From assembly GCF_021202945.1 (NCBI RefSeq), contig NZ_JAJOYR010000002.1:795825-859824 (forward strand): DNA of 64,000 nucleotides. Reading direction: 5' to 3'. This stretch comes from Stenotrophomonas sp. SY1. GTDB lineage: Bacteria; Pseudomonadota; Gammaproteobacteria; Xanthomonadales; Xanthomonadaceae. The notes under the pieces are model-generated. The model was not told the DNA's origin. It saw only the letters and a program-made list of their open reading frames with translations, and searched no databases. The first letter of the stretch is position 1. Every line of letters starts with the position of its first letter. Shown one piece after another: positions 1 to 64,000 of this stretch. Position numbers and translations under genes: made by a program.

Positions 1-316
1 AGCAGAACCCGGCGGCCGGCAGCAATGCCGCGCAGCCTCAAGAACAGCCCCTCCCTTTGGCGGCGAAGCCGGCAGGGGGAGGTTGGGAGGGGGGGTAACT
101 TCAAACTTCAAACTTCACCCTTCCCCAACCCTCCCCTTTGCTGCGCAAAAGGGAGGGAGCAGAACCCGGCGGCCGTCAGCAATGCCGCGCAGCCGCAGGA
201 ACAGCCCCTCCCCTTGGCGGCGAAGCCGACAGGGGGAGGTTGGGAGGGGGTAGCTTCAAGCTTCACCCCTCCCCACCCCTCCCTTGCGCCTTGCGGCGCA
301 AGGGAGGGAGTAGAAC
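1..316. repeat. Tandem ~157-bp repeat upstream of leuB
   Basis: Two near-identical units lie head to tail, about 1-157 and 158-314, and a third begins and then diverges near 308. Each unit opens with AGCAGAACCCGGCGGCC and holds two hairpin-forming stretches of the type CCCTCCC...GGGAGGG around short spacers such as TTGCGC. No convincing gene is encoded here; the reading frames are repeat-derived. The preceding leucine gene, usually leuD, would lie off the left edge. The last ~60 bases before leuB are non-repetitive and presumably hold its ribosome binding region. Confidence 0.8.
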
Positions 317-378
317 GCACCGCCTGCGCGCGCCACGCGTAAGCGCAGACATTCAAAGCAACTCACCGGAAGCCTTAC

Positions 379-1443
379 ATGCAAGCCAACATCGTCGTAC
401 TGCCGGGTGACGGCATCGGCCCTGAAATCACCGTCGCCGCCGTGGACGTGCTCAAGGCCATCGCCGCCCGCTTCGGCCACAGCTTCACCTTCAGCGAACA
501 CGACATCGGCGGCATCGCCATCGACAACCACGGCGAGCCACTTCCCGCCAGCACGCTCGACGCCTGCGCCAAGGCCGACGCGGTTCTGCTCGGCGCGGTC
601 GGTGGCCCGAAGTGGTCCGACCCGAATGCCAAAGTGCGCCCGGAACAAGGCCTGCTGGCCATCCGCAAGGCGCTGGGCCTGTTCGCCAACCTGCGCCCGG
701 TGCGCACGCACCCGGCCGCGTTGAATGCTTCGCCGATCAAGCCGGAACTGCTCAAGGACGTGGACTTCATCGTCGTGCGCGAACTCACCGGCGGTATCTA
801 CTTCGGCGACAAGACCCGCGATGCCGACAGCGCCAGCGACCTGTGCCGCTACACCACGGTCGAAATCGAACGCGTGCTGCGCAGCGCCTTCCGTCTGGCG
901 CAGCAACGTCGCGGCAAGCTGACCTCGGTGGACAAGGCCAACGTGCTGGAAACCTCGCGCCTGTGGCGTGACATCGCCGCGCGTATCGGCCGCGAAGAAT
1001 TCCCGGACGTCGAGCTGGAACACCAGCTGGTCGATTCGATGGCCATGCACCTGATCTCCAAGCCGCGCGCCTACGACGTGATCGTCACCGAAAACATGTT
1101 CGGCGACATCCTCACCGACGAAGCCTCGATGCTGGCCGGCTCGCTGGGCCTGCTGCCCTCCGCTTCGCTGGGCGAGGAAGGCAAGGTCGGCATCTTCGAA
1201 CCGATCCACGGCTCGGCACCGGACATCGCCGGCAAGGGCATCGCCAACCCGTACGCCACCATTCTCAGTGCAGCGATGCTGCTGCGTCATTCGCTGGGCC
1301 TGGAAACTGAAGCCGCGGCCATCGAACAGGCAGTCAGTGCCACCCTCGATGCCGGCAAGTTCACCGCCGACCTCGCCGCGCAAGGGCAGGCGCTCTCCAC
1401 GCAGCAGGCCGCACAGGCCGTGCTTGCGCAGCTGACCCGTTAA
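379..1443 (+). CDS. leuB: 3-isopropylmalate dehydrogenase
   Basis: LeuB oxidises and decarboxylates 3-isopropylmalate to 2-oxoisocaproate with NAD+, the third dedicated step of leucine synthesis in the cytoplasm. The 354-residue length is normal for the family. The N-terminus carries the [10 protein letters not shown] motif, followed by the substrate-binding arginine stretch [10 protein letters not shown], the [10 protein letters not shown] segment, [13 protein letters not shown] with the catalytic lysine, and the metal-binding aspartates in [17 protein letters not shown]. The NAD-binding loop [18 protein letters not shown] is near the C-terminus. The ATG start places the dinucleotide motif in the usual position. 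It sits downstream of a repeat array and is followed by a hairpin terminator, so it is probably the last gene of a leu operon that extends to the left. Confidence 0.97.
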
Positions 1444-1449
1444 CACCCG

Positions 1450-1473
1450 AACGTGGCCTCCGGCCGCGTTTTT
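1450..1473 (+). terminator. Rho-independent terminator after leuB
   Basis: AACGTGGCC and GGCCGCGTT pair across a three-base loop (one G-T wobble) and are followed by TTT. It lies seven bases after the leuB stop codon. Confidence 0.6.
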
Positions 1474-1603
1474 CATGGGTGCCGGCAACGGCGCCCATGC
1501 TGCGCCCGACGCAGTATCTTTGGCAGCACGCTTGCGCCCGATGGATCGTTTGCCCTTCCCTCTGTGCCTGTCACCCAGGCCCCCCATCCAGAAAGGAACG
1601 CCC

Positions 1604-2947
1604 TTGAACTACCGCAGCCCCGACGACTTCCTCGCCCACGTAGCCCGGCGCGACCCCAACCAGTCCGAGTTCCTGCAGGCGGTGAAGGAAGTGACCCTCA
1701 GCCTGTGGCCGTTCCTGCAGCAGAACCCGAAGTACACGCAGCACGGCCTGCTGGAGCGGCTGGTTGAACCGGAGCGGGTGATCCAGTTCCGCGTGGCCTG
1801 GGCCGACGACAAGGGCCAGACCCACGTCAATCGCGCCTGGCGCGTACAGCACAGCTCGGCAATCGGGCCGTTCAAGGGCGGCATGCGCTTCCATCCGTCG
1901 GTGAACCTGTCGATCCTGAAGTTCCTGGCATTCGAGCAGACCTTCAAGAACGCCTTGACCACCTTGCCGATGGGCGGCGGCAAGGGCGGCTCGGATTTCG
2001 ACCCCAAGGGCAAGAGCGACGGCGAAGTGATGCGCTTCTGCCAGGCGCTGATGCTGGAGCTGTATCGCCATCTCGGCGCCGATACCGACGTGCCGGCCGG
2101 TGACATCGGCGTCGGTGCACGCGAGGTCGGCTTCATGGCCGGCATGATGAAAAAGCTCAGCAACGACGCTTCGTGCGTGTTCACCGGCAAGGGCCTGGCC
2201 TACGGCGGCAGCCTGATGCGTCCGGAGGCCACCGGCTTCGGCACGGTCTACTTCATCGAGCAGATGCTGCACCATGCCCGCCGCGAAACCCACGGCGCCA
2301 AGGTGCTGATCTCCGGCTCGGGCAACGTCGCCCAGTACGCGGCGATCAAGGCGGTCGATCTTGGTGCACGCGTGCTTACCTTCTCCGATTCCGGTGGCAC
2401 GTTGTATGCGCGCGATGGCTTCGACGAGCAGGCCATCAGCGACGTGATGGAACTGAAGAACGAACGCCGTGGTCGCCTGGCCGAACTGGGCGATGACGTG
2501 CGCTTTGAATTCCTCGCTGATCGCCGGCCGTGGCACATCCCGGCCGACATCGCCCTGCCCTGCGCTACCCAGAACGAACTGGACGAAACCGACGCGCGCA
2601 CCCTGGTGAGCAACGGCGTGCTGTGCGTGGCCGAAGGCGCCAACATGCCCTCGACGTTGGAGGCGGTGGATGTGTTCCTGCAATCGGGCACGCTGTACGC
2701 GCCGGGCAAGGCCAGCAACGCCGGTGGCGTGGCCACCTCGGGCCTGGAAATGAGCCAGAACGCGTTGCGCCTGTCCTGGCGTCACGCCGACGTGGACGAG
2801 CGCCTGCACGTGATCATGAAAGAGATCCACGCCAATTGCGTACGCCACGGCGCGCGTCCCGACGGCAGCACCAACTACGTGGACGGCGCCAACATCGCCG
2901 GCTTCGTCAAGGTCGCCGATGCGATGCTGGCGCAGGGGTTGTACTGA
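1604..2947 (+). CDS. gdhA: NADP-type glutamate dehydrogenase, TTG start
   Basis: This enzyme aminates 2-oxoglutarate reversibly to glutamate and links ammonia assimilation to the TCA cycle. The sequence closely follows the hexameric E. coli GdhA type: ERLVEPERVIQFRV, IGPFKGGMRFHPSV, TTLPMGGGKGG with the catalytic lysine near residue 127, VPAGDIGVGAREVG with the catalytic aspartate, and the Rossmann-fold ISGSGNVAQYAA. I chose the TTG at 1604 because AGGAA precedes it and it gives 447 residues, the E. coli length, with an N-terminus like the E. coli protein. An in-frame ATG at 1475 would add 43 residues with no family resemblance. A 160-bp gap containing a terminator separates it from leuB, so it probably has its own promoter. 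Confidence 0.95.
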   Translation: MNYRSPDDFLAHVARRDPNQSEFLQAVKEVTLSLWPFLQQNPKYTQHGLLERLVEPERVIQFRVAWADDKGQTHVNRAWRVQHSSAIGPFKGGMRFHPSVNLSILKFLAFEQTFKNALTTLPMGGGKGGSDFDPKGKSDGEVMRFCQALMLELYRHLGADTDVPAGDIGVGAREVGFMAGMMKKLSNDASCVFTGKGLAYGGSLMRPEATGFGTVYFIEQMLHHARRETHGAKVLISGSGNVAQYAAIKAVDLGARVLTFSDSGGTLYARDGFDEQAISDVMELKNERRGRLAELGDDVRFEFLADRRPWHIPADIALPCATQNELDETDARTLVSNGVLCVAEGANMPSTLEAVDVFLQSGTLYAPGKASNAGGVATSGLEMSQNALRLSWRHADVDERLHVIMKEIHANCVRHGARPDGSTNYVDGANIAGFVKVADAMLAQGLY

Positions 2948-2966
2948 GCAGGAGCGACCTGAGCGC

Positions 2967-3510
2967 AGGAGCGGCGCAAGCCGCGAAGCTGATGGACGCT
3001 CAGCCCCGCTAAGCAACGCAACCGCACAACGGTTGACCGCCAACAACTTCGCTTGCTGACGCAATGCCAGCTTCGCGGGCAAGCCCGTTCCTACATATGC
3101 AGCAGCACCATGACGTAGGAGCGACCTTGGTCGCGAAGCCAATGGACGTTCAGACCCGCAGGCTGAAAGACGACATGCCGAAAGCCAGGCTTCTTCGCCG
3201 CAGCCGCTTCCGTGTAGGAGCGGCGTAAGCCGCGAAGCTGACGGACGCTCAGGCCCGCCAAACAATGCAACCGCACAACGGCTGACCGCCACCAACTTCG
3301 GTTGCTGACGCAATGCCAGCTTCGCGGGCAAGCCCGCTCCTACATATGCAGCAGCACCATGACGTAGGAGCGACCTTGGTCGCGAAGCTGATGGACGTTC
3401 AGACCCGCAGGCTGAAAGACGACACGCCGAAAACCAGGCTTCTTCGCAGCAGCCGCTTCCGTGCAGGAGCTGCGTAAGCCGCGAAGCTGATGGACGTTCA
3501 GAGCAGCAGG
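2967..3510. repeat. 249-bp tandem repeat built from REP stem-loops
   Basis: Units begin at 2967, 3216 and 3465 (AGGAGCGGCG or close variants). There are two full 249-bp copies plus about 45 bp of a third. Each full unit holds several REP-like stem-loops, for example GTAGGAGCGACCTTGGTCGC and CTTCGCGGGCAAGCCCG, and the phrase CATATGCAGCAGCACCATGA. This fills the 576-bp gap between gdhA and the convergent cyclase gene. No gene is supported in it. Confidence 0.85.
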
Positions 3511-3523
3511 CTTGCCGGCAGGC

Positions 3524-6466
3524 TCAGAACGCCAACCGGTTCCGCCCTTCGCGTTTGGCCCGGTACAACTGGTGATCCGCGGCAGCCAGCAGGGTCCGCA
3601 CCGTATCCTGTCCGGGCTTCACCGCCGCCAGACCAATGCTGGCGGTAATGACAACATCCGGGTCCACTTCGTCGATGCGCAACCGCCCCAGGCGAATGCG
3701 CAACCCTTGCAGCAGCGGCACCGCCTCCTCCAGTTGCAGGCCACGCAGCACGACCAGGAATTCCTCACCGCCATGACGTGAGACGAACTGCCTGCTGCCC
3801 AACTGCAAGCGCAGCAGGCCAGCCACGTCACGCAATACCTGATCGCCCGCCTCGTGGCCGTAACGGTCATTGACCTGCTTGAAGTGGTCGATGTCCACCA
3901 ACGCCACGCACAACGAGGTGCCCTGCTCCAACGCCTGGCGCAATGCCTGCTGCAGATGTTCATCGCCAGCGCGACGGTTGGGCAGCCCGGTCAGCGCGTC
4001 ATGCATGGCCATATACTCCAGCCGCGTCAGCAGACTGTCGCGCTCGGCGCCCGCCTGTTCCAGCGCGCGGTTCTTCTCGCTCAGCTCCTGGGTACGCACG
4101 CTGATCTCGGTATTGAGCTGGCGCTGCCGACGTCGATAGCTGGCCGTATGCCAGGTCATCAGCAGCAGCACGCCGGCAACCAGCAGGCCAGCCGCCAACA
4201 ACTGCACCCACAGCCGCTGCCAATACGGTGCCGCGATATCCAGGGTGATGCCGGCCTCGCCTACGCGCTGGCGGTTGTCCCAGTCCAGCGGCAACGCCAT
4301 CGCCTGCACCCGCATGCGGTAACTGCCCGGCGGCAAGTTGGTGTACACCGCTTCAGTGCGGCTGCCCGCATCCACCCAGTCGGCGTCGAAGCCTTCCATC
4401 CGGTAGCGGTAGCGCATCTTGTCCGGGGCACGGAAACCCAGCCCGGCATATGCCACCGCGATACGTTCCACCTCGGCCGGCAACGCGTATACCGCCCGCA
4501 TCGGTTGTGGGCTGCCGTCGATCTCCACGCTCTCGATGGCCAGGGGTGCCTTGCGCTGTTGCACATTGCCATCGGCACGATCCGGATCAATCAACGCCAG
4601 ACCACCGGCGGTGGGAAACCACAGCAGCCCTTCCTGGGTCAGCCAGCCCGCCGGCGATGACGCGCCATTGCCCTGGCTGCTGGGCATCCCGTCGTTGTGG
4701 TCGATCACTTCCACCGACAGATGGCTGCGGGCTCCGGCCGCAACCGACACCAGATCGGTGCGTTGCAGGCGGAACACACCTTGGTTGCTGGACACCCACA
4801 GATTGCCGTTGCCGTCATCAATGATGCGGAACAACTTGTCCCGTGGCAGACCATTGCGATGGTCGAACACAGTGAAGTCCAGGCCGCGCTTGCGCAGCAG
4901 GCCATGGTCGGTGGCTATCCACAGATCTCCATTTTCATCACCCAGGAAATCGAATACCCCGCGCGCGGGGAAATCACGTCCCGGCCGCCAGCTCTGCAGC
5001 CGGCCGTTGCTTTCCATCGATGCCATGCCGCCATTGGTGCCGATCCAGAGCTGGCCAGCGGGATCTCGGTACAGGCTGTGGACCATGGCGCCCGGCAGGC
5101 CATCGTCGGTGCCGTAATGCTGCACGTCACCGTCACGCAGCCGGAACAGGCCGTCGTCGCCGCCCACCCACAGGGTGCGGTCTCCGTCGGCCAGCAGCGC
5201 GCGCACCAGCGGTTGCCTGCTGCCCGGCAGCAACACCTGCTGCTGCACCTTGCCGTTGCCGTCCAGCCGGAACACGCCCTGGTTGTAGGTGCCGGCCCAG
5301 ACCGAGCCCGGCGTGGTGGCCAATGCCAGCACGGACGCATCCGGGCCGTTGCCGGACTTCAGCCGGGTCGTCACAAGCCGATTGCCCACCAACCGGTCCA
5401 GGCCAGCAGAATGGCCCACCCACACGGTGCCATCCTCGGACTGGATCACCGCGCGCGCATAGTTCGACCCCAGGCCGTCCTCGATGGTCAGGCCGCGCGC
5501 AGCGCCCTCGTCAACGCGAAACAGACCGTCGGTGCTGCCGGCCCAGACCAGGCCCTCGCGATCGATCATCAGGGCCGGGCTGACCCGCCCGGGAATGGCG
5601 ATGCGCTCGCCCACGCCTTCGGCATAGCGCTCCAGCCGGCCATCGGAAAAGCTCAACCACAACGCACCGCGGGTATCACGGCGCACCGCATCCACGCGTT
5701 CCCCCGGATACAGATGCTGCTGGCGTCCGCCGGCATGCCACCATTGGATGCCGTCGTCGGTGGCGATGATCCAGCCACCATCGCCGTCATTGACCAGATC
5801 ACGCACCGACTGCCCGGCCGTTGCCGCCCAAGGCTGCAGACGTCCCTTGTGCACGCGGTAAACACCCTGCAGGCCGGCTACCAGCAAGGCACCGTCACGA
5901 TCACTGCGCAGCGCGGTGATCGCCGCGTTGGGCAACCCCAGCGTGGCACCGACATCAAGCAACTGCCCGGTCGGCAACTGCCGCAGCAGCCGCTCGCCGG
6001 AAGCAACCCACAGCACGCCGGCCTGATCGCGCAGCATCGCGATCACCGGTAGATGACGACTCTCCGGCCCGCCCAGCGCCTGCCAGTTGCCACGGTGGTA
6101 GCGATAGATGCCGTCGGAAACCGTGCCAAACAGCATCGCGCCATCGGCTTCGGCCAGGATGCTCTCGATGCCGGACAGTTCCACCCCCGGGGTGTTCTGC
6201 CGGTCGAATACGGTGAAGCCACGGCTGTTGAAGCGCACCGCGCCTTCCCAGGTTCCCACCCAGATGAAGCCGTCGCTGCCCTGCGCCACCGACTGCACCA
6301 GGTTGTGCGGGAGCCCCTGTTGCATCCCCCAGCCCGCCACCGTGTGACGGGCGGCCTGGGCCGGCAACAGCATCAGCAGCAGCCACAGCAACAGGCAGCA
6401 CTGCAGCGCCCCTCGCAACCAGCGGGTGGGTGGATCAATGAAAGATTGGCCTGGGCGTTCCAGCAA
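3524..6466 (-). CDS. Membrane diguanylate cyclase with two-component-regulator propeller
   Basis: A roughly 980-residue sensor that probably makes cyclic di-GMP. After a hydrophobic N-terminal segment (LLLWLLLMLLPAQA, likely an uncleaved anchor or signal) there are many WVG/WIG/WVS propeller repeats of the Reg_prop type, then a Y_Y_Y-like region (YRYRMEGFDADWV, NLPPGSYRMRVQA). A membrane helix lies at about 752-772, followed by a short coiled coil and a GGDEF domain with the signature GGEEF at 899. The inhibitory RxxD site is absent: the four residues at that position read GSRQ. The TTG at 6466 follows GGGAGG at good spacing. An ATG at 6544 is in frame but lies inside an inverted repeat. The ligand is unknown; the periplasmic propeller suggests sensing of carbohydrates or other external cues. 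Confidence 0.88.
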   Translation of the reverse strand: MLERPGQSFIDPPTRWLRGALQCCLLLWLLLMLLPAQAARHTVAGWGMQQGLPHNLVQSVAQGSDGFIWVGTWEGAVRFNSRGFTVFDRQNTPGVELSGIESILAEADGAMLFGTVSDGIYRYHRGNWQALGGPESRHLPVIAMLRDQAGVLWVASGERLLRQLPTGQLLDVGATLGLPNAAITALRSDRDGALLVAGLQGVYRVHKGRLQPWAATAGQSVRDLVNDGDGGWIIATDDGIQWWHAGGRQQHLYPGERVDAVRRDTRGALWLSFSDGRLERYAEGVGERIAIPGRVSPALMIDREGLVWAGSTDGLFRVDEGAARGLTIEDGLGSNYARAVIQSEDGTVWVGHSAGLDRLVGNRLVTTRLKSGNGPDASVLALATTPGSVWAGTYNQGVFRLDGNGKVQQQVLLPGSRQPLVRALLADGDRTLWVGGDDGLFRLRDGDVQHYGTDDGLPGAMVHSLYRDPAGQLWIGTNGGMASMESNGRLQSWRPGRDFPARGVFDFLGDENGDLWIATDHGLLRKRGLDFTVFDHRNGLPRDKLFRIIDDGNGNLWVSSNQGVFRLQRTDLVSVAAGARSHLSVEVIDHNDGMPSSQGNGASSPAGWLTQEGLLWFPTAGGLALIDPDRADGNVQQRKAPLAIESVEIDGSPQPMRAVYALPAEVERIAVAYAGLGFRAPDKMRYRYRMEGFDADWVDAGSRTEAVYTNLPPGSYRMRVQAMALPLDWDNRQRVGEAGITLDIAAPYWQRLWVQLLAAGLLVAGVLLLMTWHTASYRRRQRQLNTEISVRTQELSEKNRALEQAGAERDSLLTRLEYMAMHDALTGLPNRRAGDEHLQQALRQALEQGTSLCVALVDIDHFKQVNDRYGHEAGDQVLRDVAGLLRLQLGSRQFVSRHGGEEFLVVLRGLQLEEAVPLLQGLRIRLGRLRIDEVDPDVVITASIGLAAVKPGQDTVRTLLAAADHQLYRAKREGRNRLAF

Positions 6467-6529
6467 ACCCGCCTCCCGCAGGTCGTGACCGGCCAGCGGC
6501 CGGCGGCCAAATCTAGCATTCCTGCGTGA

Positions 6530-6554
6530 GAACCGCCCCTTCACGGGGCGGTTC
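6530..6554. terminator. Inverted repeat between smeP and the cyclase gene
   Basis: GAACCGCCCC pairs with GGGGCGGTTC across a five-base loop. It lies just beyond the smeP stop and may end smeOP transcription, although no T-tract follows. Confidence 0.4.
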
Positions 6555-6569
6555 AGCCTACTGCCGTCC

Positions 6570-9500
6570 TCAGTGGGTGGCTTCGTCCGGACGCACCCTG
6601 AACCAGGCCGCGTACAGCGCCGGCAGGAACACCAGGGTCAGCACCGTCCCGACGATCAGGCCACCCATGATCGCGATCGCCATCGAGCCGTAGAAGGCGC
6701 TGCGCGAGAGCGGGATCATCGCCAGCACCGCCGCCAGCGCGGTCAGCACGATCGGCCGGAAGCGGCGCACGGTGGCGTCGATGATCGCGTGCCAGCGGTC
6801 ATGTCCGGCATCGATATCCTGCTGGATCTGGTCGATCAGGATCACCGAGTTGCGCATGATCATGCCGGCCAGGGCAATCGTGCCCAGCATCGCCACGAAG
6901 CCGAACGGCGCGCGGAAGATCAGCAGGAACAAGGTGGCGCCGATGATGCCCAGCGGCGCGGTGACGAACACCATCGCCGCCCGCGAGAAGCTGCGCAGCT
7001 GCAGCATCAGCAGCGTCGCCACCACCACCAGGAACAACGGCATGCCGGCATTGATCGAGTTCTGGCCGCGCGCCGAGTCCTCCACCGTGCCGCCGGTTTC
7101 CAGCAGGTAACCATCCGGCAGCTGGTCACGGATATCCGCAAGCGTCGGCAGGATCTGCTCGACCACCCCTACCGGCAACATGCTGTCGCCGATATCGGCG
7201 CGCACGGTGACGGTCGGCAGGCGGTCGCGATGCCAGATGATGCCGTCCTCGAACACGTGTTCCAGGCGTGCGATCTGCGACAACGACACCGGCTTGCCGC
7301 TGGCCGTCGGCACCGCCAGGCTGCCGAGCATGTCCAGACGCGCGCGTTCGTCATCCGGGCCACGCAGCAACATGCCGATCTGGCGGTTGCCTTCGCGGTA
7401 GGTGCTCACGCTGGTACCCGACAGCGAACTGCTCAGGAACTGCGCCAGCTGCGCGCTGCTCACGCCCAGTGCGCGGGCGCGATCCTGGTCCACGACCAGG
7501 CGCACCACCTTGCTCGGCTCGCTCCAGTTGAGGTTGACGTTGGTGGTGTGCGGGTTCTCGCGGACCTTGTCGGCCACCTGCCGGGCAATGGCCTGTACCC
7601 GCTCGATGTGCTCGCCGGAAACGCGGAACTGCACCGGGTAACCGACCGGCGGGCCGTTCTCCAGACGGGTCACGCGCACCTGCACATCGGAGAACTTGGG
7701 CACCACTTCCTTCAGCAGCCACTCGCGCACTTCCTCACGCGATTCGATGTCCTCGGCCAGCACCACGTACTGGGCGAAGTTGGTCGCCGGCAGCTGCTGG
7801 TCCAGTGGCAGATAGAAGCGCGGCGAGCCGCTGCCGACATAGCCGACGTAGTTGCTGATGCCCTTGCGCTGCTTGAGCAGCGCCTCGAACTTGTGCGCCT
7901 GTGCCTGGGTGGCGGTCAACGAGGCACCCTCGGCCAGTTCGATATCCACCATCAGCTCCGGCCGGGTCGAATCCGGGAAGAACTGCTGCGGCACGAAGCG
8001 GAACATCACCAGCGAGAACACGAACAGGCCGATGGTGGCGAAGATCACCAGCCAACGACGTCGCAGGCAGGCGTCCAGGAAGCCACGGAAACGCTGATAG
8101 AACGCACTCTTGTACGGGTCATGGTCATGCGCCAGCTGCTTGGGTGCGATCACATTGGCCAGCGCCGGATTGCGGTCGGCCCAACGCAGACGCAGCGCGT
8201 ACCAGCGCCCGGCAAGACTGCCCGGCTTGGGCGGCTGCGGGTTGTGCAGGTCCGGCAGCATCTTGTCGCCCAGGTACGGGATGAACAGCACCGCGGCGAT
8301 CCACGACACCACCAGCGCGATCGTCACCACCTGGAACAACGAACGCGTGTACTCACCGGTGCTCGATGCGGCGGTTGCGATCGGCAGAAAGCCGGCAGCA
8401 GTGATCAGCGTACCGGTCAACATCGGGAACGCGGTCGATTCCCAGGCAAAGCTGGCCGCGCGCAACCGGTCGTAACCCTGTTCCATCTTGGTGGCCATCA
8501 TTTCCACCGCGATGATCGCGTCATCCACCAGCAGGCCCAGCGCCAGTACCAGCGCACCGAGTGAAATCTTGTGCAGGCCGATGTCGAACTGGTGCATGAC
8601 GAAGAACGTCATCGCCAGCACCAGCGGAATCGACACCGCCACCACCAGGCCGGTGCGGAAGCCCAGAGAGAAGAAGCTCACCAGCAGCACGATCACCACC
8701 GCCTCGGTGAGCACCTTGACGAACTCGCCCACCGAATCCTTCACCGCATGCGGCTGGTCGGACACCTTGCGCAGCTGCATGCCGGCCGGCAGCGTCTTCT
8801 GCAACTGGGCGAACTGGGTATCCAGCGTCTTGCCCAGCTTGATGATGTCACCGCCGCTCTTCATCGCCACCGCGATGCCGATGGCATCCTCGCCCATGAA
8901 GCGCATCTTTGCCGAGGCCGGATCGGCAAACCCACGCTTCACTTCGGCGATATCGCCCAGGCGCACCGTGCGGTCACCGGCGCGAATCGGGAAGTCGCGG
9001 ATCTCCTGCACCGAGTTGAACTGGCCGGTGATGCGCAGCTGCACGCGGTCGCTGGCGGTCTCGAACCAGCTCGCCGGCGCCATCGCGTTCTGCTCCGACA
9101 GCGCCTGCTGCACCTGCTGCATCGACACGCCCAGCGTGGCCAGCTTGGTGTTGGACAGTTCAATCCACACCTTCTCGTCCTGCAGGCCGAGCAGATCCAC
9201 CTTGCCCACGTCATCCACGCGCTGCAGTTCCAGCTGGATGCGGTCGGCGTAGTCGCGCATCAGCGCATAGTCGAAACCCTTGCCGGTCAGTGCGTAGATG
9301 TTGCCGAAGGTATCGCCGAACTCGTCATTGAAGAACGGCCCGACCACTTCCGAGGGCAACTGCGAGCGGATATCGCCCACCTTCTTGCGTACCTGGTAGA
9401 ACAGCTCCGGCACATCCTTGGAGTGCATCGAATCGCGCGCCATGAAGATCACCTGCGATTCGCCCGGCCGTGAGTACGACTGGATGAACTCGAATTCGCC

Positions 9501-9731
9501 GGTGTTCATCAGCGCCTTTTCGATCGGCTCGGTGACCTGCCTGGAAACCTGCTCGGCAGTCGCACCGGGCCAGGCGGTCTGCACCACCATCGCCTTGAAG
9601 GTGAACGGCGGATCTTCGGACTGCCCCAGGTGCTTGTACGACCAGGCACCGATGACCGCCATGGCGATCATCATGAACAGCACCAGCGGGCGATTGCTCA
9701 ACGCCCATTCGGAGAGATTGAAGCGGCGCAC
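6570..9731 (-). CDS. smeP: RND efflux pump inner-membrane transporter SmeP
   Basis: The proton-driven inner-membrane pump of the SmeOP-TolCSm tripartite system, described in S. maltophilia as exporting several antibiotics, detergents and uncouplers. The 1053 residues show the two-fold RND plan: N-terminal helix, large periplasmic loop, helix bundle, second loop, second bundle. The proton-relay pair DD is in transmembrane helix 4 (GLLVDDAIIAVE). In helix 10 the lysine of AcrB is replaced by arginine (GMIMRNSVIL). The GTG start at 9731 lies three bases after the smeO stop, with GGGAA upstream, so the two genes are co-transcribed. Assignment to SmeP rests on family features plus the conserved order smeP-smeO / smeRo-pcm-tolC; exact substrates cannot be read from sequence. 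Confidence 0.9.
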   Translation of the reverse strand: MRRFNLSEWALSNRPLVLFMMIAMAVIGAWSYKHLGQSEDPPFTFKAMVVQTAWPGATAEQVSRQVTEPIEKALMNTGEFEFIQSYSRPGESQVIFMARDSMHSKDVPELFYQVRKKVGDIRSQLPSEVVGPFFNDEFGDTFGNIYALTGKGFDYALMRDYADRIQLELQRVDDVGKVDLLGLQDEKVWIELSNTKLATLGVSMQQVQQALSEQNAMAPASWFETASDRVQLRITGQFNSVQEIRDFPIRAGDRTVRLGDIAEVKRGFADPASAKMRFMGEDAIGIAVAMKSGGDIIKLGKTLDTQFAQLQKTLPAGMQLRKVSDQPHAVKDSVGEFVKVLTEAVVIVLLVSFFSLGFRTGLVVAVSIPLVLAMTFFVMHQFDIGLHKISLGALVLALGLLVDDAIIAVEMMATKMEQGYDRLRAASFAWESTAFPMLTGTLITAAGFLPIATAASSTGEYTRSLFQVVTIALVVSWIAAVLFIPYLGDKMLPDLHNPQPPKPGSLAGRWYALRLRWADRNPALANVIAPKQLAHDHDPYKSAFYQRFRGFLDACLRRRWLVIFATIGLFVFSLVMFRFVPQQFFPDSTRPELMVDIELAEGASLTATQAQAHKFEALLKQRKGISNYVGYVGSGSPRFYLPLDQQLPATNFAQYVVLAEDIESREEVREWLLKEVVPKFSDVQVRVTRLENGPPVGYPVQFRVSGEHIERVQAIARQVADKVRENPHTTNVNLNWSEPSKVVRLVVDQDRARALGVSSAQLAQFLSSSLSGTSVSTYREGNRQIGMLLRGPDDERARLDMLGSLAVPTASGKPVSLSQIARLEHVFEDGIIWHRDRLPTVTVRADIGDSMLPVGVVEQILPTLADIRDQLPDGYLLETGGTVEDSARGQNSINAGMPLFLVVVATLLMLQLRSFSRAAMVFVTAPLGIIGATLFLLIFRAPFGFVAMLGTIALAGMIMRNSVILIDQIQQDIDAGHDRWHAIIDATVRRFRPIVLTALAAVLAMIPLSRSAFYGSMAIAIMGGLIVGTVLTLVFLPALYAAWFRVRPDEATH

Positions 9732-9734
9732 GCG

Positions 9735-10859
9735 TCATTCCCCTTTCTTTGCGGCGGAAGCCGGTGCAAGCACCGGACGATTGGCGCGGTCCACCGCCGT
9801 CACCTGCTGACCTTCGCGCAGCAGATGGCCACCGGCAGCGACCACCCACTCGTCACCCTTCAGGCCCTGCAGCACCGGCACCGTCTCGGCACCGTAGGTG
9901 CCCAGCGTCACCGCCCGTGCCTGCAACGTGCCGTTGGCGGGGTTGACCACCCACACGCTGGCCTGCTGCCCCTGCTTGCCGGGTTGCACGGCAGCCAGCG
10001 GCACACTCAATGCATTGCCCTTGCCGTGGCTGATGAAGACCCGCGCACTCTGCCCCAACTCCACCTCATTGAGCGCCTCGGGCGCCAGGCTGATCCGCGC
10101 GGCGTAGGTGCGCGTCTGCGGATCGGCGGCCGCAGCGATTTCGCGGATGCTGCCCGGCAGGTGCTTGCCGGCCTGGTTCCACAACTCCACTTCAACGGCT
10201 TGGCCAACGCTGAAATCACGGATGTCGCTTTCCGGCAAGGCGATTGCCACTTCACGCGCGCCATCGGCGGCCAGCGTGTAGATGGTCTGGCCGGCCGCGA
10301 CCACCTGACCGGCTTCGGCCTCGCGGCTTGCGATCATGCCCGCTTCCGGCGCATGCAGCTGCGCGTAGTCGGCCTGGTTGCGATTGACATCAAGAGTGGC
10401 ACGGGCTGCATCGGCCTGGCCTTGTGCCGCCTTCAACGCGGCGGTCTGCGCATCCAATGCCGAACGGCTGACCAGCTGTTGCGCGGCCAGCGCGGCATAA
10501 CGCTTGTGCTCGTCACGCGCACGCACCAGGTCTGCCTCGGCGGCGGCGTACTGCGCCTGTGCCGCACGCGCCTGCAGTTCGAAGTCGGCCGCATCCAGCA
10601 CCGCCAACAACTGGCCCTTGCTCACGCGCTGGCCGGCATCCACTTCGCGGCGCAGCAGTTTTCCGCCGACGCGGAACGACAACGCCGCTTCCTCACGGGC
10701 GCGGACCTCGCCCGGATACGCCGTCACGCTCTTCCCGATACCCCCAGCAGGATGCTCCACGAACACCGGGACAGCATAGGCGGGAGCGGTTTCAGTCTTG
10801 CCACAAGCTGCAAGCAGGGCCAGCAACAGGCCACAGCCAATCCATCGGACGTTGGTCAT
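9735..10859 (-). CDS. smeO: RND periplasmic adaptor lipoprotein SmeO
   Basis: The membrane-fusion protein that joins the RND pump to TolC. Its 374 residues begin with a lipoprotein signal (LLALLAAC, lipid-modified Cys at 19). Then come the beta-strand and lipoyl half-motif (SFRVGGKLLRREVDAGQRV), a long alanine-rich coiled-coil hairpin (about 95-160), the second lipoyl half (YAQLHAPEAGMIASREAEAG), a beta-barrel and a membrane-proximal domain. It is the first gene of the smeOP operon and is transcribed divergently from smeRo, with a 108-bp shared regulatory region. The C-terminal tail is Ala/Lys rich. The family assignment is firm; the name follows synteny. Confidence 0.9.
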   Translation of the reverse strand: MTNVRWIGCGLLLALLAACGKTETAPAYAVPVFVEHPAGGIGKSVTAYPGEVRAREEAALSFRVGGKLLRREVDAGQRVSKGQLLAVLDAADFELQARAAQAQYAAAEADLVRARDEHKRYAALAAQQLVSRSALDAQTAALKAAQGQADAARATLDVNRNQADYAQLHAPEAGMIASREAEAGQVVAAGQTIYTLAADGAREVAIALPESDIRDFSVGQAVEVELWNQAGKHLPGSIREIAAAADPQTRTYAARISLAPEALNEVELGQSARVFISHGKGNALSVPLAAVQPGKQGQQASVWVVNPANGTLQARAVTLGTYGAETVPVLQGLKGDEWVVAAGGHLLREGQQVTAVDRANRPVLAPASAAKKGE

Positions 10860-10936
10860 GAGTAGAGGTCGCGAAATCGAGGGGAGGGAAGCGGCCGGGG
10901 TTTCACCGCCATTACTGAACGCCCCGGTATAGTATA

Positions 10937-10962
10937 AATATCGAACCAGCTGGTCTAGTATT
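10937..10962. promoter_or_regulatory. Candidate SmeRo operator
   Basis: A perfect 10-bp palindrome ACCAGCTGGT (10945-10954) sits in a longer imperfect dyad, AATA-N4-palindrome-N4-TATT. It ends five bases before the smeRo ATG, in the region shared with smeO. AT-rich stretches resembling -10 elements (TATAGTATAAAT) lie just upstream. Being SmeRo's binding site is an inference. Confidence 0.5.
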
Positions 10963-10967
10963 GAACA

Positions 10968-11633
10968 ATGTCACCCAAAGCCCCCTCCACCGCCACCACC
11001 AAGCCCGCCGCCACTCGCAGCGTCGGCCCGGGGCGCCCGAAGGATCTGGGCAAGCGTGCGGCCATCCTGGAGGCCGCCAAGGCATTATTCGTCGAGCTGG
11101 GCTACAACGGCGTCAGCATGGACGGGATCGCCGCTGCGGCCGGAGTTTCCAAGCTCACCGTGTACAGCCACTTCGGTGACAAGGAAACATTGTTCAGCGA
11201 GGCCATCCAGGCCAAATGCGTCGAAATGATGCCCGATGAGCTGTTCGTCACCGACAGCGAAGGCCCCCTGCGCGACCAGCTGCTGGGCATCGGCCATGCC
11301 TTCTTCACGCTGATCACCAGCGACGCGGCGCTGGCCACCCAGCGCATGATGATGACCCCCGATACCGACGACCGGATCCGCCAGATGTTCTGGGAAGCCG
11401 GTCCGGCACGTACCGAAACGGCGCTGGCCGAGTTCCTCGGCGCCCGCGTGGGCCGGAGCGAACTGGATATTCCCGAGTTGACGGTGGCCGCGCGCCAGTT
11501 CTTCTGCCTGATCAAGGGCGAGATCCACGCACATATGATGTGCGGGCTTTGTGCAGCGCCCGGCCCACTCGACCAGGACGCCCATGTGGCCGCCAGCGTC
11601 GACTTTTTCCTGCGGGCCTATGAACCACGCTAG
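10968..11633 (+). CDS. smeRo: TetR-family repressor SmeRo
   Basis: A 221-residue TetR regulator. A proline/alanine-rich basic N-terminal tail (about 25 residues) precedes the DNA-binding domain, with the typical helix-turn-helix SMDGIAAAAGVSKLTVYSHFGDKETLF at about 44-70. The C-terminal part is a helical ligand-binding domain with many Met and Cys residues (HAHMMCGLC). In S. maltophilia SmeRo represses both smeOP and smeRo-pcm-tolC. Here the same arrangement is seen: smeO diverges to the left and pcm-tolC follow on the same strand. The proposed operator overlaps the 5' leader of this gene, which would allow autoregulation. Confidence 0.9.
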   Translation: MSPKAPSTATTKPAATRSVGPGRPKDLGKRAAILEAAKALFVELGYNGVSMDGIAAAAGVSKLTVYSHFGDKETLFSEAIQAKCVEMMPDELFVTDSEGPLRDQLLGIGHAFFTLITSDAALATQRMMMTPDTDDRIRQMFWEAGPARTETALAEFLGARVGRSELDIPELTVAARQFFCLIKGEIHAHMMCGLCAAPGPLDQDAHVAASVDFFLRAYEPR

Positions 11634-11781
11634 GCTGCGCGCACACAAGCTGAACAGACCGGAGGTCCGGATGACTTCCGGCACTGCGGCCCCTAGTGTG
11701 GCACGGCGATGCTTGCCCGCACCTGTCACGCCCTAACCGGTAAAATGGCCGGCCCACTGCGCCGGAATGATGAGCTTTCCC

Positions 11782-12429
11782 ATGACGATCAATTACTCCC
11801 ACGCCCGCGAAACGATGGTTGAACAGCAGGTCCGCCCTTGGGAGGTGCTGGATATCCGCGTGCTGGACGTGCTGGCGCGGATGCCGCGTGAAGCCTTCGT
11901 GGCCGAATCGCACCGTGCCCTGGCCTATACCGACGTCGAACTGCCGCTGGGCCATGGCCAGAAGATGATGAAGCCGGTGGTCGAAGGCCGCATGCTGCAG
12001 GCCCTGGATCTGCAACCGGGTGATGAGGTGCTGGAGATCGGCACCGGCAGCGGCTACATCAGCGCCTGCCTGGCCCAGTTGGCGCGTGAAGTGCTGAGCC
12101 TTGAGATCCAGCCGGAGCTGGCTGAACGTGCACGCCAGAATCTGGATGCCGCCAAGCTCGGCAGCAACGTGCGCATTGAAGTTGCCGATGCACTGAACTG
12201 GCAGACCCAGCGCCACTTCGACGCGATCTGCGTCACCGGCGCGATGGAAAACGTGCCCACGCAGCTGCTCAAGCTGCTGCGCCCGGGTGGCCGCCTGTTC
12301 GTCATCACCGGTACCTCGCCGGTCATGGAAGCGCTGCGGGTCAACGCTGACGGCAGCAGCAAGTCGCTGTTTGAAACCGATATCGACTATCTGCAGGGCG
12401 CCGCCCCTGCACCGCAATTCCAACTCTAA
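11782..12429 (+). CDS. pcm: Protein-L-isoaspartate O-methyltransferase
   Basis: A SAM-dependent methyltransferase of the PCMT family, which begins repair of isoaspartyl residues in aged proteins. The protein (215 residues) has RPWEVLDIRVLDVLARMPREAFV at the N-terminus, the LGHGQKMMKP segment, the SAM-binding motif VLEIGTGSGYISA and a post-I acidic residue (SLEIQPE). The ATG at 11782 gives the family-like start MTINYS; an ATG at 11767, five residues upstream and with GGA before it, is the alternative. It lies between smeRo and tolC, 20 bp before tolC, as in the described S. maltophilia operon. Why a repair enzyme sits with an efflux channel is not explained. Confidence 0.88.
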   Translation: MTINYSHARETMVEQQVRPWEVLDIRVLDVLARMPREAFVAESHRALAYTDVELPLGHGQKMMKPVVEGRMLQALDLQPGDEVLEIGTGSGYISACLAQLAREVLSLEIQPELAERARQNLDAAKLGSNVRIEVADALNWQTQRHFDAICVTGAMENVPTQLLKLLRPGGRLFVITGTSPVMEALRVNADGSSKSLFETDIDYLQGAAPAPQFQL

Positions 12430-12449
12430 AAACGTCCAAGGAAGCCGCA

Positions 12450-13793
12450 ATGATCCGCCGATCCCTCACCCTTGCGCTGGCAGTCGCCCTGGCCCCGCTG
12501 ACGACCCACGCCGCCGACCTGTTGCAGGTCTATGAAATGGCCCGCAACGGTGACCCGCAGCTGTCCGCCGCCGAGTCCAACCGGCTCTACACCAAGGAAG
12601 GCCAGGTGCAGGCACGCGCGGCATTGCTGCCGCAGGTCAACGGTGAGGCATCGCTGACCCGCTCGCGCGTCGAGTACGACGGCATCAGCGGCACCAGCAC
12701 CAGCAAGGACCGCACCTACCGCGTGACCGGCGGCCAGACCCTGTTCAACTGGGGCCAGTTCGCCAACCTGCGCGCGCAGCGTGACATCAGCAAGGCTGCC
12801 GACTTCACCCTGGATTCGGCCAACGACGACCTGATCGTCCGCACCTCCACCACCTACTTCAACGTGCTGGTGGGCATCGAATCGCTGACCGCCGCCGAGA
12901 CCAACGAAGCTGCGGCCAAGAAGCAGTTCGACTACGCCGACAAGCGCCTGGAAGTGGGCCTGGCACCGATCACCGACGTGCATGAAGCCCGCGCCCAGTA
13001 CGACCAGGCCCGCGCCGACACCATCCTGGCCCGCAACGCGCTGGAAGATGCCTACCAGGCACTGACCGAACTGACCGGCCAGCCGGTGCGCGACGTGCGT
13101 GGCCTGCCGGTGGATTTCCGCCCCGAAGTGCCGGCCAACCGCAGCAGCGTCGATCAGCTGGTGACCGATGCGGTGTCGCGCAATCCGGATCTGAAGGCGC
13201 AGGAACTGAAGGTCAGCGCAGCGGAATCGAGCGTGTCGGCCGCCCGCGGTGGCCACTACCCGACTCTAGAACTGGGCGGCAGCTGGGGCAAGAACGCACG
13301 CTGGGGCGACAGCGTCGGCGGCACCTCCAACACCCCGGACAGCACCACCAACTCGATCGGGCTGACCCTCAACGTGCCGATCTTCGCCGGTGGTGCCACC
13401 CAGTCGCAGGTCCGCCAGGCGTTGGCCCAGCGTGATATCGCGCAGGACACCTTCGAGCAGCAGAAGCGCGCACTGGACCGCAACACCCGCAACGCTTACC
13501 AGAACCTGGTTGCCGGCGTCAGCGAAGTGGAAGCCCGTCGCCTGGCCGTGGTTTCGGCACAGAGCGCGTATGACGCGTCGCAGGTGGGCCTGGAAGTGGG
13601 TACCCGCACCGTGCTGGATCTGGTGCAGAACCAGAGGACGCTGTTCCAGGCGCAGCTGGAATATGCACGCTCGCGCTACAACTTCCTGCTCAGCCGCCTT
13701 CAGTTGAGCCAGGCCGTGGGTGATCTGGAAATCACCGAAGTGCAGGACATCAACCGTCTGCTGACGGTCGACGCAGCCGCAAAACTGCAGTAA
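12450..13793 (+). CDS. tolC: TolC-family outer-membrane efflux channel
   Basis: The trimeric outer-membrane exit duct used by SmeOP and probably by other pumps and type I exporters of the cell, possibly including the C39 ABC exporter at 19.3-21.5 kb. The 447-residue protein has a cleavable signal peptide ending near THAADL. Two homologous OEP halves follow, with long helical stretches, for example LLPQVNGEAS in the first half and the matching YPTLELGGSW / AQRDIAQDTFEQQKRALD in the second. AAGGAAGC provides a ribosome binding site. It ends the smeRo-pcm-tolC operon and is followed by a strong hairpin. Confidence 0.93.
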   Translation: MIRRSLTLALAVALAPLTTHAADLLQVYEMARNGDPQLSAAESNRLYTKEGQVQARAALLPQVNGEASLTRSRVEYDGISGTSTSKDRTYRVTGGQTLFNWGQFANLRAQRDISKAADFTLDSANDDLIVRTSTTYFNVLVGIESLTAAETNEAAAKKQFDYADKRLEVGLAPITDVHEARAQYDQARADTILARNALEDAYQALTELTGQPVRDVRGLPVDFRPEVPANRSSVDQLVTDAVSRNPDLKAQELKVSAAESSVSAARGGHYPTLELGGSWGKNARWGDSVGGTSNTPDSTTNSIGLTLNVPIFAGGATQSQVRQALAQRDIAQDTFEQQKRALDRNTRNAYQNLVAGVSEVEARRLAVVSAQSAYDASQVGLEVGTRTVLDLVQNQRTLFQAQLEYARSRYNFLLSRLQLSQAVGDLEITEVQDINRLLTVDAAAKLQ

Positions 13794-13822
13794 CGCAACA
13801 ACTGCAGGCATCGCGACAAGGC

Positions 13823-13850
13823 AACGGCACCCGCAAGGGTGCCGTTGTTC
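13823..13850 (+). terminator. Terminator after tolC
   Basis: AACGGCACCC and GGGTGCCGTT form a perfect 10-bp stem with a GCAA loop, followed by the modest T-rich run GTTCGTT. A single REP-like stem (GGCGGCGTCAGCCGCGAAGC) lies about 25 bp further on; the rest of the gap up to waaA shows nothing. Confidence 0.75.
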
Positions 13851-14085
13851 GTTATGGCCACAGGATCCCGAATGTGGGGGCGGCGTCAGCCGCGAAGCTG
13901 ATGCTTCGTACCCGTTGCAGGACTACCCGCAATCACGATGACTCCCGCAGCGGACACTTCACCAGCCTCGTGACTGAAGCCGCTCCTGCGCGGTGCTCCG
14001 CGGGAATGACACGCCTGGGCAGGGCAGGAAGCGATTCCGTCCGCACCTCCATCGTCACTGCCAGCAACAACACGTTGCCCCCCGA

Positions 14086-15387
14086 CTACGCGTCCCTGCT
14101 CTGCGGCAGCAACGGCCCGACCAGTTCCAGCGTGCGCTCCAGCGCGCCACGACCGTTGGCAACCAGCGCGCGTCCGGCCTGTACCATGCGCTCACGCTCG
14201 TGCTGGTCTTCGAGCAACATCTGCACGGTATTGCCAACCTCCTCGGCATCGGCGCAGATGCGCAGTGCGCCGGCCTCATCCATGCGTCGGGAAATTTCGG
14301 CGAAGTTGTGCAGATGCGGGCCGGTGACCGTCGCCGTACCCATTGCCGCCGGCTCCAGCAGATTGTGCCCGCCAATGGCCTGCAGGCTGCCGCCGACAAA
14401 GGCGACCTGCGCGCACGCATAGAACGCCATCAATTCGCCCAGGGTGTTGATCACGAACACCTGGCTGTCGGCCTGCGGCCATTGCTGGCCGCTGCGTGTA
14501 GCCACATGCCAACCCCGTTCGCGCGCCAGCGCTTCGGCCTTGGGAAAACGCTCGGGATGACGCGGCGCCCACAGCAGCAGCGCATCAGGATGTCGCTGCA
14601 GCAGCCGGGCGTGCATGTCCACCACCGCCTGCTCCTCGCCTTCGTGGGTGCTGGCGGCAATCCACACCGGTCGCGTGGCCGGTACATGCTGGCGAAAGAC
14701 CTCCAGCAGCGGCGTCGGGTCCGGCGGATCGATATCGAACTTGAGGTTGCCCAGCGCCTGCACCTGCTGCGGGTTGGCGCCCAACTCGACAAACCGCCGC
14801 GCATCATCCTGCGACTGCGCCGCCACGCAGGTGACCGTGCGCAAGGCGCGCCCAACCAGCGGCTTGAGCACGCGATAGCCTTTCAACGAGCGCGCCGACA
14901 GACGTGCGTTGAGGATGTACACCGGAATGTTGCGGTCACGGCAACCAAACAACATGTTCGGCCACAGTTCGGTTTCAAGAATCAACGCCAGGCTCGGCCG
15001 GAAGTGGCGCAGGAAGCGCGAGACGCTGCCCGGCACGTCGTAAGGCAGGTAGACATGATCCACGGCTTCCCCCCACAGCGCGCGCACCCGCTGTGAACCG
15101 GTCGGCGTGATGGTGGTGATGATCCAGCGGATATCCGGGCGCAGCTCCCGCAACGCGTTGACCACCGGTGCGGCCGCATTGACTTCACCCACCGATACCG
15201 CATGCAGCCATACGCGTGGCTGGCCACCACTTTCCGGATAGGACGCGTAACGCTCATCCCATCGCTTGAAGTACTCGCGCACGCGGAAACCACGCCACAC
15301 CAGGTGGTACACGGTGATCGGCAGCAACAGATAGAGCACGACCGAGTACAGGCCGCGCAGCAACAGCTCGATGGGGTCCTTGCGCAT
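14086..15387 (-). CDS. waaA: 3-deoxy-D-manno-octulosonic acid transferase
   Basis: WaaA (KdtA) transfers Kdo from CMP-Kdo to lipid IVA at the inner membrane, the first step of LPS core assembly. The 433 residues start with a membrane-anchoring segment (LYSVVLYLLLPITVY). The GT-B N-domain has HAVSVGEVNAA and the catalytic glutamate in LILETELWPN; the C-domain has FVGGSLQAIGGHNLLEPAAMG. I chose the ATG at 15387, which gives MRKDPIELL; a longer frame up to 15492 adds low-complexity residues unlike the family. It is transcribed away from the LpxL-type acyltransferase next door, both being lipid A-core genes. Confidence 0.95.
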   Translation of the reverse strand: MRKDPIELLLRGLYSVVLYLLLPITVYHLVWRGFRVREYFKRWDERYASYPESGGQPRVWLHAVSVGEVNAAAPVVNALRELRPDIRWIITTITPTGSQRVRALWGEAVDHVYLPYDVPGSVSRFLRHFRPSLALILETELWPNMLFGCRDRNIPVYILNARLSARSLKGYRVLKPLVGRALRTVTCVAAQSQDDARRFVELGANPQQVQALGNLKFDIDPPDPTPLLEVFRQHVPATRPVWIAASTHEGEEQAVVDMHARLLQRHPDALLLWAPRHPERFPKAEALARERGWHVATRSGQQWPQADSQVFVINTLGELMAFYACAQVAFVGGSLQAIGGHNLLEPAAMGTATVTGPHLHNFAEISRRMDEAGALRICADAEEVGNTVQMLLEDQHERERMVQAGRALVANGRGALERTLELVGPLLPQSRDA

Positions 15388-15607
15388 GGCCGAAGGATAC
15401 GGGAGAACAGCGGAAGTGAGTGAGCAGGCGTGGTGAGTGGCGAACGAACATAGGCAAGGGCAACGCGCGGGCTGTTCCGTCCTCCCTTCCACCGCAGCAA
15501 CGAACCGCCTGTTCCGGCGAAGACGGGGTGCCGGAGGGGGATGCGCCGCTGCTGCCTTCTCCCGCTCCTCACTCCTCTTCCCCCACTCCTGGCCGTAAAA
15601 TCACCGC

Positions 15608-16528
15608 ATGTCCGATTCCCCCACTACTGCAACCCGGCCATCGCTGTGGCAACCGAAGCACTGGCCAACCTTCGCCTGGCTGTCCATCGCCATGCTCGGC
15701 GCCCGCCTGCCATGGACATTGCAACGCGCACTGGGACGCGGAGTGGGCTGGTTGGCCCTGCACCTGGCACGCAGCCGCCGACGTGCGGCCGAGGTCAACC
15801 TCAGGCTCTGCTTCCCCGAAAAGGACGAAGCCTGGCGCCAGCGCCTGCTGCGGGACAGCTTCGATGCATTGGGCATTGGCATCTTCGAATTCGCCCGTGC
15901 CTGGTGGGGCAGCATCGATGCGATCCGCCCACAGGTGGAGATCGAAGGCTTGGATCAGCTGAAGGAACTGCAGGCGCAGGGCCGCGGCGTGCTGCTCATT
16001 TCCGGCCACTTCATGACACTGGAGATGTGCGGGCGGCTGCTGTGTGACCATGTTCCACTGGCCGGCATGTACCGCAAGTACCGCAATCCGGTCATGGAAT
16101 GGGCAGTGAAGAGTGGTCGCCTGCGTTACGCCTGCGCGATGTTCGCCAACGAGGACATCCGCGCCACCGTACGCCACCTGAAGAAAGGCGGCTTCCTCTG
16201 GTACGCGCCCGACCAGGACATGCGTGGCAAGGATTCGGTGTTCGTGCCGTTCTTCGGCATGCCGGCATCAACCATCACTGCCACCCACCAGTTCGCACGC
16301 ATGACCGGTTGTGCGGTGGTGCCGTACTTCCATCGCCGCGAGGGTGGCCGCTACATCCTGAAAATCGCCCCGCCGCTGCCTGACTTCCCTTCCGACGACG
16401 CCGTTGCCGATACCGCACAGGTCAACGCCGCCATCGAACAAATGGTGCGTGAGGCACCGACGCAGTACCTGTGGATCCACCGCCGCTTCAAACGCCAACC
16501 CGAAGGCCGCAGCAACTTCTATTCGTAA
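15608..16528 (+). CDS. LpxL-type lipid A acyltransferase
   Basis: Probably the Kdo-dependent secondary acyltransferase that adds an acyl chain (laurate or a related chain) to lipid A at the inner membrane. The 306-residue length equals that of E. coli LpxL. An N-terminal hydrophobic anchor (FAWLSIAMLGARLPW) precedes the catalytic H-x4-D/E motif, here GHFMTLEMCG, and the conserved WYAPDQDMRGKDSVFVPFFG block with its ATHQFARMTG continuation. LpxL and LpxM cannot be told apart safely by eye, so no symbol is given. The ATG is preceded by a short gap of about 220 bp shared divergently with waaA. Confidence 0.9.
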   Translation: MSDSPTTATRPSLWQPKHWPTFAWLSIAMLGARLPWTLQRALGRGVGWLALHLARSRRRAAEVNLRLCFPEKDEAWRQRLLRDSFDALGIGIFEFARAWWGSIDAIRPQVEIEGLDQLKELQAQGRGVLLISGHFMTLEMCGRLLCDHVPLAGMYRKYRNPVMEWAVKSGRLRYACAMFANEDIRATVRHLKKGGFLWYAPDQDMRGKDSVFVPFFGMPASTITATHQFARMTGCAVVPYFHRREGGRYILKIAPPLPDFPSDDAVADTAQVNAAIEQMVREAPTQYLWIHRRFKRQPEGRSNFYS

Positions 16529-16538
16529 GCCACCGGCA

Positions 16539-16555
16539 GCCACGCTTTGCGTGGC
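16539..16555. terminator. Short hairpin between convergent genes
   Basis: GCCACGC and GCGTGGC form a 7-bp stem with a TTT loop, between the acyltransferase stop and the convergent ligase-like gene. There is no clear T-tract. Confidence 0.35.
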
Positions 16556-16583
16556 TTCAACGGGAAGGCGTCAACGGGAGCGC

Positions 16584-17924
16584 TTAAGGTCGAGCATCGC
16601 TCGGTTCCACACCACCATCAGCCAGCAGCGCACCGGCGTAGAGCGCGGCCAGCAGGATCGTCACCCCTCCCCAGAACGTGGAATAGAACGCGAGGTGGGT
16701 GTTCAACGGGAACACCGTTGCGGCCAGCGCCAATGCCGCCGGCCGCGCCTGCGCACGGGCTACCGGCCCGGCATAGACCCAGGCGCGCACCGCCATCGCC
16801 ACGCCCGCGATCCACAGCAGCAGGCCCAACACCCCGGTTTCAGCAAGAATCTCAAGCACGATCTGGTGTGCATGCAATGCGGGACTGTCGCCCCACACGG
16901 CAGTCTGCGCCGGAAGCGGGTCGCATTGCGGATAGGCCTTGCGGAAGTCACGCACCCCAACGCCGTTGAGCGGATGCTCGCGCACCATGCACAACGCCGC
17001 CTCCCAAATCTGGCCGCGGCCCGACAAGGCCTGGTTTATACCTTCGGCATCACCGCTGAACGCCATCGTGGTGCGGGCAAAGCGCTCGCGCACCTGCGAC
17101 GAACTTCCGCCCAGAGCCAAGGCACTCAGCACCCCGACCAGCAACAGCGCCACCATCCATCTGCCGCCGAGCAGGCGCCAACCGGAGAACAACACGATCA
17201 AGGCATAAGTGATCCACGACGCGCGGGACCCGGCCAGAACCAGGATCACGCCGACCAGCGCTGCCGCAAGCAGCCAGGCCCACCGGCCCCAGCGGGCGCC
17301 GGCAAGGAACAACAGGAATGGCGACAGGCTCGCCAGCACCTGTCCGAATTTCAGGTTGCAGGGACCGAATACGCCGGATAGGCGATCGGCTGCTGCCACC
17401 TCCTCAACGCTGCACAGCCCCTGATCACTGAGCGCCCACTTGAGCTGGTCCATCGACCAGAACAACGGGCTGGTACCGGCCAGCGCCTGTGCCAACGCGT
17501 CCAACGTCCACACCCCCGTCACCACTGCCAGACCGGTAAACGTGGTGCGCCGCCGGGCCGGAGTGGCAACCGCGATTGCCGCCAGCCACATGAAGGGCAG
17601 ATAGCGCAGGCCGGCGGCAACCTTGCCCCAGGTCTTTGCAGGGTCCACAGCATCGAAGGCCGAAAACGCCTGCGGCAACCAGTACGCCAGGAACAGCACG
17701 CCGGTCAGCGCCCAGGCCGGAATGCTCAACAACGGCCGGATACCACCGTTGACGTGCAACTGCAGCAGCCGCACCACGGTGAACAACGCGCCCAGCACCA
17801 GCACCGCTTCGGCAATGCCCGGCATTGGCCATAGCGCCACGAACGCAATCACCCAAGGCGGCGCCCAGCGTCCCGGCAGACGTGGCACCGGCGGTGAGCT
17901 GATATCAGTCGATGAGTTCGCCAT
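16584..17924 (-). CDS. O-antigen ligase/polymerase-like membrane protein
   Basis: A polytopic inner-membrane protein (about 446 residues, 10 or more hydrophobic helices) of the Wzy_C/WaaL superfamily, which ligates O-polysaccharide to lipid A-core or polymerises glycans. Family hallmarks seen are LVLAGSRASW, the large periplasmic loop with EHPLNGVGVRDFRKAYPQ, and HAHQIVLEILAETGVLGLLLW. The start is the ATG at 17924 or 17930; either overlaps the end of the upstream glycosyltransferase by about 20 bp, indicating translational coupling. The neighbouring waaA, acyltransferase and GT4 genes favour a role in LPS core or O-antigen completion. Ligase versus polymerase is not resolved. Confidence 0.8.
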   Translation of the reverse strand: MANSSTDISSPPVPRLPGRWAPPWVIAFVALWPMPGIAEAVLVLGALFTVVRLLQLHVNGGIRPLLSIPAWALTGVLFLAYWLPQAFSAFDAVDPAKTWGKVAAGLRYLPFMWLAAIAVATPARRRTTFTGLAVVTGVWTLDALAQALAGTSPLFWSMDQLKWALSDQGLCSVEEVAAADRLSGVFGPCNLKFGQVLASLSPFLLFLAGARWGRWAWLLAAALVGVILVLAGSRASWITYALIVLFSGWRLLGGRWMVALLLVGVLSALALGGSSSQVRERFARTTMAFSGDAEGINQALSGRGQIWEAALCMVREHPLNGVGVRDFRKAYPQCDPLPAQTAVWGDSPALHAHQIVLEILAETGVLGLLLWIAGVAMAVRAWVYAGPVARAQARPAALALAATVFPLNTHLAFYSTFWGGVTILLAALYAGALLADGGVEPSDARP

Positions 17925-19017
17925 AGACATCCAGTGTCGCGCGTTGCATGGCCTGCAAGGTGAAGGGTATGCGACTTGGCAAGGCCGGCGGATGCCGCAG
18001 CAGCTGCAATGCGCGTTGCGCCAATGCGGTTTCATCGCCCACCGCTACCGCACCGTCGGGCTGCAGCTGCGCCAGCAGTTCACCGACGCCGCCGTGGTTC
18101 CAACCCAGCACCGGGCGCCCCACCGCCAGGGCTTCGACCACCGTGCGTCCGAACGCTTCGGGCTTGTCCGACAACTGCAACACCAGGTCACTGGCGGCAT
18201 AGGCCTGGGCGATGCGGCTGGTCGGTTCAGTGAACAGCACCTGCGCGGCGACGCCCAGACGCTGTGCGAGTTGCTCCAGTTCGGCCAGATACGCTTCGCG
18301 TCCCGGCTCGCGGGCACCGGGCATCCACAGCAGCGCCTCCTGCCCCTCGCGCCGCAACCCCGCCAGCAGGGTGATCGCGTGTGCATGGCCCTTCAGGCGG
18401 GTCCCCCGACCCGGCAACAACAGCAGGGCGGCATCGCTGGCAAGTTGTGGGTACTGGCGGCCGAGCTCCAACCGAGGGCGCCGGTCGGCGCGGGTCACGC
18501 GCGGAAACTGTGCGGCGTCGATGCCACGCGGTATCACCCGCAACCTGGTCGGGTCAGTGGATGGGTAGTGTGCAAGCAGGTAATCACGAACCGTCTGCGA
18601 AACGCAGATAACCCGCTCGCCGCTGGCCATGATGCCGCTGTAGCGGCCCGGCGAATTCAGCCCGTGCATGGTTGTCACCCAGCGCGGCCGTTTGCCCTGG
18701 GCCATGCCGCGCAACGCATACCAGCCCAACCAGGCCGGCAGCCGTGAACGCGCATGCACGATGTCCGCACCGGTCTCGACAAACAGACGCCGCAGCGATG
18801 CCACATGGCGCAGCGTCAGCAGCGACTTGCGGCCGATATCAAGGGTGAGGTGCTCGGCACCGCTGTCCAGCAGCGGCTGCACCAACCGGCCACCGGCAGA
18901 GACCACGATGGCACGATGACCCGCCGCCACCAGGGCGCGGGCGATTTCCAGGGTCGAGCGCTCGACACCACCGGAGTGCAGCGCCGGCAGCAACTGCACC
19001 ACGGTCAGGCGGCGCAT
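17905..19017 (-). CDS. GT4-family glycosyltransferase
   Basis: A 370-residue retaining glycosyltransferase of GT-B fold, probably adding a sugar to LPS core or a related glycan on the cytoplasmic face. The N-domain begins VVQLLPALHSGGVERSTLEIAR, typical of GT4. The C-domain has LLLPGRGTRLKGHAHAI and the nucleotide-sugar E-x7-E motif PEAFGRTVVEALAVGRPVLG. The ATG at 19017 lies eight bases after the zinc-finger gene and gives the canonical N-terminus. A longer frame exists but reads into that gene. Donor and acceptor are unknown. Confidence 0.88.
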   Translation of the reverse strand: MRRLTVVQLLPALHSGGVERSTLEIARALVAAGHRAIVVSAGGRLVQPLLDSGAEHLTLDIGRKSLLTLRHVASLRRLFVETGADIVHARSRLPAWLGWYALRGMAQGKRPRWVTTMHGLNSPGRYSGIMASGERVICVSQTVRDYLLAHYPSTDPTRLRVIPRGIDAAQFPRVTRADRRPRLELGRQYPQLASDAALLLLPGRGTRLKGHAHAITLLAGLRREGQEALLWMPGAREPGREAYLAELEQLAQRLGVAAQVLFTEPTSRIAQAYAASDLVLQLSDKPEAFGRTVVEALAVGRPVLGWNHGGVGELLAQLQPDGAVAVGDETALAQRALQLLRHPPALPSRIPFTLQAMQRATLDVYGELID

Positions 19018-19025
19018 CGGTCGGT

Positions 19026-19235
19026 TCAGTCGACCAGCACGAATACCGCGCCGCAATACGGGCACGCGGCTTCGCCGTTGGGTTCGTCCTCGATCGGCAG
19101 GTAAACGCGCGGATGCGAGTTCCACAGCGCCATTTCCGGCGTCGGGCAGCTCAGCGGCAGGTCGGCGCGGTGGACGGTGTAGCGCTTCTCGGCATTGGCC
19201 GGCGCAGTGGCGATATGGCTCATGGCGTCATTCAC
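19026..19235 (-). CDS. Small zinc-finger (zf-CHCC type) protein
   Basis: A 69-residue protein ending with a CHCC-type zinc site: one Cys in LPLSCPTP, His in WNSHPRVYLPIED, and CPYC near the C-terminus. This resembles the zf-CHCC family, which is often found beside LPS-core glycosyltransferase genes. An internal ATG four residues in (19223) is an alternative start. It is the first gene of a tightly packed run with the glycosyltransferase and ligase-like genes. Its molecular role is unknown. Confidence 0.8.
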   Translation of the reverse strand: MNDAMSHIATAPANAEKRYTVHRADLPLSCPTPEMALWNSHPRVYLPIEDEPNGEAACPYCGAVFVLVD

Positions 19236-19338
19236 GAAAGAAAACAGGACTGCGCAATTCTAGCAGCGGGCGGCGGGTACGGGCCGCCCGGCCCGCCCGC
19301 ACACAACCCTTTGCCGCGGACCCAGCAGCGCCCGGCAA

Positions 19339-21456
19339 TCAGACCGCAGCGGGTACCGGGGTCGGTGCTTCGCTGACAGGCACCTCGGCCTGGGGCCGCA
19401 GCTCCTGGACTACCCTGCCCTGCTCCATCACCAGCACCCGGTCAGCGCTGGCAATGGTTTCCGGGCGATGAGCGATGATCAGCCGGGTCAAACGCAGCTG
19501 GCGTACCGCGTCATTGACCAAACGCTCGCTCATCACGTCCAGATGGCTGGTGGCCTCGTCCAGGAACAGCAGCTTCGGCTGCCGGTACAGGGCGCGCGCC
19601 AGGATGATCCGCTGCTTCTGCCCCCCGGACAGCGAGCTGCCCATGTCGCCGATCAGGCCGTGATAGCCCATCGGCATGGCCTGGATATCCTCGTGCACCG
19701 CAGCCAGCCGCGCGGCCATCTCCACCCGCGCCAGGTCGAAATCCGGATCGAAGAATCCGATGTTGTCGGCAATGCTGCCGGCGAACAGCTGGTCGTCCTG
19801 CATCACCGCGCCGACGATGGCGCGCACGTTCCGCGCCCCCAGCCGGTGCAGGTCATGCCCACCGATGCGGATGCTGCCGCCACCGGGCTGCAACAGGCCC
19901 AGCAGCAGTTTCAACAATGTCGTCTTGCCGCACCCGGACGCCCCGATCACCGCCACCGACTCGCCCGGCGCGATGCTGAAACTGCAGCCGCGCAGCACCC
20001 AGGGTTCGCCCTCGGCATAGCGGAAGGAAAGATTCTCGACTTCGATACGGAAGTCTTCCGGTGGCCGCGCCTCGATGTTGCCCGCCTCCTGTTCCGGTTC
20101 GGCCAGCACGATGTCGGCAAGGCGCTCCCCGTGCAGCCGCAACATGCGGAACTCCAGCCATTTGTCGATCAGCCCGGACATGCGGCCGGCAAACTGATCC
20201 TTGTAGGCCAGGTAGGCAATCAACATGCCCACCGAAAACACGTTGTCCAGCGCAAGCACCGCACCGATCCAGATCACCGCGATACGTTCGATGCCAAACA
20301 GCAGCTGGCTGGCACCGTTGAAACCCAGTCCCAGATGCGCCAGCCTCACTTCGCGGTTGATGGTGTCCACCATCAGGTTGTCGTAGGTGCTGCGTCGTTG
20401 TGACTCCTCGCCAGCAACTTTCAGGCTCTGCATGCCACGCAGGGATTCGAGCAGATGCGTCTGCTGTCGCGCCGAAGCCACCAGCTGCTGTTCGGTGCCA
20501 TCACGCAGAGGCCGCCAGGCAATGGCGCGGATCAAGGTGTACAAGGCCACCGCCAGCAGGGTCACCAGCGCCAGCTTCCAGCTGTAGACCAGCATCAGCG
20601 CCAGCGTCAGCACCGCCATCAAGCCATCGATAAGGGCCTCGACGAAACTGGTGGTCAAGGTTTTCTGGATGGCCTGCACCGATGACAGCCGCGAGGTGAT
20701 ATCACCCAGATTGCGCTTCTCGAAGAAATCCAGCGGCAACCGCAACAGGTGCGCGAACACATTGCCCATCCACTGCAATCCCAGCCGCGATGACAGGTGC
20801 ACCACCGCAGCGCCACGCAGCACACCGATCCCCACCTGCAACAACAACGCCAGCCCGAAGCCGAGACCGAGCACGGTGAGCAGATCACGATCGGCCGAAA
20901 CCAGCACCTGATCGACCACCCACTGCATCAGGAACGGCGCCAGTACCACGAACACCTGCAGGGCCAGCGACAACAGCAGCAGCTGCGCCAAGGCCCGCCA
21001 CAGGCCACGCACCGGCCCGGTCAACTGCCGCGCGGTGATCGAAGGTGCGGCCTTGCGTGGAACGAAGGTGGCAGCTGGCGACAGCTCCAGTGCAACGCCG
21101 GTGAAGTGATCGGACACTTCGGCAGCGCTCATCGTGCGCTCGCCCAAGGCGGGGTCCACGATCACCACCTTGGACGTACCCACCTTGCGCAGCACCACGA
21201 AGTGGTTCAGATCCCAATGCAGGATGCACGGCAGTGACAGTTTGCCCAGGTCGTCCATGTCCAGCCGCAATGCCCGCGTGGAGAACCCCAATTGCTGCGC
21301 GATGTTGATCAGCTGGCTGAGCTTTGCCCCTTTCAGCGACAGCGGAAAGCGCCTGCGCAGTTCGGCCAGGCCGATGCGCAATCCGTGCGCGTCGGCCACC
21401 ATTGCCAGAGAGGCCAGGCCACATTCGGCCGCCTCGGATTGAATGATCGTCTTCAT
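19339..21456 (-). CDS. Peptidase-containing (C39) ABC exporter
   Basis: A 705-residue bacteriocin/signal-peptide exporter of the CvaB/RaxB type. The N-terminal C39 peptidase has an intact triad: Cys12 in SEAAECGLA with Gln6 as oxyanion residue, His85 in LNHFVVL, and Asp101 in IVDPAL. It would cut leaders after a double glycine while exporting the peptide. Six membrane helices follow (about 155-430). The ATPase has GASGCGKTT (Walker A), LSGGQKQR (signature) and LLFLDEATSHLD (Walker B), with the switch His in IIAHRPETI. It lies 36 bp downstream of an M16 peptidase gene and in the same run as an HlyD adaptor. No cargo gene is recognised nearby. Confidence 0.93.
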   Translation of the reverse strand: MKTIIQSEAAECGLASLAMVADAHGLRIGLAELRRRFPLSLKGAKLSQLINIAQQLGFSTRALRLDMDDLGKLSLPCILHWDLNHFVVLRKVGTSKVVIVDPALGERTMSAAEVSDHFTGVALELSPAATFVPRKAAPSITARQLTGPVRGLWRALAQLLLLSLALQVFVVLAPFLMQWVVDQVLVSADRDLLTVLGLGFGLALLLQVGIGVLRGAAVVHLSSRLGLQWMGNVFAHLLRLPLDFFEKRNLGDITSRLSSVQAIQKTLTTSFVEALIDGLMAVLTLALMLVYSWKLALVTLLAVALYTLIRAIAWRPLRDGTEQQLVASARQQTHLLESLRGMQSLKVAGEESQRRSTYDNLMVDTINREVRLAHLGLGFNGASQLLFGIERIAVIWIGAVLALDNVFSVGMLIAYLAYKDQFAGRMSGLIDKWLEFRMLRLHGERLADIVLAEPEQEAGNIEARPPEDFRIEVENLSFRYAEGEPWVLRGCSFSIAPGESVAVIGASGCGKTTLLKLLLGLLQPGGGSIRIGGHDLHRLGARNVRAIVGAVMQDDQLFAGSIADNIGFFDPDFDLARVEMAARLAAVHEDIQAMPMGYHGLIGDMGSSLSGGQKQRIILARALYRQPKLLFLDEATSHLDVMSERLVNDAVRQLRLTRLIIAHRPETIASADRVLVMEQGRVVQELRPQAEVPVSEAPTPVPAAV

Positions 21457-21492
21457 GACAAGGGGCGGCCGTTGGCCGCCCCCGTTTCTCCC

Positions 21493-24243
21493 TTACTTGA
21501 AATCACCCGCCACAAACACGCTCAGGCGCTCCGGCTTGAGATGTTTGACGATGGCGGCATTGACCTGGGCCACGGTCAGCGCGCGATACGCCGCATCGCG
21601 GTCGATCTCGAACTGTATGCTGCGCCCGTAATACAGCTGATCGCCCAATATCCCTGCCACCGTTCCATCGCTGGCACGGGACTGCTCACGGGCGACCAGA
21701 CGTGCGCTCACTGCGTCGCGCAGTTCCTGCTCGGTCACTCCGTCGCGTACCAACCGGACCAGCTCCTCGCGCAGTGCCGCTTCAACCTTGGCCACGTTCT
21801 CCGGTGCGGCAATCGCCTGAAGCGTGATGTTGCCGGCGTCGTCACGACCCACCCGGCTTTCGTCCGCGCTCAAACCGGCACCCACGCCGTAGCTCAGGCC
21901 TTCCTTCTGGCGGATACGCTCGGCCAGGCGGGACGTGAGCGGATCGCCACCCAGAATGACCACCGCGATGTTCAACGCAGCGAAATCGGCGTCGGCCAGA
22001 TTCAGCGACAGGTTCTGCCGCGCCAGCACGATTGCGTTGGGCTTGTCCGGCGTGCTGAAGGTCGCGCGCTTGGCAGCCACGTCGCGATACTGCGTGGCAA
22101 TCGGTGCATAGGCCACAGGCGACTTCCATTCAGCAAACAGTGCCTGCAGCTGCGCCTTGAGCGCTTCGGCATCGAAGTCCCCGACCACGGATATCTCGCC
22201 CTCCGCTGTCCCATAGAAATCACGATGGAAGGCACGCAACTCTTCCACCTTGAGTGCCTTGAGCTTTGCCAGCGATTGGTCGAAGGACTCCACATGCAAC
22301 GGATGGCCCGCCGGCCACGGATCGAAGTGCTGCGCCAGGCCCATTGATGCCAATGCGCCGGGTTCAGTGCGCTGGAACTCGGTACCGGTAATCGCCTGCA
22401 GACGCAGTTGCTCGAACTGGTCGGCAGGGAACGCCGGGCTGCGTAGCACCTGCGCGGCCAGCGCCAGCGCTTCCGCCAAGGTGTCACGCTTGCCCAACAG
22501 CTTGATCTGCCCACTCTGCAGGCCTCCGCTGACCTGCACCTGGGTGCCCAGGGCGTCGAAGCGGGAGGCAATCTGTGCCAGGTCCATCTGCGTGCTGCCC
22601 ATCATCAGCATCGGCCCCACCAGTGCACCCGCATCGGCGCGCCCGGTAATGGACTGCTCGCTGCCAAAGCGGAACGTGGCATCCAGCACCACCGTTTTTC
22701 CGCGGGTCTTCTTCGGCAGCAATGACACCTTCAGGCTGTTGCCGATCGTGAAGCTCTGCGTGCGTTCGGCGATATTCTCCAACGTCGCTTCAAATGCTTC
22801 GCCCGCATCCACTGCGGCTTTGCCGGCGTACCCGTCGACCAGGCTGGCGACCGCGGGCGCCACCGGAATCTGCGCACGGTCGGGCGTGGCGGTCGGCACG
22901 AAGCGCCCCAGAGTGCGATTGCTGGGTTTCAGATAAGCGGCCGCCACGCGATTGACGTCCGCCGCGCTCACCTTGGCGATGGCATCCCGCTGCACGAACA
23001 GCAGGCGCCAATCCCCCGCAGCCTGGTACTCGGAAAGCGCCATCGCGACTGCATTGACGTCGCTGGTCAACAGTTCAAGGCCGTTGGCGATGCGTTGTTT
23101 GGCCGCAGCAACCTCGGCTTCGGTCACCGGCTGCGCCGCGATGCCTTCGGCCTGTTTGAGCAATTCGACCTCGGCGCGGGCACTGTCGCCGTCCTTGGGC
23201 AAGGCGCTGATCAGGGTAAACAGGCCCGGATCGTGCAGGCTCTCACCCGAAGCGCCGGCAAACGCCGCCAGCTTGGTTTCCAGCAATGCCTTGTACAAAC
23301 GCCCGTTCGGGTTGTCGCCCAACACATTGGCCAGCACCGCCAAGGCCGCGCTGTCGGCCTGCGCAAGTGCGGGCACGTGATAGCTGGCGGCCACCAGGGC
23401 CAGTTCGCTGCTGCGACGGACGGTGACTTCGCGTTCGCCGTCCTGGGTGGGTTCAACGGTATGGAAGGCAGGCAACACCCGCGCCGGCTTCTTCAATGGC
23501 CCGAAGTGCGCTGCTACCCGCTGCAGCACCTTGGAGCTGTCGATGCGGCCGGCCACCACCAGCAAAGCGTTGTCCGGCTGATACCAGGTGCGATAGAAGC
23601 CCTGCAGGTTCTGCACCGGCACGTTCTCCACATCCGAGCGTGCGCCGATGGGCATGTTGGCGTAGTTGTGCCAATCGAAGGCCACCGAACGCATGCGCTT
23701 CATCAGCACGCCGGCCGGGTTGTTGTCGCCGGCCTCCATTTCGTTGCGGACCACCGTCATTTCGCTGTCCAGATCCGCCTTGGCGATCCTGGAGTTGACC
23801 ATGCGGTCAGCCTCCATCCCCAGCAGCCAGTCCAGCGTGTCGTCGCTGGCCGGGAAGGAGGCAAAGTAATTGGTGCGATCCAGTGACGTGGACGCGTTCT
23901 TGCTCACGCCACGCTTCTGCATCTGGCCGGGAATATCCGGGTGTGTCGGCGTGCCCTTGAACAGCATGTGCTCAAGCAGATGCGCCATACCGGTCTCGCC
24001 GTAGTTCTCGTGCATCGAACCGACGCCGTAAACCAGGTTGACCGTCACCGTCGGTTTGCTGGCATCGGGAAACAACAGCACACGCATGCCGTTGGCCAGA
24101 CGATATTCGCAGATGCCTTCGACGCAGGGACCGGGTGCAACCACCCTTGCTGGCTCCCGCCCCCCTTCCTTGGCATCGACGACCGATACAAGGGCCAATG
24201 AGAGCATCACAGCAAGCGCACCGGACGACAGCTTCTTTCGCAT
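21493..24243 (-). CDS. Secreted M16-family zinc metallopeptidase
   Basis: A 916-residue tandem M16 peptidase with a Sec signal peptide (MRKKLSSGALAVMLSLALVSVVDA), so it should act in the periplasm or outer envelope. The inverted zinc motif HxxEH is intact (HLLEH, 88-92), with the distal acidic stretch RNEMEAGDNN. The second M16 domain keeps the R/Y substrate-binding region (RLAERIRQKEGLSYGVGAGLS) but lacks a second HxxEH, as usual for fused pairs. I chose the ATG at 24243, preceded by AAGGA; an ATG at 24258 is five codons upstream. Its place between the HlyD adaptor and the C39 ABC exporter suggests a role in maturing or degrading the exported peptide. Confidence 0.9.
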   Translation of the reverse strand: MRKKLSSGALAVMLSLALVSVVDAKEGGREPARVVAPGPCVEGICEYRLANGMRVLLFPDASKPTVTVNLVYGVGSMHENYGETGMAHLLEHMLFKGTPTHPDIPGQMQKRGVSKNASTSLDRTNYFASFPASDDTLDWLLGMEADRMVNSRIAKADLDSEMTVVRNEMEAGDNNPAGVLMKRMRSVAFDWHNYANMPIGARSDVENVPVQNLQGFYRTWYQPDNALLVVAGRIDSSKVLQRVAAHFGPLKKPARVLPAFHTVEPTQDGEREVTVRRSSELALVAASYHVPALAQADSAALAVLANVLGDNPNGRLYKALLETKLAAFAGASGESLHDPGLFTLISALPKDGDSARAEVELLKQAEGIAAQPVTEAEVAAAKQRIANGLELLTSDVNAVAMALSEYQAAGDWRLLFVQRDAIAKVSAADVNRVAAAYLKPSNRTLGRFVPTATPDRAQIPVAPAVASLVDGYAGKAAVDAGEAFEATLENIAERTQSFTIGNSLKVSLLPKKTRGKTVVLDATFRFGSEQSITGRADAGALVGPMLMMGSTQMDLAQIASRFDALGTQVQVSGGLQSGQIKLLGKRDTLAEALALAAQVLRSPAFPADQFEQLRLQAITGTEFQRTEPGALASMGLAQHFDPWPAGHPLHVESFDQSLAKLKALKVEELRAFHRDFYGTAEGEISVVGDFDAEALKAQLQALFAEWKSPVAYAPIATQYRDVAAKRATFSTPDKPNAIVLARQNLSLNLADADFAALNIAVVILGGDPLTSRLAERIRQKEGLSYGVGAGLSADESRVGRDDAGNITLQAIAAPENVAKVEAALREELVRLVRDGVTEQELRDAVSARLVAREQSRASDGTVAGILGDQLYYGRSIQFEIDRDAAYRALTVAQVNAAIVKHLKPERLSVFVAGDFK

Positions 24244-24390
24244 TCCTTTTCCTTTCATGTGTTTGATGCAGCCACCGGATGGCTGTACGAATACGGAGAG
24301 AATCCGCATGCAACATTCCATTGTTTCGGGAAGGTGCCGCACGTGCGGCGCGACACCCGGCGTTCGGTCAACGCATCCAGCAATGCCTCA

Positions 24391-25698
24391 TCATGCTCCC
24401 GACAGTCTCCCCTGCAACGAGTACAGCGGCTCGAACGCCCATTCGATCAAGCGCCGGCTCTCCCCCATGATATCCGCTTGCAGCAGCATGCCAGGCCGGA
24501 GCGGTTCCGGTCTTCCGTATGCATTGACGAACTGCCGCTCCAGTTCCACCGTGACGCGGTAGAAGGATTCACCTTGCTGGTTCCGCTGGACCGGCAACGC
24601 CATGGCGTCGATCTCCACCGCGCCCAACGCATTACGACTGATGCGGGAGATACGGCCCAGCTGATGGCCGAACTTCTGGTATGGAAATGCGTTGTAGCGC
24701 AGCAGGACCTTGTCGCCAGGAGCCATGAAGCCGACGGCATGGCTGGGCACCAGCACTTCGGCCTCCAGGCGGCCATCCCCCGGCAGCAGGCTCATCAACG
24801 GCTGGCCGGCTTTTACTGCCTGTCCGCGCTTGACCCCTTGCGAGGAGATCATGCCAGCCGTCGGCGCCTTCACCAGCAGCGCCCCTTCCTCGTGCGCCCG
24901 CACTTGTTCCTGCTCCAGTTTCGCCAGTGCCTGCAGGTAGTCCGCATCGTTGCCAAGACGCTGTGCCGGTTGCTCGCGCTGGGCCTGGTGCAACTGTGCG
25001 ACCAGGCGTCGTGTTGCCGTGGCCTCACGCTGCAATGCCTGCTTTTGTCCTGTGTACTCCAGTACTGCGACCTGCTGTTGCTTGATTTGCAAAACGCTCA
25101 CGTACTGTCCGTCCTCAAGACGACGCAGACGTTCAAGAGTTTCGTTGGCAATGGTGATCTGCTGTTGTCGTGTCGCCACTTCAGACTCGAGCTGCTGCAG
25201 TTCCAGGCGCGCTGCGACCAGTTGGCTGGTGACACCTTCACCCTGAGCGGCCAGTTGATCATCAAACGCTCGCCGCGAAGCAAGCAGTCCATCCTTGCGC
25301 TGTTGCAGCGCAAGCCCAAGCGCTGCCTGCGTATCTCCACCTTCGAGCGTCGCCTTCGGCACACTGACCAATGCCAGAGTGGCGCCGGCGCGGACACGTT
25401 CGCCCTCCGGCACGTTCAACCACGACACCAGACCAGTTGCCGGGGCCGGGACGGTGATCAGCCCCTGTGTCGGCACCAGCTGCCCGATCACGGAGGAACG
25501 CCGCGTGTAACTTCCAAGGCAAAGAAACAACGCAATTACGATGGCGCATGCCACGGCCACCACGGTCAGCAACCAGGTGCGAAGCGGTTGTATCAGCGAT
25601 ATCCCTCCAAACCGATGGGTTCGCCCGGCGATCAGCACTTCGTCGCGGAACAGGGGTTGTGACACGGGCAGGACCAGGTTGGGGCGAAGTGGACGCAA
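24391..25698 (-). CDS. HlyD/CvaA-type periplasmic adaptor
   Basis: The membrane-fusion component of a type I peptide exporter, about 435 residues. It starts with LFRDEVLIAGRTHRFGGISLIQPL, typical of CvaA/RaxA proteins, then one transmembrane helix (about 42-62), a lipoyl-like half-motif near GQLVPTQGLITVPAPATG, a long coiled coil (about 130-270), the second half (LLVKAPTAGMISSQGVKRGQAV) and a C-terminal beta-barrel. The start is uncertain: TTG at 25698 is the longest, GTG at 25665 is closer to the conserved part, and neither has a strong ribosome binding site. It is the first recognised gene of the operon with the M16 peptidase (147-bp gap) and the C39 ABC exporter. Confidence 0.88.
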   Translation of the reverse strand: MRPLRPNLVLPVSQPLFRDEVLIAGRTHRFGGISLIQPLRTWLLTVVAVACAIVIALFLCLGSYTRRSSVIGQLVPTQGLITVPAPATGLVSWLNVPEGERVRAGATLALVSVPKATLEGGDTQAALGLALQQRKDGLLASRRAFDDQLAAQGEGVTSQLVAARLELQQLESEVATRQQQITIANETLERLRRLEDGQYVSVLQIKQQQVAVLEYTGQKQALQREATATRRLVAQLHQAQREQPAQRLGNDADYLQALAKLEQEQVRAHEEGALLVKAPTAGMISSQGVKRGQAVKAGQPLMSLLPGDGRLEAEVLVPSHAVGFMAPGDKVLLRYNAFPYQKFGHQLGRISRISRNALGAVEIDAMALPVQRNQQGESFYRVTVELERQFVNAYGRPEPLRPGMLLQADIMGESRRLIEWAFEPLYSLQGRLSGA

Positions 25699-25806
25699 TG
25701 TGGCCGATGCCTCGGACTACCTTCAATGCCCTGATGACGCCACTTCTGCTGACCTTCTCACCTCAAGCCAATCAAGAATGGTTCCCATGATTTCTTGTCA
25801 GCAATC

Positions 25807-25874
25807 CTGACCAGAAGGGTCAGTTTCAGTGTCAGTACTGGCGGATCCTGTGCAACAATCTCTAAATGTTGCAC
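25807..25874. promoter_or_regulatory. Dyad repeats between XRE and exporter genes
   Basis: Two inverted repeats lie in the 244-bp divergent gap: CTGACC-N5-GGTCAG (25807-25823) and GTGCAACA-N9-TGTTGCAC (25850-25874, perfect 8-bp arms). Both are plausible operators for the neighbouring XRE regulator, controlling itself and the hlyD-M16-ABC operon. The rest of the gap shows no clear gene. Confidence 0.5.
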
Positions 25875-25942
25875 TTGCTCACAAGCCTCTCTTGAGAGCG
25901 CCACCTCATCGCTTATCGCCGTAACCTCAAGGAGGAGACTGG

Positions 25943-26308
25943 ATGCCAAATCATCTGGCAAATCGCATCCGCAGGGCCCGTAGAAGAAAGGGCATGACCC
26001 AGGCCGAACTGGCATCGCAACTCAAGGTAAGCCGTAGTGCGGTGGGCAACTGGGAGAGCCCCACCGGCATCATGCCCAGCACCACCCGCATGATCACCAT
26101 CGCCCTGGTGACCGATGTGTCGTTTGAATGGCTGGCTACCGGCCGGCACGGACTGGACGTGGTCCCGGCCAACGCCCCCCTCAGCGCCGTGGAGATGGTG
26201 GATGACCCGCAGGAGCGCAGGTTGCTGATGGCCTATCGCACCTGCCGTGCGGCCACGCGCAAGCTGGTGCTGCAGATCGTCGAAGGTCAGCGACTTTCGC
26301 GAACGTGA
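25943..26308 (+). CDS. XRE-family transcriptional regulator
   Basis: A 121-residue DNA-binding protein. The helix-turn-helix occupies about residues 5-60 (RIRRARRRKGMTQAELASQLKVSRSAVGNWE, then FEWLATGRHG). The C-terminal part (DDPQERRLLMAYRTCRAATRKLVLQIVEG) is a short helical tail that could mediate dimerisation. A good AAGGAGGAG site precedes the ATG. It is divergent from the peptide-export operon and separated from it by dyad repeats, so local regulation of that operon is likely but inferred. It is followed by a strong terminator. Confidence 0.88.
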   Translation: MPNHLANRIRRARRRKGMTQAELASQLKVSRSAVGNWESPTGIMPSTTRMITIALVTDVSFEWLATGRHGLDVVPANAPLSAVEMVDDPQERRLLMAYRTCRAATRKLVLQIVEGQRLSRT

Positions 26309-26364
26309 GCGATGCGATCGCTCCGAGCCGTTGAAGCTCGGGCCACAGGAACAGCACCCACCCC

Positions 26365-26397
26365 AACCCCTTTTCCGTTCACGGGAAAGGGGTTTTT
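26365..26397 (+). terminator. Terminator after the XRE gene
   Basis: AACCCCTTTTCCGT pairs with ACGGGAAAGGGGTT (one wobble) and is followed by TTTTTA. The rest of the 364-bp gap up to maeB holds a second hairpin at 26611 and no recognisable gene. Confidence 0.9.
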
Positions 26398-26610
26398 ACA
26401 TTTGTCCCCGACGTCCAACGGAAGTGCCAAGCCATGCGCGGCGGGGTCTTGGTTCGCGAATCTGATCCAAGCAGTTGATGCCGGCCCTGATCCTGCGAAC
26501 GGATGTGTTGGGACTGAAAGATGTACTCACCCCTACCCCAATCCCGCATGCGACAGAGGGGCCTGTGATCGGCAAGGTACGGCTTGACTGCACCTGCAAG
26601 CATGCCTCTT

Positions 26611-26648
26611 CAACGACAAAAGCCGGCATGAGCCGGCTTTTGTCGTTG
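26611..26648. terminator. Perfect 17-bp stem terminator of maeB
   Basis: CAACGACAAAAGCCGGC and GCCGGCTTTTGTCGTTG pair perfectly around a four-base loop, 25 bp beyond the maeB stop. AAAA/TTTT blocks inside the stem suit bidirectional use. Confidence 0.85.
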
Positions 26649-26672
26649 CTGCGGGATGGACCGGTTGCCCGA

Positions 26673-28964
26673 TCAACCGCCGCGTTCTGCATCCATCTGC
26701 TTGCGGATCTGTGCGTCCACTGCGGCGATGGCGGTCATGTTCAGCACACGACGCACGCTGGCGCTGCTGGTCAGGATGTGCACCGGCTTGGAGATGCCCA
26801 TCAGGATCGGGCCGATCGCCACGCCATTGGTGAACACGCGCACCAGGTTGTAAGCGATGTTGGCCGCTTCCAGGTTGGGCAGCACGAACAGGTTGGCACG
26901 GCCCTTGAGCGTGCTGTTGGGCAGCAGCTTCTCGCGCAGTGCTTCGTCCCAGGCGGTGTCGCCCTGCATTTCACCATCCACATTCAAGCGCGGGTTGCGC
27001 TTGAGCAGCTGCTCGCGCACCTGACGCATCTTCAACGCGTCCTTGGAATCGTGGCTGCCGAAGTTGGAATGCGACAACAGTGCGATCTTCGGCTCGATGC
27101 CGAACAGCTTCATGCGGTAAGCCGCCTGCAGCGTCGATTCAACGATCTGATCGACGCTCGGATCTTCCTGCACGTGCGTGTCGACAAAGAAGAACACGCC
27201 CTGCGAGTTGATCACGCCGGTCATGGCCGAGGTGGAGCTGACCCGCTGTTCCAGCGGAATCACGCTGCGCACGTAGCCGAGCTTCTTGTGGAAGCGGCCG
27301 ACCAGGCCCGACAGCATCGCGTCGGCTTCGCCACGCGCCACCATCACCGCTGCAATCAGCGTCGGACGCGAGCGCATCAGGTTCTTGGCAGCGGACACGG
27401 TGACGCCCTTGCGGCCGGTCATCTCGTGGTAGTACTGCCAATAATCGTTGAAGCGCGGATCGTCGTTGATGTTGGTGATTTCAAAATCAACGCCGGCCTT
27501 CATGCGCAGGCTCAAACGCTCGATGCGCGATTCGATCACGTCCGGGCGGCCGATCAAGATCGGGAAAGCCACGCCTTCATCGATCACGTTCTGCACCGCG
27601 CGCAGCACGGTTTCTTCCTCGCCTTCGGCGTAGACCACGCGCTGCTTGTCCGAGCGGGCGCGGTCGTAGACCGGCTTCATGAACAGGCTGGTGCGGTAAA
27701 CGAACTGGGCCAGCTTCTCGCGGTAGGCCGTCATGTCGTCGATCGGACGCGTAGCCACGCCCGAATCCATGGCTGCCTGCGCGACGGCTGCCGACAGCTC
27801 GACCAGCAGACGGCGGTCGAACGGACGCGGAATCAGGTAGTCGCGGCCGAAGCACGGCGTGTCACCGCCGTAGGCAGCGCCCAGGTCGGAGGCTTCCTTG
27901 CGTGCCAGCGCGGCGATGGCGCGCACGCAGGCGATCTTCATGTCCTCGTTGATGCTGGTGGCGCCCACGTCCAGCGCACCGCGGAACAGGTAAGGGAAGC
28001 ACAGCGCGTTGTTGACCTGGTTCGGGTAATCCGAACGGCCGGTGCCCAGGATCGCGTCCGGACGCACCGACTTTGCATCTTCTGGCAGGATTTCCGGGTA
28101 CGGGTTCGCCAGGGCGAAGATCACCGGATCGCGCGCCATCGTGGCGACCATTTCCTTGGTGAGGATGCCGCCGGCCGACAGGCCCAGGAAGATGTCCGCG
28201 CCATCGACGATCTCGGCCAGCGTGCGCTTGTCGGTATCACGGGCGTAGCGGGCCTTCTCCGGGTCCAGGTCGGTGCGGCCGGTGTGGATCACGCCTTCGC
28301 GGTCGTAGGCGAGGATGTTTTCCGGCTTCACGCCCAGCTGCACCAGCATGTTGACGCAGGAAATACCTGCCGCGCCCATGCCGGTGGTGGCCAGCTTGAT
28401 CTCGTCGATCTTCTTGCCGGTGATGACCATGGCGTTGAGCACTGCGGCGCCGACGATGATCGCGGTGCCGTGCTGGTCGTCATGGAACACCGGGATGTTC
28501 ATGCGCTCGCGCAGCTTGCGCTCGACGATGAAGCACTCCGGCGCCTTGATGTCTTCAAGGTTGATGCCGCCAAAGGTCGGCTCCAGCGAGGCGATGATGT
28601 CGACCAGCTTGTCCGGGTCGTTCTCGTCCACTTCGATATCGAACACATCGATACCGGCGAACTTCTGGAACAACACGCCCTTGCCTTCCATTACCGGTTT
28701 GCCGGCCAGCGGGCCGATATTGCCCAGGCCCAGCACGGCGGTGCCGTTGCTGATCACTGCCACCAGGTTGCCACGCGCGGTCAGCTCACTGGCCTGCGAT
28801 GGGTCGGCAACGATGGCTTCGCAGGCATGCGCCACACCCGGCGAATAAGCCAGCGACAGGTCGCGCTGGGTCAACATCGGCTTGGTCGCCACGACCTTGA
28901 TCTTGCCCGGCGGTGACATCCGGTGGTAATCGAGGGCGGCCTGTTTGAAATCTTCGTTGGACAT
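26673..28964 (-). CDS. maeB: NADP-dependent malic enzyme (malic-PTA fusion)
   Basis: MaeB decarboxylates malate to pyruvate and yields NADPH, feeding gluconeogenic or acetyl-CoA needs during growth on C4 acids. The 763 residues comprise a malic enzyme part (about 1-420, with [12 protein letters not shown], the metal and substrate region [11 protein letters not shown], and a dinucleotide fold around [15 protein letters not shown]) and a C-terminal phosphotransacetylase-like domain (about 430-763), which in E. coli MaeB is regulatory rather than catalytic. I chose the ATG at 28964, giving [15 protein letters not shown] as in E. coli; a longer frame to 29117 is not supported. The adjacent dctA imports the substrate, so the pairing is functionally sensible. 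Confidence 0.95.
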
Positions 28965-29135
28965 CGATTTTTTGAGGGCTGAATGGGCGAGAGGAACGGG
29001 AGATGATACCCCCCTTGGACAGGCGGAACCTGTCGCTGCGCTATCACAGGAATGCTGCAACCGCACAATTCGAGGCGACTGTGCCACCTCCGGCAGTTTC
29101 CCTGCGGCAGATGACAAACCTGCGCGCAGCAGCAG

Positions 29136-29175
29136 AAAAACCGCAGGGCCGAGCCGATTGCTGATCGGCGGCCCC
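29136..29175 (-). terminator. Terminator after dctA
   Basis: Read on the minus strand, GGGGCCGCCGAT pairs with ATCGGCTCGGCCC around CAGCA, then TGCGG and TTTTT. It lies about 27 bp past the dctA stop. Confidence 0.75.
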
Positions 29176-29201
29176 GCGAAACCACAGACGTTTGCAGCAA
29201 C

Positions 29202-30524
29202 TCAGCCTTCGGCCACCGCGACCGGCAACGCATCATTGCGGCCATCCAGGGCCTGGGCCAGGCGTTCATGGTCCAGCGCGCCTTCCCAGCGCGACACAAC
29301 CACAGTAGCCACGGCATTGCCGATGAAGTTGGTCAGCGAACGGCATTCACTCATGAAGCGGTCCACGCCCAGGATCAACGCCATGCCGGCCACCGGCACT
29401 TCCGGTACCACGGCCAGCGTTGCGGCCAGAGTGATGAAACCGGCACCGGTAACGCCAGCCGCACCCTTGGAACTGAGCATGGCCACCAGCAGCAACGCGA
29501 TCTGGTGGCCGAGGGTCAGGTCGGTATTGGTGGCTTGGGCGATGAACAGGGCCGCCAGGGTCATGTAGATGTTGGTGCCGTCCAGGTTGAACGAGTAACC
29601 AGTGGGCACCACCAGACCGACCACCGACTTGCTGCAACCGGCCTTCTCCATCTTTTCCATCAACGACGGCAGTGCCGATTCGGACGAGGACGTACCCAGC
29701 ACCAGCAGCAATTCAGCCTTCAGGTAACGGGCCAGCTTGATGACTGAGAAGCCGCACAGGCGTGCCACCGCACCCAGGATCACCAACACGAACAGCAGCG
29801 AGGTGAGGTAAAACGACCCTACCAGCCAGGCAAGGTTGACCAGCGAGCCCAGGCCGTACTTGCCGATGGTGAAGGCGATGGCACCGAAGGCGCCGATCGG
29901 GGCGGCCTTCATCAGCATGTGCACCAGCTTGAACACCGGGGTGGTCAGCGCTTCGAGGAAATTGAGCACCGGCTTGCCCTTCTCGCCCACCGATGCCAGC
30001 GCGATGCCGAACAGCACCGCCACGAACAACACCTGCAGGATGTTGTCGCCCACGAACGGGCTCAGCAGCGTCTTGGGGATGATATCCATGGCGAAACCGA
30101 CGAGGGTCAACTCGTGCGACTTCTGCACATAGCCATTGACGGCAGTCTGGTCCAGCCCGGCGGGGTCGATGTTCATGCCGGCACCCGGCTGCACCACGTT
30201 CGCCACCACCAGGCCCACCACCAATGCCAGCGTGGAAAAGAACATGAAGTAGATCATCGCCTTGGTGAAGACACGGCCCACCGTGCGCAGATGGGTCATG
30301 CCGGCGATGCCGGTAACGATGGTCAGGAAGATCACCGGCGCGATGATCATCTTCACCAGCTTGATGAAGGCATCACCCAGCGGCTTGAGGGTTTCGGCGA
30401 AAGCCGGCTCGAAATGGCCGAGCAGCACGCCCAGGGTGATGGCGAGCAACACCTGGAAGTACAGCTGCCGGTAGAACGGCAAGTGGACGGGAGTGGCCGG
30501 AAGGGCGGCGCTGGAAATATGCAT
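29202..30524 (-). CDS. dctA: C4-dicarboxylate transport protein DctA
   Basis: A cation-coupled symporter of the DAACS family that imports succinate, fumarate and malate across the inner membrane. The 440 residues hold 8 membrane helices and two re-entrant loops. Signatures are the serine-rich loop [17 protein letters not shown], the [21 protein letters not shown] helix with its bound-ion residues, and [26 protein letters not shown] precedes the ATG. Upstream, two copies of a TACCAA-ended motif (30594-30621) probably bind the response regulator encoded nearby. The gene diverges from a hybrid sensor kinase gene. Confidence 0.96.
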
Positions 30525-30593
30525 TTGGGCCTCGACGAGGATTTCGCTTTGGCCGGTGTTGTACGCGGTGTCCGCTGCGACGCCGATAACGCA

Positions 30594-30621
30594 TTGGTAC
30601 TAGCTAATTCTTTGGTATTAG
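30594..30621 (-). promoter_or_regulatory. Tandem CTA(A/G)TACCAA motif upstream of dctA
   Basis: On the minus strand CTAATACCAA and CTAGTACCAA lie in tandem with 18-bp periodicity, about 70-97 bp upstream of dctA. The second copy is identical to a motif upstream of the porin gene. This is a candidate activator site. Confidence 0.6.
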
Positions 30622-30758
30622 GACTGAAGCACCAACGCGCACCGGAATGCACCACCGACGCTGTCGGCATGCAGAAACGCAGGAGAATGGTGCTCGCCGA
30701 CAACCGCGCCCTGCTTCCAGATTGAACGGCGAGGGGCTGGAGAAACCCGCTCATCTGC

Positions 30759-33425
30759 GTGACCATCCGCGTCATGCCGTTCCTGCGCAGACCCCGTCAC
30801 AAGACCACCGTACTGCTGCTGTGCGCGGCGGCATGCCTCATCGCATTGCTGAGCCTGGTGACGATGCGCCACCTGGAGCGCCGCAGCCTGCTTCACGATG
30901 CCGAACAGGCACGCGAACAGCTGCGCCTGCACGGCGAAGCGCTGGAACTGCTGATCGAGCGTTACCAGGTGTTGCCGGGGGTATTGGCGCTGGACCCGGA
31001 GATCCGTGCGGCGCTGTCCAACACCGATATCGACCCGGCCGAGTCCGAACGCATCAGCCGCAAGCTGGAGCGGGTCAACGGCGCGGCCACGACGTCGACG
31101 CTGACTCTGCTCGATCGCAACGGGCTGGCGCTTGCGGCCAGCAACTGGCAGATCCCCGGTGCCAGCAATGTCGGCAACCACTACAACTTCCGGCCGTACT
31201 TCCAGCGTGCCATGCGCGACGGCAGCGGCACCTTCTATGCCGAGGGCGTCACCACGGCGGTGCCCGGCTACTTCCTGTCCGAAGCGGTGCGCGACGACAA
31301 CGGCAAACCGATCGGCGTGGTGGTGGTCAAGGTCGTACTGCGGCCACTGGAGCAGACCTGGGCCGAAACCCCGGACAGCGTGTTCGCCAGCGACAGCAAC
31401 GGGGTGATTTTCCTGTCCAGCCAGAAGGCCTGGCGCTACCACGTGCTGCATGCCCTGGACCAGGCCGCGCGCGAGCGCCTGACCCAGACCCGCCAGTACG
31501 GCCAGCTGCCACGCCAGAAGCTGGAGTACCGGCTGCTGGAGAACCTTGATACGAGCGTGCAGCGGGTGCGGTTGCCGGACGTGGGCGACGTGATCTGGAT
31601 ATCCCATCCGCTCTCCCAACAGGGCTGGACGCTGAACCTGATGCGCTCCACCGCCAGCAGCATCAGTGCGGCGCGCACCATGGCCCTTGCCGTGGCTGGT
31701 GGCCTGCTGGCGTTGGCCCTGCTCGGCTTTGTACTGTGGCAGCGGCAGCGGCTGGCGCAGCTGCGCGAACGCAGCCGGGTGGAACTGGAACGGCTGGTCA
31801 AGCACCACGCCCAGGAACTGCGCACCGCGCAGGACGGGCTGGTGCATGCCGCGCATACCGCCGACTACGGCGAAAGCCGCAGCCTGCAACATCTGCCGCA
31901 GGGCATCTGCGTGGTCGATGCGCAGCTCAACCTGGTGGCCTGGAACCGGCGCTACATCGAGCTGTTCCGCTTCCCACCGGGCTTCATCCAGGTCGGCCGC
32001 CCGATTGCCGATGTGTTCCGCTACAACGCCAGACGCGGCCTGCTCGGCCCGGGCCCGATCGACGAGGCCATCGAGCGCCGGCTCAACCACCTGCGCTCGG
32101 GCAAGCCGCACATGCACGAACGTGAGCGCGGCGACGGCAGCGTCATCGAGATCCGTGGCAACCCCCTGCCCGACGGCGGCTTCGTCACCAGCTACGCCGA
32201 TATCACCGCCTACAAGAACGCCGCGCGCGATCTGCGTTCTCTGGTCGATTCACTCAGCCATCGCGTGGACGAGCGCACACGCGACCTTGCCGCGGCAAAA
32301 CGCGAGGCCGAAGACGCCAACCGCTCCAAGACCCGCTTCGTTGCCGCTGCCGTGCACGACCTGCTGCAGCCGCTCAATGCCGCGCGCATGTTCCTGTCGG
32401 CATTGCGTGGGCGCCTGCCCGATGCCGCCACACGCGAGGTGGCCGACCGTATCGACAACGCACTGGCCGCCCAGGACGGCATCCTCAACAGCCTGCTGGA
32501 CATCTCACGACTGGAGTCTGGCGCATTGGAAACGCAGGTACGGGACTTCGCGCTGGACCCCCTGCTGGACGCGCTGGCGCATGAGTTCGGCATCCTCGCC
32601 AAAGCGCGCGGCCTGCGCCTGGAGCGTGTGCCCACGCGAGCGATCGTGCGCAGCGACGAAGCACTGCTGCGACGCATCCTGCAGAACTTCCTGTCCAACG
32701 CCATCCGCTACACCGCACACGGCCGCATCGTGCTGGGCTGCCGTCGCGATGGCGAGCAGATACGCATCGAAGTCCACGACACCGGCCGTGGCATTCCCGA
32801 AGCGCGGCAGCGGGAGATCTTCGAGGAGTTCCGGCGTCTGGATGACGGCGGCAACCAGGAACGCGGCACCGGCCTGGGACTGGCGATCGTGGACCGCATC
32901 GCGCGCCTGCTCGGCCACCGCATCGGTCTGCGTTCCACGCCCGAGCACGGCAGCGTTTTTTCCGTCAGCGTGCCTCGCGGCAGCGCCAGCGCCGGCCAGT
33001 TGCAAGCTCCTCGGCCATCCTCCGGCGAAGACGTTGTGGCCGACTCGCTGCTGGCTGGCTGCCGGGTCTGGTGCATAGACGACGACACCCGGGTCAGCCA
33101 GGCGATGAGCCTGTTGCTGGAACGCTGGGGCTGCCGGGTGGAACTGGCCGGCGGTGTCGAGCAGGCTCTGGCGACGGCCAGGCCGGGCAACGCCCCGGAC
33201 CTGTTGCTGCTGGACGTGCGCCTGGGTGCGACTACCGGCCCGGAACTGCTGCCGCAACTGGTTGCACGCTGGGGCCGCGAACCGGTGGTGATCCTGCATA
33301 CCGCCGAGCAGGATGAAGCGCTGCGTACGCTGGCCCGAGAGCGCGGCTGGGGCTTTCTGTCCAAGCAGGCGCGCACTTCGGCACTGCGCTCGTTGATGAC
33401 GCACTTCTACCAGCGGTCGCGGTGA
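30759..33425 (+). CDS. Hybrid sensor histidine kinase, CACHE sensor, CrbS-like kinase
   Basis: An 888-residue membrane sensor. TM1 lies at about 16-36, a periplasmic double-CACHE (DctB-like) region at about 40-300 (NHYNFRPYFQRAMRDG is typical), TM2 at about 305-327, a coiled coil, and a PAS_7-type domain (about 375-485). The HisKA domain has His533 in VHDLLQPLNAARMF, the H-box style of CrbS/NahK kinases. The HATPase (Asn647, DTGRGIP, GTGLGLAI) and a C-terminal receiver with Asp819 and Lys869 follow. GTG at 30759 is the longest start; an ATG at 30774 is possible. It lies divergent to dctA and convergent to a LuxR-type regulator, so it probably senses C4-dicarboxylates and signals to that regulator. 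Confidence 0.88.
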   Translation: MTIRVMPFLRRPRHKTTVLLLCAAACLIALLSLVTMRHLERRSLLHDAEQAREQLRLHGEALELLIERYQVLPGVLALDPEIRAALSNTDIDPAESERISRKLERVNGAATTSTLTLLDRNGLALAASNWQIPGASNVGNHYNFRPYFQRAMRDGSGTFYAEGVTTAVPGYFLSEAVRDDNGKPIGVVVVKVVLRPLEQTWAETPDSVFASDSNGVIFLSSQKAWRYHVLHALDQAARERLTQTRQYGQLPRQKLEYRLLENLDTSVQRVRLPDVGDVIWISHPLSQQGWTLNLMRSTASSISAARTMALAVAGGLLALALLGFVLWQRQRLAQLRERSRVELERLVKHHAQELRTAQDGLVHAAHTADYGESRSLQHLPQGICVVDAQLNLVAWNRRYIELFRFPPGFIQVGRPIADVFRYNARRGLLGPGPIDEAIERRLNHLRSGKPHMHERERGDGSVIEIRGNPLPDGGFVTSYADITAYKNAARDLRSLVDSLSHRVDERTRDLAAAKREAEDANRSKTRFVAAAVHDLLQPLNAARMFLSALRGRLPDAATREVADRIDNALAAQDGILNSLLDISRLESGALETQVRDFALDPLLDALAHEFGILAKARGLRLERVPTRAIVRSDEALLRRILQNFLSNAIRYTAHGRIVLGCRRDGEQIRIEVHDTGRGIPEARQREIFEEFRRLDDGGNQERGTGLGLAIVDRIARLLGHRIGLRSTPEHGSVFSVSVPRGSASAGQLQAPRPSSGEDVVADSLLAGCRVWCIDDDTRVSQAMSLLLERWGCRVELAGGVEQALATARPGNAPDLLLLDVRLGATTGPELLPQLVARWGREPVVILHTAEQDEALRTLARERGWGFLSKQARTSALRSLMTHFYQRSR

Positions 33426-33476
33426 GGCATTGGCTTGGGAAGCCAAGCGTTGCTGGAACGGCTGCCCTCACCCCAA

Positions 33477-33502
33477 CCCCTCTCCCGCAGGCGGGAGAGG
33501 GG
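33477..33502. terminator. Hairpin between convergent kinase and regulator genes
   Basis: CCCCTCTCCCGC and GCGGGAGAGGGG form a perfect 12-bp stem with an AG loop, after CCCTCACCCCAAC. A related purine/pyrimidine hairpin recurs near 45931-45972, so this is a dispersed repeat that may also terminate both genes. Confidence 0.6.
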
Positions 33503-33700
33503 CTCAAATCCCTTGTGCCGCGGCTGAAAGCCCCCCCTCCCACGCAGGAAAGAGGCTCGGATTTTCTTGTGCTGCTGGTTAGAAGCCCCCCGCCTACGGG
33601 GCGATGCGGCCTCGCTTGCGAACCACCGGCTCGCAGTCCGTTGAGCGCTTTGCGCCAGCGCAAGGGCCGGGGCGCAGCGAGGTGAAGGCAGCTCCTGAGC

Positions 33701-34357
33701 TCAATACTCGCCCGGCAAGCCGCTATCGCCTTCCGGCTCCAGCGCCTTGACCAGCAGCGCGGCCTGCGTACGGCTGTTGCATTCGAGCTTCTTCAAAATG
33801 GCGGTCACGTGCACCTTCACCGTGTTCTCGGCCAGGCCAAGCTCGTAGGCGATCTGCTTGTTGAGCAGGCCATCGGCCACGCTCATCAACACCCTGAATT
33901 GCTGCGGCGTCAGCCGCGCCAGACGTGCCGCCAACTGCGCATCACGTTCGGAACGCTCCGCCGCCAACGGCGGGAAACAGGTGTCGCCAGCCATCACCGC
34001 GGTGACTGCAGTGCGAATGGTTTCCACCGGCGCGGATTTGGGGATGAAACCGGCCGCGCCAAACTGCTGCGCGCGGCGGATCACACGCGGATGGTCGTTG
34101 GAGGAAATCACGATGACCGGAATATCCGGCCGCTCGCCGCGCAGCCACACCAGCGAGGAAAACCCGCGCGCGCCCGGCATTGCCAGGTCCAGCACCACCA
34201 GGTCCACATCCGGGTGTTCACCCAGCGCCTGCGTGAGCGCCGATACGCTGGCCACTTCCAGTGTCTGGCCGACATCGATGCCTTCACGCAACGCATGCAG
34301 CACCGCTGCACGGAACAGCGGGTGATCGTCGGCAACAAGGACCTTGGCCAGGCTCAT
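33701..34357 (-). CDS. LuxR-family response regulator (CrbR/ErdR-like)
   Basis: A 218-residue NarL/LuxR-type regulator. The receiver has acidic residues Asp10-Asp11, phosphoacceptor Asp57 (VVLDLAMPG) and Lys in FIPKSAP. The HTH is LTPQQFRVLMSVADGLLNKQIAYELGLAENTVKVHVTAILKKL, close in style to CrbR/ErdR regulators. The ATG at 34357 gives the proper MSLAKVLVADDHPLFR start; an extension to 34378 is possible. It faces the hybrid kinase gene and diverges from the porin gene. It is the likely output of the kinase and the likely reader of the CTAGTACCAA motif found upstream of dctA and the porin. That connection is inferred from position and motif sharing. Confidence 0.88.
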   Translation of the reverse strand: MSLAKVLVADDHPLFRAAVLHALREGIDVGQTLEVASVSALTQALGEHPDVDLVVLDLAMPGARGFSSLVWLRGERPDIPVIVISSNDHPRVIRRAQQFGAAGFIPKSAPVETIRTAVTAVMAGDTCFPPLAAERSERDAQLAARLARLTPQQFRVLMSVADGLLNKQIAYELGLAENTVKVHVTAILKKLECNSRTQAALLVKALEPEGDSGLPGEY

Positions 34358-34393
34358 GGGCGCCAGTGTGGCACGCACACCGGGCAGCGCGCC

Positions 34394-34403
34394 CTAGTAC
34401 CAA
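34394..34403 (+). promoter_or_regulatory. CTAGTACCAA motif upstream of the porin
   Basis: An exact copy of the motif found upstream of dctA, in the same orientation relative to the regulated gene, about 75-85 bp before the porin ATG and between it and the divergent response regulator gene. Confidence 0.55.
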
Positions 34404-34478
34404 ATCGCTATGGGAGCCCGGCGACGGACTGCTATCGTGCCGCCCTTCCAGTTGGTCCCAGTGAACGAGAGAGAACGG

Positions 34479-35618
34479 ATGCCCATTTCCCCCAAGCGCA
34501 GCGCCCTGGCAACCCTGTTGATGCTGGCGGCACTGCCTGCCGCCCATGCCGAGGACGCGGTGACTGCCAAGTTCAGTGGCCGCCTGTACTACGACTTCGC
34601 CCGTTTCGACAACGATTCACGCGGCACTCCCGAGAACGATAGCGATGACCTGCGTGCCGCCTGGCTGGCTATCTCCGGCAAGTTCCATGCCGTGGACTAC
34701 AAGCTGGAAACCGACGTTTCCGGGCACAAGCCGATCGCACGCGACGCCTATATCGCCCACACCTTCGGCACCACCACGGTCACCGCAGGCCAGTTCAAGC
34801 AGTTCTTCACCCTGGACGACCGTGGCAGCTCCAACCACACCGCGGCGGTGGAACGCAGCTGGCTGGCGCAGACGCTGGCCCCCAGCTACCGCCTGGGTGT
34901 GGGCGCGAACGGCTACCAGAACGACTTCTTCTGGAGCGGCAGCGTGTACAGCCTGGAGAGCATCGACAACTGGAAGACCAAGGGCCGGGCAACGGGCGCG
35001 CGCGGTGGCTACGCACCGTGGCATGACGCCGGCCACGTACTGCACTTCGGTGCCTCGCTCGCCTACGAGCGCTACGACAATCCCGGCGCCAGCGGCGCCT
35101 CGGCATTGCGCGTGCAGCCGCGCGTGGCCGGCTACTTCGGCGACAACAGCCGTCTGTCCTTGGTGGATTTCCACAGCGGCCGCGACGTCTCGGTGGACAA
35201 GTACGGGCTGGAAGCAGCCGGCGTGCATGGCGCCTGGTCCTGGCAGGGTGAGTTCGGTGGCGCGCTCTACGATGACGGCCAGCAGCGCGCCCGCGTGCAG
35301 TCCGGCTACGCCCAGGGCAGCTGGCTGCTCACCGGCGAATCCCGTCCGTACGACGCCAAGAACGGCCGTTTCACCCAGCTCAAGCCGCTGCGTGACAGCG
35401 GCGCCTGGGAACTGGTGGCGCGCTATGACCACATCGAGGGAAAGCAGTGGCCGAGCGACTTGTCGGCCGATGCATGGACCGTTGGCGTGAACTGGTACGC
35501 CCGCAAATATGCACGGGTGATGCTGGACTGGACCGACACCCGCCGCCGCGATGAAGCCAACAACCGCACCCTGGACCACACCGGCGTGCTCGCCGGCCGC
35601 GTGCAGCTGGATTTCTGA
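34479..35618 (+). CDS. OprP/OprO-like outer-membrane porin
   Basis: A 379-residue beta-barrel with a cleaved signal peptide (LATLLMLAALPAAHAED) and alternating aromatic strands ending in phenylalanine (RVQLDF), as expected for an outer-membrane porin. The style (FSGRLYYDFARFDND, ETDVSGHKPIARDAYIAHTF, TAGQFKQFFTLDDRGSSN) fits the Porin_O_P family, whose known members take up phosphate or pyrophosphate. Here the neighbours suggest that it may admit C4-dicarboxylates. GAGAGAGAAC precedes the chosen ATG; an upstream in-frame start at 34410 would spoil the signal peptide. A CTAGTACCAA motif lies upstream and a terminator follows. Confidence 0.85.
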   Translation: MPISPKRSALATLLMLAALPAAHAEDAVTAKFSGRLYYDFARFDNDSRGTPENDSDDLRAAWLAISGKFHAVDYKLETDVSGHKPIARDAYIAHTFGTTTVTAGQFKQFFTLDDRGSSNHTAAVERSWLAQTLAPSYRLGVGANGYQNDFFWSGSVYSLESIDNWKTKGRATGARGGYAPWHDAGHVLHFGASLAYERYDNPGASGASALRVQPRVAGYFGDNSRLSLVDFHSGRDVSVDKYGLEAAGVHGAWSWQGEFGGALYDDGQQRARVQSGYAQGSWLLTGESRPYDAKNGRFTQLKPLRDSGAWELVARYDHIEGKQWPSDLSADAWTVGVNWYARKYARVMLDWTDTRRRDEANNRTLDHTGVLAGRVQLDF

Positions 35619-35670
35619 TCCTGCTGTATGCGGTCGGGTTTCCCGGCGACCTCCTGCGGCAACCGCACCT

Positions 35671-35703
35671 GAAACGCCCGAGTCAGTCGACTCGGGCGTT
35701 TTC
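35671..35703 (+). terminator. Terminator after the porin
   Basis: GAAACGCCCGAGT and ACTCGGGCGTTTTC pair around a six-base loop, ending in TTTTC. The rest of the 427-bp gap to 36045 holds no gene I can support; its last ~110 bases are AT-richer and promoter-like. Confidence 0.85.
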
Positions 35704-35962
35704 GATTCAAGACGCCACCCGGCGGTGGCGGCGTCGGAACTCCGCCGGGCCAGCACCGGCTCGCATCCAACGCCAAACATCCAGGTGCACCGCCAAGCCC
35801 CGAGCGGCCCGACTCACGCAGGGCTCGCCCGGCACCAACCATCGTGATGAACTGGCCGTCAGCAGGCTGGGCCGCACCCTCCTGCTGACGGGACCGGCCT
35901 GCAAGAGCGCCTCTAACAAACGGGCACGGTCATTACTTGCGTGTTGGCGCGCAGAATGCCAA

Positions 35963-35975
35963 GAAAATAATTTTC
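35963..35975. promoter_or_regulatory. Palindrome GAAAATAATTTTC upstream of the D-amino-acid cluster
   Basis: A 13-bp perfect palindrome about 70 bp upstream of the first gene, overlapping a weak -35-like TTTCAA that sits 16 bp before TACACA. It is a candidate operator for the cluster's RpiR regulator, by inference only. Confidence 0.35.
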
Positions 35976-36045
35976 AACAAGCCCGCCACATGCTACACAA
36001 TAGGCCCCCGCGAATCCCGGCGGCCGTGACTACAGGTAGCTATAA

Positions 36046-37311
36046 GTGAAGGAAAATTACTTTCACCATGACGACCCGCTGGCCGGGAAAGGTTTGCCAG
36101 CCGGGGGCTCATGGACGCCCGCAGCGCTGGCCGCGCAGGGCGCTTCGATTCTGGGCGAACAGATCAGCCTGCCGGTCGCCGTCCTGAGCGAACCGGCATT
36201 ACGCCACAACCTGGCGTGGATGCGACGTTTCACCGCTGCCTATGGCTGCCAGTTGGCGCCGCACGGCAAGACCACCATGAGCCCGGCGCTGTTCCAGATG
36301 CAGCTCGATGCCGGTGCCTGGGGCATCACCCTGGCCACCGCACCACAGACGATTGCCGCTTACGAACATGGCGTACGCCGGGTATTGCTTGCCAACCAGC
36401 TGGTCGGCAAGGGCAACTTCGAACTGATTGCCGAACTGCAGGCAAGCGACGCCGATTTCTGGTTTGCCTGCGTGGTGGATTCGGCCGACAACGTTGCGGC
36501 ATTGGGCCGGCACTTCGCCGCACGCGGGCAGTGCATCAAGGTGCTGCTGGAAATCGGCGCGGCCGGCGGCCGTACCGGCGTGCGCGATGAAGCCCAGGCG
36601 CGCGCGGTGCTGGACGAAATCGCCCGCTGGCCGGATTCCGTCGCCCTGGTTGGCGTGGAAGTCTATGAAGGCGTGGCCAAGGATGAAGCCGGCGTGCGTG
36701 CGGTGCTGCAGCGCAGCTTGGTGCAATGGCAGGCCATCCATGCAGCGGGTGGATTCGCGCAGTTGCCGGCCATCCTCACCGGCGCCGGCTCGGCCTGGTT
36801 CGACGTGGTGGCCGAGGAATTCTCAGCATTGGCCGGCAACACCGACGCGCAGGTCGTACTGCGCCCCGGCTGCTACCTCACCCACGATGTCGGCATCTAC
36901 CGCCAGGCTGCCGAACGCATCCACGCCAGCAACCCGGTGGCGCGTGAGATGGGCAGCAGCCTGCAACCGGCGCTGCGCTTGTGGGCCTACGTACAATCGC
37001 TGCCCGAAAGCGGCAAGGCCATCGTTGCATTGGGCAAGCGTGATGCCGCGTTCGACGCCGGCTTCCCGGTTCCGGCGCTGCACTTCCGCGCCGGCAACAA
37101 AACGCCAGCAGCGACGCCGGCGCACTGGAAGGTCAGCGCGATGATGGACCAGCACGCGTTCCTGGATGTGCGCGACGGCGATGACCTGCGCGTGGGCGAC
37201 CTGCTCTGCTTCGACATCTCCCACCCCTGCCTGACTTTCGACAAATGGCGCCACCTGCTGGTGGTTGATGACGCCCAGCGCGTCATCGGTGCTGTTTCCA
37301 CGCAGTTCTGA
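36046..37311 (+). CDS. D-amino-acid deaminase/aldolase-like PLP enzyme (DSD1 family)
   Basis: A fold-type III PLP enzyme (421 residues) of the D-serine dehydratase/D-threonine aldolase-like family. An alanine-racemase-like barrel has the PLP lysine in LAPHGKTTMSP. The C-terminal domain has the metal-binding His and Cys seen in DSD1-type enzymes (DQHAFL and SHPCLTFDKW). It probably eliminates ammonia from, or cleaves, a D-amino acid. The GTG at 36046 gives the N-terminus; AGG lies nine bases upstream. It is the first gene of a run with a GntP permease, RpiR regulator, D-aminoacylase and RidA-like protein, which supports a D-amino-acid role. The exact substrate is not determined. Confidence 0.85.
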   Translation: MKENYFHHDDPLAGKGLPAGGSWTPAALAAQGASILGEQISLPVAVLSEPALRHNLAWMRRFTAAYGCQLAPHGKTTMSPALFQMQLDAGAWGITLATAPQTIAAYEHGVRRVLLANQLVGKGNFELIAELQASDADFWFACVVDSADNVAALGRHFAARGQCIKVLLEIGAAGGRTGVRDEAQARAVLDEIARWPDSVALVGVEVYEGVAKDEAGVRAVLQRSLVQWQAIHAAGGFAQLPAILTGAGSAWFDVVAEEFSALAGNTDAQVVLRPGCYLTHDVGIYRQAAERIHASNPVAREMGSSLQPALRLWAYVQSLPESGKAIVALGKRDAAFDAGFPVPALHFRAGNKTPAATPAHWKVSAMMDQHAFLDVRDGDDLRVGDLLCFDISHPCLTFDKWRHLLVVDDAQRVIGAVSTQF

Positions 37312-37334
37312 CCCAACCCAACGGGCCTGTACGC

Positions 37335-38690
37335 ATGACCGACGGAAACCTGCTGTTGATCTACGCCGTACTGTCGATCCTGGCACTGATCGTGCTGATC
37401 GCCAGGTTCCGCCTCAATCCCTTCATCAGCGTCACCCTGGTTTCGGTCGGGCTTGCCCTGCTGGCCGGCATGCCCGCGCCGGAAATCCTGCCGGCCTACG
37501 AGCAGGGCGTGGGCAAGACGCTCGGGCATATCGCGCTGATCGTGGCGCTGGGCACCATGCTCGGCAAGATGATGGCCGAGTCCGGTGGTGCCGAGCGCAT
37601 CGCCCGCACCCTGATCGCGCGCTTCGGGCCGAAGAACGTGCATTGGGCGATGATGCTGATCGCCTTCTGCATCGGCCTGCCGATCTTCTTCGAAGTCGGC
37701 TTCGTGCTGTTGATCCCGATCGCGCTCAACGTCGCCCGTCGCACCGGCGTACCGCTGTTGCTGGTCGGCCTGCCGATGGTGGCCGGCCTGTCGGTGGTGC
37801 ATGGACTGGTGCCACCGCATCCGGCGGCGATGCTGGCAGTCAGCGCGTATGGCGCCGACGTCGGCCGCACCGTGTTCTATGCCTTGCTGGTCGGCCTGCC
37901 CACCGCGGCGCTGGCCGGACCGGTGTTCGCCAAGTTCGTCGCGCCACGGGTGAAGTTGCCGGCGCACAACCCAATGGAAGCCGCTCTGCTGGATGAAGGC
38001 CACAGCCGCATTCCCGATGAGCAGTTGCCCGGCTTCGGCATCACCATCGCCACGCTGTTGTTGCCGGTGGTGCTGATGCTGCTGGGCGGCTGGGCCGACC
38101 AGATCGCCACGCCCGGCTCCTCGCTCAACCACAGCCTACGTTTCATCGGCCACTCGGTGGTGGCACTGCTGCTGGCCACGCTGATGAGCTTCATCACCCT
38201 GGGCCTGATGCGCGGCTTCAGCCGCGAGCAGATCCTCAAGTTCACCCAGGAATGTCTGGCCCCGACCGCCGCGATCACACTGCTGGTCGGTGCCGGTGGC
38301 GGCCTCAACGGCATCCTCGTGCACACCGGCGTAGCCGGCGAGATCATCGGCCTGTCGCAGCGCTTTGAACTGTCGCCGCTGCTGATGGGCTGGACCATGG
38401 CCGCGTTGATGCGCATCGCCACCGGCTCGGCCACGGTGGCGATGACCACCGCCTCGGGCATCGTCGCCCCGATCGCCGCGGCGATGGGCTACGCCCACCC
38501 GGAGCTGCTGGTGCTGGCCACCGGCGCCGGTTCGGTGGTGCTTTCGCACGTCAATGACGGCGGCTTCTGGCTGGTCAAGGAATACTTCAACATGAGCGTG
38601 GCCCAGACCTTCAAGACCTGGACCGTGCTCGAAACCCTCATCTCCGTCATCGCCCTGCTGCTGGTGATGGCACTTTCCACGGCGCTCTGA
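37335..38690 (+). CDS. GntP-family permease
   Basis: A 451-residue inner-membrane permease with about 12-14 hydrophobic helices, of the gluconate:H+ symporter (GntP) family. Typical blocks are VALGTMLGKMMAESGGAERIA, FEVGFVLLIPIALNVAR, VVHGLVPPHPAAM and the C-terminal SHVNDGGFWLVKEYF. GntP members carry gluconate and other hydroxy or amino acids, including D-serine (DsdX). Here it is enclosed by D-amino-acid genes, so a D-amino acid or N-acyl derivative is the better guess than gluconate. It starts 23 bp after the PLP enzyme and ends two bases before the RpiR gene. Confidence 0.9.
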   Translation: MTDGNLLLIYAVLSILALIVLIARFRLNPFISVTLVSVGLALLAGMPAPEILPAYEQGVGKTLGHIALIVALGTMLGKMMAESGGAERIARTLIARFGPKNVHWAMMLIAFCIGLPIFFEVGFVLLIPIALNVARRTGVPLLLVGLPMVAGLSVVHGLVPPHPAAMLAVSAYGADVGRTVFYALLVGLPTAALAGPVFAKFVAPRVKLPAHNPMEAALLDEGHSRIPDEQLPGFGITIATLLLPVVLMLLGGWADQIATPGSSLNHSLRFIGHSVVALLLATLMSFITLGLMRGFSREQILKFTQECLAPTAAITLLVGAGGGLNGILVHTGVAGEIIGLSQRFELSPLLMGWTMAALMRIATGSATVAMTTASGIVAPIAAAMGYAHPELLVLATGAGSVVLSHVNDGGFWLVKEYFNMSVAQTFKTWTVLETLISVIALLLVMALSTAL

Positions 38691-38692
38691 CC

Positions 38693-39568
38693 ATGTCCCA
38701 GAACACGTTCGATATCGTCTATGAACTGCGCCAACGGCAACACGAATTCAGCCCGGTGGAGGCGCGCATCGCCGCGGCCATCCTGGCTGACGTGGATGCC
38801 GCCGCCCAGTACGGCGTGAGCGAGCTGGCCGATCGCGCCGAAGTCAGTGCCGCAGCCATCTCGCGCTTCGCCAAGGCACTGGGCTGCGAGCACGTGCGCG
38901 AACTACGCGCACGACTGGCCTCGGCCAGCGCGGTGGGCAAGCGCTTCCTTGAACAACAGAACGCACCGCCGGTATCGGCGCTGTATGCGCAGATCTGCGA
39001 TGACATCCAGGAAAGCCTTCGCCACAACATCGCCAACCTCAAGGAAGACGTGGTGCAGGGCCTGGCCGAAGCGCTGTGCAGCGCGCGGATGATCCACATC
39101 TTCGGCCTGGGCGGCTGCTCCACGGTGTTCGCACAGGAAATGCAGAGCCGGCTGGTGCGCTTCGGCCGCCCGGTGGCCGCCTGCAGCGACGCCTTGATGA
39201 TGAAGATCATCGCCGCCACGCTCGGCCCCGACGACCTGGTGCTGGCGTTGTCGGTCAGCGGCATCACCCCGGAGATCGTCTCGGCGGTGGACATCGCACG
39301 CACCTACGGCGCGCGTGTGGGCGCCATCACCCAGACCAACACCGCACTGGCCGAGCGCAGCGACTGGCTGCTGCCGATCCAGATCGAGGAAACCGACTTC
39401 GTGTTCAAGCCCTCCGCGTCGCGCTACGCAATGATGCTGGCCATCGACGTGCTGTCCACCACCACCGCGCTCAACAGCGCCAACGCCAACCACGAGCACC
39501 TGCGCCGCATCAAGCTGGCGCTGGACCGTCACCGCGGCGGTGACTCGCGCCTGCCATTGGGTGACTGA
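38693..39568 (+). CDS. RpiR-family transcriptional regulator
   Basis: A 291-residue regulator. The N-terminal RpiR helix-turn-helix (YGVSELADRAEVSAAAISRFAKALGCEHVRELR) is at about 42-75. The C-terminal SIS sugar-isomerase domain starts near 130 (ARMIHIFGLGGCSTVFAQEM, LALSVSGITPEIVSAVDIAR). SIS domains usually bind phosphosugars, but related regulators control amino-acid and amino-sugar pathways. It is embedded in the operon, with two bases after the permease and a four-base gap to the D-aminoacylase, so it is probably a local regulator of the cluster. Confidence 0.92.
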   Translation: MSQNTFDIVYELRQRQHEFSPVEARIAAAILADVDAAAQYGVSELADRAEVSAAAISRFAKALGCEHVRELRARLASASAVGKRFLEQQNAPPVSALYAQICDDIQESLRHNIANLKEDVVQGLAEALCSARMIHIFGLGGCSTVFAQEMQSRLVRFGRPVAACSDALMMKIIAATLGPDDLVLALSVSGITPEIVSAVDIARTYGARVGAITQTNTALAERSDWLLPIQIEETDFVFKPSASRYAMMLAIDVLSTTTALNSANANHEHLRRIKLALDRHRGGDSRLPLGD

Positions 39569-39572
39569 TTCC

Positions 39573-41009
39573 ATGCATGACGTACTGATCCGCAACGCGT
39601 TGGTCTACGACGGCGATGACCAGCCCGGCGTGCATGCCGACGTGGCCATCAGCGGCGGTCGCATCGTCGCCATCGGCCAGCTCCATGGCCAAGCCAACGC
39701 CGAGTTCGACGCAGCCGGGCTTGCGCTCGCGCCGGGCTTCATCGACGTACATACCCACGACGACATGGAAGTGCTGCGCAACCCGAGCATGGTCAGCAAG
39801 CTGTCGCAGGGCGTGACCACCGTGGTGGTTGGCAACTGCGGCATCAGCGCCAGCCCGGTGCGCATCCATGGCGAAGTACCGGACCCGATGAACCTGCTGG
39901 GCGACGCCGGTGACTTCCGTTACCCCGACTTCGCCAGTTACCGCGACGCGGTGCAGCGCGCGCAGCCGGCGGTGAACGTTGCCGCGCTCGTCGGCCACAC
40001 CGCACTGCGCCAGAACCACATGGATCGGCTCGACCGCGCTGCCAGCGCAGCGGAAATCACCGCCATGCGCGCGCAGTTGCGGCAAAGCCTGGAACAGGGC
40101 GCGCTGGGCTTGAGCAGCGGCCTGGCCTATGGCTCGGCGTTCAATGCGCCCTCCGAGGAGGTGCAGCAACTGGCGCTGGAACTGCCCGATGGCGGCTTGT
40201 ACGCCACTCACCTGCGCGATGAATTCGGCGGCATTCTCGGCGCGATGCAGGAAGCCTTCGACGCCGCACGTGGGCCTAACGCCGCCGTGCGGGTATCGCA
40301 CCTGAAGTGCGCCGGCATCGACAACTGGGGCCGCAGCCGTGAAGTGCTGGACTTCCTCCAGGCCACCTCGGCCGAGCAGGACGTCGCCTGCGACTGCTAT
40401 CCCTACGCGGCCAGCGCCTCCACGTTGGACCTGAAGCAGGTCACCGATGCCTACGACATCCTGATCACCTGGTCCGAAGCCGAACCGGCACAGGGCGGCC
40501 GGCTGCTGGCCGACATCGCCGCCGACTGGAATCTGCCGCTGCTGGACGCCGCCGTGCGCCTGCAACCGGCCGGTGCCGTCTACCACTGCATGGACGAAGC
40601 TGACGTACGACGCATCCTCAGCCATCCGCTGACGATGATCGGCTCGGACGGACTGCCGCGCGATCCGCGCCCGCATCCACGCCTGTGGGGCACATTCCCG
40701 CGCGTGCTGGGGCATTACGCGCGCGATGAGCAGTTGTTCCCGCTGCACACGGCCATCCACAAGATGACCGGCCTGCCCGCGTCCCGTTTTGCGATGGGCG
40801 CGCGTGGCCGCATCCGCACCGGCTGGTGGGCGGACCTGGTGCTGTTCGACCCGGCGCGCGTGCGCGACACCGCCAGCTTCCACGATCCGATCCGCGCCGC
40901 CGAAGGCATCGAAGCGGTGTGGGTCAACGGCCAGCTCGCCTACGACGGTGAGCAGGTGATCAGCCGCCCGGGACGTTTCATCCGTCCCGAAGCCCCACCG
41001 TCGAAGTGA
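39573..41009 (+). CDS. N-acyl-D-amino-acid deacylase (D-aminoacylase)
   Basis: A 478-residue amidohydrolase-superfamily enzyme that removes acyl groups from N-acyl-D-amino acids. The metal site begins with FIDVHTHDD (His60, His62), the bridging or ligand Cys is in VVGNCGIS (Cys89), and further ligands are in YATHLRDE, VSHLKCAG and the C-terminal SDGLPRDPRPHPRLWGTFPRVLG block that is diagnostic for D-aminoacylases. The ATG at 39573 follows the RpiR stop by four bases. Its presence explains the D-specific theme of the cluster: it would release D-amino acids for the PLP enzyme upstream or the FAD oxidoreductase further downstream. Confidence 0.93.
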   Translation: MHDVLIRNALVYDGDDQPGVHADVAISGGRIVAIGQLHGQANAEFDAAGLALAPGFIDVHTHDDMEVLRNPSMVSKLSQGVTTVVVGNCGISASPVRIHGEVPDPMNLLGDAGDFRYPDFASYRDAVQRAQPAVNVAALVGHTALRQNHMDRLDRAASAAEITAMRAQLRQSLEQGALGLSSGLAYGSAFNAPSEEVQQLALELPDGGLYATHLRDEFGGILGAMQEAFDAARGPNAAVRVSHLKCAGIDNWGRSREVLDFLQATSAEQDVACDCYPYAASASTLDLKQVTDAYDILITWSEAEPAQGGRLLADIAADWNLPLLDAAVRLQPAGAVYHCMDEADVRRILSHPLTMIGSDGLPRDPRPHPRLWGTFPRVLGHYARDEQLFPLHTAIHKMTGLPASRFAMGARGRIRTGWWADLVLFDPARVRDTASFHDPIRAAEGIEAVWVNGQLAYDGEQVISRPGRFIRPEAPPSK

Positions 41010-41040
41010 TCTCCATCCGCAACAATCCATAGGAATCCCA

Positions 41041-41439
41041 ATGAGTGACATCAAGCGCTATGGCGCCGAAGGCGGCGTCGGCCAGGGCAAGCAACACATG
41101 CCATTCTCCCGTGCTGTCCAAGCCGACGGCTGGCTGTACGTGTCCGGCCAGGTGCCGATACGCAATGGCGAACTGGTCGGCGGCACCGTCACCGAGCAGT
41201 CGCACGTGGCCATCGGCAACGTGCTGGAAATCCTCGCCGAAGCCGGCTACGGCCCGGAGCACGTCGTGCGCTGCGGCGTGTGGCTGGACGACGCCCGCGA
41301 TTTCTACGCCTTCAACGGCGTGTTCAAACACTACTTCGGCGAACACCCGCCGGCCCGCGCCTGCGTGGAGAACCGGATGGTGGTGGATTGCAAGGTGGAA
41401 GTGGACTGCGTCGCCTACAAGCGCCCGCAGCGGGACTGA
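41041..41439 (+). CDS. RidA-family (YjgF/UK114) protein
   Basis: A 132-residue Rid protein, probably a 2-imino/enamino acid deaminase. It keeps SGQVPIRNGELVGG, an alternating core, and the C-terminal PARACVENRMVVDCKVEVDCVA containing the arginine that contacts the substrate carboxylate. Such proteins clear reactive enamine or imine intermediates released by PLP enzymes and by FAD D-amino-acid oxidoreductases, both of which are encoded in this cluster. AGGAATCCC precedes the ATG. It is the last gene of the tight run; repeats follow. Confidence 0.92.
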   Translation: MSDIKRYGAEGGVGQGKQHMPFSRAVQADGWLYVSGQVPIRNGELVGGTVTEQSHVAIGNVLEILAEAGYGPEHVVRCGVWLDDARDFYAFNGVFKHYFGEHPPARACVENRMVVDCKVEVDCVAYKRPQRD

Positions 41440-41457
41440 GCGCCGCAACGCTCTTTT

Positions 41458-41623
41458 GTAGGAGCGGCGTAAGCCGCGAGGCAAGCCAGGTACCCGACGA
41501 CGCACCGCATGCAATTGCAGGCCTACCCGCAGCGGCTGCATCGCCGGCTTCGCGGCTTACGCCGCTCCTACAAACAAGCGCTCGCACTGGCTTCAGCAAC
41601 CTCGTAGGAGCGACCTTGGTCGC
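41458..41623. repeat. REP cluster after the RidA-like gene
   Basis: GTAGGAGCGGCGTAAGCCGCGA (41458-41479) faces an inverted copy at 41549-41571. A third REP, GTAGGAGCGACCTTGGTCGC, is at 41604-41623. The rest of the 556-bp gap up to gltS holds no supported gene; the promoter for gltS must lie in its last part. Confidence 0.85.
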
Positions 41624-41995
41624 TAGGCTGGCAATCCAGCGGCCCAAGGGAAAACCTGCAATTGCAGCACCCGTGATGGCAGGCACGCCGCCAGCGGAAA
41701 GCTGGCCAGCTTCACGCCGGACGCCGCTTCGACGCACGGCAGTGGCCACACGGCGGCCGGCGGCGGTCAACCCAAAAGTCAGCGCAAATGCCCGGATCGG
41801 CAAACCCATGGCGGCCTGACAGACCGCCTTTGATCCCCCGGAACGCCGCCAATACATCGTATTCAGGCGCCCGCGCCGCTGAAATCGCCCCGGCTCAGCC
41901 GGCGTCTGCTGCGCTGCAACCACAGCAACCCGCTATTGATATTGTCCGGCGACCCCGACACAGTCCCTCTCCCGCTGGTTGAGGTGCCCGCTCCA

Positions 41996-43201
41996 ATGAT
42001 CCAACTTGATGCCGTGCAGACGGTGGCCTTCGCCGGCCTGACCCTGTTCGCTGGCTACGCGCTGTGCCGCGCCATTCCCCTGTTCCGCCGCTACAACCTG
42101 CCTGAGCCGGTTGTCGGCGGGCTGCTGGTCGCGCTGGCAGTGTGGTGGGCGCATGGCCAGCAGACCACGCTGTTCCAGCTCGACACCACGCTCAAGACCC
42201 CGCTGATGGTGGCCTTCTTCACTACGCTGGGCATCAACGCCAGCGTGCGGTTGCTGCGCGTCAGCGGCAAGCAGGTGATGTTGTTCCTGCTGATCGGCAG
42301 CCTGTTCGCGGTGCTGCAGAACCTGATCGGCATCAGCGTGGCCAAGCTGTTCGGCCTGAACCCGATGTTCGGCGTACTGGCAGGCTCGGCCACGCTGACC
42401 GGTGGCCCGGCCACCGGTCTGGCATTCGCGCCGCATTTCGAGGCGGCCGGCCTGGTCGGCGCCGAGAGCCTGGCGGTCACCGCCGCGATGGCCGGCATCA
42501 TCTGCGGCGGCCTGGTCGGCGGCCCGGTAATCACGGTGCTGATGCAGCGCTTCAAGGTGCAACACCCGAACAGGAAGGTGACCGAGGCCGAGCAGTTGGC
42601 CGAGGAATCGGTGGTGGTGCGCTACCCCAACGAATCAGCGCGCGAGTTCGACGCACTCAAGAGCATCGTCGTGCTGCTGATGGCGATGTGGCTGGGCGTG
42701 TGGGTCGGCAAGGGGTTTGAAGGCATCGGCCTGACCCTGCCCACCTACATCGGCGCGATGCTGGTCGGCGCACTGATCCGCAACGTGGACGACTACACCG
42801 GCTGGATCAAGCTGTCGGTGCCGACCACAGACCTGATCGGCAACATCTGCCTTGCGCTGTTCCTGGCCATCGCATTGATGGACCTGAAACTGTGGGAGCT
42901 GGCCGGCATGGGCCTGCCGCTGCTGGTCAACCTGATCATCCAGGTCTCGGTGGTGGCGCTGTTTGCGGTGCCGATCTACCTGCTGATGGGCCGCGACTAC
43001 GACGCGGCGGTGATGGGCGGCGGCTTCATCGGCTTCATGCTCGGCACCACCGCCAATGCGATGGCGGTGATGCGCCGTCTGGCCCAGCGTTACGGGCCGG
43101 CGCCGCGTGCGTTCCTGGTGGCACCGCTGGTGGGCGCGTTCTTCATCGACTTCATCAACGCGCTGATCATCACCGGCTTCCTGAACTTCTGGCCGCACTG
43201 A
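41996..43201 (+). CDS. gltS: Sodium/glutamate symporter
   Basis: A Na+-dependent glutamate carrier of the inner membrane. At 401 residues it has the length of E. coli GltS. It shows the inverted-repeat design with two re-entrant loops rich in Gly/Ala (TLTGGPATGLAFAPHFEAAGL and GFIGFMLGTTANAMAVMRRLAQRYG). Also conserved are LPEPVVGGLLVALA, MVAFFTTLGINASVRLLR, SLALFLA-type helices and LVGAFFIDFINALIITGFL. The ATG at 41996 gives a start like E. coli's; an upstream in-frame ATG at 41936 is less likely. It precedes a D-amino-acid dehydrogenase-like gene by 86 bp. D-glutamate is a possible substrate in this setting, as GltS is known to take both enantiomers in E. coli. Confidence 0.93.
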   Translation: MIQLDAVQTVAFAGLTLFAGYALCRAIPLFRRYNLPEPVVGGLLVALAVWWAHGQQTTLFQLDTTLKTPLMVAFFTTLGINASVRLLRVSGKQVMLFLLIGSLFAVLQNLIGISVAKLFGLNPMFGVLAGSATLTGGPATGLAFAPHFEAAGLVGAESLAVTAAMAGIICGGLVGGPVITVLMQRFKVQHPNRKVTEAEQLAEESVVVRYPNESAREFDALKSIVVLLMAMWLGVWVGKGFEGIGLTLPTYIGAMLVGALIRNVDDYTGWIKLSVPTTDLIGNICLALFLAIALMDLKLWELAGMGLPLLVNLIIQVSVVALFAVPIYLLMGRDYDAAVMGGGFIGFMLGTTANAMAVMRRLAQRYGPAPRAFLVAPLVGAFFIDFINALIITGFLNFWPH

Positions 43202-43287
43202 GCGACTGATCCGTGCGCTGCAACCGCGCCATCGGCGCGGGGCAGCGCGACAATGCCTGACACCTTCCGCTGCGTGCCGTTTTCCCC

Positions 43288-44544
43288 ATGACTGCCATCG
43301 CACCAACCGTTGCTTCCACAGGCCCCGGCCCGACCCGGCATGACCTGGTCATCATCGGTGCCGGCGTGGTCGGCCTGGCCAGCGCCTACGCCGCCGCGCG
43401 GCGCGGCTGCTCGGTGCTGCTGGTGGACCGCAATGCCGGTCCGGCACTGGGCACGTCCTTCGCCAATGGCGCGCAGCTCAGCTACGCCTATACCGATGCG
43501 ATGGCCGGCCCGGCAACCTGGCGCCAGCTGCCGGAAATGGCATTCGGCCGCAACGGGCCCTTCCGCACGCGTTGGTCCGTCGACCCGGATTTCCTGCGCT
43601 GGGGCCTGGCCTTCCTGCGCCAGGCCAATGCGGCCAGCCTGCACAGCAACACCCTTGCCACCCTGGAGTTGGCGCTGGAGTCGCGCGCGGCCATGCAGGC
43701 GCTGCTGCAACGGCACCCGATCGATTTCCACCACCTGGTCTCCGGCAAGCTGCACCTGTATCCCACGGCCGAAGGCGTGCAGGGCGCAGCGGCGATGATC
43801 GCGCTCAAGCGTCCTTACGGCGTGCAGCAACGCCTTGTCGATGCCGCCGAAGCCCGGTCCATCGAGCCGGCATTGAGCGGTGCGTCGTGGCTCGCCGGCG
43901 GTGTGTATTCGCCGGACGAGGAAGCCGGCGATCCGCACCGCTTCAGCGAAAGCCTGCTGGACATCCTGCGACAGCAGTACGGCGTGCAGGCCAGCTTCAA
44001 TTTCGATACGCAGTCACTGCGCCGCCAGAACGGCCAATGGCAGTTGCAGGCACGCGACGGGCGCCAGCTGCAGGCCGCGCGCGTACTGGTCTGCGGTGGC
44101 ATCGACAGTGCCGAGCTGCTGCGCCCGACCGGCATGCGTGTGCCGGTGATGGCGATCAAGGGCTACTCGTTCACTGCACCGTGCGGGGCCAATGCACCGC
44201 GTGTCAGCATCACCGACACAAAACGCAAGCTGGTGTTCTGCCGGCTGGGTGAACACATCCGCGTGGCCGGCCTGGCCGATCTCAATGACTGGAACCCCAC
44301 GCCCGAGCCGGCGCGGTTGGCGCAGCTGGTGGCGATGGCCCGGGCGTCGTTGCCGGAGGCGGCCGATTACGACCACATCCAAAGCAGCTGGGCTGGCCTG
44401 CGCCCGGTGACGCCGTGGTCTTCGCCGATCATCCGCAACCTGGGCGACGGGCTGGGCTGCAACATCGGCCACGGCATGCTCGGCTGGACCCTGGCGATGG
44501 GCAGCGGCGAGCGCGCCGTCAGCCAGCTGCTCGATACGCTCTGA
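43288..44544 (+). CDS. FAD-dependent D-amino-acid dehydrogenase-like oxidoreductase
   Basis: A 418-residue DAO-family flavoprotein resembling DadA. The N-terminal dinucleotide fold is HDLVIIGAGVVGLASAYAAARRG, followed by SFANGAQLSYAYTDAMAGP, a DadA-like feature. The C-terminal FAD-binding end is LGCNIGHGMLGWTLAMGSG. It probably oxidises D-amino acids to 2-oxo acids, passing electrons to the respiratory chain. The start is the first ATG after the gltS gap; no clear ribosome site is seen. With gltS it forms a probable two-gene unit next to the D-aminoacylase cluster. The closest alternative is a related sarcosine or opine oxidase. Confidence 0.88.
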   Translation: MTAIAPTVASTGPGPTRHDLVIIGAGVVGLASAYAAARRGCSVLLVDRNAGPALGTSFANGAQLSYAYTDAMAGPATWRQLPEMAFGRNGPFRTRWSVDPDFLRWGLAFLRQANAASLHSNTLATLELALESRAAMQALLQRHPIDFHHLVSGKLHLYPTAEGVQGAAAMIALKRPYGVQQRLVDAAEARSIEPALSGASWLAGGVYSPDEEAGDPHRFSESLLDILRQQYGVQASFNFDTQSLRRQNGQWQLQARDGRQLQAARVLVCGGIDSAELLRPTGMRVPVMAIKGYSFTAPCGANAPRVSITDTKRKLVFCRLGEHIRVAGLADLNDWNPTPEPARLAQLVAMARASLPEAADYDHIQSSWAGLRPVTPWSSPIIRNLGDGLGCNIGHGMLGWTLAMGSGERAVSQLLDTL

Positions 44545-44552
44545 GCGGCCGA

Positions 44553-45797
44553 TCAGACCTGGCCGATCTGGTCCATCCGGATCCGGTTGGCAAACAGCGA
44601 AAACGCCAGCACGCCAGCCAGTCCGTTGGCGCGGTTGAGCCACTGCGGCAACCAGCGCGGCGGGGCCAGCACGCCGGATTCGAACAGCGGCGCCAACGCC
44701 TGCGCGTCGTGCAACGTCATCTTGCCGGCGAACAACCAGCGGCATACCTGCAACTTGTCCTCGCGCAGCATCTGCCGGAAGAAGGTGTGCACCGACACCA
44801 GCCCGCGCAGGTACACCGTGTCCTTGGTGAAGGCGCCGCCGCCACAGGTCGGCACGCCACGGAACACACGCTGCGCCGAAGAAAAACTCTCCGCCGCGGT
44901 CTGCCCCGCATCGCGGAAGTACTGGAACACCTGGATGAAGTCCGCGCCGTCGCGCGCCATCGCAATGGCCTCGATACGCAGGCTGACGCGTTTGAGCCGC
45001 TCGATGTCGATGCTGCCGGTGATCTGCTCGGCAAACGTCGCCAGCCCTTCCTGGGTGGCGGTGATGCGCGGTGACGAGAGCCCAAGGCTGGCCAGTACCG
45101 TCTGCTCGCGGCCATTGAGCGCGGTGAGCGAATGCACCAGCGCCTCGTGGTGGAACAACTGCGCGCGGTCGTAGGCACTGAAACAGGCGCCGCTGCGCAG
45201 CCGGATGCGGGTTGCACCGGCTGCGGCCTTGGCGATCAGGTCGGCATCCAGTTCGACAGTGATGATGCGTGCGTCGAAGAAGTCATCCAGGTCGGACTGC
45301 AACTGCAATTGCAGCGCGGTGGCCGACACCGGAACGGATTCTTCCGGCGCCAGCAGTTCGTGGTCCAGCTCCTGCGCGATCTGGATGAAATGCCGTGCCG
45401 CCTCGCGCGTGGTCGGCCCGTTGCCGGGCATCGGCTGGTCGGGAACCCCGAACAACTGGCAGGAGAAATGGTCCACCGCCGGCGTGCCCAGCGCTTCCAG
45501 CAGACTCGCGGCCAGGTCCCAGCTGCGCACAGAATCACGCAGATAGATGCCGAGCGGATGGCTCTCGTCGACTGCCGCTTCGATGGCCGCCAGTTCGCGT
45601 CGCGCTTCACTGAAATCCTGCTTGGGGTAGCTCACCTGCGGCAGCTGCGGATTGCCGCGCGCCACGCTCTCCAGAAACGGCGCCTGCATCGACGCCGGCC
45701 AGCTGGTCAGTGTCAGCAGGCGGATGCCACGTACCGCCGCGACCATGCGCGCGTCGAGCGCAGCGTGATGGGCGATGCTGGGGTCTGGGTTATCCAT
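44553..45797 (-). CDS. DUF1704 metallopeptidase-like protein (QEGLA motif)
   Basis: A 414-residue protein of the DUF1704 family, often labelled flavohemoglobin expression-modulating. It has a metallopeptidase-type motif HExxxH (HEALVH, 217-222) followed by the family hallmark QEGLA (249-253), whose Glu could be the third zinc ligand. Eukaryotic relatives (MATCAP/KIAA0895 family) are tubulin tyrosine carboxypeptidases, so the bacterial protein may be a carboxypeptidase-like enzyme; this is inference from family knowledge. The ATG at 45797 gives MDNPDPSIAHH; a longer frame to 45923 runs into repeat sequence. It is convergent with the DadA-like gene, only eight bases away. Confidence 0.85.
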   Translation of the reverse strand: MDNPDPSIAHHAALDARMVAAVRGIRLLTLTSWPASMQAPFLESVARGNPQLPQVSYPKQDFSEARRELAAIEAAVDESHPLGIYLRDSVRSWDLAASLLEALGTPAVDHFSCQLFGVPDQPMPGNGPTTREAARHFIQIAQELDHELLAPEESVPVSATALQLQLQSDLDDFFDARIITVELDADLIAKAAAGATRIRLRSGACFSAYDRAQLFHHEALVHSLTALNGREQTVLASLGLSSPRITATQEGLATFAEQITGSIDIERLKRVSLRIEAIAMARDGADFIQVFQYFRDAGQTAAESFSSAQRVFRGVPTCGGGAFTKDTVYLRGLVSVHTFFRQMLREDKLQVCRWLFAGKMTLHDAQALAPLFESGVLAPPRWLPQWLNRANGLAGVLAFSLFANRIRMDQIGQV

Positions 45798-45930
45798 GCA
45801 ATCTCTCCGCTTGAGCCCCTCTCCCGCCTGCACGAGATGGGTCGGGGCGAGGGCAACACCGGGTGGAACGGGTGACGCTGATGCATTCCTCAATGGAATC
45901 CGCTCACGAAACAGGCAAACCAAGCCCTCA

Positions 45931-45972
45931 TCCGCCCCTTCGGGGCACCTTCTCCTGCTTGCGGGAGAAGGG
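45931..45972. repeat. Hairpin repeat GCCCCTTCGGGGC / CCTTCTCC...GGAGAAGG
   Basis: Two adjacent stem-loops of the type also seen at 33477. They lie within the 459-bp gene-free gap 45798-46256 upstream of the DUF1704 gene. Confidence 0.6.
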
Positions 45973-46050
45973 AGTAGTCATGCGCGTCCTCGCAGACTAC
46001 TCACAAATCCAGCAGTCCGTAGCCTTGGACTGTGGCCTTGCTTTGGTTCT

Positions 46051-46164
46051 CGTCATTTCCGCGCGGACCGGAATCACCTTGGCTTCTGGCTCTCACCCGA
46101 CATCGCGACAAAAGCCAACGCGGGGGCGAAAGCCAGAGCGATTCCCATCTGCGCTGGAATGACG
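46051..46164. repeat. MITE-like element with 27-bp inverted ends, copy 1
   Basis: The left end CGTCATTTCCGCGCGG (46051 onward) and right end CTGCGCTGGAATGACG (to 46164) form inverted termini of about 27 bp, with about 60 bp between. A better preserved relative is at 50763-50863, with a similar interior phrase (TTTGCCTTTGGGTTTCACC versus TTGGCTTCTGGCTCTCACC). Confidence 0.65.
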
Positions 46165-46256
46165 AACAGAAGGCCAACGCGATCACCCCACATCCGCCGG
46201 TTGAGAGTCCCGGCTTCAGGGCAATGACGGGTAAAAAACCACCCGTCAGCCCGGAG

Positions 46257-47354
46257 TCACCGCCGCTTGCCTTTCCCTACCGGCCGCCATTGCGCGCCAC
46301 GCCCGCTGCTCTTGCGCTCGGTAGCCTGCTCGGCCTGGCGCTGGGCCAGCTTGGCCGCCGCGTTGGCCACTTCCTCGCGCAGCTTGAGGTAGTTCTGCAG
46401 ACGGCTCTCTTCGATATCACCGCGCTCGATCGCTTCCTGCACCGCGCAGCCGGGCTCGTGCTGGTGCGCGCAGTTGCGGAACTTGCACTGCAGGGTCAGC
46501 GCTTCGATGTCGGCGAAGCCGCCTTCGGACAGGGTTTCCTCGCCGGTCGGCTTGAGCTCGCGCATGCCGGGCGTGTCGATCAGGCAGGCACCGCCCGGCA
46601 GCGGCATCAGCGCGCGGTGCGTGGTGGTATGACGGCCACGCGAATCGTTCTCGCGCACCGTGTTGGTCTTCATCCGGTCCTCGCCCAGCAGCGTATTGGT
46701 GAGCGTGGACTTGCCCGCGCCGGATGAACCCACCAGCACGATGGTGTGGCCAGGTTGCAGCCACGGTGCCAGCGCGGTGACGCTGGCCGGGTCCTTGCCG
46801 TTGATCGCCAGCAGCGGAATCTCCTGCGCAGCCAGTTCTTCCAGCACCGCCAGTGCGTCCTCGCTGTATTCGGTCTGGTCGGCCTTGGTCAGCACCACCA
46901 CCGGCGCGGCACCGCCACCGCCCACCAGCAGCAGATAGCGTTCGATGCGACGCGGATTGAAGTCCGCATCCAGCCCGCAGACGATGAACACCGTGTCGAT
47001 GTTCGCGGCGATCACCTGCTGGTGGTAATGCTCGCCGGCAGCGCCACGCTTGATCGAAGTACGCCGCGGCAACAGCGCGACGATGCGGATGCCTTCCAGC
47101 AACACCCAATCGCCCACCGCCGCGCGTTCATGGCTGGGAAACCGAGGCCGCTGCCACTCCGGCGGCGATTCGGTTTTCAGGCTGTGGTCGGGTGCGTCAG
47201 CGACCACGTAGCCGGAGCGGTGCTGCTCGATCACCCGCCCCGGCCGCGCTTGCGGATGGGCGGCGAAAAGGGCCTGCCAGGCCGGTTCCTCGGGGGCGCC
47301 GGGCCAGGGCCAGCCGATACTGCGCAGCGGCTCGAAATCGATGGTGTCTGTCAT
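46257..47354 (-). CDS. rsgA: Ribosome small-subunit GTPase RsgA
   Basis: A circularly permuted GTPase that acts late in 30S subunit maturation. The 365 residues have an N-terminal OB-fold (about 35-110, DWVLLEGIRIVALLPRRTSI). The GTPase motifs come in permuted order: G4-like LTKAD first, then G1 GSSGAGKST, G2 GRHTTTHR and G3 DTPGMREL. The C-terminal zinc domain has CKFRNCAHQHEPGC. The last ~25 residues are Lys/Arg rich (GKGKRR), useful for rRNA contact. It is transcribed away from the aminotransferase gene, and its promoter lies in a repeat-containing gap. Confidence 0.97.
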   Translation of the reverse strand: MTDTIDFEPLRSIGWPWPGAPEEPAWQALFAAHPQARPGRVIEQHRSGYVVADAPDHSLKTESPPEWQRPRFPSHERAAVGDWVLLEGIRIVALLPRRTSIKRGAAGEHYHQQVIAANIDTVFIVCGLDADFNPRRIERYLLLVGGGGAAPVVVLTKADQTEYSEDALAVLEELAAQEIPLLAINGKDPASVTALAPWLQPGHTIVLVGSSGAGKSTLTNTLLGEDRMKTNTVRENDSRGRHTTTHRALMPLPGGACLIDTPGMRELKPTGEETLSEGGFADIEALTLQCKFRNCAHQHEPGCAVQEAIERGDIEESRLQNYLKLREEVANAAAKLAQRQAEQATERKSSGRGAQWRPVGKGKRR

Positions 47355-47667
47355 CCGCCAATTCTACCGGGCCTGATGCGGGCTGCTTGTCTGCGACATT
47401 TCCGCGCGGGTATCAAAGCCCAAAGGCCCCTCCTCCTCCCCTTCATCTCCTCTGAAAGTGAGGGGCCGCATCAGGGCCCCCTCACTTGCGCAGCGCGCAG
47501 GGAGGTTGGGGAAGGGAGCCGTGACGGCGGCCCGGCCGTCACTCATCCGGAAAAATCCCTTCCCAACCCCGCCCCGGCAAACACTTGGTTGGCATTGGAA
47601 CCGTCGCCCCGCAACGCAACAATTCAGCTACCATGCGGCTTCCATGCCCTTGAACGGCCCTGTCGAA
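47355..47667. other. Gap between rsgA and the aminotransferase gene
   Basis: 313 bp without a supported gene. It contains GAGGGGCCGCATCAGGGCCCCCTC-like hairpins and a stretch, GGGAGGTTGGGGAAGGGAG, resembling the repeats upstream of leuB. Divergent promoters are expected here, but I cannot place them. Confidence 0.5.
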
Positions 47668-48933
47668 ATGTCAACCCCCTCCAAACCGCTCGTCATCCGT
47701 GAACGTCTGTCCGAAGTCCGCTACGAAATCCGTGGTGAACTGGCCCGACGAGCGCGCGAGTTGGAGGCCCAGGGCCACAAGCTGATCAAGCTCAACATCG
47801 GCAATCCCGGCGCGTTCGGTTTCCGCGCACCGGAGCACCTGCAACGCGCCATTGCCGATGACATGGGCCGCACCGATCCCTACACCCACCAGCAGGGCCT
47901 GCCGGTCGCGCGCGAAGCGATCGCCGCCGCCTACGCCCGCCGTGGCGCACCCGATGCGGTGGCTGACCGCGTGTTCCTGGGCAATGGCGTGTCCGAGTTG
48001 ATCGACCTGTCACTGCGGGCGCTGCTGAACCCCGGCGACGAAGTGCTGGTCCCCTCGCCCGACTACCCGCTGTGGTCGGCCGCCACCATCCTCAACGACG
48101 GCCGTCCGGTGTATTACCGCTGCCGCCCGGAGAACGGGTTCCTGCCCGATCCGGTGGAGATGGAGACGCTGGTGTCCTCGCGCACCCGCGCCATCGTGCT
48201 GATCAACCCCAACAACCCGGCTGGCGCCAGCTACCCGCGCGAGCTGCTGGAAAAAATCGTCGCCATCGCCCGCAAGCACAACCTGTTGCTGCTGGTGGAC
48301 GAAATCTACGACCAGATCCTGTACGACGGTGCGCAGTTCCAGCCGGTCGCACCGTTGGCCGGCGACCATCCGTGCCTGACCTTCAGCGGCCTGAGCAAGG
48401 TGCACCGCGCCTGCGGCTGGCGCGTGGGCTGGATGCTGCTGTCCGGTGCCGGCGAGCGGCTGGGCGAATTCCGCGCCGCGCTGGACCTGCTCAGCGCCCT
48501 GCGCCTTTGCGCCAACGTGCCGGGCCAGTACGCCATCGAAGCTGCCGTCAGCGGCCCGGATACGATCAGTGCGTTGTGCTCGCCCGGCGGTCGTCTCTAC
48601 GAAACCCGCCGCGCGGTGATCGAAGCCTGCGAAGCCAGCGAGCACCTGTCGCTGGTGGTGCCTTCGGGCGCGCTGTACGCCTTCCCGGCGGTCGTGGGCC
48701 CGGCCGCACAGGGCTTTGACGACCACAACTTCGCCCTGCAGCTGATGGAAGAGGAAGGCGTGCTGGTGGTGCCGGGCTCCAGCTTCAACGTGCCCTACCG
48801 CAACCACTTCCGCGTGACCCTGCTGCCGGAAGCCGGTGTGATGCGCGAGGTATTCGGCCGCATCGACAAGCTGCTGGCCCGCCGTGCCGAAGCGGTGACC
48901 AAGGTGGTACCGCTGAAGTCGCGCCGGGCCTGA
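47668..48933 (+). CDS. alaA: AlaA-like alanine/pyridoxal aminotransferase
   Basis: A fold-type I PLP aminotransferase of 421 residues, close in sequence pattern to E. coli AlaA, which makes alanine from pyruvate and glutamate. Shared blocks are LIKLNIGNPGAFGFRAPEHL, VFLGNGVSELIDLSLRALLNPGDEVLVPSPDYPLW, LINPNNPAGA and the PLP lysine in TFSGLSKVHRACGWRVGWM, with RLCANVPGQYAIEAA. Two in-frame ATGs (47644 and 47668) are possible; I prefer 47668 because the AlaA-like region begins soon after. It is followed seven bases later by an SGNH hydrolase gene. Specificity for alanine is inferred. Confidence 0.88.
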   Translation: MSTPSKPLVIRERLSEVRYEIRGELARRARELEAQGHKLIKLNIGNPGAFGFRAPEHLQRAIADDMGRTDPYTHQQGLPVAREAIAAAYARRGAPDAVADRVFLGNGVSELIDLSLRALLNPGDEVLVPSPDYPLWSAATILNDGRPVYYRCRPENGFLPDPVEMETLVSSRTRAIVLINPNNPAGASYPRELLEKIVAIARKHNLLLLVDEIYDQILYDGAQFQPVAPLAGDHPCLTFSGLSKVHRACGWRVGWMLLSGAGERLGEFRAALDLLSALRLCANVPGQYAIEAAVSGPDTISALCSPGGRLYETRRAVIEACEASEHLSLVVPSGALYAFPAVVGPAAQGFDDHNFALQLMEEEGVLVVPGSSFNVPYRNHFRVTLLPEAGVMREVFGRIDKLLARRAEAVTKVVPLKSRRA

Positions 48934-48940
48934 CCGCACG

Positions 48941-49585
48941 ATGCACTCCGACGTGACCGCAAGCACCACGCGCTACCTCGCCCTGGGCGACTCCTACACG
49001 ATCGGCGAAGGCGTGCCGGCTGCCGGCACCTGGCCGTTCCAGTTGGCTGCCGCGCTGCGCGCGCAGGGCATCGGGCTGGATGATCCGCAGGTGATCGCCA
49101 CCACCGGCTGGACCACCGACGAGCTGGCGGCGGCCATCGACGAGGCCGCACCGCAGGGTCCGTTCGCGCTGGTGAGCCTGCTGATCGGGGTCAACAACCA
49201 GTACCGGGGCCGTCCGTTGGCCGAGTACCGCCAGCAGTTCGAACAGCTGCTGCAGCGCGCGATCGCCCTGGCCGGTGAAGACCCGCGACGGGTGCTGGTG
49301 CTGTCCACGCCGGACTGGGGCTTCACCCCGTACGCGCAGCAGAACGGGCGCGATGCGGCACAGGTGGCCCGCGAGATCGACGACTTCAACGCCGCCGAGC
49401 AGGCCTGCTGCGGCGACTACGGTGTGGCCTTTGTCGACATCACCCCGACCAGCCGCGAAGACGGCGCCAACCCGGCCATGTTGGTGGAAGACGGCCTGCA
49501 CCCCTCCGCGCTGATGTACCAGCGCTGGATGGAACAGGCGTTGCCGGTGGCTGCCGGCCTGCTCAAGGCCCCCCCAGCCGCGTGA
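48941..49585 (+). CDS. SGNH-family esterase/lipase-like hydrolase
   Basis: A 214-residue serine hydrolase with all four SGNH blocks: LALGDSYTIGEG (nucleophile Ser), the Gly block near ATTGWTT, IGVNNQYRG (Asn) and VEDGLHPSALMYQRW (Asp and His). There is no signal peptide, so it is probably cytoplasmic. It starts seven bases after the aminotransferase and overlaps the next methyltransferase gene by four bases (GTGA), so the three genes are translationally coupled. The substrate is unknown; the family includes thioesterases, lysophospholipases and carbohydrate esterases. Confidence 0.9.
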   Translation: MHSDVTASTTRYLALGDSYTIGEGVPAAGTWPFQLAAALRAQGIGLDDPQVIATTGWTTDELAAAIDEAAPQGPFALVSLLIGVNNQYRGRPLAEYRQQFEQLLQRAIALAGEDPRRVLVLSTPDWGFTPYAQQNGRDAAQVAREIDDFNAAEQACCGDYGVAFVDITPTSREDGANPAMLVEDGLHPSALMYQRWMEQALPVAAGLLKAPPAA

Positions 49586-50286
49586 ACAGGCGCGATGACG
49601 TCCATCCGGCCATGACGGCCGAAGATGCCCGCGCCATCGCTCGTGCCTTCGCCCCGAAGCAGCCGTGGGGCAATCGTTGGGATTACTACTACACCCTGCT
49701 AAAGCTGCGCAGCGACCCACTGTATCCAGGCGTCCTGGATGCCCTGCGCGGCACCACCGCGCCGGTTCTGGACATGGGCTGTGGGCTTGGCCTGCTGGCC
49801 CACGCGCTGCGCCATGATGGCCAGTCCATGCCCTACCGTGGCGTGGACAACGACGCAGCCAAGATCCGTCGCGGCCACAGCGTCGCAACGCGTTCGGCAC
49901 TGGAAAACACCGGATTTGAGCGTGTTGACCTGGCCACCACCGTGCCCAAGCATCGCGGCAGCGTTGCCATTCTCGACGTCCTGCAGTACCTGCCCGCCCC
50001 GGCCCAACAGGCATTGCTGGAACAAGCCGCAGCCATGCTCGATGACGGAAGCCGGCTGGTGATGCGCATGGCACTGGCCGACCGCAGTCGCCGGGGACGC
50101 ATCTCCAGGCTCGGCGACCGCGCCGCGAACTTGATCGGCTGGATGCAGTTTCGCCCCCGCCATTACCCGGATGCAGATACCCTGCGCGCCCAACTGCAGC
50201 GTGCCGGGCTCTCGGTCACCTTCACCCCGCTGTACGGCAATACGCCCTTCAACAACTGGCTGCTGGTTGCCCAACGCACGGGTTGA
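49582..50286 (+). CDS. Class I SAM-dependent methyltransferase
   Basis: A 234-residue methyltransferase with motif I VLDMGCGLGLLAHAL at about 64-78, post-I acidic YRGVDNDAAKI and motif IV-like VAILDVLQYLPAPAQQ. The C-terminal half (WMQFRPRHYPDADTLRAQLQRAGL) is typical of small-molecule or lipid methyltransferases. The GTG at 49582 overlaps the SGNH stop; an ATG at 49612 is an alternative. Its substrate is unknown. Confidence 0.87.
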   Translation: MNRRDDVHPAMTAEDARAIARAFAPKQPWGNRWDYYYTLLKLRSDPLYPGVLDALRGTTAPVLDMGCGLGLLAHALRHDGQSMPYRGVDNDAAKIRRGHSVATRSALENTGFERVDLATTVPKHRGSVAILDVLQYLPAPAQQALLEQAAAMLDDGSRLVMRMALADRSRRGRISRLGDRAANLIGWMQFRPRHYPDADTLRAQLQRAGLSVTFTPLYGNTPFNNWLLVAQRTG

Positions 50287-50368
50287 GGCGCGACTCAGCC
50301 GTTTGCGTCGATAATTGCCCCATTCCCATCCTGCCGACCCGTCCGGGCCGGTGCTCAACGAGATTCCC

Positions 50369-50704
50369 GTGAGAAAAACCTATCGCCTCGACCTCGAAGG
50401 CAAGCATCCCGACCGTCTGCTGGAAGCCAGCAAGCACGACATCCGCAAGTACATCAAGCGCGAGCGCGGCAAGGCGTTGCCGGCCGGTGCCGACTTCTGG
50501 GATTTCGACAGCAAGGCCGGCGTTGACGAAGCCAGTGCCCAGCCGGTGGTGTTCGCCGAACTGATCCGCGCGGTGGACGCGCTGGTGGCCGCTGGCAACA
50601 AGCAGTTCTTCGTCGAAGTGCTGCGCAAGCCCGGCAAGCGCACCCCGCGCCCGGCTGCCGAGCCGACCACCGAAGCCTCGCCGGAAAGCGACTTCGAGGA
50701 TTGA
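50369..50704 (+). CDS. Small conserved protein (DUF6172-like)
   Basis: An 111-residue basic-then-acidic protein: VRKTYRLDLEGKHPDRLLEASKHDIRKYIKRERGKALPAGADFWDFDS, then AELIRAVDALVAAGNKQFFVEVLRKPGKR and an acidic tail. The pattern (RKYxKRERxKxLP, FWDFD, KPGxR) fits the family annotated DUF6172, of unknown function. GTG at 50369 is the likely start, giving the family-like RKTY N-terminus. It follows the methyltransferase by 82 bp and is followed by repeats. Confidence 0.75.
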   Translation: MRKTYRLDLEGKHPDRLLEASKHDIRKYIKRERGKALPAGADFWDFDSKAGVDEASAQPVVFAELIRAVDALVAAGNKQFFVEVLRKPGKRTPRPAAEPTTEASPESDFED

Positions 50705-50713
50705 TTCACCGCA

Positions 50714-50736
50714 GGTAGTGCCGAGCCCTGCTCGGC
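50714..50736 (+). repeat. SMAG-type GTAG repeat
   Basis: GTAG followed by TGCCGAGCC-CTG-CTCGGCA, the classic GTAG-headed stem-loop of Stenotrophomonas. It lies just after the DUF6172-like gene. Confidence 0.8.
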
Positions 50737-50762
50737 AATGCCGTTGCTCGTTGCTTCTGCGT

Positions 50763-50863
50763 CGTCATTCCCGCCCACGCGGGAATCACTTTTGCCTTTG
50801 GGTTTCACCAGGGAAGGCGTGCAAGCAACAGCAAATGCGATTCCCGCCTTCGCGGGAATGACG
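50763..50863. repeat. MITE-like element with 27-bp inverted ends, copy 2
   Basis: The ends CGTCATTCCCGC and GCGGGAATGACG are inverted over about 27 bp, and each end is itself a palindrome (ATTCCCGC-N4-GCGGGAAT). The interior is about 47 bp. A diverged relative lies at 46051-46164. Confidence 0.8.
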
Positions 50864-50897
50864 GCATAAGCCAAGTTCAGCCTACCCAGCCACCCTC

Positions 50898-52157
50898 TCA
50901 CTCGGCCGGCTTCGCTGCCGCAGCCGCTGCACGCAATCGATCCTTCTTGCTCGGCCGGCGGCCCTTGATGCCGCCGTTGTCATCGGCCACACGCACCTCC
51001 GTCGCGACGGCTTCGTCGGGTTCAAAGCCCGCCAACACAGCAGCATCCACCTGCACCGCATTGCGCTTACAGATCAACCGCCAATGCGCCTGCGATGCGG
51101 CATCGACGAAGCTCACGGCCAGCCCCTTCTCGCCAGCGCGTCCGGTGCGGCCGATACGGTGCAGGTAATCGGCCGGCGAACGCGGCAGGTCATAGTTCAC
51201 CACCACCGGCAGGCGTGCGATGTCGATGCCACGGGCGGCCACGTCGGTGGCTACCAGCACCTGCAGTTCGCTGTCCTTGAACGCCTGCAGCATGCGCATG
51301 CGACGTCCTTGCGACAGATCACCATGCAGGGCCTGCGCGTTCACGCCCGCCGTGCGCAACTGGCCGGCGAGACGATCGCTGTCGCGGCGACTGCCGACAA
51401 ACACCAGCACCTGCCGCCATTGCGGCTCGTCCAGCAGCGACAACAGCAGTTCGGTGCGCCGGACGGCATCGATGCGAATCGCCCGCTGCTCGATTTCCGG
51501 CTGCGCCTGCTCGCCGATTTCCACCCGCTGCGGTTCGCGCAGGCCGGCGTTGGCCAGTGATTCGATATCCGGCGGGAAGCTCGCCGAGAACAGCAATGTC
51601 TGCCTGCGCGTTGGCAGTTCGGCCAGCACCTGCCGCAGTTCATCACCGAAGCCCAGTTCCAGCAGTCGGTCGGCTTCATCCAGCACCAGCAACTGCACCT
51701 GCTTGAGCGACAGTGCGTTGTGCGCCAGCAGGTCCAACAGGCGTCCGGGCGTGGCCACCACCACGTCGGCGCCACCACGCAACGCCATCATCTGCGGATT
51801 GATCGACACTCCGCCCACGGTGCACACCACGCGCGGCTGGCGCGCCAGCTGCCGGCCAAGGGTGACGAACACATCGGCCACCTGCAGCGCGAGTTCGCGG
51901 GTAGGCACCAGCACCAGCTGCGCCAGTACACGCGGCTTGCGCGGCGGAGCCAGTACGAAACGCTGCAACGCCGGCAACACGTAGGCGGCGGTCTTGCCCG
52001 AACCGGTCGGTGCCAGCGCCACCAGGTCGCGCCCCTGCACGATCAACGGCACTGCCTGCTGCTGGATCGGCGTCGGCTGCTCGTAACCGGCCTGGCTCAA
52101 CGCCTGCTGCAACGCCGGCAGCACATAGGGAGACAGCCCAAGTCGGGAGAAAGGCAT
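50898..52157 (-). CDS. DEAD-box RNA helicase (RhlE-like)
   Basis: A 419-residue ATP-dependent RNA helicase, probably acting in ribosome assembly or mRNA decay. The Q motif (GYEQPTPIQQQAVP), I (APTGSGKT), Ia (PTRELALQ), GG, Ib (TPGRLLDLL), II (VLDEADRLLELGF), III (FSASFP rather than SAT), IV (VFVGSRRDSD), V (ATDVAARGIDI) and VI (HRIGRTGRAG) are all present. The C-terminal tail is short, basic and Ala-rich. Motif III reads SAS, which occurs in some RhlE types. The ATG at 52157 has GGA upstream; longer frames upstream are not supported. Confidence 0.93.
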   Translation of the reverse strand: MPFSRLGLSPYVLPALQQALSQAGYEQPTPIQQQAVPLIVQGRDLVALAPTGSGKTAAYVLPALQRFVLAPPRKPRVLAQLVLVPTRELALQVADVFVTLGRQLARQPRVVCTVGGVSINPQMMALRGGADVVVATPGRLLDLLAHNALSLKQVQLLVLDEADRLLELGFGDELRQVLAELPTRRQTLLFSASFPPDIESLANAGLREPQRVEIGEQAQPEIEQRAIRIDAVRRTELLLSLLDEPQWRQVLVFVGSRRDSDRLAGQLRTAGVNAQALHGDLSQGRRMRMLQAFKDSELQVLVATDVAARGIDIARLPVVVNYDLPRSPADYLHRIGRTGRAGEKGLAVSFVDAASQAHWRLICKRNAVQVDAAVLAGFEPDEAVATEVRVADDNGGIKGRRPSKKDRLRAAAAAAKPAE

Positions 52158-52197
52158 TCGGAGATTCCGTGGGGCGGACAGAGAACGGGGGGCGAGT

Positions 52198-52989
52198 CTA
52201 CGCCGTTGCCCGTGGCAGACGCGCAGACAGGCCCTGCGCCTGCAACTGCTGAAGCACGGCCTGGATGATGGCCAGGTTGTGGCCATGCCCTGAACCTTCA
52301 TGCAGCAGCACGATGGCGCCGGGGGCCAGATCACGACCAATACGCGCCACAACCTTGTCCGGCTCGCAGCCCACACCATCGAACCCACGCGCGCTCCAGC
52401 CCACGCGGGCCAGGTCATGACGCTTGAGTGCCGCCCCCACAAAGGGGTTGGTCATGCCCACCACCGAGCGGTACCAGCGTGGTGGTTCGCCGGCGATGGC
52501 CGCCAATGCCTGCTGGCAGGCGCCGATCTCCTGCGCCATCCGCGCCGGCCCCAGCGCCCAGAACCGGCTCTGCGGGTGTGAATGGCTGTGGTTGCCCAGG
52601 TCATGCCCACGACGCAGCACTTCACGCACCAGCTCCGGCCGCGCTGCCGCCCGTTCGCCGACCATGAAGAAGGTGGCCTGTGCGTCGTAGCGGTCCAGCA
52701 GATCGAGGATGGGCAACGTGTCGTCGGAGGGGCCATCGTCAATGGTCAACCACACCGCCGGGCCCGGCAGGTGGCTGACCACCGGCGCATAGAAGCGACT
52801 GTTGGGCAGGAATACCGGCACCACGAACAACGCATGGCTGGCTACCAGCGCGGCCAAGCCCCAGCCCCACCCCAACTGCCACCACAGCAGCAGCACCAGC
52901 AGCTGCGAGGCGATCAACCAGGGCAGCCAGCGCCAGGGTTGGACGGGAATGCGGTGCAGGGTCTGCTGCGGGGTTTCCGGGTCAGTCAT
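52198..52989 (-). CDS. Membrane-anchored polysaccharide deacetylase (NodB domain)
   Basis: A 263-residue protein with two N-terminal hydrophobic helices (about 20-60) and a NodB/CE4 domain outside or at the membrane. Motif 1 is LTIDDGPSDDT (the metal and base Asp residues), motif 2 is NHSHSHPQ, motif 4 is GWSARGFDG and motif 5 is IVLLHEG. Motif 3, normally RxPxG, reads RSVVGMTNP, so the proline is lost. The fold and metal site are intact, so activity on an N- or O-acetylated glycan is plausible. It is divergent from the glutaredoxin fusion gene. Confidence 0.85.
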   Translation of the reverse strand: MTDPETPQQTLHRIPVQPWRWLPWLIASQLLVLLLWWQLGWGWGLAALVASHALFVVPVFLPNSRFYAPVVSHLPGPAVWLTIDDGPSDDTLPILDLLDRYDAQATFFMVGERAAARPELVREVLRRGHDLGNHSHSHPQSRFWALGPARMAQEIGACQQALAAIAGEPPRWYRSVVGMTNPFVGAALKRHDLARVGWSARGFDGVGCEPDKVVARIGRDLAPGAIVLLHEGSGHGHNLAIIQAVLQQLQAQGLSARLPRATA

Positions 52990-53050
52990 TCCCCATGATG
53001 CCATGCAGCGTAGAATCGGCCCTGTCTTCGACCACTTTCACGAGTACACG

Positions 53051-53977
53051 ATGTCCCTGGACCCCGCCCTGCGTTCGCGCATTGAATCCATCCTCGGCGC
53101 CGACCGCGTCGTCCTGTTCATGAAGGGCCAGCCGACCATGCCGCAGTGCGGCTTCTCGGCCAAGGCTGTTGGCGCGCTGCAAGACCTGGGCGTGGAGTTC
53201 GGCCACGTCAACGTGCTGGCCGACCAGGAAATCCGTGAAGGCATCAAGGCCTACGGCGACTGGCCGACCATCCCGCAGCTGTACGTGGACGGCGAGCTGA
53301 TCGGCGGCAGCGACATCATCCTGCAGATGGCCAGCAGCGGCGAACTGAGCAGCCTGCTCGGCCTGGCCGCACCGGACCGCACCCCGCCGTCGATCACCGT
53401 CACCCCGGCCGCCGTGGAAATGCTCAAGGGCGCGCTGGCCGACTCGCCCGGCGCCGCACTGCAGCTGAGCATCGACGCCCGCTTCCAGCCGAACTTCCAG
53501 CTGGCCCCGTTCGACGCCAACGCCATCGCCGCCGAATCCAACGGCCTGCGCGTGCAGTTCGACAGCGCCAGTGCGCGCCGCGCCGAAGGCATCACCATCG
53601 ATTGGGTGGACGATATCCGTGGCCAGGGCCTGGCCATCAACAACCCGAACGCCCCCAAGCCGGTACAGGAACTGGACGTGCGCAGCGCCGACGACCAGCT
53701 GCGCGCCGGCAGCCTCACCGTGGTGGACGTGCGCCCGGCCGACGAACGCGCCATCGCCGCGATCAATGCACCGTTCGAGACCTTCGACGGCGACAACCGC
53801 GCCAAGCTCGAAGCCCTGCCCAAGGACACCGCACTGGCCTTCCTGTGCCACCGTGGTGGCCGCAGCGCGCAGGCGGCCGAGCAGTTCCTGGCCCTGGGCT
53901 TCACCAATGTCTTCAACATCACCGGCGGCATCGATGCCTGGTCGGAGAGCGTGGACAACAGCGTGCCGAAGTACTGA
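53051..53977 (+). CDS. Grx4-type monothiol glutaredoxin fused to A-type-like and rhodanese domains
   Basis: A 308-residue three-domain protein. Residues 1-105 are a monothiol glutaredoxin with CGFS at 33-36 (MPQCGFSAKA) and the WPTIPQLYVDGELIGGSDI block. Residues about 118-215 look like an A-type Fe-S carrier fold (ITVTPAAVEMLKGALA...LRVQFDSASARRAEGITIDWVDD) but lack the three cysteines, with NNPNAP where CGCG would be. Residues 218-308 form a rhodanese domain with the active-site loop FLCHRGGRSAQ (Cys266). It probably works in Fe-S cluster transfer coupled to sulfur handling. The ATG at 53051 is clear. A strong terminator follows. Confidence 0.88.
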   Translation: MSLDPALRSRIESILGADRVVLFMKGQPTMPQCGFSAKAVGALQDLGVEFGHVNVLADQEIREGIKAYGDWPTIPQLYVDGELIGGSDIILQMASSGELSSLLGLAAPDRTPPSITVTPAAVEMLKGALADSPGAALQLSIDARFQPNFQLAPFDANAIAAESNGLRVQFDSASARRAEGITIDWVDDIRGQGLAINNPNAPKPVQELDVRSADDQLRAGSLTVVDVRPADERAIAAINAPFETFDGDNRAKLEALPKDTALAFLCHRGGRSAQAAEQFLALGFTNVFNITGGIDAWSESVDNSVPKY

Positions 53978-54004
53978 TCCGGCAGCGTTGATGCGGAAAA
54001 CAAG

Positions 54005-54029
54005 AACGCCGGCATTGCCGGCGTTTTTT
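54005..54029 (+). terminator. Terminator after the glutaredoxin fusion
   Basis: AACGCCGGC and GCCGGCGTT form a 9-bp stem with an ATT loop, followed by TTTT. Confidence 0.9.
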
Positions 54030-54072
54030 GTTTGGGAATGCCTGAGGAGGCCTTTCCCGTCTCCCCAAGCCC

Positions 54073-54612
54073 TCAGCCCGCAAATCCGCCTTCGGCAAGA
54101 AAGTGCAGCTCTTCGGGGGTCGGAATCCGCCCCAGCACTGCGTTGCGGTGCGGGAAACGCCCGAAGCGGCGGATGATGTCGCGATGCAGCTCGGCGTACT
54201 TCAGGTATTCCAGGTCACCCAGCACCTCGAACATGGCTACCGAGCGGTCCTGGTCGGCAGGGTCTTCGGAGTGCTCGAACGGCAGGTAGATGAAGGCGCG
54301 CAGCTGCGGGGTCAGTTCCCGGTCCAGTCCCTCCTCGATGGCACGCATGGCGTAATGCCGGGCCAGCCCGTCGGTCGCATAGGAGTGCGCGCTGCCGCGG
54401 AAGCAATTGCGCGGGAACTGGTCCAGCAGGATCTGCAGGGCCAGCGCGCCTTCGGCGTCATGCAGCCATTCTTCGCAGTTGCGCCCTGCGGCATGGAAGT
54501 GCAGGTCAAGGAAACGCTGGCGGAAGGCGTCATCGAACGCATCGTCGCGCGTGAACCAAAGCTTTGGTCCAGCCGTGCGCCAGAACTCCACCACTGAATC
54601 TGCTGTTTCCAT
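54073..54612 (-). CDS. DUF924 family protein
   Basis: A 179-residue all-helical protein of the DUF924 family, which has a tetratricopeptide-like fold and unknown function. Hallmarks are VVEFWRTAGPKLWFTRDDAFDDAF, LALQILLDQFPRNCFRGSA, YLPFEHSEDPADQDRSV and FGRFPHRNAVLGR. I chose the ATG at 54612, giving METADSVVEFW; the frame can be extended five residues. It is convergent with the glutaredoxin fusion across a terminator and divergent from the degV gene (240-bp gap, no other gene seen). Confidence 0.88.
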   Translation of the reverse strand: METADSVVEFWRTAGPKLWFTRDDAFDDAFRQRFLDLHFHAAGRNCEEWLHDAEGALALQILLDQFPRNCFRGSAHSYATDGLARHYAMRAIEEGLDRELTPQLRAFIYLPFEHSEDPADQDRSVAMFEVLGDLEYLKYAELHRDIIRRFGRFPHRNAVLGRIPTPEELHFLAEGGFAG

Positions 54613-54852
54613 TCCTGCTCCCATCACTGCCTGTCTGCGGGCAGTACCTGCCGCTGCCGAACCTGTCGCGCCACCGACCGAGGCCCGGGCTGCTTGGGCG
54701 CTAGCTTAATAGGCCTACCCCCGGCATGGGTATGAGTAGCGGGTGAAATCAGGCGCTCCCTATGCCCTGGCGATCACGAACCGCCAACGCCGCCCGTTTT
54801 GCGATAGGGTCTTGCCCATCGACAACCGAACGGAACCTGGAGGGGGCGCCGC

Positions 54853-55797
54853 ATGCGTATTGGAATCGTGGTGGATTCGGCCTGTGACCTGCCGGACGGA
54901 TACCTGCAAGAACACAACCTGGTGCTGTTGCCGATCGCCGTGCGCATCGGCCAGACCCTGTTGCCGGACAACCGCGACGAACAAGCCACCCTGGCTTTCC
55001 TGCAAGGGCCGTTGAGTGACCAGGGCGCCGAAGCCGAGACCATCCCCTACAGCGCCGCGCAGATCCGCGAGCTGTTCCTGCAGCAACTGGTCACCGATTT
55101 CGACCAGGTGTTCTGCCTGACCATCACCCGGACCCGCAGCCCCCTGCATGACAACGCGGTGCAAGCCAGCTACGCGATTCTCAACGAATACAAACCCATT
55201 CGCCAGGCAGCCGGTCACAACTCGCCCTTCAGCCTGCGCGTGATCGACACGCAGAACCTGTTCGCGGCCCAGGCGGTAAGCGCGGTGGAGGCGGTGCGCC
55301 TGCGCGACAGCGGCGCCACCGTGCAGCAGATGCGGGAGCGGCTGGAACAGGTGGCCAGCAACGTCCACGGCTACATGGTCACCCGCGATCTGTACTACAT
55401 GCGCGCCCGCGCCCGCCACAAGGGCGACCGCAGCGTCGGCCTGTTCAGCGCCGCCCTGGGCAGTGCACTGGACATCAAGCCGGTGCTGCATGGCTACCGT
55501 GGCAACACCGAGCCGGTGGCCAAGATCAAGGGCTTCGACAACGCGGTGCAGACGCTGTTCGGCTTCGTCGGCAAGCGCGTGATCCATGGCCTGATGACGC
55601 CGGTGGTATGCGTCAGTTATGGCGGGCCGCTGGAAGACCTGCGCGCCCTGCCCGGCTACCAGCAACTGCGCGAGACCTGCCAGAGCCACGGCGTGGCAGT
55701 GCTGGAAGCGGTGATGAGCCTGACCGGCATGGTCAATGTCGGCAAGGGCGCCGTGACCATCGGCTTTGCCGACGGCCCGCATACGTTCGGCGAATGA
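54853..55797 (+). CDS. DegV-family fatty-acid-binding protein
   Basis: A 314-residue two-domain DegV protein. The first lines GIVVDSACDLPDGYL and TIPYSAAQIRELF set the N-domain. The C-domain carries DLYYMRARARHKGDRSV, LGSALDIKPVLHGYRG, EAVMSLTGMVNVGKGAVTIGF. Family members bind fatty acids, and in Gram-positives (FakB) present them to a kinase; no kinase (FakA-like) gene is nearby. GGAGGG precedes the ATG. It heads a short run with a small unknown gene and a PP-loop ATPase gene. Confidence 0.9.
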   Translation: MRIGIVVDSACDLPDGYLQEHNLVLLPIAVRIGQTLLPDNRDEQATLAFLQGPLSDQGAEAETIPYSAAQIRELFLQQLVTDFDQVFCLTITRTRSPLHDNAVQASYAILNEYKPIRQAAGHNSPFSLRVIDTQNLFAAQAVSAVEAVRLRDSGATVQQMRERLEQVASNVHGYMVTRDLYYMRARARHKGDRSVGLFSAALGSALDIKPVLHGYRGNTEPVAKIKGFDNAVQTLFGFVGKRVIHGLMTPVVCVSYGGPLEDLRALPGYQQLRETCQSHGVAVLEAVMSLTGMVNVGKGAVTIGFADGPHTFGE

Positions 55798-55878
55798 CCC
55801 CGGCAACGGACACCCGGGCGCGTGGACATCACGAAAACGCCGCCCATGCCAAGCTTGGCTACCTTCTGGAGAAACCGC

Positions 55879-56217
55879 ATGCCTGTGAACTATTCGATTT
55901 CGCTGCCTGACCCGGCCAAGGCGCGTGGCAGCGACCCCCGCCTGTCGTTCACCGCCAGCGGTGCCGAGACATTCGCCGAGCAGCTGCAGGCCGCGCTGCG
56001 CACGACCGAGTTGTTCGACCGCTGGAAGGCGGTGCAGGACGAACCCGATGACGTGGACCCCTCGCTGGCCGCCGTCGATCCACAAGCGGTGGTGACCGGC
56101 CAGCAGGCCGACCTGCGCATCAACCTGCAGGCCATCACCAGCCTGCCCGGCGACATCTTCAAGCACCGCCTGCGCCTGCTTGCCGGCACCAACTGGGAAA
56201 TGCGCGACGTGCGCTGA
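55879..56217 (+). CDS. Unknown 112-residue protein
   Basis: I do not recognise this protein. It has 112 residues, mixed charge, no membrane segment or signal. The middle (SGAETFAEQLQAALRTTELFDRWKAVQ) looks helical, and the end (VVTGQQADLRINLQAITSLPGDIFKHRLRLLAG) suggests two beta-strands and a helix. GGAGA precedes the ATG at a good distance and the gene is spaced three bases from the next, so it is a real gene of the same transcript. It is probably cytoplasmic. No function is proposed. Confidence 0.75.
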   Translation: MPVNYSISLPDPAKARGSDPRLSFTASGAETFAEQLQAALRTTELFDRWKAVQDEPDDVDPSLAAVDPQAVVTGQQADLRINLQAITSLPGDIFKHRLRLLAGTNWEMRDVR

Positions 56218-56220
56218 GCC

Positions 56221-56898
56221 TTGAACATTCCTGTCCTGTTGTCCTGGAGCGGTGGCAAAGACGCCGCCTGGACCCTGCACCAACTTCGGCAGCGCGACGA
56301 TGTACAGGTGGTCGCGCTGCTTACCACGCTCACCGAAGGCTACGACCGCTCGTCGATGCAGGGCGTGCGCGCCGAGGTACTGCAGGCGCAGGCCAACACC
56401 GCAGGCCTGCCGCTGCTGCAATCGTGGATTCCGCAGGCATGCGACAACGCTCTGTATATGCAGCGCATGACCGCCACCCTGCTTGAAGCACGGCAACGCT
56501 GGCCGGGGTTGGAGACACTGGCCTTCGGCGACCTGCTGTTGCAGGACATCCGCAACTGGCGCGAGCAGCAGTACGCCACGCTGGGCTGGAAGACATTGTT
56601 CCCGCTGTTCGGCCGCGATACCGGCAAGCTGGCACGGGAGATGATCGACGGTGGCCTGCGTGCCCATCTGTGCTGCGTGGATACGCAGCACCTGGATGCG
56701 TCATTTGCCGGACGGGCCTTCGACCATCCACTGCTGGATGCGTTGCCTGCGGGCATCGATGCCTGTGGCGAGAATGGCGAATTCCACACCTGCGTCAGCG
56801 CCGGCCCGATGTTCGGCGAGCCCATCACGCTGACGAAGGGCGAAACCGTGCTGCGTGATTCCCGGTATGCGTATACCGACTTTCTACCGGCGCGGTAG
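56221..56898 (+). CDS. PP-loop ATPase of the Dph6/adenine nucleotide alpha hydrolase type, TTG start
   Basis: A 225-residue ATP-PPi family protein. The N-terminal PP-loop SWSGGKDAAWTL binds ATP. The diphthine-ammonia-ligase-like domain continues to a C-terminal CGENGEFHTCV motif, conserved in this family. Bacteria have no diphthamide, so the true substrate is some other amidation or thiolation target and remains unknown. The TTG at 56221 gives the right length and lies three bases after the upstream stop. It ends the degV run and is convergent with the frm operon across a pair of GTAG repeats. Confidence 0.85.
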   Translation: MNIPVLLSWSGGKDAAWTLHQLRQRDDVQVVALLTTLTEGYDRSSMQGVRAEVLQAQANTAGLPLLQSWIPQACDNALYMQRMTATLLEARQRWPGLETLAFGDLLLQDIRNWREQQYATLGWKTLFPLFGRDTGKLAREMIDGGLRAHLCCVDTQHLDASFAGRAFDHPLLDALPAGIDACGENGEFHTCVSAGPMFGEPITLTKGETVLRDSRYAYTDFLPAR

Positions 56899-56962
56899 CG
56901 CCGAGCCAGGCTCGGCGGGGGCTTTGCCGGGAACACCCCAGCGGAGCATCGCTCCGCTCTAC
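56895..56962. repeat. Inverted pair of SMAG-type GTAG repeats
   Basis: GTAG-CGCCGAGCC-AGG-CTCGGCG (56895-56917) faces an inverted GTAG-AGCGGAGC-GAT-GCTCCGCT at 56940-56962. They sit between convergent genes and may terminate both transcripts. Confidence 0.8.
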
Positions 56963-56969
56963 AGTGCGA

Positions 56970-57812
56970 TCAGCGCATCGCCTTGGCGTGATGTGCGATG
57001 TGCTCGCCGATGAAGCTGCTGATGAAGTAGTAGCTGTGGTCGTAACCGGGCTGGATACGCAACTCCAACGGATGGCCCGCCGCTTCGCAGGCCGCCTGCA
57101 ACAACTGCGGGCGCAACTGGTTGTCGAGGAACTCGTCCGCACCGCCCTGATCGATCAGCAGCGGCAGCCGCTCCTTCGCGTCGACGACCAGTGCCGTGGC
57201 GTCGTACTGCTGCCACGCTTCCTGATCATCACCAAGGTAGGCGGCAAACGCCTTCTGCCCCCACGGCACCTGCGAGGGCGCGACGATCGGCGAGAACGCC
57301 GAGACGCTGCGATAGCGCCCGGGGTTCTTCAACGCGATGGTCAACGCGCCATGGCCGCCCATCGAATGGCCGCTGATCGCACGAACATCGCTGGCCGCCG
57401 GATCGGCTTCCACCCAGGCCGGCAGCTCTTCGACGATGTAGTCATACATGCGGTAGTGCCGCGCCCACGGCTCACGGGTGGCATTGAGGTAGAAGCCGGC
57501 ACCTTTGCCCAGGTCGTAACCGTCGGCATCGGCCACCGCATCACCGCGCGGGCTGGTGTCCGGAGCGACCAGAATGATCCCGTGCTCTGCGGCATAACGC
57601 TGTGCGCCGGCCTTGGTGATGAAGTTCTGCTCGGTGCAGGTCAGCCCGCTCAGCCAGTACAGCACCGGGCATGGGCCTTGCTCGGCCTGCGGCGGCAGGT
57701 ACACGCCGACCGTCATCTCGCAGCCGAGCACTTCGGATTCGTGCCGGTAGACATCCTGCCAACCGCCGAAGCAGGCGCGGTGTTCAATACGTTCGGCCGT
57801 CACCTCAGTCAC
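56970..57812 (-). CDS. fghA: S-formylglutathione hydrolase
   Basis: This esterase hydrolyses S-formylglutathione to formate and glutathione, the last step of glutathione-dependent formaldehyde detoxification. The 280 residues have an alpha/beta-hydrolase fold with nucleophile Ser150 in [10 protein letters not shown], Asp in DQGGADEFL and His in GYDHSYYF. The GTG start overlaps the upstream 112-residue gene by eight bases (GTGACTGA), which means translational coupling. It is the last gene of the frmR-adhC-orf112-fghA operon. Confidence 0.95.
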
Positions 57813-58143
57813 CTCTCGATGCCGACGGCAGCCGGATCTCGCAGGTCTTCAACATATCCAGGCTGCCCTTCACTTCAATGCGCGATTCGTTGGCCAGGAT
57901 GCCGATGCGCAACGCATAAAACGACTCCGGGATGTCCTCGTACTCGTCAGGCGCTGCGAGCAACACACCTGTGGTAACGAAGCCCGCCTTCTTCCAGGCA
58001 TGGCTCAACGACGACAGGATCGACTGATCGATCTTCACCAGGTCCTGCTCCTGCAGCCGCTCGATCGCCTCACGCCCTTCCTGGTCGTCACCCGTGCCAG
58101 CCAGCGCTGCTGCCAATACTTCTCTATTCAACATCGTACTCAT
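57805..58143 (-). CDS. Unknown 112-residue protein inside the formaldehyde operon
   Basis: A small soluble protein that I cannot assign to a named family. The N-terminal half is helical ([50 protein letters not shown]). The second half ([50 protein letters not shown]) looks like three or four beta-strands. No signal or membrane segment is seen. It begins one base after the adhC stop (TGA-G-ATG) and its end overlaps fghA by eight bases, so it is translated as part of the detoxification operon. A role there (chaperone, GSH or formyl-GSH handling) is a guess. Confidence 0.85.
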
Positions 58144-58144
58144 C

Positions 58145-59671
<1,527 letters not shown>

Positions 59672-59864
59672 TCATCACTTGCGAACACAGCCACCCCAAA
59701 CCGCGGAACGGGGGCCCGCAGGCCCGGCGATACCGCTCCAGATCCTTCGACACAGAGCCCGATGCGGGCCACATGCTTGCCGCAAAAGCTGCGGGCCGCC
59801 CCGCCGAGCAGGAAGTGGAGCACGGACATAGAATGTCCGCCTTCTTGAGCATAAGGCGCGGCTT

Positions 59865-60485
59865 GTGGCAGATCGAAAGTACGGAGAACCCGCGCCGGCA
59901 ACCACCAGCACCGTCACCGGCGCGGATTGGTACGGCCGCGAGCTCCATCGCGAGCAGCATCAAAGCACGCTGTTTCTGGACCTGGATTTCACCGAAGGCA
60001 ACAACATCGGCACGATCTTCAACGAATGCACCTTTCGGCGGGCACGCTTCAACGCCTCCATTCATCACAGTGCCGCGTTCGTGAACTGCACGTTTGTTTC
60101 ATGCAACTTCTTCGACAGCCGCTTCACCGAATGCAAGGTCATGGGGAGCATGTTCGATGGTTGCCAGTTCGACCATATCCAGGTCATCGATGGCGACTGG
60201 GCCTTTGCGGGCCTGCCGGGTGCTGACCTGCGCAGGGCGAATTTTCTGCGGACGCGCCTGAGGGAAGCCGACCTGACAGGTGCAAGGTGCCAGGGAAGCT
60301 CGCTGCGTGATGTGGACTTGTCCGGCGCTTGGCTCCACAGCGCCGACTTCTCCGGCGCCGATCTTCGTGGAAGTGATCTGAGCGCCATCGAGCCGGAAAA
60401 CGTCAAGCTCAAGAACGCGATCATCACCGTCGATCAAACAGTGGTCATCGCCCAGGCTCTCGGGCTGGACGTGCGCGCTTCATAA
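59865..60485 (+). CDS. Pentapeptide-repeat protein
   Basis: A 206-residue protein with about 25 pentapeptide-type repeats of the A(D/N)LXX style (FNECTFRRARFNAS, FVNCTFVSCNFFDSRF, GADLRRANFLRTRLREADLTGARCQG, SADFSGADLRGSDLSA). These should fold as a right-handed quadrilateral helix. The C-terminal tail (KLKNAIITVDQTVVIAQALGLDV) resembles the end of Qnr-type proteins, but the family is large and a quinolone role is not shown. The start is the GTG at 59865; an in-frame stop lies 36 bases upstream. The 287-bp gap to frmR holds the FrmR operator and promoter. Confidence 0.85.
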   Translation: MADRKYGEPAPATTSTVTGADWYGRELHREQHQSTLFLDLDFTEGNNIGTIFNECTFRRARFNASIHHSAAFVNCTFVSCNFFDSRFTECKVMGSMFDGCQFDHIQVIDGDWAFAGLPGADLRRANFLRTRLREADLTGARCQGSSLRDVDLSGAWLHSADFSGADLRGSDLSAIEPENVKLKNAIITVDQTVVIAQALGLDVRAS

Positions 60486-60892
60486 GGCAGCGCTGCATCG
60501 ATGTCGCTGTCATCGCACTCATTCACCGACTGCCTTCGGCGTCGTGCGCGGCAGACTCCCACCAAGGTTCAACGTCACGCGCACCCTGAGCACGTTGCGC
60601 AGACCCTCCGATAGCATCCGGCAGGCTCACGATCTGGAGGAGCCGGCATCTGGAATGAGCGCATGCATGTGACACGCATGATGCCAGGCGCGAAGCCGTC
60701 CTGGCCTGGCAGCGGCCAATTCCAGGCGCGACGCCACATTCCGATCTCTCGCTCCAGCCCGACGCTCCGCAGGTGAAAAGTGCGGGAGAACACTAAGTAG
60801 ATTAACTGAATCCAACCACGTCATATCTCCTTGCGAAGGCAAGCATCACGACTTCATGATCGGCAGACAACATCGCCGTCGAGGCAGACACC
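60486..60892. other. Gene-free gap upstream of the DUF1254 gene
   Basis: 407 bp between the pentapeptide gene and the lipoprotein gene. It has no repeat of the kinds seen elsewhere and no frame with a convincing start or family pattern. The promoter of the downstream gene is expected in the last 150 bp but is not clearly visible. Confidence 0.4.
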
Positions 60893-62422
60893 ATGACCAC
60901 TTTCCGCGGAATTCTGGTACTGCTCTCAGGTACGATGCTTATCGGCGGTTGCGAGCGCAGCAAGAGCCCACCGCAGCCAGGCGCAGCAGATACGACGAGT
61001 GTGAAGACCGAGGCGATCTCCACGATCCAGGTCGCGCCGCCCACGTCTGCGGCTGACATCGGCGGCACACCGCCCGGCACGGTGATGACACCCGGCTACA
61101 TCGATACGGTCGGCCGCATGATCTATGTGTGGGGCTGGCCGCTGATGAACCACTACAACCGTTCGCTGGCGATGGTCGACGTGCCCGAGCCCGGGCGTAA
61201 CGGCGGCATCCTGCCGGTGGCGCCACCTGGGTCGATCAGCATGCTGACCGACTACATCAAAGCCGATCAGAACTTCGTCGCCTGCCCGAACCAGGACACC
61301 GTGTACGGCGCCGGCTACCAGCACCTGGACACATTGCCCGTGGTCATCCAGGTACCGGACTTCGGCGATCGGTTCTTTGTCTATCAGATGGCCGATGCAC
61401 GTACCGAGTCGTTCTGCTCCATCGGCAAGCAATACGACAGCAAACCGGGCTTCTATCTGCTGGCCGGCCCCAACTGGAAGGGTGAGGTGCCAAAGGGCAT
61501 CACGGGCGTATGCCGGTCCTCGACCGACCTGGTTGCCGTGCTGCCGCGCATCTTCATGGACGATACGGCTGAAGACCGCGCCGCGGTCAAATCACTGGTC
61601 AATCAGGTCGTCCTGTATCCGCTCAACCAGTTCGACGGGAAGATGAAGACCAAGGATTGGGCGAGCACACCCAGTTTCCCGGCACCGAGCGTGAGCGGCT
61701 CGGGGGAGATGAAGTTCGTATCGCCGGAGAAGTTCTTCGATGAGTTGCCCACCATCATCAAGGGCGTTCCACCCCTGCCTGGCGAGGAGGCGCTGTACTC
61801 GACCATCAATTCGGTGCTGCAGGCCGCTGCAAGCGACCCCAAGGTAAAGGAAGGACTGGTAAAGGCGGCAGTCGCAGCTGAGAACGAAGTCATCTCGCCG
61901 CTGTTTGACTTCCGCAACAACGGAAGCCCGGTCGGAAACGGCTGGACATCGCCGTCCAATGGCGCGCAGTGGGGCTTCGACTATCTCTCACGCACGGCCT
62001 CGGCAAAGTCCAACATCTACGACAACGCCGCCAATGAAACACGCTACATCTACACCGATGTCGACCAGAACGGTGTGCGCCTGAGCGGCGCAGCAAACGC
62101 CATGTACACGGTGACCTTTCCGAAAGGACAGACGCCCCCGGTCAAGGGCTTCTGGTCATTGACCCTGTACAACAAGCACCACCTGTTCGAGCCCAACCCG
62201 ATCAACCGCTTTGGCGTTGGCACCAAGAACAAGGACCTCAAGCCGAACGATGACGGCTCACTCACGCTCTACATCCAGCACGCTTCGCCAGGGCCAGACA
62301 GGGCAAGCAACTGGCTGCCGGCACCGGCCGACGAGTTCTCGCTCTACATAAGGGCGTACTGGCCGGATGCGGCGATCATCGAGCGGACCTGGAGCCCGCC
62401 GGCGGTGACCAGGACGCAATAG
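60893..62422 (+). CDS. DUF1254/DUF1214 lipoprotein
   Basis: A 509-residue probable lipoprotein: the signal ends LIGGC with the lipid-modified Cys at 20. The N-half has the DUF1254 pattern (WGWPLMNHYNRSLAMVDVPEPG, ADQNFVACPNQDTVYGAGYQHLDTLPVVIQVPDF). The C-half has the DUF1214 pattern (RYIYTDVDQNGVRLSGAANAMYTVTFPKGQTPPVKGFWSLTLYNKHHLF, LYIQHASPGP, FSLYIRAYWPDAAI). The two domains always occur together in this family; their function is unknown. It lies convergent to a sulfatase gene about 100 bp away. Confidence 0.88.
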   Translation: MTTFRGILVLLSGTMLIGGCERSKSPPQPGAADTTSVKTEAISTIQVAPPTSAADIGGTPPGTVMTPGYIDTVGRMIYVWGWPLMNHYNRSLAMVDVPEPGRNGGILPVAPPGSISMLTDYIKADQNFVACPNQDTVYGAGYQHLDTLPVVIQVPDFGDRFFVYQMADARTESFCSIGKQYDSKPGFYLLAGPNWKGEVPKGITGVCRSSTDLVAVLPRIFMDDTAEDRAAVKSLVNQVVLYPLNQFDGKMKTKDWASTPSFPAPSVSGSGEMKFVSPEKFFDELPTIIKGVPPLPGEEALYSTINSVLQAAASDPKVKEGLVKAAVAAENEVISPLFDFRNNGSPVGNGWTSPSNGAQWGFDYLSRTASAKSNIYDNAANETRYIYTDVDQNGVRLSGAANAMYTVTFPKGQTPPVKGFWSLTLYNKHHLFEPNPINRFGVGTKNKDLKPNDDGSLTLYIQHASPGPDRASNWLPAPADEFSLYIRAYWPDAAIIERTWSPPAVTRTQ

Positions 62423-62523
62423 ACACAAGGCTCTCGCACCTGCCTTTTCCCGCGCGGTTTTCGCGTGCGTTGATGCTCGCAGAAGGTGCCGGATTGGACG
62501 GCACCTCCTCTCCTCGAACGGGA

Positions 62524-64000
62524 CTATCTTCCCGGGCCGACGGATGCGGCGTCGTTGATCTTCTGCATGACGGCGTCCACGTTGAAGCTGGCCGGCTTCT
62601 GTCGTGGCGGGAACTCCTTGAACGACCCCAGCCACTTGGCCACGATTGCCTGTCCCGGCGCGATGAAGAACAACTGGTTGGCGGTCGCAAACTGGTTGCC
62701 CGCCTGATCGCTCGCCTCGAAGGGGTCCGCGCGCAGATTGAACGTCAACGGTATGCGCATGCTTTCGAAGCCACGCCGCCAGATATCGATTCCGGTGTGG
62801 TTCTGCACCACGAAGTTCAGCTTGATATGCCTCACGCGAATGCCGAACAGGTCGCCATCGTCACCCCAGTAGACGAACTCCTGTCGCGGCCATTGGTCTG
62901 CTTCGCGCTTGCCCGGCTCGACCATTCCCTCCGGCGGACGCGGGCCGTTCTTGTGCCCCTTGAATGCATCGATCAGGTTGTACCCATCCAGATGCACCTT
63001 GAAGGTCTTGCCGTTGGCCTTGTAGCTGCCCTTGAGGCATTTCTCCTTGACGTCCGGGTCGCCTGCCGCGGCAGCAAAGGTGACCATCAGGTCCTCATGC
63101 GCGCAGACATCGTTGATCACCGAACCCGGCGCGATGACGCCCGGCCAGCGGATGACGGCCGGCACGCGATAGCCGCCCTCCCAGTTGGTCGCCTTCTCGC
63201 CGCGAAATGGCGTCTGACCACCATCCGGGTAGCTCATGACCTCGGCGCCATTGTCGGTGGAGAACATCACGATGGTGTTGTCAGCGATGCCGAGCTCATC
63301 AAGCTTGTCGAGAAACTGGCCGACGAAACCGTCCAGCTCGACCATGCCATCCGGATACAGGCCCAGGCCCGTGACGCCCGCCGATGCCTCTTTCAGATGG
63401 GTCCACACGTGCATCCGCGTGGTGTTCATCCAGCAGAAGAACGGCTGGTCGGCTTTGGCCTGGCGTTCGATGAAATCCAATGCGGCAGCAGTGAACTCCT
63501 CGTCCACCGTCTCCATGCGCTTCTTCGTCAACGGCCCGGTGTCTTCGATCTTCTGCTTGCCAACCACGCCCCAGCGCGGCTCATCGTTCTTGTCATCCTT
63601 GTCGGTGGCCCATGCCTTGAGCACACCACGAGGACCGAAGGCAGCCTTGAACCGGGGGTCTTTCGGGTACTGCGGATCCTCAGGCTCCTCTTCCGCATTC
63701 AGGTGATAGAGATTTCCGTAGAACTCCGAGAACCCATGCACCGTCGGCAGGAACTTGTTCTTGTCGCCGAGGTGGTTCTTTCCGAACTGCCCGGACACGT
63801 AGCCCAGCGGCTGCAGAATCTCGGCGATGGTCGGATCTTCAGCAGCAATGCCGATATCCGCGCCCGGAAGACCGACCTTGGTCAGGCCCGTGCGAATCGG
63901 GCACTGCCCGGTGATGAAGGCAGCGCGACCTGCGGTGCAGCTCTGCTGCCCATACCAGTCGGTGAACAGCGCACCCTCGTTGGCAATGCGATCGATGTTA
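62524..64000 (-). CDS. Arylsulfatase (N-terminus beyond the right edge)
   Basis: A sulfatase of the alkaline-phosphatase superfamily, visible for about 491 residues, with the N-terminal part missing because the window ends. The formylglycine site is present: Cys at 63937-63939 in QQSCTAGRAAFITGQ, which is C-x-A-x-R, the motif matured by formylglycine-generating enzyme. Further along are GYVSGQFGKNHLGD, FFCWMNTTRMHVWTHL and the metal-site MFSTDNGAEVMSYPDGGQTPFRGEKATNWEGGYRVP. The enzyme would remove sulfate from an organic ester. The start lies outside the window. Confidence 0.92.
   Translation of the reverse strand, partial: NIDRIANEGALFTDWYGQQSCTAGRAAFITGQCPIRTGLTKVGLPGADIGIAAEDPTIAEILQPLGYVSGQFGKNHLGDKNKFLPTVHGFSEFYGNLYHLNAEEEPEDPQYPKDPRFKAAFGPRGVLKAWATDKDDKNDEPRWGVVGKQKIEDTGPLTKKRMETVDEEFTAAALDFIERQAKADQPFFCWMNTTRMHVWTHLKEASAGVTGLGLYPDGMVELDGFVGQFLDKLDELGIADNTIVMFSTDNGAEVMSYPDGGQTPFRGEKATNWEGGYRVPAVIRWPGVIAPGSVINDVCAHEDLMVTFAAAAGDPDVKEKCLKGSYKANGKTFKVHLDGYNLIDAFKGHKNGPRPPEGMVEPGKREADQWPRQEFVYWGDDGDLFGIRVRHIKLNFVVQNHTGIDIWRRGFESMRIPLTFNLRADPFEASDQAGNQFATANQLFFIAPGQAIVAKWLGSFKEFPPRQKPASFNVDAVMQKINDAASVGPGR

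Follow-up and report, generated by a model that had tools for sequence, protein, structure and literature searches.

C39-peptidase ABC exporters are usually read as signposts of an adjacent peptide gene, and the operon described here raises the question of what such an exporter does where no peptide gene adjoins it. The operon lies within a 64,000-nucleotide stretch of the Stenotrophomonas sp. SY1 genome (the window; genome G000 in the comparisons below) and belongs to a clade that keeps the exporter by selection without a peptide. Our preferred reading, to which we assign a probability of roughly one half, is that the operon is a microcin exporter lacking cargo in cis that now exports double-glycine (GG) leader peptides encoded in trans, with an M16 peptidase acting in periplasmic clean-up.

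An intact exporter operon

The minus-strand operon consists only of hlyD, an M16 peptidase gene and a C39-ABC gene, with spacers of 147 bp between hlyD and M16 and 36 bp between M16 and C39-ABC, and diverges from an XRE gene. The C39-ABC gene (19339–21456, minus strand) encodes a 705-residue C39-peptidase ABC exporter (PCAT) with Pfam matches to Peptidase_C39 (1.1e-35), ABC_membrane (1.6e-36) and ABC_tran (2.9e-32). Residues Q6, C12, H85 and D101 of the C39 domain are intact, as are the Walker A (GASGCGKTT), LSGGQ and Walker B motifs, bearing out the first-pass annotation, which had described a complete exporter of the GG-peptide kind with its ORFs in these places. The nearest full-length solved relatives are PCAT1, ComA and HlyB. 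The presence of Cys12 sets the protein apart from HlyB-type T1SS exporters with a degenerate C39-like domain, and its score of 505 bits against the curated TIGR03796 cut-off of 853 sets it apart from NHLP/NHLM bacteriocin exporters. Because the C39 domain is 74% identical to that of a second exporter locus in the same genome (hereafter the sister locus) and 78–80% identical to those of operons in two other genera (genomes G447 and G295), it is expected to cleave canonical GG leaders.

A search with PF03412 identified three C39 domains in G000, belonging to the focal exporter, a second exporter at C1:1.35 Mb and a stand-alone protein. The last, of approximately 258 residues (L041; G000 C1:1720523–1720927), is present in most Stenotrophomonas genomes searched.

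The adaptor gene hlyD (24391–25665, minus strand; HlyD_3, 2.5e-15, Pfam) is open to a TTG at 25698, and probably begins instead at GTG 25665 (VSQPLFRDEV). Both its N-terminal SQPLFRDEV segment and its tip motif, RLRRLEDGQYVS, are intact; the latter follows the RxxxLxxxxxxS pattern that binds TolC in related adaptors (PMC3391258). The focal HlyD proteins form one clade (92/95). A pseudogene reading of the G075 hlyD, prompted by an in-frame TGA, was rejected since this codon lies upstream of the probable start.

Search for cargo

No GG-leader precursor had been recognised beside the exporter in the first-pass annotation, and the searches described here agree. A leader scan found no GG-leader ORF of 30–110 residues in the entire window, and six-frame reading found none in the operon gaps, among them the hlyD–M16 gap (24244–24390, minus strand), which is among the cargo positions in relatives and here holds neither a GG-leader ORF nor a cargo remnant. 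Sensitive tblastn searches of the focal gaps, using 20 related peptides and candidate immunity proteins as queries, gave best scores at noise level. On these three approaches we reject cargo within the gaps; the operon contains no further gene, and so no immunity gene.

Over the whole genome, the leader pattern matched exactly twice, with no match in a reversed control, and both matches are small GG peptides of the sister locus. A looser pattern gave 12 matches, only the sister pair of which corresponds to a small ORF with a near start. Among the one-mismatch matches, those read, all of them assigned to a locus, sit inside larger frames or overlap nothing precursor-like; by their nature, these leader patterns miss unusual leaders. 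Cargo encoded elsewhere, as proposed earlier, remains the best guess for the focal exporter, for which the two sister-locus peptides would be the only candidates found in G000.

The sister locus (L040:6518–11956; G000 C1:1.349–1.355 Mb) is complete. It carries XRE (44% identity to the focal protein), hlyD (57%), two GG peptides, a 135-residue membrane protein and C39-ABC (76%), with XRE, hlyD and C39-ABC in the same order as in the focal operon; it differs in possessing the peptides and the membrane protein and in lacking M16. The peptides are 57–58 residues long (MRELSMCEMENVDGG... and ...IRELSFAEINEVDGG...). One weakly resembles Bacteriocin_IIc (E 0.0014), and both show weak likeness to the lactobin/cerein class IIb model, just under its cut-off. 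The locus is a probable two-peptide bacteriocin. These peptides have an exporter of their own, for which reason the focal exporter may be redundant for them, a point against export in trans.

Relatives that kept or lost their peptides

The first-pass annotation had suggested comparing related genomes for a conserved short gene near hlyD. In two other genera, M16+C39 operons carry paired GG-leader peptides in cis: the order in G295 is hlyD, M16, two 53-residue GG peptides with a CPBP protein, and ABC, while that in G447 is hlyD, two GG/GA peptides (68 and 62 residues), a 52-residue membrane protein, M16 and ABC. A frameshifted peptide lies between a split hlyD and ABC in G002, with M16 behind. 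The chromosomal site of the window is common to eight species (G000, G018, G075, G010, G052, G056, G076 and G087), in the order MaeB, XRE, hlyD, M16, [ABC], zinc finger, glycosyltransferase; none of the eight carries a GG peptide there. Throughout the comparison each species is represented by a single genome, and several of the genomes are drafts. GG-leader ORFs were present in 16 of 19 other exporter loci versus none of four focal-type loci with ABC (p 0.004, the loci not being independent), and were absent from all 24 loci without a complete exporter.

These sequence comparisons show descent from a two-peptide GG-leader microcin locus comprising XRE, HlyD, C39-ABC and a recruited M16, which lost its precursor and immunity genes in the common ancestor of one clade of Stenotrophomonas. 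We propose that the exporter still works in the window species, G018 and G075: its C39 domain would cleave the GG leaders of peptides encoded elsewhere, and the ABC/HlyD pair would export these, with the housekeeping TolC as exit and XRE as the controlling regulator. G075 fits export in trans, as its sole C39-ABC is the focal orthologue, while two sites not linked to each other encode three small GG peptides without a local exporter (L147:8274–8453; L148:8756–8896 and 8959–9123). One of these orphans is Thr/Asn-rich (KTTTTTTTNNPDGSTTTTVTK).

G018 argues against this reading, as it keeps the whole operon intact, yet three leader patterns detected no canonical GG peptide anywhere in its genome. 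An exporter retained without a detectable GG peptide could instead serve cargo in trans with a non-canonical leader, common to G000, G018 and G075. The 78–80% identity of the C39 domain to those of G447 and G295, which act beside canonical leaders, makes a very different leader unexpected, however, and we regard this alternative as improbable.

Selection and stages of loss

Rates were estimated by the Nei–Gojobori method, with dS reaching 1.8 in some hlyD comparisons. Among G000, G018 and G075, dN/dS was 0.07–0.11 for ABC, 0.07–0.11 for M16, 0.13–0.16 for hlyD and 0.07 for XRE. Because these values are similar to those of the flanking genes (0.06–0.11), the focal exporter is not drifting. The three species are separated by dS of 0.5–0.8, and stops and frameshifts are absent.

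Other members of the lineage display loss, which also counts against export in trans. In G010, the C39-ABC (L046:3733–5781) has Cys replaced by Ser, a rewritten His motif and LSAGQ in place of LSGGQ, with dN/dS of 0.41 and a branch length of 1.44 in a frame that is still open; the last position of the TolC-tip motif of its HlyD is also changed. This protein is probably a peptidase-dead or failing exporter. ABC is deleted in G052, G056, G076 and G087, where PF03412 matches only the stand-alone C39 protein, plus, in G056, a weak match in a 739-residue frame. The hlyD–ABC pair is truncated in G001, and only an M16 remnant persists in G079. The dead C39 with its long branch, together with these deletions and truncations, could indicate that the window operon is a relic in early decay, its cargo lost and its machinery not yet eroded. 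This explanation is already disfavoured by the selection data, since at dS of 0.5–0.8 an ABC dN/dS of about 0.1 equals that of the flanking genes and the three intact species show no stops or frameshifts; we consider it quite improbable.

The four ABC-less species kept the rest of the operon under purifying selection, with dN/dS of 0.10–0.11 for hlyD and 0.08 for M16. Their HlyD proteins adjoin M16 without a cognate ABC (L057:9050–10204, L142:10350–11603, L143:9426–10664 and L144:8867–10051). A burst of change on their stem (length 1.12) accompanies loss of the LFRxE...LGxISLxQP N-terminal segment and of the TolC-tip motif, with the periplasmic body retained in the alignment. These features, and an M16 that is intact in all Stenotrophomonas genomes with a close orthologue, the exporter-less ones included, suit a cargo-free peptide-handling or resistance module, the main rival explanation. 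In it, M16, with HlyD as its periplasmic partner, would degrade peptides that are foreign or stray, and the exporter would either expel them or be dispensable; the ABC-less sister clade seems already to have taken this course. A periplasmic module would not need an ABC protein in the window species that is constrained, GG-cleaving site included, to the same degree as its flanks, however, and this explanation appears unlikely for the window operon. Possibly, the clade as a whole records a bacteriocin secretion locus converting to such a cargo-free periplasmic module, with the peptides lost first, then the C39 site and then the whole exporter, while M16 and a stripped HlyD were kept by purifying selection. 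The window operon would then be an intermediate whose exporter had already taken up a new job, a tentative view that we hold to be doubtful. Whichever applies, the natural stages of loss in the clade provide an opening to ask what cargo-less C39 exporters do.

The M16 peptidase

The M16 gene (21493–24243, minus strand; start ATG 24243) encodes a 916-residue zinc peptidase of fused active and inactive halves, with Pfam matches to Peptidase_M16_C (3.9e-59, two stretches) and M16 (1.6e-24). As previously annotated, its HLLEH motif is intact, and it is accompanied by a downstream Glu (in NEME) and a signal-like N-terminal segment, MRKKLSSGALAVMLSLALVSVVDA. The HxxEH zinc motif, downstream Glu and two M16 halves identify it as an M16B zinc peptidase, and its top structural relative is the zinc peptidase 3amj/3ami (E 2.6e-50).

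Orthologues of at least 74% identity occur in 11 of 91 Stenotrophomonas genomes and are intact in all 11. Homologues of 48–71% identity are common over the family, and all 18 examined stand alone without an exporter. As the exporter-linked M16s form a single clade (100/100) nested among the stand-alone ones, M16 appears to have been recruited once into the operon; the lone M16 of G051 falls inside this clade, and therefore later losses occurred. The ABC tree places the sister locus, which lacks M16, inside the M16-linked clade, and on that tree M16 linkage was consequently gained or lost more than once. An M16 recruited once into microcin operons is a candidate self-protection or maturation factor.

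The earlier suggestion that M16 performs a second processing step finds no support, as across the family it is a stand-alone periplasmic peptidase, and it has been retained in species without exporter or cargo. Substrates of a T1SS do not pass through the periplasm, and maturation is therefore a less likely role for M16 than clean-up; the persistence of M16 without the exporter likewise agrees with clean-up over maturation. In our preferred reading of export in trans, M16 would degrade peptides that reach the periplasm, as self-protection or clean-up.

Regulation and the exit channel

The XRE-family regulator gene (25943–26308, plus strand; HTH_3, 1.3e-11, Pfam) diverges from hlyD across a dyad, as first described. 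The dyad, CTGACCAGAAGGGTCAG (25807–25823), is a perfect 6-5-6 repeat, CTGACC-N5-GGTCAG, and a probable operator; it is the sole exact copy in the window, and its form CTGACCAAAAAGGTCAG is conserved in G018 and G075. The operator was also considered as a guide to distant cargo and discarded, the other exact CTGACC-N5-GGTCAG copies in the genomes being coding sequence.

The first-pass annotation had nominated a TolC at 12450 for the exit step. The gene at 12450–13793 does encode TolC (TIGR01844, 408 bits), but relatives from which the exporter has disappeared still carry it at its site, and for that reason it is not dedicated to the operon. Near this housekeeping TolC, at 3524–10859, lie three long minus-strand ORFs (1006, 1053 and 374 residues) that by size and order resemble an RND efflux set.

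Comparison with known systems

Class II microcin loci have a five-component definition (PMC9746304), of which the focal operon shows three features and lacks two. Like class II microcin secretion loci such as that of microcin V (CvaA/CvaB with TolC), the focal operon has a C39-ABC with a Cys/His/Asp triad, an HlyD and a TolC in the genome, and homologous loci in relatives include GG/GA-leader peptides together with candidate immunity genes. Unlike them, it has neither a GG/GA-leader precursor in the locus nor a cognate immunity gene next to one, and it possesses M16 and its own XRE. By this definition it is not a microcin locus, though we propose that it works like a microcin exporter. The literature searched described neither M16-linked microcin exporters nor this cargo-free clade.

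Protease-associated import by FusC/PqqL (PMC6793856) similarly involves a large periplasmic M16 whose gene shares an operon with genes for membrane transport. Those systems pair M16 with a TonB-dependent receptor, whereas the partners here are a C39 exporter and HlyD, with no such receptor in the operon, and the focal M16 matches PqqL/FusC in sequence only over the N-terminal quarter. RaxX–RaxSTAB of Xanthomonas, in the same bacterial family, likewise exports a GG-leader peptide through a C39 exporter and HlyD; in contrast to it, the focal operon has no raxX and no sulfotransferase gene. Class II microcin candidates have been reported in Xanthomonas (PMC13174018).

The comparison also uncovered many GG peptides of Stenotrophomonas. 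Beyond this genus, GG-leader ORFs lie near C39 exporters in alphaproteobacterial MAGs (L004:3962–4201 and L009:15227–15406), with cores rich in Lys, Gly and Ser (MRDLKVEELEHVYGAGGKGKYCKGG... and MRDLNIDELEQVYGAGSKG...).
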